Shown here one piece after another: positions 1 to 33,863 of a DNA stretch of 33,863 bases. The notes beneath the pieces are model-generated. The model saw only the letters and a program-made list of their open reading frames with translations, did no database searches and had not been told where the DNA came from. The stretch lies in assembly GCA_016183575.1 (NCBI GenBank), contig JACPEI010000066.1, positions 1-33,863 of the forward strand, in the 5' to 3' direction. This DNA comes from Nitrosomonadales bacterium (GTDB lineage Bacteria; Pseudomonadota; Gammaproteobacteria; Burkholderiales; Gallionellaceae). How positions within the stretch are numbered: position 1 is the first letter of the stretch; each line of letters opens with the position of its first letter. The position numbers and the translations under genes were made by a program.

Positions 1-1828
1 AGGTCGGGCGGCCGTGGTTGCACTGGCCGGCGCGTTCGGTCTGTTCCATCTCGCGCAGCAGCGCATTCATCTCGGTGATGCTCAGGATGCGATTGGCGCG
101 CACCGCGCCGTGGCAGGCGAGGGTGGCGAGCAACTCGTTGCGCCGTTCGGTGAGCGCGCGCGATGCGCCGAACTCGCGCAGTTCGCGCAATACTTTGTGT
201 GCTACCGTTTCGGCTTCGGCCTGTTTGAGCAATGCCGGCATCGCGCGCACCACGAGCCGGGTGGGCGACAGCGGGGCGATGTCAAAACCCAGTGTACGGA
301 GCGCATCCTGTTCCGCTTCCACCGTCGCGACATCCAGCGGTTCCGCATAGAAACTCAGCGGGATCAGCAGCGGCTGTGTGGCGATCTGTTTCTCGTCCAG
401 CGCGGCCTTGAGGCGTTCGTACACGATACGCTCATGCGCGGCGTGCATGTCCACCACCACCAAACCGTGCGCATTCTGCGCGAGGATGTAGATGCCGGAG
501 AGTTGCGCGAGGGCATAGCCTAGGGGGTGGTCGTCTGGTGAGGTGGGAAAAGCAACCCCCCCTCGATCCCCCCTTATCAGGGGGGAAGTAGACTCCTCCC
601 CTGACAAGGGGAGGCCGGGAGGGGTTGGGTTTTCGGTTTGCATTTCCCACAGCCGATAAGCGGCTTCCCGTTCTGCGACACCCAGCCGCATGGTTTGCTG
701 CGTTGGAATATATGATGCAGGCTGCTGTGCCGTCGGAGCGCGGGCATCCTGCCCGCTTGCCGGAACAGCGAGCGCCTGTTGCAGCGTATGGAAGATGAAC
801 TGGTGGATCCCCTGGCTTTCGCGGAAGCGTACCTCGCTCTTGGCCGGATGCACGTTCACGTCCACCTGCTCTGGTGGCAAGTCGAGGAACAGCACGAAGG
901 CGGGATGGCGCTGGTGGTGCAGGATGTCCTGATACGCCTGGCGCAGCGCGTGGCTGGCGACCTTGTCGCGTACGAAGCGGCCGTTGACGAAGAAGTATTG
1001 CGCATCGCGCGAGCCGCGCGAATAGGCGGGCAGCGCGGCCAGGCCTCGCAGCGTCAGATCTGCTGCCTGCCGTTCTACGCCCACGGCGGCATGGCCGAAT
1101 TCTTCGCCGAGGATTGCGGAGATGCGATTCAGTGCGCCTGCCCTTACCTTTGTCCCCTCCCCTGAAGTGGGGTAAGCAGGCAATCCGCGTAGCGGATGCT
1201 CGCACAAGGGGAGGCCGGGAGGGGTTGCGGGCAGTTGCCAGATAGTCTTGCCGTTGTGTTGCAGCGAAAAGGCGACATCGGGGCGCGACAATGCGATGCG
1301 CTTGAAGGCTTCTTCGCACCACGCGAATTCGGTGGCTTCCGATTTTAAAAACTTGCGGCGTGCCGGGGTGTTGAAGTACAGATCGCGCATCTCCACGGTA
1401 GTGCCCGGCACGTGACTGGCTGGCGCGGGTTCGCCGACGAGGCCGTTCATCGCATCCACTTTCCAGCCGTGCGTGTCATGCACGGTGCGGCTGGTCAGGG
1501 TGAGATGCGCCACCGCCGCCATGCTCGCCAGCGCCTCGCCGCGAAAGCCCATGCTGGCGACTTGCTGCAAATCATCCAGCGACGCGATCTTGCTGGTGGC
1601 ATGGCGCATCAGTGCCAGTGGCAATTCGTCTTTGGCGATGCCCTTGCCGTTGTCGCGGACCCTCAATAACTTGATGCCGCCGCTTTCCAGTTGCACCGCG
1701 ATGTCGGTCGCGCCCGCATCCAGGCTGTTCTCCAGCAATTCCTTGAGCGCCGAGGCGGGGCGCTCGATCACCTCGCCGGCGGCGATTTGATTGATGAGCA
1801 GGTCGGGCAGCAGGTGGATGGCGGGCAT
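1..1828 (-). CDS. mutL: DNA mismatch repair protein MutL (3' end cut by window)
   Basis: MutL couples mismatch recognition by MutS to strand incision and excision. The frame opens at the ATG at 1828 and runs open for 609 codons to the window edge. The GHL ATPase motifs are visible: NQIAAGEV with its KELLENSLDAG helix, DNGKGI, and ATSK followed by GFRGEAL. Further on come YFNTPARRKFL, YFFVNGRFVRD and DVNVHPAKSEVRF. The C-terminal domain has DMHAAHERIVYE, which fits the D(Q/M)HA-x2-E-x4-E endonuclease motif, and the last visible residues (CNHGRPT) are its conserved CxHGRP metal motif. Only about 15-20 residues should be missing. The odd feature is three repeat-derived insertions kept in frame, at about residues 200-228 in the N-terminal domain and about 353-365 and 398-428 in the linker. 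The start is chosen because MPAIHLLP leads straight into the conserved NQIAAGEV helix. Confidence 0.95.
   Translation of the reverse strand, partial: MPAIHLLPDLLINQIAAGEVIERPASALKELLENSLDAGATDIAVQLESGGIKLLRVRDNGKGIAKDELPLALMRHATSKIASLDDLQQVASMGFRGEALASMAAVAHLTLTSRTVHDTHGWKVDAMNGLVGEPAPASHVPGTTVEMRDLYFNTPARRKFLKSEATEFAWCEEAFKRIALSRPDVAFSLQHNGKTIWQLPATPPGLPLCEHPLRGLPAYPTSGEGTKVRAGALNRISAILGEEFGHAAVGVERQAADLTLRGLAALPAYSRGSRDAQYFFVNGRFVRDKVASHALRQAYQDILHHQRHPAFVLFLDLPPEQVDVNVHPAKSEVRFRESQGIHQFIFHTLQQALAVPASGQDARAPTAQQPASYIPTQQTMRLGVAEREAAYRLWEMQTENPTPPGLPLSGEESTSPLIRGDRGGVAFPTSPDDHPLGYALAQLSGIYILAQNAHGLVVVDMHAAHERIVYERLKAALDEKQIATQPLLIPLSFYAEPLDVATVEAEQDALRTLGFDIAPLSPTRLVVRAMPALLKQAEAETVAHKVLRELREFGASRALTERRNELLATLACHGAVRANRILSITEMNALLREMEQTERAGQCNHGRPT
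545..634 (-). repeat. GC-rich palindromic repeat inserted in frame in mutL (copy B)
   Basis: Two adjacent hairpins (CCCCCCTTATCAGGGGGG near 569-586 and CCTCCCCTGACAAGGGGAGG near 595-614) are followed by the same CCGGGAGGGGTTG end as copy A. The mutL frame runs straight through, giving TPPGLPLSGEE and then GDRGGVAFPTS. The element lies in the flexible linker just before the C-terminal domain (GYALAQLSGIYILAQ). Confidence 0.8.
733..770 (-). repeat. Short palindrome inserted in mutL linker (copy C)
   Basis: A 7-bp inverted repeat with a 3-base loop (GCGGGCA at 740-746, TGCCCGC at 750-756) sits inside mutL. In the mutL frame it reads SGQDARAP, a peptide I recall as the product of a widespread interspersed bacterial repeat. 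It falls in the poorly conserved linker before the C-terminal domain. Confidence 0.5.
1142..1228 (-). repeat. GC-rich palindromic repeat inserted in frame in mutL (copy A)
   Basis: A stretch rich in CCCCTCCCC/GGGGAGG tracts, ending in GGGGAGGCCGGGAGGGGTTG, lies inside mutL. Read in the mutL frame it encodes TPPGLPL followed by a proline- and glycine-rich segment. It separates IWQLPA from RISAILGEEF, which stand much closer together in E. coli MutL, so roughly 25 residues are extra. A second copy with the same TPPGLPL reading lies at 545-634. Confidence 0.75.
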
Positions 1829-1862
1829 ATCGGCAAACAGGCGTGGTGGCAATTCACCGCAG

Positions 1863-1904
1863 ATTATAGCGGATGGGCTGATTCGGCATCTGCCGGGTTA
1901 TAAT
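1863..1904. promoter_or_regulatory. Possible divergent promoter pair between mutL and the 1975 gene
   Basis: Two perfect TATAAT hexamers face away from each other in the 146-bp gap: one on the minus strand at 1868-1863, about 35 bases upstream of the mutL ATG, and one on the plus strand at 1899-1904, about 70 bases upstream of the 1975 ATG. Neither has a convincing -35 hexamer, so this is a tentative call based on the -10 boxes and the divergent layout. Confidence 0.35.
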
Positions 1905-1974
1905 CGCAGCCGCGAAAATAATTCGTCAACGGACTATTACCGGCAAACGCCGAATGTGCTAAAGGCAAAACGAA

Positions 1975-2439
1975 ATGACAACAGAACAGAACATTAAAAC
2001 CTATGAAGTCGGTTTCTCGACAGACAAGATGCAGCATATATTTTATATAAGCTGCCCGGATGACAGTGATGCAAAATCATTTGCACATGCGGTCTTCCAT
2101 TATTACGACATACCGGCAGACTGGGGTAGGAAAGGGGGCATAACAGCCATCGCCGAGATCAAACCCAGCAATTGCATACCGGATTTCCTGCATATCGGCT
2201 TGCAGGGCAAAAAAGAATTGGCGATGCCGGAAGAAAACGAAGAATCGCACCGGGCAGTCGGGAAAATGATCAAACAAGTCATGGATGATGGATATGTGCC
2301 GATGGCCATCTATGACGAAGAAAATAAAACCATGACCGTCTATGCGACCCAAAAACTGGAAATTTCCCCGCAAACCGGCGCGGCCAGCGTGGTTCTGAAT
2401 TTCAGCAATGCTGGCGGCATTCCGGTTAAAAAGAAGTAA
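1975..2439 (+). CDS. Hypothetical protein, 154 aa
   Basis: I do not recognise this protein. It is predicted soluble and acidic to neutral, with no signal peptide or membrane segment. It has a mixed alpha/beta look: an N-terminal strand (YEVGFSTDKMQHIFYIS), a helix (DAKSFAHAVFHYYDI), a central KxMIKQVMDDGYVPMAIYDEE segment and a C-terminal strand rich in V, L and N. The gene stands alone between divergent mutL and convergent comEC, and its A+T-rich codon use is unlike both neighbours, so it may have been acquired separately. The start is the first ATG of the frame; only a weak purine stretch (AAAGG) precedes it. The coding frame is well supported by its uninterrupted length and composition, but no function can be assigned. 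Confidence 0.7.
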   Translation: MTTEQNIKTYEVGFSTDKMQHIFYISCPDDSDAKSFAHAVFHYYDIPADWGRKGGITAIAEIKPSNCIPDFLHIGLQGKKELAMPEENEESHRAVGKMIKQVMDDGYVPMAIYDEENKTMTVYATQKLEISPQTGAASVVLNFSNAGGIPVKKK

Positions 2440-2471
2440 TTCCATTTTTCTTTCGAAATAGCAATAACCAT

Positions 2472-2522
2472 GTAGGGTGCATTCCATGCACCATTGCTAT
2501 TGGTGCATGGAATGCACCCTAC
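2472..2522. repeat. Perfect 21-bp inverted repeat bounded by GTAG/CTAC
   Basis: The left arm at 2472-2492 begins GTAGGGTGCATTCC and the right arm at 2502-2522 is its exact reverse complement, with a 9-base loop. It lies between two convergent genes (1975-2439 plus and comEC minus), so it could act as a bidirectional transcription stop, although it has no T-tract. The GTAG...CTAC ends match other palindromes in this window, pointing to a REP-like element. Confidence 0.85.
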
Positions 2523-2548
2523 GATATTCTGATTGCCGCCGATTATTG

Positions 2549-2576
2549 TAGGGGCGATTCATCAATCGCCCTTACT
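2549..2576. repeat. Short GTAG/TTAC-bounded palindrome at comEC 3' end
   Basis: GTAGGGGCGATT and AATCGCCCTTAC form a near-perfect hairpin with a short CATC loop. It overlaps the last codons of comEC and lies 26 bases from the larger palindrome at 2472-2522. It looks like another member of the GTAG-type palindromes. Confidence 0.6.
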
Positions 2577-5136
2577 GGCGCGGCGCATGCGTCCAGTAGC
2601 GGCGGTGCGTCTTGCGGTAGCGTTCCACCTGCAAGCCCTGCGCGTTCATTTCGACCAGAATCGCGCCGTCTTCGTCCGAGCGCAGCAGTTCCGCGCCGCT
2701 GTCGGCGTAGCGCTGCAGCACTTCTTCCCTCGGATGGCCGAAGCGGTTGCGGTAGCCGGCGGTGAATACCGCATAGTCCGGCAGCGTGGCGGCGACGAAA
2801 TCCAGGCTCGAAGAGCTCTTGCTGCCGTGATGCGGCGCGACCAGCAGGCTGGTGGGCAGTTTATCGGGGTGCAACCTGAGCAGGCGCGTTTCAGAATTCT
2901 TCTCGATGTCTCCAGCCAGCAATACGCTGTGTTTGCCGGTGCTGATGCGCAGCACGCAACTCAGGTCGTTGTCGTGCGCTTTTTTCGCGCCGCCGTTGTC
3001 AGGCGCGGGGTGCAGCATCTCGAACTGTACGCCGTCCCAGCTCCAGCTTTCGCCGTCATGACAGCGCCGGTTTTCTACTTGGGCGATAGCAGTTTGAAGT
3101 CCGTTCGCCCTGATCCTTCGACTGTGCTCTGGACTAAAGGCGTTGTCGAAGGGTGAATGGGCTTCGACAAGCTCAGCCCGAACGGTTTTAAGACTATCAA
3201 TAGGCAGTGAAGACGAAACCCAGCCGACCGGTATGGTTTGCATGATCGAGGCGGTGCCGCCGGTGTGATCGGTGTCGTTGTGGCTGAGAATCAGGCCGTC
3301 CAGTTCGGCGATGCCGAGCGCGCGCATTGTGGGAATCAGGATGCGGTTGCCGCTGTCGGCGTCGCCGGAAAAATCCGGGCCGGTGTCGTAGAGCAGCGCG
3401 TGCTGCCGGGTCTGCGCTACGACGGCCAAGCCCTGCCCGACATCGACAACGATCAGGCGCAACGCGCCTTGCGCCGGAGGTTCCGGCGTATTCAGGAACA
3501 TCGGCAGCAGCAACAAAAAGCCCAGCCAGCGCGCCGGAAAGCCGCGCGGCAGCAGTATCCACATTGCGCCCAGCATCGCAACGGCGACGCTCCATGCGTG
3601 CGGCGCGTGCTGCGTCCACACCGCCTGCGGCAAGGCGTTCAGCCATTCGAGGAAACGCATCACGCCATCCATGACGATATGCGCCAGCCACAGCGGCGCA
3701 TCGATCGGCAATGCCGCGCCGAGCAGCGCGAGCGGCACGACGATCAGGCTCACCAGCGGAATCGCGATGGCGTTGGCGAGCGGCGAGACCAGCGAGGCTT
3801 GCTGGAATAGTCCGAGCAGCATCGGCGTCAGGCCGATGGTCATTGCCCATTGCACGTGGGCGTATTCCGCCAGCCAATGAGATTTTTCCAAACGATGCGC
3901 GGTGACATACAGGATCAGCGCGACCGCGCCGAACGACAGCCAGAAGCCCGCCGACATCACCGCCCAAGGGTCTGGGATCAGCACGCCGAGCAGCGCGATG
4001 CTGATGATCTGACCGAGGGAAAAATTGCGGTTCAGCCACAAAGCGGCGGCGACCGCGCCGACCATGAACACGGTGCGTTGCGCGGGCACGGCAAAGCCGG
4101 ACAGCAATGCGTAGCCGATCGCCGCCAGCAGCGCGGCCAGCGCGGCGGCCTTGCGCGCCGGCAGGAATAAGGTCAGCCGTGCGCTGCGCCGCCACAGCCA
4201 GTAGGCGACGGCAAAGGCGAGGCTGGCGAGCATGGTGATATGCAGGCCGGAAATACTCATCAGATGATTCACGCCGGTGCGCGTGAATACCTGCCATTGT
4301 TGCGGCGCGATGCTGTTCTGGTCGCCGATCGCCAGCGCGCTCAACACCCCGGCATAGGGCGCGCCGCCGAGCGTCGCGTCGAACTTGTCGCGCACCGTTT
4401 CGCGCCAGGTTTCGATGCGGTAGCCGAGGCCAGCCGCCAGCTTGTCGATGCGCCGGTTATTGCCCTTCGGGTGCCCGGCCATAACCAGCGACTTAGTGAG
4501 CGTTGTTTGCTCGCTTAGTCGAATGGCTAATTGTTCTATCAAAAGTTTTTCGGAGTTGTGCACATAACCCACCGCGCGGATATTGCGCTCCAGCGCCCAT
4601 GCTTCGAAATCGAAGCCATGCGGGTTTGCCGCGCCATGCGGCTGTTTGAGGCGCAATGTGAGCCGCCAGCGCTCCCCGGCTCTCAACTCGAGCGGCTTTG
4701 CCTTGTCGTCGGAATAGGTGCTGAGGTAGATATGCTGCGGCACGCTGGCCTGCGGTACGAAAAACTCTTGTCCGGGCACCCGCGTGACGGTCTGTTCCAC
4801 ATCGAAGCTGAAACGCAAACCGCGTTCGTAATGGCGCGGCAGTTCCGCGACCACGCCGATCACCTCGATGTCGCGCCCCTGCCATTCATCCGGCAGGCTC
4901 ACGGCAAGGCGCTGTCCGGCCTGCCATGCGGCGTGATAGAAACCCAGTCCACAGGCGAAAGCGGCGAGCAGCAGGATGCGGATGGAACGAACGAAAAGGT
5001 TTTTGCCGGGCAGCAGCGAAGGGTAAAGCGTGAAGGGATAAATCAGCAGCAGCCACGCCCAGACAAAATCCGGCAGCGCGGCCTGCTGTTGCAGCAGCCA
5101 CACGCCCAGCGCGAAGAAGATAGCGAAGACGACCAT
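2572..5136 (-). CDS. comEC: ComEC/Rec2 DNA-uptake channel protein
   Basis: ComEC is the inner-membrane channel that brings single-stranded DNA into the cytoplasm during natural transformation. The 854-aa product has an N-terminal membrane and DUF4131-type region (about 1-190), a polytopic Competence domain (about 230-520, with ALAIGDQN and MSISGLHITM) and a C-terminal metallo-beta-lactamase-like domain. In that last domain HNDTDHTGG (about residues 617-626) and APHHGSKSSSS carry the expected metal ligands. The family is usually 750-830 aa; the excess comes from two repeat-derived in-frame insertions at about residues 198-219 and 649-679. The start at 5136 leads directly into a hydrophobic helix. 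No other competence genes are nearby. Confidence 0.93.
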   Translation of the reverse strand: MVVFAIFFALGVWLLQQQAALPDFVWAWLLLIYPFTLYPSLLPGKNLFVRSIRILLLAAFACGLGFYHAAWQAGQRLAVSLPDEWQGRDIEVIGVVAELPRHYERGLRFSFDVEQTVTRVPGQEFFVPQASVPQHIYLSTYSDDKAKPLELRAGERWRLTLRLKQPHGAANPHGFDFEAWALERNIRAVGYVHNSEKLLIEQLAIRLSEQTTLTKSLVMAGHPKGNNRRIDKLAAGLGYRIETWRETVRDKFDATLGGAPYAGVLSALAIGDQNSIAPQQWQVFTRTGVNHLMSISGLHITMLASLAFAVAYWLWRRSARLTLFLPARKAAALAALLAAIGYALLSGFAVPAQRTVFMVGAVAAALWLNRNFSLGQIISIALLGVLIPDPWAVMSAGFWLSFGAVALILYVTAHRLEKSHWLAEYAHVQWAMTIGLTPMLLGLFQQASLVSPLANAIAIPLVSLIVVPLALLGAALPIDAPLWLAHIVMDGVMRFLEWLNALPQAVWTQHAPHAWSVAVAMLGAMWILLPRGFPARWLGFLLLLPMFLNTPEPPAQGALRLIVVDVGQGLAVVAQTRQHALLYDTGPDFSGDADSGNRILIPTMRALGIAELDGLILSHNDTDHTGGTASIMQTIPVGWVSSSLPIDSLKTVRAELVEAHSPFDNAFSPEHSRRIRANGLQTAIAQVENRRCHDGESWSWDGVQFEMLHPAPDNGGAKKAHDNDLSCVLRISTGKHSVLLAGDIEKNSETRLLRLHPDKLPTSLLVAPHHGSKSSSSLDFVAATLPDYAVFTAGYRNRFGHPREEVLQRYADSGAELLRSDEDGAILVEMNAQGLQVERYRKTHRRYWTHAPRQ
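3100..3190. repeat. Interspersed CCTTCGAC-type repeat inside comEC
   Basis: This segment contains inverted pieces (GATCCTTCGACTGTGCTC, GTTGTCGAAGGGTGAATG, GGGCTTCGACAAGCTCAGCC) of a repeat family I know from many proteobacterial genomes. Read in the comEC frame it gives VRAELVEAHSPFDN and then RRIRANG, a typical translated signature of that repeat. It interrupts the stretch between SSLPIDS and the conserved CHDGESWSWDGVQFEMLHP. Related sequence occurs near 12266-12317 and 18247-18285. Confidence 0.8.
4481..4545. repeat. Covarying hairpin repeat, copy 1 (inside comEC)
   Basis: Beginning at ATAACCAGCGACTTAG, this copy has a stem GTGAGC / GCTCGC around a GTTGTTT-type loop, followed by the conserved tail TAGTC-x2-ATGGCTA and ATCAAAAG. 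Copies 2 (6881-6946) and 3 (25459-25520) share the outer and tail positions while their stem sequences differ in a complementary way. In the comEC frame it is translated without interruption (including SEQTTLTKSLVMAGHPKG) and lengthens a normally short loop. Confidence 0.75.
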
Positions 5137-5212
5137 GTGTATGGATTAGCGAGAAGCCAACAAGGTGATGGTCACAATTAAACCATAAGCCGGACAAACA
5201 GGAATCGAACAA

Positions 5213-5289
5213 GTAGCCCGGATGAAACGCAGTGTAATCCGGGGAAGGAATAGATACCCCGGATTCCGCTATCGCTGCATCCGGGCTAC
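5213..5289. repeat. Nested GTAG/CTAC palindrome between comEC and CDF transporter
   Basis: The outer arms GTAGCCCGGATG (5213-5224) and CATCCGGGCTAC (5278-5289) are exact reverse complements. An inner pair, AATCCGGGG (5236-5244) and CCCCGGATT (5257-5265), nests inside. It lies upstream of comEC and just past the 3' end of the transporter gene, the usual setting for REP-like elements. It could fold to terminate or stabilise transporter mRNA. Confidence 0.85.
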
Positions 5290-5322
5290 GGACTACGACC
5301 GATTCTATTGCCTCGGATTCTT

Positions 5323-6228
5323 TCAGGCGATGCGGTCCAATGTCTGATCGAACAGGGACACAGGGTCTTCCAGGGGTTCGAGATGGGTTATCACATGGGC
5401 GCGGGGCACTGCACGCGTGATGTCGGCCTCGATTCGTTCCAGCCAGTCGTGGCCTTGCTGAACCGTCCAGGCGCCGGGCACCAGGACATGCAGCGTGACG
5501 AAGGCGCGCATGCCGGCCTGCCGGGTGCGCAGCGCATGGAAATCCAGCCCCTGCCGGCGGTAGTCTTCCAGTACGGTTTCAATCGCCCTGATCTGTTCCC
5601 CGGAGATCGACTCGTCCATCAGGCCGGAAGCGGAGCGGTGCAGCAGTTGCCAGCCGGTCCAGACGATGTTCGCGGCCACCAGCAGCGCAATGACCGGATC
5701 GAGCCAGAGCCAGCCGGTCAGCCACACCAGCCCGACGCCGAGAATCACACCCACAGAAGTCCACACATCGGTGAGCAGATGATGGGCATCCGCTTCCAGG
5801 GTGATGGAGTTGTGTTGGCGCCCCACCTTCATCAGGGTGCGCGCGGTCACGAGGTTGATCAGCGAGGCCACCACCGACACGCCCAGCCCGATGCCGACGG
5901 ATTCGATCGCTTGCGGATGAAGCAGGCGATCCACCGCCGCGTAGCCGATGCTGGCGGCGGCGACCAGGATGAGAAAGCCTTCGAAAGCGCTGGAGAAATA
6001 TTCCGCCTTGCCGTGCCCATGCGCATGGGTGTCGTCCGCCGGCGCTTCCGCCAGCGACAGCATCGCCAACGCCATCAGCGCGCCGGCCAGATTGACGAAG
6101 GATTCGAGCGCATCGGACAGCAGGCCGACCGAGCCGGTCAGCCACCAGGCCACGCCCTTGAGCAGGATGGTGGAGAGCGCTGCGGCGATGGAAAGGTAAG
6201 CGTAGCGCTTCAGTGAAGTAGATAGCAT
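5323..6228 (-). CDS. Cation diffusion facilitator family transporter (FieF-like)
   Basis: CDF proteins export divalent metals such as Zn2+ or Fe2+ from the cytoplasm in exchange for protons. The 301-aa product has about six membrane helices in the first 200 residues and a soluble C-terminal domain (from about 215) that normally senses metal. The second metal-site half is intact in helix 5: H150 and D154 in [15 protein letters not shown]. In helix 2 the sequence is SDALES, so D39 is present but the aspartate expected four residues later is serine (S43), with E42 beside it. A histidine-rich loop ([12 protein letters not shown]) follows helix 2. Metal specificity cannot be read from this. It is transcribed alone, toward comEC but separated from it by a palindromic repeat. 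Confidence 0.92.
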
Positions 6229-6333
6229 GTCCGGATATTGATAGGGAGGCGAATTGCCCGCGCATTATTCCACATTTAGCAAGGTACTACTTTTATGGAA
6301 TTGCATGAGCGGAGCGGCTGGTAGAATGAGGTC

Positions 6334-6891
6334 ATGCGCAAATTCTTCCGTCGCTTCCTGCCGCATCACGAAACGGTGAAAAACCATCGCTGGCTGAAGC
6401 CGTTCGGCGGATTGTTGCACCATCCCAACCTGTGGCATCTGCATCGCCGCTCGGTGGCGGGCGGGGTGGCGATCGGCCTGTTTTGCGGCCTGATTCCCGG
6501 GCCGCTGCAGATGATTTCTGCCGCGCTGCTGGCGGTGCTGCTGCGCGTCAATCTGCCGGTGGCGGTCTTCACGACGCTTTACACCAACCCGTTCACCATC
6601 GTGCCGCTGTATGTGCTGGCTTATGAGCTCGGTGCGTGGGTGAGCGGGGCACGCAGCGGCGCGGCGCTGGTACAGCCGTCGTTTCCGGAGCTGCATTGGC
6701 ATAGCTGGCCGGCCGAGCTGTGGGATTGGCTGATGATGCTCGGCGAACCGCTCCTGATCGGCTTGCCGCTGCTCGCCGTGAGTCTGGCAATCGCCGGGTA
6801 TTTCGCGGTGCGCGCGGCGTGGCGGGTGGCGGTGATCTGGAAATGGCGTGCCAGAAAGAAGAGGACAGAAGACAGAGGACATAACCAATGA
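6334..6891 (+). CDS. DUF2062 domain membrane protein
   Basis: The 185-aa product carries the DUF2062 signature: a basic N-terminus (MRKFFRRFLP), a conserved HRRSVAGGVAIGLFCGLIPGP segment with a membrane helix, and LYTNPFTIVPLYVLAYELG. Two or three further hydrophobic helices follow. The family is widespread in proteobacteria and its function is unknown. The gene starts about 100 bases from the divergent cation transporter. Its last codons (TEDRGHNQ) and stop lie in repeat-like AGAAGACAGAGGAC sequence and at the start of hairpin repeat copy 2, so the natural C-terminus may have been replaced. The pyruvate kinase gene begins 100 bases downstream. Confidence 0.88.
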   Translation: MRKFFRRFLPHHETVKNHRWLKPFGGLLHHPNLWHLHRRSVAGGVAIGLFCGLIPGPLQMISAALLAVLLRVNLPVAVFTTLYTNPFTIVPLYVLAYELGAWVSGARSGAALVQPSFPELHWHSWPAELWDWLMMLGEPLLIGLPLLAVSLAIAGYFAVRAAWRVAVIWKWRARKKRTEDRGHNQ

Positions 6892-6946
6892 CTTGGTTGG
6901 CGTATTTTGCCAACCTAGTCAGATGGCTAGTAGTTTCATCAGAAGA
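6881..6946. repeat. Covarying hairpin repeat, copy 2 (overlaps DUF2062 stop)
   Basis: This copy begins ATAACCAATGACTTGG and has the stem TTGGC / GCCAA around a GTATTTT-type loop. It then has TAGTCAGATGGCTA and ATCAGAAG, matching copies 1 and 3 in layout. Its first bases supply the DUF2062 stop codon; the rest forms the spacer before the pyruvate kinase gene. Confidence 0.75.
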
Positions 6947-6991
6947 CAGAGTAGCGTGCGCTGTGCGCACGACATCGCAGAAAGGATTTGT

Positions 6992-8869
6992 ATGGCTTAC
7001 ACAAGAGCGACATTCAATCTGAAGGAGCTGCTGGAAACGGTGCAGGCGCTGCGCGCCGCGGTGGAAGAGACCCGGCAGGCCCTGCTGTGCAAGTGGCGGC
7101 CGCATTTGAAAAACCGCACCTTCATTCCGAGCGCGGCCAATCTGGCCGCGTATGTCGGCCTGCGCCGCCATGACCTGCGCGCCTTGCAGCAACAGCTCGC
7201 GATGCTCGGCCTGTCATCGCTGGGGCGCTGCGAGGCGCATGTGCTGCTGACGCTGGATTCGGTGATCCATGTATTGCAGCATATGGTCGGCAAGGCGCGC
7301 CCGGCGCAGCTCATGCCGGATTCGGCGCGCGCCATCGGGCGCGATGAGGTTTTATTGAAGCAGCATACTGGCCTGTTGCTCGGCGATGCGCCGCAGAAAC
7401 GCTGGACGCGCTTCATGGTGACGCTGCCGGGCGAGGCGGCCGGGGATTACCTGTATGTGCGCGATCTGCTGGTGCGCGGCATGGATTGCGCGCGCATCAA
7501 CTGCGCCCACGACAACGAGGCGGCATGGCGCAACATGGCCGTGAATGTGCGCCGCGCGGAAAAGGAAACCGGGCGGCCGTGCAAAATCACGATGGACCTG
7601 GCCGGGCCGAAATTGCGCACCGCATTCATGGCGGCCGGCCCGGCCGTGCTGCATCTCGGCGTCAAACGCGACGAGCGCGGCCGGGTGGTTCAACCCGGCC
7701 GGGTGATCCTCGATGCGTCCGGCGCGCCCGGCTGCGGCGCATCGGTCAACAAGATCGGCCAGCGCGTCCCGGCGCGCCTCAGCGTTCCCGCCGCATGGCT
7801 GGACAAAATCATGCCGGGCGACAGCATCCTGTTCGAGGACTTGCGCGGGCGCGAGCGCCGCCTGAAGGTTGTGCAGCGGCTGTCGCCGATCGAAGTGCTG
7901 GCGAGCTGCGAGGCGGGTGCGTATATCGGCATCGGCACGGCCTTGCGGCATCAATCCGAACGCGACAAGGGTACCGCCGCCACGGCGCAAAGCGGCGATT
8001 TCATCCCGCCGCCGGCGAAGATCCGCGTGTTCCAGGACGACCTGCTGCTGCTGACGCGCGAGGATACCGCCGGCAAGCCGGAAAAGCGCAATGCCGCCGG
8101 CAAGGTGACCAAACCCGCGCATATCGCGTGCAGTGAGGCCGGGGTGTTCGATTTTCTCGAGGCCGGGCACAAGGTGTGGATCGACGACGGGCGCATCGGT
8201 GCGGTCATCGAAAAGCTCGACAAGAAGGGCGCATGGCTGCGCATCACGCGCGCGCGCCAGCAGGGCGAGATCATCGGCGCGGAGAAAGGACTCAACTTTC
8301 CCGACAGCAGAATCACGCTGCCGATCCTGAATGACGACGACCTGGCCGCGCTGGATTGCGTCGTGGAGATCGCCGACATCGTCGGGCTTTCCTTCGTGCA
8401 AAGCGCGGCGGACATCGACAGGCTGAGCGCCGAACTGCGGGCGCGCGGCAAGCCGGACATGGGCATCGTTGCCAAGATCGAAACGCCCGCCGGGGTTAGG
8501 AACCTGCCGGAGATCATCGTTCACGGCGCCGGGCGGCATCCGTTCGGCGTGATGATCGCGCGCGGCGACCTGGCGGTGGAAATCGGCTACGACCGGCTCG
8601 CGGAAATCCAGGAGGAAATCCTGTGGCTGTGCGAAGCGGCGCATGTGCCGGTGATCTGGGCGACGCAGGTGCTGGAGAGCATGGTCAAGCAGGACATCCC
8701 GTCGCGCGCCGAGATCACCGACGCGGCGATGGCGGAGCGCGCCGAATGCGTGATGCTCAACAAGGGACCGTATCTATTCAACGCGCTGGACATACTGGAC
8801 AGCGTGGTGAGCCGCATGCAGCAGCATCAACTGAAAAAGACCGCGCAATTCCGCGCATTGCATTGGTGA
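6992..8869 (+). CDS. Atypical pyruvate kinase-family protein
   Basis: Pyruvate kinase converts phosphoenolpyruvate and ADP to pyruvate and ATP. The 625-aa product keeps core (beta/alpha)8-barrel motifs: KITMDLAGPKLRT, MGIVAKIETPAGVRNLPEII with the catalytic lysine, MIARGDLAVEIG, and ATQVLESMVKQDIPSRAEITDAA in two blocks. It differs from classic enzymes (about 470-480 aa) in three ways. It has an N-terminal extension of about 120 residues, an enlarged B-domain region (about residues 300-430), and an end at ECVMLNKGPYLFNALDILDSV with no C-terminal allosteric domain. MLNKG replaces the usual MLSGETA, a variant I recall from divergent plant and bacterial relatives. The ATG at 6992 is preferred because AGAAAGGATTT precedes it; an upstream start at 6848 would overlap DUF2062. 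Whether it makes pyruvate in vivo is uncertain. Confidence 0.85.
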   Translation: MAYTRATFNLKELLETVQALRAAVEETRQALLCKWRPHLKNRTFIPSAANLAAYVGLRRHDLRALQQQLAMLGLSSLGRCEAHVLLTLDSVIHVLQHMVGKARPAQLMPDSARAIGRDEVLLKQHTGLLLGDAPQKRWTRFMVTLPGEAAGDYLYVRDLLVRGMDCARINCAHDNEAAWRNMAVNVRRAEKETGRPCKITMDLAGPKLRTAFMAAGPAVLHLGVKRDERGRVVQPGRVILDASGAPGCGASVNKIGQRVPARLSVPAAWLDKIMPGDSILFEDLRGRERRLKVVQRLSPIEVLASCEAGAYIGIGTALRHQSERDKGTAATAQSGDFIPPPAKIRVFQDDLLLLTREDTAGKPEKRNAAGKVTKPAHIACSEAGVFDFLEAGHKVWIDDGRIGAVIEKLDKKGAWLRITRARQQGEIIGAEKGLNFPDSRITLPILNDDDLAALDCVVEIADIVGLSFVQSAADIDRLSAELRARGKPDMGIVAKIETPAGVRNLPEIIVHGAGRHPFGVMIARGDLAVEIGYDRLAEIQEEILWLCEAAHVPVIWATQVLESMVKQDIPSRAEITDAAMAERAECVMLNKGPYLFNALDILDSVVSRMQQHQLKKTAQFRALHW

Positions 8870-8961
8870 TCGCCCCGAAAGGATATCTGCCATGGGTCTG
8901 ATTTAAACCCGACCAGCGGTGGCTTTTCAAACCGGACATCTGCCGCGCGTTTGAGGATCAT

Positions 8962-9097
8962 TTAGTCTCTTATCAACCAAATGATCTCAAAACATGACAA
9001 GAATCTTGTGTTTATTGAATATTGACAATGGGTCGAACGATCATTGCGTAGGGAAGACATCTCCCCATTTTTGGTTCCGGCTTGTCCGGCTTAGGGA
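8962..9097. repeat. Composite repeat R1, copy 1 (empty form)
   Basis: This 136-bp segment begins TTAGTCTCTTATCAACC and ends GTCCGGCTTAGGGA. It recurs nearly base for base at 17897-18111 and, inverted and partial, at 19669-19752. It contains internal inverted repeats (AATGATC with GATCATT, and GGGAAGACATCTCCC). At 9046-9056 it reads GCGTAGGGAAG uninterrupted, where copy 2 carries a 79-bp palindrome. It fills the gap between the convergent pyruvate kinase and EAL genes, and no gene is visible in it. Confidence 0.9.
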
Positions 9098-9113
9098 GAT
9101 GGAATTCTGGAGC

Positions 9114-10616
9114 CTACTCCGCCAGAGGCCGCGGTCGCGAGATGCCAAAACCCTGCGCAAAATCAATGCCGATTTCTCTTAGCTTTGCGATGGATTCTTC
9201 GCTCTCCACCAATTCCGCAACAGTTTTTACACCGATATTTTTTGCCACCCGGTTTATGGTCGTTATCTTGGCGAGGTCCGCGGGATCGCGATGCATATTG
9301 AAAATGAGGCCGCCGTCAATTTTCAAGAATTCCACCTGGAAGCCCCGAATCAGGTCGAATAAAATCCGGTCCCGGCCAAAGCCGCTGAGCGCAACACGAC
9401 AGCCGCACTGCCTGACCCGCCGCGCAAATTCGGCAACCACTGAAGTTCTCGAGGCGAGTTCCGAATTCGGTATCTCGAAGCATAAGGCGGCGCCGGGCAC
9501 GCCGTGTTCCAGCAGAGTCAACTGCAGGAATTCCGGGAAGCCGGGATCGCCGATCGTAGCCGCCGACATGTTGATGAAGAACATCGGCCTGTCCCGTTTT
9601 TCATCCGGTGAATTTTGACGGGAAACACATTCCGCAACATGCTGCACAACCCACCGGTCCAGATGCGGCATGAGGCCATATTTCTCGGCAAGCGGAAAAA
9701 ACTCTCCCGGCGGCATCATGCCTTCCTCTTCTTCCATCAGCCGAACCAGAATCTCGTAGTGCTCGGCTGCACCGGAATTGACTGCCAGGGGGGAAATCAG
9801 CTGGCAAAACAGGCGAAATTCGCCCCTCTCGATTGCAGCCATGATCCGGCTGCTGACATCATTCTGATCGGCGGAGGAGTCAATGAGCATGTCTTGGACA
9901 GCCTTCCCCTCCTGAACAAAAGCCGGCACGGCGGCGCTGCCGGCACCGCTCGGGCTTGCGGGAGCGGGCATGCGCACATCACCGGGTGATGTGATGTCCT
10001 TGACCAACATATAGAACCCGGTAACTTTGCCATCCTCGCCAAATTGAGGGAGATGTTCAACGGACAACCGGTAGACTGCGCCATCCGGCATCATCTGCGT
10101 CCGTTCATAATGTACGGGATGCCCATCCAGGGACTGACGGACCGCGGTCGCTGTTTCCTGGTAGACCTTGGCGCCCAGCACTTCGCGCATATGCCGGCCA
10201 TTGATCTGTTCCGGCCGCAGGCGCAACCAGTCCATAAATGCCCGGTTGTGATATTGGCAGCGTCCCTCGACATCTATCAGTGCAACCATGATCGGCAATA
10301 CCTCGTCGATCAAATGCAGCCTCGGTTTGCTGGCGGCAACCGCCTCTTCGGCTTTTTTGCGCAGTTGCATTTCACGTTCGAACTTGTCTTTTAATGACGA
10401 CAATTGCGCCGTGCGGCGCATAAGGACCCACTCCGCACGCGACAGGCGGGTTGCCTCCGCAAGTATCGCTGCCACCAGAATCCCGGCCAGAAACGTAGTC
10501 CATTGATGGCCAAGCTCGGTAAAGTAAATCGCAAAAACGAGTACCGCTCCGGTAGCAATGACCGCCACGGCTGAGATGAATGGCCGAACGGCATGAAACA
10601 TTTTGCGGATTTGCAT
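9114..10616 (-). CDS. Membrane PAS-EAL protein with degenerate EAL site
   Basis: EAL domains hydrolyse or bind cyclic di-GMP. The 500-aa product has one or two N-terminal membrane helices (about 10-55), a short coiled segment (LKDKFEREMQLRKKAEEA), a PAS domain (about 100-215) and a C-terminal EAL domain (about 255-500). Several EAL ligands remain: the signature glutamate (EILVR), the asparagine in FINMS, the lysine in FLKIDGG, the glutamate in VAELVES and the glutamine in QGFG. The DDFG-type loop reads LSGFGRD, so both Mg-binding aspartates are missing. I infer an inactive or sensory EAL. The start at 10616 is chosen because AAAGGA at 10623-10628 is correctly spaced for it, while the ATG at 10622 abuts that site. 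It may act with the GGDEF protein at 12409. Confidence 0.88.
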   Translation of the reverse strand: MQIRKMFHAVRPFISAVAVIATGAVLVFAIYFTELGHQWTTFLAGILVAAILAEATRLSRAEWVLMRRTAQLSSLKDKFEREMQLRKKAEEAVAASKPRLHLIDEVLPIMVALIDVEGRCQYHNRAFMDWLRLRPEQINGRHMREVLGAKVYQETATAVRQSLDGHPVHYERTQMMPDGAVYRLSVEHLPQFGEDGKVTGFYMLVKDITSPGDVRMPAPASPSGAGSAAVPAFVQEGKAVQDMLIDSSADQNDVSSRIMAAIERGEFRLFCQLISPLAVNSGAAEHYEILVRLMEEEEGMMPPGEFFPLAEKYGLMPHLDRWVVQHVAECVSRQNSPDEKRDRPMFFINMSAATIGDPGFPEFLQLTLLEHGVPGAALCFEIPNSELASRTSVVAEFARRVRQCGCRVALSGFGRDRILFDLIRGFQVEFLKIDGGLIFNMHRDPADLAKITTINRVAKNIGVKTVAELVESEESIAKLREIGIDFAQGFGISRPRPLAE

Positions 10617-10925
10617 TTCCATTCCTTTCTATTCAGCGTACAGGCCTGCTTCGGTAGCCGCATCGGCGTTATGCTGCGGTGAAGCCTGATATCCGGCAGC
10701 CTGATATCTGGCATGCAGGTATTGGCGGACAGTATGTTCCATTGCAGCGGGAATTGCCCCGGAAGCATTATGTTGTAACATCCTAACCGCTGGCCGCCTC
10801 CATATCAATGGCGGTCAAGCGGGATGATACAAACTTGCCGTTCATGAATGGCGAATATCGTTCCGGTCATTCAAGCGCTGAAAGTGTAGTATACGAGACA
10901 CAATTTCTCGCCGGGGAGGTAGTTC
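10617..10925. other. Intergenic region between divergent EAL and reductase genes
   Basis: These 309 bases hold the ribosome site of the EAL gene (AAAGGA on the minus strand, 10623-10628), a short direct repeat of GCCTGATATC (near 10684 and 10699), and the strong ribosome site GGGGAGGT just before the reductase ATG. Promoters for both genes must lie here, but I see no convincing -35/-10 pair. No further coding sequence is apparent. Confidence 0.6.
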
Positions 10926-12284
10926 ATGCGTGTCGCAATCATCGGTTCCGGGCCTGCCGGTTTCTACGCTGCGGAGGCGCTGCTCAGGCGCACCGACACC
11001 GTGGTTCATGTCGACATGTTCGACCGCCTCCCCACCCCGTACGGGCTGGTGCGGGGAGGCGTCGCGCCCGACCATCAGAATATTAAAGCCGTCACCCGCG
11101 TTTTCGAAAAGACTGCCGCGCGGCCCACCTTCAGGTTTTTGGGCAATGTGTGCCTCGGGCGCGACTTGACGGTGGCGGACTTGCGCCAGCACTACCATCA
11201 GATCGTCTACGCAGTGGGCAACGAGGCCGACCGCCGCCTCGGCATTCCGTGTGAAGGCATAGCGCGCTGCACGCCGGTGGCGGTGTTTATCGGCTGGTAC
11301 AACGGGCATCCCGATTACCGTCACGCGAAGATCGACTTGTCGGTGTCCCGCGTCGCGGTGGTGGGCAACGGTAACGTCGCCATCGATGCCGCCCGGATAC
11401 TGCTGTGCACGCCTGCCGAACTCGAAAAGACCGACATTGCCGCACATGCGCTGGAGGCTCTGCGCAACAGCCGGGTGCGCGAGGTTTATATACTCGGGCG
11501 GCGCGGTCCGGAGCAAGCCTCGTTCACGCCGCCCGAACTCAAGGAATTCGGCGAGATGGAAAATGTCGACCCGGTCGTTGACCCGGAAGAACTGGCGGGC
11601 TGCGTCATTCCGCAAACTGCGGGCAATACGCAGCAGGAAAAGAACCTGAAGATACTCCAGTCCTACGCCGCGCGGCAGCCTGATGCAAAGGCGAAAAAAC
11701 TCCACTTCCGCTTCCGCGTCTCGCCGACCGAGGTGATCGCCGGCGCGGACGGCAAAGTGGCCGGCCTCGCTCTCGAGAAAAACCGCCTCGAGGTTCAGCC
11801 GGACGGCACGGTCCGCGCGCGCGGCACTGGCGAGATTGAAGTTCTCGATGTCGGCATGGTGTTGCCTGCGATCGGTTTTGCCGCCGAGCGGATTGCCGGT
11901 ATCCCCTACGACGAAAAAGCGCGGGTCATCGCCAACGAAGACGGGCGCGTCGTCGATCCCGTCAGCCGCACCGCGATTGCCAACGAATATGTCGTCGGCT
12001 GGGCGCGCACCGGGCCGCAGGGGCTCATCGGCTCGCACAAGGGCGCGTCTGCCCATGTTGTCGAGTATATGATCGCCGATGGCGCCGGACTCGAGGCGCG
12101 TGAGCTTCCGGAGCGCGAGGCGATCGATTCCCTGTTGCGCGCGCGCGGTATACAGGTCGTCTCATTCGACGACTGGAAGCAACTCGATGACGTGGAGGTG
12201 GCGCGCGGGGCGCGGCGCGGTGCTCCCCGCGACAAGATAGTCGATGTCGAGGCGATGCTCGGCACCCTTCGACAAGGCCTTTAG
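10926..12284 (+). CDS. fprA: FAD-dependent ferredoxin-NADP reductase (FprA / adrenodoxin reductase type)
   Basis: This flavoenzyme moves electrons between NADPH and ferredoxin. The 452-aa product has the FAD-binding VAIIGSGPAGFYAAEALL at the N-terminus, then PTPYGLVRGGVAPDH and the NADP-binding VVGNGNVAIDAARILL (about residues 145-165). RRGPEQASFTPPELKE and the C-terminal GWARTGPQGLIGSHKGA, both diagnostic of the family, follow. GGGGAGGT lies just upstream of the ATG. The last residues (TLRQGL) and the stop come from a CCCTTCGACAAGG-type interspersed repeat, so the native C-terminal end seems to have been replaced. No ferredoxin gene is adjacent. It is divergent from the PAS-EAL gene and 124 bases before the diguanylate cyclase. 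Confidence 0.92.
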   Translation: MRVAIIGSGPAGFYAAEALLRRTDTVVHVDMFDRLPTPYGLVRGGVAPDHQNIKAVTRVFEKTAARPTFRFLGNVCLGRDLTVADLRQHYHQIVYAVGNEADRRLGIPCEGIARCTPVAVFIGWYNGHPDYRHAKIDLSVSRVAVVGNGNVAIDAARILLCTPAELEKTDIAAHALEALRNSRVREVYILGRRGPEQASFTPPELKEFGEMENVDPVVDPEELAGCVIPQTAGNTQQEKNLKILQSYAARQPDAKAKKLHFRFRVSPTEVIAGADGKVAGLALEKNRLEVQPDGTVRARGTGEIEVLDVGMVLPAIGFAAERIAGIPYDEKARVIANEDGRVVDPVSRTAIANEYVVGWARTGPQGLIGSHKGASAHVVEYMIADGAGLEARELPEREAIDSLLRARGIQVVSFDDWKQLDDVEVARGARRGAPRDKIVDVEAMLGTLRQGL

Positions 12285-12317
12285 TCCTGAACGTAGCCGA
12301 AGGGTCGAGGCGAACGG
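12266..12317. repeat. CCTTCGAC-type repeat at the end of the reductase gene
   Basis: The segment CCCTTCGACAAGGCCTTTAG followed by CCTGAACGTAGCCGAAGGG and GAGGCGAACGG is related to the repeat in comEC (3100-3190) and the piece at 18247-18285. It provides the stop codon of fprA and forms an imperfect hairpin (CCCTTCG with CGAAGGG). Confidence 0.7.
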
Positions 12318-12408
12318 TGGGCGGGAGCCACACGCGGCGCATTTCGCGTCCGCGATCCCGGATGATATGTTCCCTCGGTTTAACAGTCCGTAGATGCAAG
12401 GAGGCGCT

Positions 12409-13875
12409 ATGAGCAAGAAGCCAGGCAATCAAGACCCGTTGCGCACTGCCGCCGAGGCGCAGTTCAGCTATGCGCCGAAGCCGAGGCCGTGCCCCCCGGA
12501 GATTCTCCTGCATGAACTCCAGATATACCAGATCGAGCTGGAGATGCAGAACGAGCAATTGCGGCAGGCGCAGCTTGAACTGGAAAAATCCCGCGACCGC
12601 TACGTGGATTTTTATGACTTCGCCCCGGTCGGCTATCTCACCCTCAGCCACGAGGCCATGATCGACGAAGTCAACCTCACCGGCGCCGCGCTGCTCGGGG
12701 TGGAGCGCAACAAACTACCGCACCACCGCTTCACCCCTTTCGTTGCCAGGGAGGACCGCGACCGCTGGCATCGCCATTTCATGTCTGTGCTGAAAAACGA
12801 CAATAAACTGAGTTGTGAACTGGCACTCCAGCGCGGCGACGGTTCCCGTTTTTACGCCCAGTTGGATTGCCTGCGCCTGAAAAAAGATGGCAAGGAGCTC
12901 GTGGTGCGCATCGTGCTGTCCGACATCACCGAGCGCAAACAGGCTGAGACAGAGCTTCGCATCGCCGCCACCGCCTTTGAATCCCAGGACGGCATAATAG
13001 TCACCAATGCCCGGAACGTAATTCTGTGCGTCAACCGCGCCTTCACCAGGATCACCGGTTACACGGCAGAGGAAGCAGTCGGCCAGACACCACACCTGCT
13101 CAGTTCGGGCCGCCATGACGCGGCCTTTTATGCCGCGATGTGGGAGAGCATCCTGCGCACCGGCGCATGGCAGGGCGAAATCTGGAACCGGCGCAAAAAC
13201 GGTGACGTGTTTCCAGAGCAGCTCACCATCACTGCGGTGAAGGGGAATGCCGGAGAGGCCACCCACTACGTCGGCATGATGCACGACATTACCGTGCGCA
13301 GGCAGGCCGAGGAGCAGATTCGCGCGCTGGCTTTCTACGATACCTTGACGCAACTCCCCAACCGCCGTTTGCTGAACGACCGGCTGGTACAAGCCATGGC
13401 CACTAGCAAACGCAGTGGCCGCTATGGTGCGCTGATGTTCCTGGATATGGATAAATTCAAACCGCTCAATGACACATACGGACATGATGTGGGCGATTTA
13501 CTGCTGGTGGAAGTGGCGCAGCGCCTTACCAGTTGCGTGCGCGAGATGGACACCGTCGCGCGTTTCGGCGGCGATGAGTTTCTGGTGATGCTCGGTGAAC
13601 TGGATGTGGATAAAGCCGAATCCGCCACGCAGGCCGGTATCGTCGCCGAAAAAATCCGTGCCGCACTGGCCAAACCCTATATGCTGAAACTTGAGTGCGA
13701 GAGGAAAACGGAAACCACCGTCGAGTATCGTTGCACGTCGAGTATCGGTGTGGCGCTGTTCATCAATCACGCGGCCAGAACGGAAGAAATCATCAAGTGG
13801 GCGGATATGGCGATGTATCAAGCCAAAGAGGCTGGCGGCAATTTGATCCGGTTTCATGAATCGGCTGGAGCATGA
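12409..13875 (+). CDS. PAS-PAS-GGDEF diguanylate cyclase
   Basis: The product makes the second messenger cyclic di-GMP from two GTP. The 488-aa chain starts with a helical segment (HELQIYQIELEMQNEQLRQAQ), often seen in PAS sensor proteins. A PAS domain (about 55-175), a second PAS with a PAC-like end (about 180-300) and a GGDEF domain (about 315-485) follow. The active site is intact (RFGGDEF), with DMDKFKPLNDTYGHDVGD upstream. The inhibitory I-site RxxD is present as REMD, exactly five residues before GGDEF, so product inhibition is expected. No membrane helices are visible, so it is probably cytoplasmic. AAGGAGG (12398-12404) precedes the chosen ATG; an ATG at 12394 would place that site inside the gene. 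Confidence 0.93.
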   Translation: MSKKPGNQDPLRTAAEAQFSYAPKPRPCPPEILLHELQIYQIELEMQNEQLRQAQLELEKSRDRYVDFYDFAPVGYLTLSHEAMIDEVNLTGAALLGVERNKLPHHRFTPFVAREDRDRWHRHFMSVLKNDNKLSCELALQRGDGSRFYAQLDCLRLKKDGKELVVRIVLSDITERKQAETELRIAATAFESQDGIIVTNARNVILCVNRAFTRITGYTAEEAVGQTPHLLSSGRHDAAFYAAMWESILRTGAWQGEIWNRRKNGDVFPEQLTITAVKGNAGEATHYVGMMHDITVRRQAEEQIRALAFYDTLTQLPNRRLLNDRLVQAMATSKRSGRYGALMFLDMDKFKPLNDTYGHDVGDLLLVEVAQRLTSCVREMDTVARFGGDEFLVMLGELDVDKAESATQAGIVAEKIRAALAKPYMLKLECERKTETTVEYRCTSSIGVALFINHAARTEEIIKWADMAMYQAKEAGGNLIRFHESAGA

Positions 13876-14159
13876 CGTGCGTGGCATTTCTGGCTGACCG
13901 GGGTGCTGATGGGCGTGTGGCTCAACGCTGTTTTCCGTTAATTTGAGATCAATTAACTGGTAAGAGATTAGAATATTAAATATCCATCCTGCCGGCCTTG
14001 CAGATTGTCATCGTTTCCATGTGGAACAAAGGAGCGCAGCTTGTGCCCGGGAGTGCGGACGTCCCCGTCCGCATGCGGGCGAGACGCCCGCGATTCCGGA
14101 TGATGAGTTCCCACGGATACGCACTCACACGCTCAAGTTTTCTATATTAAGGAATCGTA
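13876..14159. other. Gap between GGDEF and CheB/CheR genes with GC palindromes
   Basis: This 284-base gap contains a hairpin TGCGGACGTCCCCGTCCGCA (14054-14073) followed by GCGGGCGAGACGCCCGC, both of the short interspersed palindrome type. There is also a TTAATT/AATTAA inverted pair near 13938-13956. The region just before 14160 (TATATTAAGGAATC) supplies the ribosome site for the next gene. I see no gene here. Confidence 0.55.
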
Positions 14160-17100
14160 GTGGTTATCAAGAAGATCAAGGCCCCAAAAAATAAATCCGT
14201 AACCCCGGACCAACCCGCTGCCCCGGAAGCACACACCGCTGGTTTTCCCATCGTCGGCATCGGCGCTTCCGCCGGCGGGCTGGAGGCCTTCGAGCAATTC
14301 TTCCGCAAGGCTCCACCCGACAGCGGCATGGCCTTTGTGCTGGTGTCGCATCTCGATCCGGGCCACGCCAGCATTCTCACCGAAATCCTGCAGCGCAGCA
14401 CCACCATGCCGGTGTTTGAAATACAAGACCAGATGAAGGTGGCGCCCAACAGTGTGTATGTGATCCCGCCCAACCGCGACATGGCGATTTTCCACGGCGC
14501 GCTGCAACTGAGCGTGCCGGAGCAACCGCGCGGGCAGCGCATGCCGATTGACGCCTTCCTGCGTTCCCTGGCCGAGGATCAGGGCGAACAGGCTATTGGC
14601 ATCATCCTCTCCGGCACCGGCACCGACGGCACGCTGGGGCTGCGCGCGATACTCGGCGCGGGCGGCGTCTCGCTGGTGCAGGAACCGGCCACGGCGAAAT
14701 ACGACGGCATGCCGAACAGCGCCATCAACGCCGGCTACGCCACCCATGTCCTGCCGGTGGAGAAAATGCCGGAAGCGTTGCTGTCCGGCATACGCGCGCT
14801 GAACCAGCCGCCGGCGGCATCCACCACCGTAACCGGCGGGCTGAACCGCATCCTGATGCAGTTGCGCAGCGCCACCGGCCACGATTTCACCCAATACAAG
14901 AAGAGCACCATCGGCCGCCGCATCGAGCGGCGCATGTCGATGCACGACATCGAGGACAGGGAGGTATATGCGCGCTACCTCAGGGAACATCCGCCCGAGG
15001 CGCAGGCGCTGTTCAAGGAACTGCTGATCAACGTCACCAATTTTTTCCGCGACCCGGAGGCTTTCGACGCGCTGAAGCAGGACATCCTGCCGCAACTGTT
15101 CGCGGACAAGCCGGAAGACTATGTGTTCCGCGTCTGGGTGGCAGGCTGCGCGACCGGCGAGGAGGCGTATTCCATCGCGATCCTGCTGCGCGAATTCATG
15201 GACGAGACCCATCGGGAATTCAAGGTGCTGCTCTATGCCACCGACCTCGACGATGACGCCATCGCCGTGGCGCGCGCCGGCGCCTACCCGCCCAATATCG
15301 CGCAGGATGTCCATCCGGAGCGGCTGCGCCGTTTCTTCGTCAAGGACGATGCGGGCTACCGCGTGAAGAAAAATATCCGCGAGATGGTGGTGTTCGCGAT
15401 CCAGAACGTGATCAAGGATCCGCCTTTCACCCGGCTCGACCTGCTCAGTTGCCGCAACCTGATGATCTATCTCGAGCTGGAAATCCAGAACCGCCTGATC
15501 CCGGCTTTCCACTACGCGCTGAAACCGGGCGGCGTGCTGTTTCTCTCCCCCTCGGAAGGCATCGCCAACCACCCGGAGCTGTTCGCGCCGTTCAACCGCA
15601 AATGGAAGTTCTACCGGGCCGTAGGCAGCATGGCTTCTACCCGCGCGGTGATGGCCGGAGGGCTGGTCTGGACCAAAAACGCCAACGCGAAAGGGGCGGA
15701 CGAAATGGTAAAAAAGACCAGGGAAATCAATTTTGCCGAACTGACCAAACGGGCGCTGCTGCAGTCCTTTGCGCCCGCCTCGGTGGTGACGGACGTGAAG
15801 GGCAATATCCTCTACGTGCATGGCGACACCGGCAAATATCTGCGCCCGGCGCCCGGACAGGCGACGCTCAATGTGATCGAGATGGCGCGCGAGGGGCTGC
15901 AACTGGAATTGCGCGCCGTGCTGCTTCTCGCCGCCGCCGGTTCAGAAGCGGCCGAATCGGAGTTTGCCGATAAGGGTGCGGCGTTCCAGAGCCGGGAAGT
16001 ATCGGTCAAGACCAATGGCCATTTTCAGCTGGTGAATCTCAACGTACGCCCGCTGCCCACACAGGACAGCGATGAAAAATTGCTGCTGGTGAGCTTTCAG
16101 GATATGGCGCAGCCGATGCACGAAAAATTGCCACCCGGCTTGGCCGGGCATGGCAAGCCCATGCATGACAAGTCTGGGCATGACAAGTCTGGGCACGGCA
16201 AAGGCGCACCGGGGGCAGGCGAGCCACAGCGCGCGGAAGAACTGGAACGCGAGCTGGCCTACACCAGGGAGAATCTGCAAGCCACCATCGAGGAACAGCA
16301 GGCCTCCAATGAGGAGTTGAAGTCCACCAACGAGGAACTCCAATCCACCAACGAGGAACTGCAATCCACCAACGAAGAGCTGGAGACCTCCAAGGAAGAG
16401 CTGCAATCCGTGAACGAGGAGCTGGTCACGGTGAATGCCGAATTGCAGGCCAAGATCGAGCAGCTGGCCGGGATGCAGAACGACATGAAGAACCTGCTAG
16501 ACAACGTCAATGTCGGCACCATTTTCCTCGACGAACATCTGGCTATCCGGCGCTACACCCGTGACGCGGCGCGGGCCTATCGTCTGGTCGCTACCGATGT
16601 GGGTAGGCCATTGAGTGACATCAAGTCGGATATCGAAGGCGCAGACCTGCTGGCCAGGGCGCAGACCGTGCTCGACACGCTGGTGCCGTGGGAAGACGAA
16701 GTGCGTGCCGTTGGCGGCGCCTGGTATCTGGCGCGCATCCAGCCCTACCGCACGCTGGATAACGTGATCGATGGCGTGGTGCTGACCTTTACCGATATCA
16801 GCCAGCGCGTCGCGGCCGAAGCGGCAGTGCAGGAGGCGCGGGAACTGGCCGAAGGCATTGTCAATACGGTGCGCGAACCGCTCCTCGTGCTGGATAGCAC
16901 ACTGAAAGTGATCTGCGCCAGCCGCTCGTTTTACGAGCGCTTTCTCGTCACGCCGGAAGACACCGTGGGCCGGCCGATCTACGAGCTGGGCAACCGTCAG
17001 TGGGACATCCCTTCATTGCGCGAATTGCTGGAAAATATCCTGCCGCGCGACCAGAGTTTCGACGGTTATCTGGTGGAGCACAATTTCCCCGCCATCGGCC

Positions 17101-17270
17101 ACCACAAGATGCTGCTTAACGCCCGCCGCATTGCCGGCAGCACCGACGGCAAGCAGTTGATCCTGCTGGCGGTGGAGAGTGTCGCGCGCCTGCAGGAACC
17201 GCGGTTACCATCCGCATGCCAACCAAACCGAACGGAGACAGTAAATGATTCGCCTGTTGATTGCCGATGA
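14160..17270 (+). CDS. CheB-CheR-PAS fusion signalling protein
   Basis: It combines a receptor methylesterase (CheB) and a receptor methyltransferase (CheR) in one 1036-aa chain. The CheB domain (about 28-215) has the catalytic triad: S37 in GIGASAGG, H64 in SHLDPGH and D156 in GTGTDGT. It lacks the usual response-regulator domain. The CheR domain (about 225-485) has its SAM site in AGCATGEEAYSIA and the LSCRNLMIYL signature. A PAS-like stretch, a histidine/lysine-rich repeated linker (about 655-690) and a heptad coiled coil with repeated STNEELQ units (about 715-770) follow, then two PAS domains (about 775-890 and 895-1010). The start is GTG, preceded by AAGGAA. There is no kinase domain at the end; the last 26 bases overlap the response-regulator gene. 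Confidence 0.93.
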   Translation: MVIKKIKAPKNKSVTPDQPAAPEAHTAGFPIVGIGASAGGLEAFEQFFRKAPPDSGMAFVLVSHLDPGHASILTEILQRSTTMPVFEIQDQMKVAPNSVYVIPPNRDMAIFHGALQLSVPEQPRGQRMPIDAFLRSLAEDQGEQAIGIILSGTGTDGTLGLRAILGAGGVSLVQEPATAKYDGMPNSAINAGYATHVLPVEKMPEALLSGIRALNQPPAASTTVTGGLNRILMQLRSATGHDFTQYKKSTIGRRIERRMSMHDIEDREVYARYLREHPPEAQALFKELLINVTNFFRDPEAFDALKQDILPQLFADKPEDYVFRVWVAGCATGEEAYSIAILLREFMDETHREFKVLLYATDLDDDAIAVARAGAYPPNIAQDVHPERLRRFFVKDDAGYRVKKNIREMVVFAIQNVIKDPPFTRLDLLSCRNLMIYLELEIQNRLIPAFHYALKPGGVLFLSPSEGIANHPELFAPFNRKWKFYRAVGSMASTRAVMAGGLVWTKNANAKGADEMVKKTREINFAELTKRALLQSFAPASVVTDVKGNILYVHGDTGKYLRPAPGQATLNVIEMAREGLQLELRAVLLLAAAGSEAAESEFADKGAAFQSREVSVKTNGHFQLVNLNVRPLPTQDSDEKLLLVSFQDMAQPMHEKLPPGLAGHGKPMHDKSGHDKSGHGKGAPGAGEPQRAEELERELAYTRENLQATIEEQQASNEELKSTNEELQSTNEELQSTNEELETSKEELQSVNEELVTVNAELQAKIEQLAGMQNDMKNLLDNVNVGTIFLDEHLAIRRYTRDAARAYRLVATDVGRPLSDIKSDIEGADLLARAQTVLDTLVPWEDEVRAVGGAWYLARIQPYRTLDNVIDGVVLTFTDISQRVAAEAAVQEARELAEGIVNTVREPLLVLDSTLKVICASRSFYERFLVTPEDTVGRPIYELGNRQWDIPSLRELLENILPRDQSFDGYLVEHNFPAIGHHKMLLNARRIAGSTDGKQLILLAVESVARLQEPRLPSACQPNRTETVNDSPVDCR
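16160..16204 (+). repeat. 15-bp tandem repeat encoding His-rich linker
   Basis: CATGACAAGTCTGGG is repeated directly with a diverged third unit, encoding HDKSG HDKSG and a related GHGK piece within the CheB/CheR linker. It sits between the CheR/PAS-like part and the coiled coil. Slippage would change linker length without breaking the frame. Confidence 0.7.
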
Positions 17271-17877
17271 TCATGAAATCGTGCGCGAGGGATTGAGGCA
17301 ACTCATTGCGCTGACGCTGGATATCGAAATAGCCGCAGAGGCCACCAACGGTCTGGAGGTGTTGCAGCAGGTACGCGGCGGCATTTTTGACCTGCTGTTG
17401 CTCGATATAAACATGCCCGGCGTTAGCGGCAGCGAATTGATCGGACTCGTCAAGGCATGCCGGCCGGCCCTGCCCATCCTGGTCTACAGCATGCACAACG
17501 AAGCTCATGTGGCAAACAGCACATTCAAGGCCGGAGCCTCAGGCTATTTCACCAAGAGCAGCAATCCAAAAATGCTGATGGAGGCTGTTCGCAAGGTGAG
17601 CGGCGGCGGCCAATATATCGACCCGGAGATAGCCGAACAGATGGCATTTGACAGCGCGTTTCCGCAACTCAAACTGCCGCATACTCTGCTTTCGGATCGC
17701 GAGCTTGAGGTGTTCCGCCTGCTGGTCGCCGGCAGGAGTGTCAATGAAATCGCCGGGCAATTGTTCATCAGCAACAAGACGGTCAGCACCCATAAAACCC
17801 ACTTGATGGAAAAGATGCATCTCCGCAATGTGGCGGACCTGGTGCGCTATGCCGTGCAACACAAGCTGGCCGATTGA
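17245..17877 (+). CDS. NarL/LuxR-family response regulator
   Basis: A two-domain DNA-binding response regulator of 210 aa. The receiver domain (about 1-118) has the acidic pair D8/D9, the phospho-acceptor D54 (LLLLDINMPG), S82 and K104, all in the expected places. The C-terminal domain (about 145-208) is a LuxR helix-turn-helix with LSDRELEVFRLLVAGRSVNEIAGQLFIS followed by NKTVSTHKTHLMEKM. The ATG overlaps the end of the CheB/CheR gene by 26 bases and is preceded by GGAGACAG, so the two are translationally linked and probably work together. No histidine kinase gene lies beside it, so its phosphate donor is unknown. Its targets could include the repeat-filled region or stress genes that follow, but no operator is recognisable. 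Confidence 0.93.
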   Translation: MIRLLIADDHEIVREGLRQLIALTLDIEIAAEATNGLEVLQQVRGGIFDLLLLDINMPGVSGSELIGLVKACRPALPILVYSMHNEAHVANSTFKAGASGYFTKSSNPKMLMEAVRKVSGGGQYIDPEIAEQMAFDSAFPQLKLPHTLLSDRELEVFRLLVAGRSVNEIAGQLFISNKTVSTHKTHLMEKMHLRNVADLVRYAVQHKLAD

Positions 17878-17896
17878 TCTTTTTTGATTCCCTTCG

Positions 17897-18111
17897 TTAG
17901 TCTCTTATCAACCAAATGATCTCAAAACATGACAAGAATCTTATGTTTATTGAACATTGACAATGGGTTGAACGATCATTGCGTAGGTTGGGCAAAGCGC
18001 AGCGTGCCCAACATTAACAACGGCATTTTCATTCGTTGGGCACGCTGCGCTTTGCCCAACCTACGGGAAGACATCTCCCCATTTTTGGTTCCGGCTTGTC
18101 CGGTTTAGGGA
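17897..18111. repeat. Composite repeat R1, copy 2 (filled form)
   Basis: It matches copy 1 (8962-9097) from TTAGTCTCTTATCAACC through to GTCCGG-TTTAGGGA with only a few substitutions. It is interrupted after GCGTA (17985) by 79 bases (17986-18064) before resuming at GGGAAGACATCTCCCC. Comparison with copy 1 therefore defines the boundaries of an inserted element. Confidence 0.92.
17983..18064. mobile_element. GTAG/CTAC-bounded 30-bp perfect palindrome inserted in R1
   Basis: The arms at 17983-18012 (GTAGGTTGGGCAAAGCGC...) and 18035-18064 are perfect 30-bp reverse complements around a 22-base loop. Each arm is itself partly self-complementary (GTTGGGC...GCCCAAC). The empty site in copy 1 shows it was inserted as a unit with no clear target duplication beyond the GTAG/GGG ambiguity. 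It encodes nothing, so it would depend on a transposase supplied elsewhere, for example a REP-associated Y1 enzyme (inference). Confidence 0.8.
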
Positions 18112-18385
18112 AATTCCTATTGCACCCTCTCTCTTTGCCGATAACAAATCAGCATCTCCTGATGTGTTTGCCATGTTTGGCGCGCCATAGTTCATCCCCG
18201 TTTCAAGTGTTGTTAACAAGAGGTTGAAAAACATCAAAAACCGTTTGTGTTGAGCCCTTCGACTGCACTCAGGACGGGCGGCACGGAATATGTGTGCTGC
18301 CGCACGGAAGTTTTGGGTCTGCGCATACATAGTTGCAGCTATTGTCGCCTGATGCAATCCGCTGCCAAATTTGAAAGGAAATGTC

Positions 18386-18595
18386 ATGAGCCAAAATCTC
18401 ACCCAACCCGAGGAGATCGATCATATTCTGATGGCAATGGCGGGGCACGATATGAAGGCGGGTACGCCGATCCCGGATGGAGCGCAGTTGAACGGAGCCA
18501 TTCATGGCTTCGGAAGTGACGAGCCTATCAGGGTGGCGGGTTTTTCATGCGGCATCGCGCACAAGAAATCGGTGCATGGTTTGTCAGACCCATAA
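18386..18595 (+). CDS. Small hypothetical protein, 69 aa
   Basis: A short frame with a good ribosome site (AAAGGAAA about eight bases before the ATG) encodes 69 residues, beginning MSQNLTQPEEIDHILMAMAGH and containing GTPIPDGAQLNGAIHGFGSDE. I do not recognise it. It has no signal peptide or membrane helix and one cysteine (FSCGIAHKK). It is the first gene of the plus-strand stress cluster, 87 bases before the SAP-like microprotein gene. Coding is likely from the ribosome site and codon composition, but the short length leaves doubt, and the C-terminus may be truncated. Confidence 0.5.
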   Translation: MSQNLTQPEEIDHILMAMAGHDMKAGTPIPDGAQLNGAIHGFGSDEPIRVAGFSCGIAHKKSVHGLSDP

Positions 18596-18682
18596 CCAAC
18601 CGTTCGGAGCATGTGGCAAATTAGATGATATCTGTTCATTGTTGGATTTAACCGTAACTGCAACTTACCAAGGAGAACCATC

Positions 18683-18889
18683 ATGAAAATGGAAGAGGTG
18701 CGCGGCATCGCCAAGTCACAAGGTATCAATCCCGGCAAGCTTTCAAAAACCGAGCTGATCAGATCAATTCAGGCGGAGGAGGGTAATTTCGACTGTTTTG
18801 CCAGCGCTTATGCCAGAGAATGCGACCAGGTTGACTGTAGTTGGCGCGAGGATTGTTTTGAAGCCGCTCAAAGAGGAGAACTGTCATGA
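18683..18889 (+). CDS. SAP-like four-cysteine microprotein, 68 aa
   Basis: The product has two parts. Residues 3-31 (MEEVRGIAKSQGINPGKLSK then TELIRSIQ) match the SAP/Rho-N-like helix-extended-helix that often contacts nucleic acid. Residues 35-60 carry four cysteines (C38, C47, C52, C58) in GNFDCFASAYARECDQVDC and WREDCF, suggesting a small metal site. I recall similar unnamed small proteins in environmental betaproteobacteria; the function is unknown. AAGGAGAA precedes the ATG. Its stop overlaps the Hsp20 start by four bases (ATGA), so the two are translated together, which suggests a role in the same stress response, possibly RNA binding (inference). Confidence 0.8.
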   Translation: MKMEEVRGIAKSQGINPGKLSKTELIRSIQAEEGNFDCFASAYARECDQVDCSWREDCFEAAQRGELS

Positions 18890-19335
18890 ACCTGGTTAAA
18901 TGGGATCCCTTCAGGGAACTGGAAGATGTTACCAACCGCTTGAATCGTATCTTCGGCCAATCACTGGCGCGCAGCGAATCGGGCCAAAACATGCTGGCAG
19001 TGGCGGACTGGGCGCCTTCCGTCGACATCAGCGAGACGGACAGCGAATATCTGATCAAGGGCGAAATTCCCGGCGTGAAGAAAGAGGATGTCAAGGTCAC
19101 CATTCAGGACGGCATGCTCACCATTCAGGGTGAACGCAAGCAGGAGAAGGAAGAAAAGGGCAAGAAGTTCCACCGTATCGAGCGTTCCTACGGCAGCTTT
19201 GTGCGCAGCTTCAGGGTGCCGGACGATGCCGATGAAAACTCCGTGAAAGCCGAATTCAAGGACGGCATGCTCAACGTCACGCTGGCCAAGTCCGCGAAGG
19301 CCAAGCCCAAGGCAATTGAAGTTTCGGTGTCGTAA
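18886..19335 (+). CDS. Hsp20 / alpha-crystallin small heat-shock protein
   Basis: Small heat-shock proteins hold unfolding proteins in a refoldable state without ATP. The 149-aa product has a short N-terminal arm ([20 protein letters not shown]) and an alpha-crystallin domain (about 43-135) with [20 protein letters not shown], the GERK strand and the conserved [10 protein letters not shown] near the end. A C-terminal IEV motif (IxI/V type) may dock into neighbouring subunits. It overlaps the upstream microprotein gene by ATGA and has GAGGAGAA before its start. The cold-shock gene follows 47 bases later. I see no clear sigma-32 promoter directly upstream. Confidence 0.95.
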
Positions 19336-19382
19336 AGAACCCGCAGGGGGTTTCCCTGTTTTTCAAGCAAGGAGTTGGTCAC

Positions 19383-19586
19383 ATGGCAACTGGTACAGTT
19401 AAATGGTTTAACGACGCAAAGGGTTTCGGTTTTGTCACTCCCGATGATGGCAGCGATGATTTGTTCGCACACTTTTCCGCGATCAACATGGGCGGCTTCA
19501 AGTCGCTCAAGGAAGGCCAAAAGGTTAGCTTTGACGTGACACAAGGCCCCAAGGGCAAGCAAGCCTCCAACATTCAGGCCGTTTAG
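19383..19586 (+). CDS. Cold-shock protein (CspA family)
   Basis: A 67-aa OB-fold RNA chaperone that keeps mRNA single-stranded. Both RNA-binding motifs are intact: RNP1 as KGFGFVTP (about residues 15-22) and RNP2 as DLFAHFS (about 27-33), and the protein starts with the usual [23 protein letters not shown] lies nine bases before the ATG. It sits between hsp20 and groEL on the same strand. An imperfect hairpin (GAAACGCAG at 19618-19626 with CTGCGTTTC at 19662-19670) follows the gene and may end the transcript. Confidence 0.96.
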
Positions 19587-19617
19587 CCGAAACGTTGGTT
19601 TTTCATTTTTCACCGAG

Positions 19618-19670
19618 GAAACGCAGATTAAATCATCAGGTTCACTACGAACGGATTAAACCTGCGTTTC
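19618..19670 (+). terminator. Possible hairpin after the cold-shock gene
   Basis: GAAACGCAG (19618-19626) pairs with CTGCGTTTC (19662-19670), and the inner ATTAA-type bases could extend the stem. A long loop and the lack of a downstream T-tract make it a weak terminator candidate. It abuts composite repeat copy 3. Confidence 0.3.
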
Positions 19671-19752
19671 CCTAAGCCGGACAAGGCGGAACCAAAAATG
19701 GGAAGATGTCTTCCCGTAGGTTGGGCAAAGCGCAGCGTGCCCAACGAATGAA
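19669..19752. repeat. Composite repeat R1, copy 3 (inverted, partial, with half palindrome)
   Basis: Read on the minus strand this matches the right-hand part of copy 2: one arm of the GTAG/CTAC palindrome (here GTAGGTTGGGC... at 19716-19745) joined to GGGAAGA-TG-TCTTCCC and the CCATTTTTGGTTCCG-CTTGTCCGG end. The rest of the repeat and the second arm are missing. GGGAAGATGTCTTCCC is here a perfect hairpin. It lies between the cold-shock and groEL genes. Confidence 0.88.
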
Positions 19753-19791
19753 TTGAGAAACTACTCGTTATGCGGGAAGCAGGCATCATAG

Positions 19792-21462
<1,671 letters not shown>

Positions 21463-21523
21463 CGAACGCGCCTGTGAAACAAAAAATTCAGCCAACCATG
21501 CGATCAATCAAAGGAAAATTATC

Positions 21524-22027
21524 ATGAGCCACACAACTATTCCCGGCGGCTTCCGCCAAATCCAGCGCCACGACGGCATCTTCCAGGAGCAAGTGCACGA
21601 TGCCTACAAAGCAAAGGTCAAGCTGCCGGAGCCGACCGTCTGCCCGCAATGCGGCGCAGTCTTTCATGAAGGCCGCTGGCAGTGGCTTCAGGCCCCGGCA
21701 AACGCGCATCGGGAAACCTGCCCTGCCTGCCATCGCATCCACGACCAATATCCCGCCGGTTTCCTTACCATGAAGGGAGAGTTTTTCCAATCCCATCGCG
21801 ACGAAATCATGCATCTCGTGCATAACCATGAAAAACACGAACGGGCGGAACACCCGCTCAAACGCATCATGGCGGTGGAAGAAAAAGATGGCGCGACGCT
21901 GGTGACCACGACCGACATTCATCTGGCCCGCGGCATCGGCGAAGCGTTGCATCATGCCTATCAGGGCGAATTGCAATATCACTACAACCCGGAACAAAAT
22001 CTGTTGCGCGTGAACTGGACGCACTGA
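21524..22027 (+). CDS. BCAM0308-like zinc-ribbon protein
   Basis: The 167-aa product has two CxxC pairs (C40/C43 in CPQCGAVFHEGRW and C66/C69 in CPACHRI) that should bind one zinc. PAGFLTMKGEF, a His/Glu-rich segment (HNHEKHERAEHPLKRI) and a C-terminal alpha/beta part (VTTTDIHLARGIGEALHHAY) follow. I recognise it as the family named after Burkholderia cenocepacia BCAM0308, a gene I recall from the low-oxygen-activated locus; the biochemical function is unknown. It recalls archaeal NMD3-type zinc ribbons, so an RNA or ribosome role is possible (inference). AAAGGAAA precedes the ATG. It lies between groEL and the lipid-modification operon. Confidence 0.82.
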   Translation: MSHTTIPGGFRQIQRHDGIFQEQVHDAYKAKVKLPEPTVCPQCGAVFHEGRWQWLQAPANAHRETCPACHRIHDQYPAGFLTMKGEFFQSHRDEIMHLVHNHEKHERAEHPLKRIMAVEEKDGATLVTTTDIHLARGIGEALHHAYQGELQYHYNPEQNLLRVNWTH

Positions 22028-22113
22028 AGGAGTAAACGGATAGGCACAGCGTTTAAGCGGGTCATGGCAGACGGATTTGATGGCAGCACGACATGATTGC
22101 GAGGAGCCAAAGC

Positions 22114-23424
22114 ATGAGACAGGAACAGGCGGAGTCTTCAAGCAAACCGATAAGCGGCGGATTCTCCTGTCCGGCGCCGGCGGCAGAACAGCGGCAAACT
22201 TTCGGCAATATGGTCTTTGCGACGGAAAAGCTGCTGTTGGAGAGAATGATGCGCGCCATAGGCAATCCGCCCGTGCAAATTGTGCTGTGGAATGGGCAGG
22301 AAATTTCGAATCATGATGAGAACACGGTAGCGCAGGTGCTCATTCGCGACCGTGGTGCATTATTGAAACTGGTCACCGACCCCGAGCTCTACTTCGGCGA
22401 GTTGTACTCGGCCCAGCGCATAGAGGTGCAGGGGAATCTGCTGGATTTTCTCGATGCGGTCTATCGGGTCTGGCCGTTGGCCAGCCATGGCAAGATCGGG
22501 AAAAAACTGTTGGCTCCGTTCTACGACGCACGGTGCAATACCCTCTCCGGAGCGCGCTGCAACATCCACCACCACTACGATATCGGCAACGACTTTTACA
22601 AACTCTGGCTCGATGAACGGATGGTGTACACCTGCGCGTATTTCCCCAGCCCGGACACCAATCTTGAAGATGCCCAGATTGCAAAGCTGGATCATATATG
22701 CCGCAAACTGCGTTTGCAGCCGGGCGAAAAAGTGGTGGAAGCGGGCTGCGGCTGGGGGGCATTGGCGTTGCATATGGCCAAACACTACGGTGTGACGGTG
22801 ACAGCCTACAACATCTCCACAGAGCAGATTGCCTTCGCCCGGCAACGCGCTCGCGCCGAAGGGCTGGACGGGCAGGTCGAGTTCATCGAGGACGACTACC
22901 GCAACCTGCGCGGCGAGTTCGATGCGTTTGCCTCCGTCGGTATGCTCGAACATGTGGGGATGAACCATTATCAGGAGTTGGGGGCGGTCATCGACCGCAG
23001 CCTCAAGGAGAGCGGGCGCGGACTGATCCATAGCATAGGCCTGAATTACCCCCGCCCGATGGACGCATGGACCGAGCGCCACATTTTTCCCGGCGCCTGC
23101 CCGCCGAGCCTGGCGCAAATGATGCAGATCTTCGAGCCTTTCGATTTTTCGGTTCTGGATGTGGAGAATTTGCGGCTGCACTATGCCAAGACCCTGGAGC
23201 ACTGGCTGCGGCGGTATGAGAATAATATCGACCGCGTGGCAGAAATGTTCGATCCGGCATTTGTGCGGGCATGGCGCTTATATCTCGCCGGATCGCTCAC
23301 GGCCTTCAAGGCCGGAGGCATGCAACTGTTCCAGGTGTCCTTCGCCCGCGCAGGTCATAACCAGATTCCATGGACCCGGCAACACCTCTATCTCCCCCAG
23401 GGAGCGCACGATGGAAACCTGTGA
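22114..23424 (+). CDS. cfa: Cyclopropane-fatty-acyl-phospholipid synthase family methyltransferase
   Basis: Cfa transfers a methylene group from S-adenosylmethionine to the double bond of membrane-lipid acyl chains. The 436-aa product has a variable N-terminal domain (about 1-140) and a SAM-methyltransferase domain with YDIGNDFYKLWLDERMVYTC, the SAM-binding VVEAGCGWGALALHMAKHYG, and the catalytic-region motifs SVGMLEHVG and HIFPGACPPSL. The ATG at 22114 is chosen because GAGGAG lies eight bases upstream; an ATG at 22093 has no such site. Its last 14 bases overlap the flavoprotein gene, and a cytochrome c gene follows, so the three form one operon. Relatives of Cfa also make methyl-branched or furan fatty acids, so the exact product is open. 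Confidence 0.93.
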   Translation: MRQEQAESSSKPISGGFSCPAPAAEQRQTFGNMVFATEKLLLERMMRAIGNPPVQIVLWNGQEISNHDENTVAQVLIRDRGALLKLVTDPELYFGELYSAQRIEVQGNLLDFLDAVYRVWPLASHGKIGKKLLAPFYDARCNTLSGARCNIHHHYDIGNDFYKLWLDERMVYTCAYFPSPDTNLEDAQIAKLDHICRKLRLQPGEKVVEAGCGWGALALHMAKHYGVTVTAYNISTEQIAFARQRARAEGLDGQVEFIEDDYRNLRGEFDAFASVGMLEHVGMNHYQELGAVIDRSLKESGRGLIHSIGLNYPRPMDAWTERHIFPGACPPSLAQMMQIFEPFDFSVLDVENLRLHYAKTLEHWLRRYENNIDRVAEMFDPAFVRAWRLYLAGSLTAFKAGGMQLFQVSFARAGHNQIPWTRQHLYLPQGAHDGNL

Positions 23425-24532
23425 CGCACTCGTCATCGGGGGCGGCCCGGCGGGCTCGAGCTGCGCATGGCAGCTGCGCCGCCAGGGCATGGATGTGATG
23501 GTGATGGACAAGGTGCTGTTCCCGCGCGACAAGGTCTGTGCCGGCTGGATTACCCCGGCGGTGGTGGAGGCGCTGCAACTGGATACCGAAGATTATGGCC
23601 GGCAGCATGTGCTGCAGCCGATCACGGCTTTTCGCACCGGTTTGATCGATGGCAGTGATAGGGTGACCCGATATCCGGCCACGGTCAGCTATGGCATACG
23701 CCGCCGCGAGCTGGACGATTATCTGTTGCAACGCTCGGGGGCGCGCCTGCGGCTTGGGCAAGCGCTGGAATCTTTGCGGCGGGACGGCAAGCAGTGGATC
23801 GTCAACGATGCCATCTCGACTCCTCTGGTCATCGGTGCGGGAGGGCATTTCTGCCCGGTGGCGCGCTATATGGGGGCGAATCCAGGGGCGGACGAGCACG
23901 CAATTGCGGCAAAAGAAATCGAATTCGAGATGAGCCTGGCGCAACGCGATGCCTGCCAGGTGCGTGGGGACACTCCCGAGCTTTATTTTTGCCAGGATAT
24001 GAAGGGATACGGCTGGTGCTTGCGCAAAGGCAATTATCTGAATATCGGACTGGGCCGGGAGGATAACCATCGTCTTTCGGAACAGGTCAGGCATTTTTGC
24101 GACTTCCTCAAGCAGCGCGGCAGAATTCCACAGGACATCCCGGACAGCTTCCATGGGCATGCCTACCTGCTATATGGACATGCGGTGCGCAAACAGATCG
24201 GTGACGGCATGCTGCTCGTCGGCGATGCGGCCGGGCTGGCCTACCCGCAAAGCGGCGAAGGGATACGGCCTGCGGTGGAGTCGGGCATCATGGCTGCCGC
24301 CACCATCCTGGAAGCCGGGGGAGACTACGGCAGTGAGCAACTGCTGCCTTACGCCAGCCGGCTGGTTGCACGCTTTGGCGCTGCGGCGGCGCCAGACGGC
24401 GGGCCGGCATTCATGCGCAACTTTTTCGCCGGGGTATTGCTGGGCAACAAATGGTTTACCCGCCATGTAGTGCTGGATCGCTGGTTTCTGCACGCCCGCC
24501 AGGCTGCCATGCAGGCCGATCAGATGCTGTGA
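23411..24532 (+). CDS. Geranylgeranyl-reductase-family FAD oxidoreductase
   Basis: The 373-aa product is an FAD enzyme of the geranylgeranyl reductase type, whose known members reduce C=C bonds in isoprenoid chains. It has the N-terminal dinucleotide fold (ALVIGGGPAGSSCAWQLR), the family motif FPRDKVCAGWITP (about residues 38-50) and the second FAD motif LLVGDAAGLAYPQSGEGIRPA (about 270-290). No membrane helix is obvious, though hydrophobic C-terminal parts could touch the bilayer. The frame overlaps cfa by 14 bases and ends nine bases before the cytochrome c ATG. From this context I infer that it acts on the acyl chains modified by Cfa, with electrons passed to or from the cytochrome. This is a hypothesis; the flavin family is clear. 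Confidence 0.88.
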   Translation: METCDALVIGGGPAGSSCAWQLRRQGMDVMVMDKVLFPRDKVCAGWITPAVVEALQLDTEDYGRQHVLQPITAFRTGLIDGSDRVTRYPATVSYGIRRRELDDYLLQRSGARLRLGQALESLRRDGKQWIVNDAISTPLVIGAGGHFCPVARYMGANPGADEHAIAAKEIEFEMSLAQRDACQVRGDTPELYFCQDMKGYGWCLRKGNYLNIGLGREDNHRLSEQVRHFCDFLKQRGRIPQDIPDSFHGHAYLLYGHAVRKQIGDGMLLVGDAAGLAYPQSGEGIRPAVESGIMAAATILEAGGDYGSEQLLPYASRLVARFGAAAAPDGGPAFMRNFFAGVLLGNKWFTRHVVLDRWFLHARQAAMQADQML

Positions 24533-24541
24533 GGACTTTTC

Positions 24542-24895
24542 ATGACTGTGTCAAGGAAATTGGCTTTTGCACTGTGCCTTTTGTGGGGCACTCATACCCT
24601 GGCGCATGCCCAGGTAAAGCACAGCGAAGAGCGCGGCGAATTGCTTTATTCGACACATTGCAATGCATGCCACACCTCGGAAGTTCATTGGCGCAAGCAG
24701 AAGCTGGCGACCGACTGGAGCAGCCTTAAAGCCCAGGTGCGCCGCTGGCAGGCCAACATCGGCCTGGTCTGGAGCGAAGAGGAGATCACCGATGTCGCGC
24801 GCTATTTGAACGCTGCCTATTATGATTTTTCGAATAGTGGGCAGGAAGATTTTTCGCAGGGAAAAAAGCCCAAGCAGGCCTTGCGTAAATATTAA
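24542..24895 (+). CDS. Small exported monohaem cytochrome c
   Basis: A 117-aa protein with a cleavable signal peptide (about residues 1-23, ending LAHA) and one haem c site, C40-N-A-C43-H44. The mature part contains no methionine at all, so the usual Met distal ligand is absent; a histidine (H48 or H51 region, SEVHWRK) or an open site would be needed. The C-terminal half (WSEEEITDVARYLNAAYYDF) resembles the last helix of class I cytochromes. GAGGAC precedes the ATG, which lies nine bases after the flavoprotein stop, so it belongs to the cfa operon. It should sit in the periplasm and could carry electrons for the flavoprotein or for a respiratory partner elsewhere. Confidence 0.85.
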   Translation: MTVSRKLAFALCLLWGTHTLAHAQVKHSEERGELLYSTHCNACHTSEVHWRKQKLATDWSSLKAQVRRWQANIGLVWSEEEITDVARYLNAAYYDFSNSGQEDFSQGKKPKQALRKY

Positions 24896-24961
24896 TGGCT
24901 GATCCGGACGGGGGAGGCCAATTGAAATCTGCACCGGGCAATCAACAACATGGAGGCCATC

Positions 24962-25411
24962 ATGCCTATCAGTGAAATTTGTAACCGCGAAGTCGTCGTC
25001 GTGCAGCCCAATGACACCATCCTGGAAGCGGCCAAACTCATGCGCCAGCATCACGTCGGCGATGTGCTCGTCGTCGAGGATAGAGGCGGTGTGCGAGTTC
25101 CGGTCGGCATCGTCACCGACCGCGATCTCGTGGTGGAAATCATAGCGCCGGAGCTTGATCCGGCGACCATCACAGTGGGCGACATCATGGTGCCCGACCT
25201 GGTCACGGTAAAGGAAAATACCGGCATGTTCGAGGCAATCGAGTATATGCGCGCCAAGGGGGTGCGGCGCCTGCCGGTGGTGAATGACAGCGGCGGGCTG
25301 GTTGGCATTCTTACCCTGGATGACCTGCTTGAGCTTCTGGCGAAAGAATTGCTGGCACTCGCCAAGCTGGTGAAATACGAACAGAAAAAGGAAACAATAA
25401 GCCGCCGTTAA
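24962..25411 (+). CDS. CBS-domain pair protein
   Basis: A 149-aa stand-alone pair of CBS domains, which usually bind adenosine nucleotides and report energy state. Domain 1 covers about residues 1-65 (MPISEICNREVVVVQPNDTI through VPVGIVTDRDLV) and domain 2 about 72-130 (DIMVPDLVTVKENTGMFEAI through VGILTLDDLLELL). Both keep the (V/I)GI(V/L)T-x-DDL/RDL end that contacts ribose-phosphate. The ATG at 24962 is chosen since GGAGG (24952-24956) lies five bases upstream; an ATG at 24950 would include that site. CBS proteins of this type recur in bacterial low-oxygen and stress clusters, which fits its neighbours. Its output partner is unknown. Confidence 0.92.
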   Translation: MPISEICNREVVVVQPNDTILEAAKLMRQHHVGDVLVVEDRGGVRVPVGIVTDRDLVVEIIAPELDPATITVGDIMVPDLVTVKENTGMFEAIEYMRAKGVRRLPVVNDSGGLVGILTLDDLLELLAKELLALAKLVKYEQKKETISRR

Positions 25412-25458
25412 CGTTAAACTCGCGCAGCGAGACCGCTTTCCTCTCTCCCGCTTGCGGG

Positions 25459-25520
25459 ATAACCGGCGGCTTGGCTGGAGTAATTTTCCAGTCTGGTCGA
25501 ATGGCTGGCAGCTCCGGCAG
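25459..25520. repeat. Covarying hairpin repeat, copy 3 (upstream of hpf)
   Basis: Beginning ATAACCGGCGGCTTGG, this copy has the stem CTGGA / TCCAG around a GTAATTT-type loop, followed by GGTCGAATGGCT and GGCAGAGAG. It lines up with copies 1 and 2 over its whole length. It is framed by CCTCTCTCCC (about 25440) and GGGAGAGAGG (about 25528), which themselves form an outer inverted repeat, and lies in the 159-base gap before the hibernation factor gene. Confidence 0.7.
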
Positions 25521-25570
25521 AGAGTTGGGAGAGAGGAAAACGGGCCAAATTTATTAATAAGGAGAGACTC

Positions 25571-25957
25571 ATGCAGATCCCATTGCAAATTACCATCCGT
25601 GATGTTGAACATTCAGAGGCGCTGGAGGCGCATATCCGCGGCAAGGTGGAAAAACTCGAAGAGTTTTTCAAACATATCACGTCCTGCCGCGTGGTGGTCG
25701 AGGTGCCGCACAAGCACCATCATCAGGGCAAGCAGTTCAATGTGCGCATCGATATCGGCGTGCCGGGCAGCGAGATCGTGGTTAACCGCGACCATGCCGA
25801 AGACATTTATGTGGCCTTGCGCGATGCTTTCGATGCCGCCAAACGCCAGCTTGAGGACTACGCGCGCAAAATTCGCGGTGACGTCAAGACGCACGAACCA
25901 AGGCGCACAAGCGAAGGCGAGGCTGGCGTGCAGGAAGATGAGAGCGGCGTGCAATAA
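25571..25957 (+). CDS. hpf: Ribosome hibernation / HPF-RaiA family protein
   Basis: Proteins of this family block the ribosomal A and P sites and store ribosomes when growth stops. The 128-aa product has the beta-alpha-beta-beta-beta-alpha fold: MQIPLQITIRDVEHSEALEA, a helix with KVEKLEEFF, the strands CRVVVEVPH and FNVRIDIGVPGSEIVV, and a final helix DIYVALRDAFDAAKRQLEDY. A charged tail of about 30 residues follows, intermediate between E. coli HPF (95 aa) and RaiA (113 aa), with no long-HPF dimerisation domain. AAGGAGAG precedes the ATG. A covarying hairpin repeat lies just upstream. Its place between the CBS protein and repair genes supports a dormancy role. Confidence 0.93.
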   Translation: MQIPLQITIRDVEHSEALEAHIRGKVEKLEEFFKHITSCRVVVEVPHKHHHQGKQFNVRIDIGVPGSEIVVNRDHAEDIYVALRDAFDAAKRQLEDYARKIRGDVKTHEPRRTSEGEAGVQEDESGVQ

Positions 25958-26044
25958 AGGGGGCGGTGAAGCACCCCTGCAGATTGTTTTCAGATGCCCG
26001 ACGTGGCTGGCGAAAATGGCAGAACCATTCCAGTGTCCTGAGGC

Positions 26045-26728
26045 ATGATAACCGGGTTCCGGCGCATTCACTGGATATGGGCGGCCATACTGGGGATCGC
26101 GCTCCTCTGCATCTCATTCGGCGCGGCCCAAACCGGCTGGTTAACGGCCGAAAAGGAGAAAACCATCATGTCACCTGCCATCATGTCCCTGGCTATCACA
26201 TCGCCATCCTTCCCGCACAACGGCGCGATCCCTGCGCGTCACACTTGCGATGGCCTGAATGTTTCCCCGCCGCTCGCCTGGGCTGGCGTACCGGCCGGCA
26301 CGAAGAGTCTGGCCCTGATCGTCGATGACCCGGATGCGCCAGACCCGGCTGCCCCCAAAATGACCTGGGTACACTGGGTGCTGTACAACATCCCCACCGC
26401 TGCCCACGGTTTGACGGAGGGTGTTGCAGTAAAGGATAGCCCGGCCGGAACCTTGCAGGTGAAGCCGTCAGGCAGCGAATTGGGCATCACGCCCGTTGCA
26501 GTAAAGGATAGCCCGGCCGGAACCTTGCAGGGGGTTAACGACTGGCAGCGCACCGGCTACGGCGGACCCTGTCCGCCGGTGGGCAGACATCGCTATTTTT
26601 TCAAACTGTATGCGCTGGATATCCTGCTGCCGGATTTGAAACACCCCACCAAGGCGGTTCTGGAAAAGGCCATGCAGGGCCATGTGCTGGCCCATTCCGA
26701 GCTGATCGGGTTGTACCAGCGGCAATGA
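26045..26728 (+). CDS. YbhB/YbcL (Raf kinase inhibitor-like, PEBP) protein
   Basis: The PEBP fold binds phosphate-bearing ligands; the bacterial role is poorly known. The core (about residues 48-227) has FPHNGAIPARHTCDGLNVSPPL, the ligand-site DDPDAPDP and WVHWVLYNIP, and GYGGPCPPVGRHRYFFKLYALD. The frame offers two starts. The ATG at 26045 adds a hydrophobic segment (WIWAAILGIALLCISFGAAQ) that would export or anchor the protein. The ATG at 26168 has a strong AAGGAG site and would give a 186-aa cytoplasmic form. I give the longer frame because the hydrophobic stretch is unlikely by chance. A 37-bp direct duplication (26423-26459 and 26495-26531) adds 24 residues in frame before the GVNDW motif. 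Confidence 0.88.
   Translation: MITGFRRIHWIWAAILGIALLCISFGAAQTGWLTAEKEKTIMSPAIMSLAITSPSFPHNGAIPARHTCDGLNVSPPLAWAGVPAGTKSLALIVDDPDAPDPAAPKMTWVHWVLYNIPTAAHGLTEGVAVKDSPAGTLQVKPSGSELGITPVAVKDSPAGTLQGVNDWQRTGYGGPCPPVGRHRYFFKLYALDILLPDLKHPTKAVLEKAMQGHVLAHSELIGLYQRQ
26423..26531 (+). repeat. 37-bp direct repeat inside the YbhB/YbcL gene
   Basis: The 37 bases at 26423-26459 recur exactly at 26495-26531, 72 bases apart, so the frame is kept. Both encode VAVKDSPAGTLQ, separated by VKPSGSELGITP. Relatives of this family have only one copy of the AGTLQ-(G)xNDW junction as I remember them, so 72 bases were probably gained by duplication or insertion. Confidence 0.9.
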
Positions 26729-26868
26729 TCCCACCAACGGCATTGTTATTTTTGCGGGCATTAAAAGCGCCAATTATTCTCTCGCCTTGAAGGTGAAGGA
26801 ATCTTCCGTTTAAGCTTCGTAAAAAGCGGAATGCGCCACTTTTTGATGGCCGGTTAAAAAAGGAAACT

Positions 26869-27594
26869 ATGAAACGCCGCTTTGCGTTGGGCGCACTCCT
26901 TTTTTTCTGTTTCGTGTTCCCGTCGCAGGGCGGGGGGTTCGATACGGCGCGCCACAAGATGGTGGAAGAGGTGCTGGACGATGCAAATGCCACAGCCTCA
27001 TACAGCGGCATTTCCGCACTCGACCCAGGCGTCATTGCGGCGATGGAAAAAGTGGAGCGCCACCGTTTCGTGCCTGGCGCGCTGGCCGCGTTTGCCTATC
27101 TCAACCGCCCCCTGCCGATCGGACATGGGCAGACGATTTCGCAGCCTTTCATCGTGGCGCTGATGACCGATCTGATAAAGGTCAAGGCCGGCGACAGGGT
27201 GCTTGAGATCGGCACCGGATCCGGTTATCAGGCGGCGGTTCTGGCGGAAATCGCCGGCTCGGTTTACAGCATCGAAATCATCGAGCCGCTCGGGACACAG
27301 GCGGGCGAGCGTCTGCGATCTCTCGGTTACCGCAACGTGCAGACCAGGGTGGGCGATGGCTATTACGGCTGGCCTGAAGCGGCGCCGCTCGACGCGATCA
27401 TCGTGACGGCCGCAGCAAGCCATGTGCCGCCGCCGCTGATCAGGCAGCTCAAGCCGGGCGGCCGCATGGTGATCCCGCTCGGCACGCAATTCATGACCCA
27501 GTATTTGATGCTGGTGGAAAAACAGCAGGACGGTTCGCTGACCAGCCGCCAGATATTGCCGGTGCGTTTTGTCCCGCTGACCGGCGAGCATTAG
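26869..27594 (+). CDS. pcm: Protein-L-isoaspartate O-methyltransferase, exported type
   Basis: The enzyme methylates isoaspartyl residues formed by ageing so that they can be repaired. The 241-aa product has the family motifs VERHRFVP, LPIGHGQTISQPFIVALMTDL (in part) and the SAM-binding VLEIGTGSGYQAAVLAEI, then LKPGGRMVIPLG near the end. Unlike E. coli Pcm (208 aa) it begins with a signal-like segment (MKRRFALGALLFFCFVFPSQ), so it probably works in the periplasm or at the membrane. SAM is not normally available there, so the signal may instead act as an anchor. The gene follows ybhB by 140 bases with AAAGGAAA at its start. Repair of aged protein fits the persistence theme. Confidence 0.9.
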   Translation: MKRRFALGALLFFCFVFPSQGGGFDTARHKMVEEVLDDANATASYSGISALDPGVIAAMEKVERHRFVPGALAAFAYLNRPLPIGHGQTISQPFIVALMTDLIKVKAGDRVLEIGTGSGYQAAVLAEIAGSVYSIEIIEPLGTQAGERLRSLGYRNVQTRVGDGYYGWPEAAPLDAIIVTAAASHVPPPLIRQLKPGGRMVIPLGTQFMTQYLMLVEKQQDGSLTSRQILPVRFVPLTGEH

Positions 27595-27639
27595 CCATGC
27601 CTTACCATCCGCCCATTTGCGCTAACTTGAGCAATCATC

Positions 27640-27785
27640 ACCATGGTTCTCTCCCTCCCCTTCAAGGGGAGGGTCGGGGTGGGGATGGGGTAGATAGCGG
27701 AATTTCAGTAAGTTATAAACATGAACCTCATTACCCTCGAACCCACCCCCATCCTAACCTTCCCCCTGAAGGGGAAGGAATGATT
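27640..27785. repeat. GC-rich hairpin repeats (mutL-insert family) before the 27827 gene
   Basis: Two hairpins, CTCCCCTTCAAGGGGAG (near 27655) and CCTTCCCCCTGAAGGGGAAGG (near 27761, given here in pieces: CCTTCCCC and GGGGAAGG), face each other with GGGGTGGGGATGGGG and CCCACCCCCATCC between them. Together they make a larger inverted arrangement of about 130 bp. The core resembles the elements inserted in mutL. No gene is visible in this 232-base gap. Confidence 0.75.
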
Positions 27786-27826
27786 GCCCTCTCTTCCTCT
27801 GGGAAAGGGTTGGAGAGTTAGCGCTT

Positions 27827-30217
27827 ATGCCCCGCCCGCCATTCATCGCGATCGGCCTGCTGTCCGCCAGCGTGCTGGCCTACGAGGTGCTGCTGACGCG
27901 CCTGTTCAGCATCGTGCTGTGGCATCACTTCGCCTACATGATCATCAGCGCGGCGATGCTGGGCTACGGCGCGAGCGGCACGGCGCTGGCGCTGCTGAAG
28001 GAAAAAATCATTCCGCATTTCGGCGCGGTGTATGTCGCGGCCGCGGCGGCACTGGCTTTGCTGATGCCTTCCGCGTTCCTGCTCGCGCAACAGGTTCCGT
28101 TCAATCCGCTCGAACTGCTGTGGGACAACACCCAGCCGGCCAAACTGCTCGCCGTCTACCTGCTGATGATGCTGCCGTTCTTCTGCGGGGGTTTTGGCAT
28201 CGGACTCGTTTTTGCGCGCTTCGGCAAACAGGCAGCGCGCATCTATGCCTGCGACATCCTCGGCGCGGGCCTGGGCAGCCTGGGCGTCATCGGCGTGCTG
28301 TTCCTCGTGCAGCCGCAGCAAGTGCTGTCCGCGCTGACGGCATTGGCGCTGCTGGCTGCCGCGATCGCCGTCGTCGAACTGAAGCTGCGGCCGAAATGGC
28401 TGATGGAATTATTTGTCGCGCTGGCCGTGCTGGCGGCGGTGGCATTGCCGGACATAAAGGTGCATCCCTCCGCTTACAAGGATCTGAGTCAGGCGCTGAA
28501 CATCGCCGGAGCGCGGGTGATCGAGGAATGCAGCAGTCCCCTCGGGCAGATCGCGGTGGTGGAAAACACCCGCGTTCCGCTGCGCCATGCGCCGGGGATG
28601 AGCCTCAACGCGACGAGCGAGCCGCCGCCGCAACTGGGCGTGTTCGTCGACGGGGACGGCCCGTCTGCGCTGACGAAGTTCGACGGCAATTTCGCGCCGC
28701 TTTCCTATCTCGGCCAGCTCACCTCGGCGCTGCCTTATCATTTGCTGATGCGCCCGAGCGTGCTGGTGCTGGGCGCCGGCCCCGGCAGCGATGTGCTACA
28801 GGCGCTGTACCACGGCAGCGCCGCAGTCGATGCGGTCGAACTGGATAGCAACATGACCGGCCTGGTGCGGCAGCGTTTTCGCGACTATTCCGGCAAGCTC
28901 TTCGAACAGCCCGGCGTGCAGGTTTACGAGGCCGAGGCGCGCGGCTTCGTCAACAGCAGCGATCAGCGCTACGACCTGATCCAGGTGGCGCTGCTGGATT
29001 CGTTCGGCACCGCGTCGGCCGGGCTGTACGGCCTGAGCGAAAACTATCTGTACACGGTCGAGGCGCTGCAGGCCTATCTGGACCGCCTCGCGCCCGGCGG
29101 CATGCTGGCCGTCACCCGCTGGCTCACATTGCCGCCGCGCGACGCGCTGAAGCTGTTCGCGACGGCGGTGGCCGCGCTGGAAAATAACGGCGTGCCCAAT
29201 CCGTCATCAAGACTGGCGATGATCCGCGGCTGGAAGACCGTCACGCTGCTGGTGAAGAACGGCGATTTCACCGCGAGCGAAATCGCGGCGCTCAAAAAAT
29301 TTAGCCATGCGCGTTCCTTCGACCTGGCGTATTACCCCGGCATGAAAGCCGATGAGGCGAACCGCTATAACCTGCTGGCGCAGCCTTATTTCTTCGACGG
29401 CGCGACCGCGCTGCTGGGCCCTCAGCGGCAGGACTTCATCGACCGGTACAAGTTTTATATCGAGCCGGCGACCGATGACCGGCCGCATTTTTTCCGCTTC
29501 TTCAAATGGAATGCCGCTGCGGAAATATTCTCGCTGCGCGAGCAGGGCGGCATGTCGCTGTTCGACTGGAGCTATCCGCTGCTGGTCGCGACGCTGGTGC
29601 AGGCGCTTGCGGCAAGCGCGCTGCTGATTCTCGCACCCTTGGCCCTGTCGCGCTGCCGGCGCACGTTGCCATCCGCGCCGGTGGCTTTGTATTTTCTCGC
29701 GATCGGTTTCGCCTTCATGTTCATGGAAATCGCCTTCATCCAGAAATTCGTGCTGTTCCTGGCGCACCCGCTGTACGCGGTGGCGGTCGTGCTGTGCGCC
29801 TTCCTGGTGTTCGCCGCAGCGGGAAGCTGGCTGGCCGGGAATTGGCAGGCGGCGAACAAGGTCACCATCGCGGTGACCGCGATGGGCGCAATATCGCTGG
29901 CTTATTTGGCCGCCCTGCCGTACCTGTTCCAGGCGCTGATCCATCTGCCCGATGCGGCCAGGATCATCATCTCCGTGATGCTGATCGCGCCGCTGGCGAC
30001 ATGCATGGGCGTGCCTTTCCCGACCGGCATGGCGCGGCTGGCGGGAGCGTCCGGGGATTCCATTCCCTGGGCATGGGCGATCAACGGCTTCGCGTCGGTG
30101 GTGGGAGCCGTCCTCGCCACGTTGCTGGCGATACATCTGGGGTTTGCCGCAGTGATCCTGCTGGCGGTTTTGATTTATGCTGTAGCCTGCGTCGCGTTGA
30201 CGGGATTCGCCAGATGA
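27827..30217 (+). CDS. Membrane-embedded spermidine-synthase-like protein
   Basis: A 796-aa protein in three parts: about seven membrane helices (1-225), a soluble SAM-fold domain like spermidine synthase (about 235-560) and six or so further helices (580-796). The soluble domain has VLVLGAGPGSDVLQAL (motif I), AVELDSNM (motif II) and LSENYLYTVEALQAYLDRL followed by APGGMLAV. The usual DSTDP-type catalytic loop of spermidine synthase is replaced by ALLDSFG, so polyamine synthesis is doubtful. Such fusions are known from many bacteria without an assigned role. The ATG is the first of the frame, and MPRPPFIAIGLLSASVLAYEVLLTRLFS reads as helix 1 in two blocks. It lies between pcm and the DUF6781-like gene. 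Confidence 0.85.
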   Translation: MPRPPFIAIGLLSASVLAYEVLLTRLFSIVLWHHFAYMIISAAMLGYGASGTALALLKEKIIPHFGAVYVAAAAALALLMPSAFLLAQQVPFNPLELLWDNTQPAKLLAVYLLMMLPFFCGGFGIGLVFARFGKQAARIYACDILGAGLGSLGVIGVLFLVQPQQVLSALTALALLAAAIAVVELKLRPKWLMELFVALAVLAAVALPDIKVHPSAYKDLSQALNIAGARVIEECSSPLGQIAVVENTRVPLRHAPGMSLNATSEPPPQLGVFVDGDGPSALTKFDGNFAPLSYLGQLTSALPYHLLMRPSVLVLGAGPGSDVLQALYHGSAAVDAVELDSNMTGLVRQRFRDYSGKLFEQPGVQVYEAEARGFVNSSDQRYDLIQVALLDSFGTASAGLYGLSENYLYTVEALQAYLDRLAPGGMLAVTRWLTLPPRDALKLFATAVAALENNGVPNPSSRLAMIRGWKTVTLLVKNGDFTASEIAALKKFSHARSFDLAYYPGMKADEANRYNLLAQPYFFDGATALLGPQRQDFIDRYKFYIEPATDDRPHFFRFFKWNAAAEIFSLREQGGMSLFDWSYPLLVATLVQALAASALLILAPLALSRCRRTLPSAPVALYFLAIGFAFMFMEIAFIQKFVLFLAHPLYAVAVVLCAFLVFAAAGSWLAGNWQAANKVTIAVTAMGAISLAYLAALPYLFQALIHLPDAARIIISVMLIAPLATCMGVPFPTGMARLAGASGDSIPWAWAINGFASVVGAVLATLLAIHLGFAAVILLAVLIYAVACVALTGFAR

Positions 30218-30300
30218 GTTGGCAAGTTGCAGGGGCAGGTTGAAAATCACGGAAGCAGTTGTACGGTAGGTAATCGATTCATCAATTTAGGAGATCAATC

Positions 30301-30984
30301 ATGAATGCTGAAACCAGTAACGATACAAGCAACCTTGAAGCGGAAGTGCGCGAGGCCGTCGAGCAGGGGAACGATGTGCAGGAAAGAGTGCGGCAGCTCA
30401 CCTTGCGCTTCATCAGTGCGCGGTCGCTCGATATCGAGTCCGTGCGGCAGACTGCGGACGCCGTGTTGCGCGGCGCGCAGGCAGGCGTGCAACAGGAGTT
30501 GCAGCATACCTCCGCGCAAACTCACATCGCGCGGGATCACCTCAAACAGGCGGTCACCGGCCTGGACATAGCGCTGGCGCAATTTGCCGAGGCCGCCAAG
30601 CTCGCCGTGGAAGAAGCGGCGGGCCGGGCGCAGAAATATTCCAGCGAGGACCTCAAGCGCGCGCGCTCGGACCTGGAGAACCTGGAGAAGATGTTCGTGG
30701 AAACCCTGCAAAACTCGGCTTCTGCTGCAAAAAATGCGGCGGGCGAAATATTGCATGGCCTGGCGGCGCATGCCCGCACCCAGGGTTCCGCGATCGGCAC
30801 GCAGCTGAAGGAAACGCTGTCCGTCTTTGCGCACCATATCGGTGCCGCAGGACGCGCTCAGGCCGGGGTTGGCCTGCATCTCGCGAAGAACACTTCCGAC
30901 CTCGTGCGCCAGATCGCTGCCGGCGTGCTTACCGGGCTGGCCGAACATGTCCAGCCCGGTCATCGCAAAGACAAGGGCGAGTGA
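30301..30984 (+). CDS. Helical DUF6781-like protein
   Basis: A 227-aa protein made almost entirely of amphipathic helices, rich in Ala, Glu, Gln and Lys, with coiled-coil and apolipoprotein- or phasin-like character (LKQAVTGLDIALAQFAEAAK, DLENLEKMFVETLQ). It has no signal peptide, cysteine or strong membrane helix. I believe it matches the uncharacterised family DUF6781. The ribosome site is GGAGA. Its TGA stop overlaps the ATG of the downstream UbiB-family gene (TGATG), so the two are translationally coupled. A role in binding lipid or membrane surface for the kinase-like partner is plausible but unproven. Confidence 0.78.
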   Translation: MNAETSNDTSNLEAEVREAVEQGNDVQERVRQLTLRFISARSLDIESVRQTADAVLRGAQAGVQQELQHTSAQTHIARDHLKQAVTGLDIALAQFAEAAKLAVEEAAGRAQKYSSEDLKRARSDLENLEKMFVETLQNSASAAKNAAGEILHGLAAHARTQGSAIGTQLKETLSVFAHHIGAAGRAQAGVGLHLAKNTSDLVRQIAAGVLTGLAEHVQPGHRKDKGE

Positions 30985-32708
30985 TGCTGTGGCAGGCGCT
31001 GATTGCGGCGCGCGACCTCGGGCGGTTGCACGAGATCGCCTCGATCCTGATCCGCTATGGCTTCGGCGATTTTGTGCGGCGGATGGGGATGGCCAATGCG
31101 CTGGAACGCGCGGGACGGACGCTGCGCTGGAAGCATGCAGATGAGCTGGCACATCTCGAGCCGCCCGCGCGGGCGCGGCGCGCTCTTGAGGAGCTGGGCC
31201 CGACCTTCATCAAGCTCGGCCAGGTGCTCGCGACGCGCGTAGATCTGTTCGAACCCGAGTGGATCGCCGAATTCTCCAAGCTTCAGGACAGCGCGCCACC
31301 CGTGCCCTACGCCGAACTCCAGCAACAGCTCGGCGAAGACCTCGGCGCGCCGCCCGAGGAAATATTTGCCACCTTCGACCCCGAACCCCTGGCGGCTGCC
31401 TCCATCGCACAGGTGCACCTTGCCCGCCTCAATGACGGCAGCGCGGTGGTGGTCAAAGTGCGCAGGCCGGGCATACGGCCTGTCGTCGAAGCCGACCTGC
31501 GCTGGCTGATGCGCCTGGCAGAACTCGTCGAGTCGGAAAGTCCCGAACTGCGCAATTTTCATCCGAAGGAGATAGTCCGGCAGTTTGAGCAATCGCTGCG
31601 GCGCGAGCTTGATTTTGCCACCGAATGCCGCAATGCCGACCGCATCGCGAACAATTTTGCAGGCTACAAGGATCAGGACGCCGCATCCTTGCCCGCCACC
31701 GCGCCGGTCATCGTCATTCCTCGTGTTTATTGGCAGTGGACCGGCGAGCGGGTGTGCGTGCAGGAATTCATCGACGGCATTCCGGGGCGCGATCTTGCCG
31801 CCGCCGATCGCACCGGACTGGACCGCAAAATACTCGCCCGGCGCGGGGCGCGCGCCGTGTTGAAGATGATCGTCGAGGACGGCTTCTTTCACGCCGACCC
31901 GCATCCCGGCAACGTGTTTTATCTGCCCGGCAACCGCCTCGCCTTCATCGACTTCGGCATGGTGGGCAGGCTGACCGAGGAACGCCGCGGCCAGATGATC
32001 CGGCTGATGCTCGGCTTGGTGCGGCACGATGCGGCGCGCGTCGCCGATGTGCTGCTCGACTGGTCCGGTGACATTTCGGTGGATGAAGGCAGCCTGATAC
32101 TGGAAATCCAGACCTTCGTCGATCAATACTACAACATACCGTTGAAACAGCTCAGCCTTGGCGCCATGCTCACCGATCTTGTGGCGATCCTGCGCGAACA
32201 CCGGATTGCGCTACCGCCCGATCTCGCGTTATTGATCAAGGCCTTCATCACACTCGAAGGCATGGGCCGCGAGCTCGACCCGGACTTCGATATGGCAGGA
32301 GAGGCAATGCCCATGCTGGAGCAGTCGCTGCGCGCAGGTTATACACCCGCCGCATTGATCAAACGCGGCTGGCGGTCGGTAGGCGAAATACTGTCGATGA
32401 TATCGGACATACCCCACGACCTCTCCCGGCTGCTGCGCGCCGCACGGCGCGGCCGGCTGCAAATCCACATCGATGTCCCGCACCTGAAGCACGTCGGCAA
32501 CCAGATCGACGGCGCCGCGAACCGGCTGGTGGTCGGCATTGTTGTTGCCGCGATTATCATCGGTTCCTCAATCGTCATGACCGTACCCGGCGGCCCCACG
32601 CTGCTTGGACTGCCTACTTTTGGCCTGCTCGGTTTTCTCGGCGCGGCTGCCGGTGGCGTGTGGCTGCTGCTGTCGATCTGGAAGAGCAACAGGGCGGATC
32701 GGGAGTGA
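30984..32708 (+). CDS. ABC1/AarF/UbiB family atypical kinase
   Basis: UbiB-type proteins are membrane-associated atypical kinases or ATPases needed for ubiquinone synthesis or lipid handling. The 574-aa product has the family signature KxGQ in TFIKLGQVLATRVDLFEPEW, the Ala-rich loop AAASIAQVH, the lysine strand VVVKVRRPG, FFHADPHPGN and FIDFGMVGRL (metal-binding DFG). Two C-terminal hydrophobic helices (about 510-565) anchor it in the inner membrane. The ATG at 30984 overlaps the upstream stop (TGATG); a GTG at 30981 is the alternative. It is not beside other ubi genes, and pairing with the DUF6781-like protein suggests a specialised paralogue rather than housekeeping UbiB. Confidence 0.92.
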   Translation: MLWQALIAARDLGRLHEIASILIRYGFGDFVRRMGMANALERAGRTLRWKHADELAHLEPPARARRALEELGPTFIKLGQVLATRVDLFEPEWIAEFSKLQDSAPPVPYAELQQQLGEDLGAPPEEIFATFDPEPLAAASIAQVHLARLNDGSAVVVKVRRPGIRPVVEADLRWLMRLAELVESESPELRNFHPKEIVRQFEQSLRRELDFATECRNADRIANNFAGYKDQDAASLPATAPVIVIPRVYWQWTGERVCVQEFIDGIPGRDLAAADRTGLDRKILARRGARAVLKMIVEDGFFHADPHPGNVFYLPGNRLAFIDFGMVGRLTEERRGQMIRLMLGLVRHDAARVADVLLDWSGDISVDEGSLILEIQTFVDQYYNIPLKQLSLGAMLTDLVAILREHRIALPPDLALLIKAFITLEGMGRELDPDFDMAGEAMPMLEQSLRAGYTPAALIKRGWRSVGEILSMISDIPHDLSRLLRAARRGRLQIHIDVPHLKHVGNQIDGAANRLVVGIVVAAIIIGSSIVMTVPGGPTLLGLPTFGLLGFLGAAAGGVWLLLSIWKSNRADRE

Positions 32709-32739
32709 TCCTGTGGCCTGTGCCGAGTCCGCCCCCTGC

Positions 32740-33445
<706 letters not shown>

Positions 33446-33453
<8 letters not shown>

Positions 33454-33863
33454 ATCTCAGCGCCTCCGCCGGTTGGGTCTGCGACGCGCGGTAGCTCGGA
33501 TACAGCGTCGCCAGCAGGCTGATCAGGAACGACATCGACGCGACCAACGCGACCTCGTGATAGCGCAGGTCGGACGGCAGCTCGGTGATGTAATACACGT
33601 CCTTGGCGAGGAACTGCACCCTGAACAGTTGCTCGATGAACGGCACCACGACGTCGAGATTGAGCGCCAGCGCGATGCCGCCGAGGCTGCCGAGCAATGT
33701 GCCGATCACGCCGATCACCACGCCCTGCACGATGAAGATTTTCATGATGCTGCGCGGCGACGCGCCGAGGGTGCGCAGGATGGCGATGTCGGCCTGCTTG
33801 TCGGTGACCGCCATCACCAGCGTGGAGACGATGTTGAACGCGGCCACCGCGACGATCAGCGAC
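33446..33863 (-). CDS. Lipoprotein-releasing system membrane protein LolC/LolE (5' end outside window)
   Basis: The visible 138 residues are the C-terminal part of a LolC/E-type FtsX-fold permease. They include the membrane helix [20 protein letters not shown], the family motif [22 protein letters not shown], which contacts LolD, two more helices and the terminal motif [18 protein letters not shown]. The frame is open to the window edge, and the stop TAA at 33446-33448 overlaps the lolD ATG. In many betaproteobacteria one LolC/E-type protein serves both roles; which subtype this is cannot be decided from the fragment. Confidence 0.93.

Follow-up and report, generated by a model that had tools for sequence, protein, structure and literature searches.

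A tmpBA-type gene pair, very probably for mid-chain methyl-branched fatty acids, beside a cytochrome c gene in a Gallionella-like bacterium

The window, that is, the whole stretch of 33,863 nucleotides analysed here, carries a gene for a Cfa-family methyltransferase overlapped by a gene for a flavoprotein. The features of the locus are:

21524 to 22027, + strand: gene of the BCAM0308 family (NF040826, name lxa_BCAM0308; 237.4 bits, cut-off 100), the upstream neighbour
22114 to 23424, + strand: tmpB-type gene for a Cfa/CMAS-family, SAM-dependent acyl-chain methyltransferase of 436 aa (CMAS match, invariant residues, tree position in the TmpB clade)
22630 to 22635, + strand: codons of TmpB T173-C174 (E. 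coli S138-C139), Thr adjoining an active-site Cys
22945 to 22950, + strand: codons of TmpB L278-E279 (E. coli F238-E239), Leu replacing Phe next to the catalytic Glu
23411 to 23424, + strand: 14-base overlap of tmpB and tmpA (from the sequence; of the 79 named loci where a Cfa lies upstream, 32 share this overlap)
23411 to 24532, + strand: tmpA-type gene for a flavoprotein of the GGR/FixC fold, a putative methylene reductase of 373 aa (TIGR02032, predicted model, Foldseek)
24008 to 24028, + strand: TmpA codons Y200 to K206 (YGWCLRK), a GGR-like YxWxF motif with Arg replacing Pro (alignment to 3oz2 and SaGGR)
24542 to 24895, + strand: small monohaem cytochrome c of 117 aa with an export signal judged by eye, a stress-island neighbour that probably lies outside tmpBA

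The ORF coordinates bear out the layout given in the initial annotation, a Cfa-type gene overlapping the flavoprotein gene by 14 bases with the cytochrome ORF starting nine bases past it. The window contains 16 FNR-type boxes with up to two mismatches, where 10.5 were expected, and six of 100 shuffles reached that number; none of the boxes lies between 18872 and 24436, hence none near the tmpB start. A sigma-70-like promoter was sought at 21300-25700 and not found.

The methyltransferase matched Pfam CMAS at 5.6e-82 and was placed inside the TmpB clade in the tree. Its residues C174, E279, H306, I308 and Y357 are invariant in alignment A2, the bicarbonate site is conserved, and Leu, not Phe, occupies E. 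coli position 238. All scores were under the curated equivalog cut-offs for the canonical cyclopropane fatty acid synthase (316/600, 294.2/650 and 278.4/400 bits). The genome of origin, 79% complete, showed no second full-length Cfa; an additional partial match to CMAS there scored 36.8 bits and passed the cut-off.

Among Pfam and TIGR families the flavoprotein matched DAO, FAD_binding_3 and TIGR02032; PF01565 was not among them. The TIGR02032 (GG-red-SF) match (1.9e-44, 152.5 bits) fell under the cut-off of 158.8, and the scores for other reductases were far under theirs (BchP-ChlP 94.9/343.3, MenJ 75.2/700, DGGGPL reductase 48.5/580). The best sequence match was a GGR-like protein. With the predicted model (pLDDT 92.4), Foldseek returned 3oz2 as the best structure, 7koe_C FixC next and then SaGGR entries. 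TmpA resembles the archaeal geranylgeranyl reductases and FixC in fold and in keeping the YxWxF...GxG residues. Unlike them, it is closely linked to a Cfa gene, shows Arg where the motif has Pro (115 of 120 rows), and reaches at most 21% identity to their PDB chains among the matches listed. An Fe-S site formed by conserved cysteines was considered and rejected: only C43 and C148 are present in 120 of 120 rows (C182 in 113, C194 in 104), with no obvious cluster motif. A signal for export was not apparent by eye in the flavoprotein. No TmpA was found on plasmids at 1e-15.

The pairing of the two genes goes far beyond chance. Cfa lies directly upstream of the flavoprotein gene in all nine untruncated loci of relatives, overlapping it by 14 bases in eight and by 4 bases in L009. 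It is upstream on the same strand at 79 of 80 named contig loci, with an overlap of exactly 14 bases in 32; the sole exception (L073) has just 168 bases upstream, and at L075 the Cfa frame ends early and the gap is 375 bases. A class survey of 370 genomes contained 45 with TmpA, and in 41 of these, the genome of origin included, Cfa was directly upstream. For the two enzymes, then, the co-occurrence survey suggested earlier gives a strong result.

The cytochrome behaves differently. It contains a single CXXCH motif (CNACH, starting at residue 40), and Met does not recur beyond residue 1, so that the methionine ligand is indeed missing, as had been noted; its Pfam match, Cytochrome_CBB3 at 23.2 bits, does not reach the cut-off of 27. 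Of the 80 loci that carry the pair, tblastn (1e-4) located it in six, each belonging to the Gallionella group, and the expected co-occurrence with the two enzymes fails. Within a set of 61 genomes, 21 had a cytochrome match, which adjoined tmpA in three (G000, the genome of origin, G007 and G017). Conversely, relative G020 (L164) has the cytochrome in the same stress island with only a degraded 3' remnant of tmpA, and at L167, L169 and L171 the cytochrome lies near a BCAM0308-family gene with the pair absent. The redox link to the periplasm that had been proposed receives no support from these loci. A three-gene system including the cytochrome was therefore rejected on the 6/80 loci, the 3/21 genomes and the G020 island; the cytochrome is probably a stress-island neighbour and not part of tmpBA. 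In the published system holding BCAM0308, after which NF040826 is named, a heat-shock protein and a cytochrome c also occur, as in the window; the word "cyclopropane" is absent from the main text of that paper, and only the surroundings resemble those of the window.

An operon of this layout was published in 2021 as tmpBA ("ten methyl palmitate"; PMC7791843). There, in the order tmpB-tmpA, TmpB is described as making 10-methylene acyl chains and TmpA, a flavoprotein resembling archaeal GGRs, as the putative reductase. Four of five tmpBA operons gave 10-methylenepalmitate in E. coli; TmpA is reported as inactive in E. coli and yeast, with no 10-methyl product (PMC7791843). The two genes of the window show the same order, with a GGR-like flavoprotein directly downstream of a Cfa-family methyltransferase gene, and very probably constitute a tmpBA operon for mid-chain methyl-branched fatty acids, with the cytochrome as a neighbour. 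This membership is suggested by family, predicted fold, gene order, pairing, exchange and fingerprint (see below). The window's system is not of a new kind and matches the known, half-understood tmpBA route. Of the new acyl modification that the initial annotation had envisaged, by methylene transfer followed by reduction or oxidation, the transfer with subsequent reduction stands as the best reading; the novelty does not, given the published tmpBA. Likewise, the statement that Cfa relatives are paired only with other flavin families gives way to tmpBA, where the partner of the Cfa relative is a GGR-like flavoprotein and the gene order is that of the window (PMC7791843).

For the window we infer the product, the reaction of TmpA and the electron donor. 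TmpB would bind SAM together with a phospholipid that carries a cis-monounsaturated chain, probably 16:1 delta-9, and would transfer the methyl group; the resulting cation would lose a proton to give an exocyclic 10-methylene group, with no closure of a cyclopropane ring. TmpA, as an FAD enzyme of the GGR/FixC fold, would then reduce the methylene to yield a 10-methyl chain (10-methylpalmitate), taking electrons from some donor.

Evidence bearing on the role of TmpA comes from genomes without it. A TmpB-type Cfa without TmpA was present in ten genomes, and eight of these carry a BfaA-like reductase (1e-100 or better), which occurs in 0 of the 45 TmpA genomes and in 0 of the 42 with both TmpB-type Cfa and TmpA. 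"BfaA-like" is here defined by a profile built from three of these genomes. Fisher's test gave 6e-8 (8/10 versus 0/42) and, minus the three profile-building genomes, 1.1e-5 (5/7), for genomes that are related by descent. The tree needs four switches between TmpA and BfaA, or two if only adjacent BfaA is counted, and does not reject a single clade of BfaA users (AU p 0.144). In G347 the BfaA-like gene adjoins a different Cfa; G086 and G216, without TmpA at 1e-30, have BfaA-like matches of only 1e-48 and 1e-44. A report of such an exchange was not found among the open-licence PMC papers listed.

A fingerprint at E. coli position 238 accompanies the pairing. Among 80 other Cfa loci, a residue other than Phe occupied this position in 6 of 6 adjoining a TmpA- or BfaA-type gene, and Phe was kept in all 74 Cfas that lie outside the TmpB clade and lack such a neighbour. 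The pattern was first spotted on the TmpB clade and the six positive loci were already known as paired, while 66 of the 74 negatives had not been seen before. The sample followed the listed order of the survey rows below TmpB type, except for G376; a contig-edge row (G248), a TmpB fragment (G174:C253), 16 further listed rows and the unlisted rows were dropped. Partner genes were those found by TmpA and BfaA-like queries only, at 1e-6, and some Phe-238 Cfas do adjoin other Rossmann-type genes (L258, L266, L287 and L296, with a regex match in L245). All 98 rows on the tree agree, yet these amount to just 4 to 5 independent pairs (sign test p 0.125); ten TmpB-clade rows without an adjacent TmpA- or BfaA-type gene, all with Leu, were excluded from that count. 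Among solved structures UmaA keeps Phe at position 238; MmaA1, MmaA4 and others were also matched. UmaA is reported to form 10-methyl stearate in vitro and, in the same account, not in E. coli cells (PMC5660069). The BfaB-position proteins examined do not carry the TmpB fingerprint. No report on residue 238 was found among the open-licence PMC papers listed.

Exchange and fingerprint together suggest a wider reading, to which we give an even chance: TmpA and BfaA would be interchangeable, unrelated methylene reductases, and whether a full-length Cfa yields a ring or a methylene would be decided next to the active-site ligands. Cyclopropanes would go with Phe at position 238, mostly accompanied by Ser at 138; methylene chains passed to a reductase would go with Thr at 138 and a residue other than Phe at 238. 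Our confidence in it, originally slightly better than even, was lowered because of UmaA and the unpaired TmpB rows.

That the Cfa is an ordinary cyclopropane synthase, with the flavoprotein acting elsewhere, for instance on an isoprenoid or quinone chain, is unlikely. In its favour are the retained active-site residues and the generality of the CMAS family; the cyclopropane role, too, is not otherwise filled, since the genome of origin shows no other full-length Cfa at 79% completeness. Against this stand the strict pairing, the substitution of Leu for Phe, a state absent from the 74 unpaired Cfas outside the TmpB clade, and the published tmp operon of the same layout that gives 10-methylene chains (PMC7791843), together with flavoprotein scores for MenJ, ChlP and archaeal reductases far under their cut-offs. 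Still less probable is an oxidising flavoprotein, one that would introduce a hydroxyl group or a double bond into the methylated chain in the manner of furan fatty acid synthesis. Although the fold is common to monooxygenases and halogenases, and TmpA is described as showing no reductase activity in either E. coli or yeast (PMC7791843), a GGR-like protein leads the sequence matches and, along with FixC and SaGGR, the structure matches, the YxWxF...GxG residues are kept, and TmpA is exchanged for BfaA-like reductases.

The cytochrome as a functional third component, one that exchanges electrons with the flavoprotein or couples its reaction to the periplasm, is very improbable. TmpA would need an electron donor, and the cytochrome gene is nine bases downstream in the window and nearby in six Gallionella-group loci; these six are, however, all that the 80 loci with the pair provide, direct adjacency to tmpA is confined to three of 21 genomes, and the cytochrome persists where no intact pair accompanies it, in the G020 island and, close to the BCAM0308-family gene, at L167, L169 and L171. 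It looks exported and the flavoprotein has no such signal, both judged by eye.

Published tmpBA operons of Desulfobacter, Desulfobacula, Marinobacter hydrocarbonoclasticus and Thiohalospira halophila (PMC7791843) share with the window a Cfa-family gene followed by a GGR-like flavoprotein gene and the conserved bicarbonate site; the window differs in its Gallionella-like host and in the cytochrome c that comes next in a stress island. The bfaAB operons of Actinobacteria are likewise a unit of methyltransferase and flavoprotein giving 10-methyl chains via a 10-methylene intermediate (PMC5660069, PMC7791843), but BfaA is described as lacking meaningful homology to TmpA and its gene comes first (PMC7791843). 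The bfaAB arrangement, a BfaA-type FAD_binding_4 reductase paired with a methyltransferase, is not that of the window, BfaA being classed as FAD_binding_4 on the relatives examined here and not on the paper; nor was there a BfaA-like match at 1e-30 in the 79% complete genome of origin. The ufaM/ufaD/ufaO furan fatty acid pathway of Rhodobacter also acts on phospholipid acyl chains via a methylated intermediate, but is set apart, going by its description, by desaturation and oxygen insertion in place of reduction (PMC7380195).

Production of 10-methylhexadecanoate is documented for T. versutus (PMC8092127), and the pair is present in two Thioalkalivibrio MAGs (L099, L101). Steroidobacter agaridevorans SA29-B, with the pair at L089, is listed with 7.6% summed feature 9, which includes 10-methyl C16:0 and is ambiguous with iso-C17:1 (PMC7966939). 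The 2021 paper showed no TmpA activity (PMC7791843), and the exchange with BfaA-like proteins provides comparative evidence on its role. If the fingerprint holds, producers of 10-methyl chains could be read from sequence, including relatives of Gallionellaceae, Sulfuritalea and Accumulibacter, and the residue adjoining the catalytic Glu would offer a one-substitution test of two product kinds from one enzyme family. We found tmpBA in relatives of Gallionella, Sterolibacterium, Sulfuritalea, Accumulibacter, Steroidobacter and Thioalkalivibrio. In lipid work, 10-methylpalmitate is taken as a marker of actinomycetes and of sulfate reducers of the Desulfobacter type; tmpBA in such relatives would blur the reading of this marker in iron- and sulfur-rich settings.

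All three genes of the operon described in the initial annotation, a cfa gene, an overlapping flavoprotein gene and a cytochrome c gene, were recovered as open reading frames in the window.

22114-23424, cfa (tmpB-type), encoding a full-length CMAS-family enzyme (5.6e-82)
23411-24532, flavoprotein gene (tmpA-type), overlapping cfa by 14 bases
24542-24895, cytochrome c gene

Against the cyclopropane synthase models, the scores of the Cfa protein stay well below the curated cut-offs. The top-scoring model for the flavoprotein was that of the geranylgeranyl reductase (GGR) superfamily, at 152.5 bits slightly under its cut-off of 158.8. A structure predicted with AlphaFold2 (pLDDT 92.4, pTM 0.91) was searched against the PDB, and the first matches were entries for a GGR-like protein, FixC and SaGGR.

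A search of 60 related genomes plus the window's own showed the flavoprotein in 10 of the 60 (61–81% identity; one a fragment at a contig edge), with a Cfa gene immediately upstream in all nine untruncated cases. In a species-level scan with a flavoprotein profile, using one genome per species and retaining the best 80 of 324 relatives, 79 of these 80 loci had a same-strand Cfa gene upstream, the remaining one lying at a contig end; the nearest named locus among these best 80 belongs to a Gallionella MAG (flavoprotein 86%), which suggests that the host is related to Gallionella. A class-wide survey of 370 genomes, counting the flavoprotein at 1e-30 or better, found it in 45, the window's own (G000) included. 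By coordinates, Cfa is directly upstream in 41 of these; in three (G164, G269, G243) it is not TmpB-type, defined as at least 46% identity to the window's Cfa. No adjacent Cfa was found in the stretches surrounding the flavoprotein in the other four (G196, G181, G271, G345). Since the gene downstream of the flavoprotein differs between loci, the conserved unit consists of two genes.

The neighbourhood of the pair encodes Hsp20 and a GroEL (named from its translation), one protein of the BCAM0308 family, another with a CBS domain, and a ribosome hibernation factor. The cenocepacia locus to which this stress island is likened likewise has genes for a heat-shock protein and a cytochrome c, according to an excerpt of PMC6127331. 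In genome G020 the island (L164) runs Hsp20, BCAM0308, cytochrome c, CBS and HPF without the pair, and between the BCAM0308-family and cytochrome genes lies a decayed sequence similar to the 3' end of tmpA (L164 1366-1488; its score of 52 exceeds the highest of 2000 shuffles, 37, with the start-site region excluded). Given this remnant, the pair was probably deleted there. Cytochrome genes also stand near BCAM0308 without the pair at L167, L169 and L171, tmpA being on a separate contig in the genome of the last (G004). These occurrences leave the proposed link between cytochrome and pair unsupported, and the cytochrome is best seen as a member of the island.

A Cfa-family gene followed by a GGR-like flavoprotein gene is the arrangement of the ‘ten methyl palmitate’ operon, tmpBA. 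In the excerpted text of PMC7791843, four of five tmpBA operons made 10-methylenepalmitate in E. coli, and TmpA was inactive in both E. coli and yeast, for which its authors suggested oxygen sensitivity or an absent electron carrier. The window shares the layout, the families and a likewise conserved bicarbonate site with tmpBA, and we infer that its pair is orthologous to the experimentally tested proteins. The operon is real, well conserved and, instead of specifying the new acyl modification initially claimed, which is unsupported, of the already published tmpBA kind; the host group is new, and the role of the second enzyme is putative.

Two further genes of the window were noted. A Pyr_redox_2 protein (10926-12284, +), by eye resembling an adrenodoxin-type ferredoxin-NADP reductase, is a conceivable electron source for TmpA, with no link between them. 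The protein encoded at 6848-8869 (+) has a pyruvate-kinase barrel match, outside which its long N-terminal part lies.

The pair was found in two Thioalkalivibrio MAGs (L099, L101). In extracts of PMC8092127, 10-methylhexadecanoate is present in T. versutus and branched chains are absent from T. nitratis. Portions of PMC7966939 give summed feature 9, which stands for either 10-methyl C16:0 or iso-C17:1, as 7.6% in S. agaridevorans SA29-B (L089) and at least 10% in S. agariperforans KA5-B (L108). These fatty-acid data are in keeping with the tmpBA reading without proving it.

TmpB-type Cfa occurs in 52 of the 370 genomes (two as fragments), 42 with TmpA and 10 without. In three of the latter (G244, G093, G295) a FAD_binding_4 gene adjoins the Cfa gene. 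Nonomuraea, Tsukamurella, Nocardia and Prescottella have relatives of its product (42–49% identity), and a methyltransferase gene lies downstream in all three actinobacterial loci examined (L213, L214, L216), which is the arrangement of bfaAB, the actinobacterial 10-methyl system. Because of this arrangement we call the protein BfaA-like. A profile built from the three proteins gave strong matches (1e-100 or better) in 12 of the 370 genomes. Of these, 8 belong to the 10 that carry TmpB-type Cfa but lack TmpA, and 4 to neither group; the 45 TmpA genomes gave none (Fisher's test 6e-8, or 1.1e-5 leaving out the three profile members, shared descent uncorrected). Among the 8, the BfaA-like gene directly follows the TmpB-type Cfa in two, stands convergent beside it with an apparently interrupted frame in one, adjoins a different Cfa in one (G347), and lies elsewhere in four, with no Cfa within the stretch examined (short in G157). 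At 1e-10 TmpA was still absent from 8 of the 10 genomes, weak partial matches appearing in G334 and G086. In a Cfa tree of 89 rows, for which every second tmpA-paired row was taken, the TmpB clade comprises 76 rows (SH-aLRT 99%), and BfaA-partnered rows are interspersed with TmpA-partnered ones. The tree requires at least four partner switches, or two if only adjacent BfaA is counted; a single BfaA clade was not rejected (p 0.144). On these sequence comparisons, the simplest reading would be that TmpA and BfaA share one role, methylene reduction.

Across 131 rows of the TmpB clade (E. coli numbering), Cys139, Glu239 and Tyr317 are kept in all, His266 in 129 and Ile268 in 128. Beside Glu239, at position 238, E. 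coli has Phe and the clade has Leu (130/131) or Ile (1/131). At 80 other Cfa loci the residue is not Phe in 6/6 with a TmpA- or BfaA-type gene and is Phe in 74/74 without (Fisher 3e-9, shared descent uncorrected); BfaB-position genes have Thr in Tsukamurella, Nocardia and Prescottella, Leu in Variovorax and Met in G373. In only two of 270 columns, 237 and 238, do the 11 paired rows outside TmpB and the 75 unpaired rows have no letter in common, and 238 alone also distinguishes TmpB; position 138 is nearly equal, with Thr in 11/11 paired and 112/112 TmpB rows and Ser in 72/75 unpaired. Phe occupies the aligned place in the solved CFA synthases 6bqc (E. coli), 7qos and 5z9o and in the mycolic enzymes 1l1e and 1kp9. 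Two observations speak against a strict rule: UmaA has Phe, and ten TmpB-clade rows have Leu without an adjacent TmpA- or BfaA-type gene. On a 98-row tree residue and partner each change five times, jointly, but there are just 4 to 5 independent pairs. Judged from the alignments, the residue at position 238 appears to track the presence of a TmpA/BfaA-type partner, as a correlation.

Several individual loci deserve mention. In Variovorax paradoxus, a betaproteobacterium (L215; CP063167, 2689-5263), a methyltransferase gene comes first and overlaps a BfaA-like oxidoreductase gene by 17 bases (B before A, the reverse of the actinobacterial loci); a universal stress protein gene lies downstream. 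On the Prescottella sp. R16 plasmid (L214) a second BfaA/methyltransferase-like pair adjoins the first on the opposite strand, and in the first copy the similarity to BfaA is split in two pieces, without an annotated gene. Genus g165 is mixed: G198 and G296 carry the TmpB-TmpA pair, and in G373 (L228) the neighbour of a BfaA-like gene is an E. coli-type Cfa whose residue 238 is Met. At L296 (G067), L266 (G194) and L287 (G397) a Phe-238 Cfa is followed by a Rossmann-type protein unmatched to TmpA/BfaA at 1e-6; these are possible additional Cfa-flavoprotein pairings.

What the present analysis adds is the exchange of TmpA with BfaA-like proteins and the position-238 correlation, both of which are open to testing.
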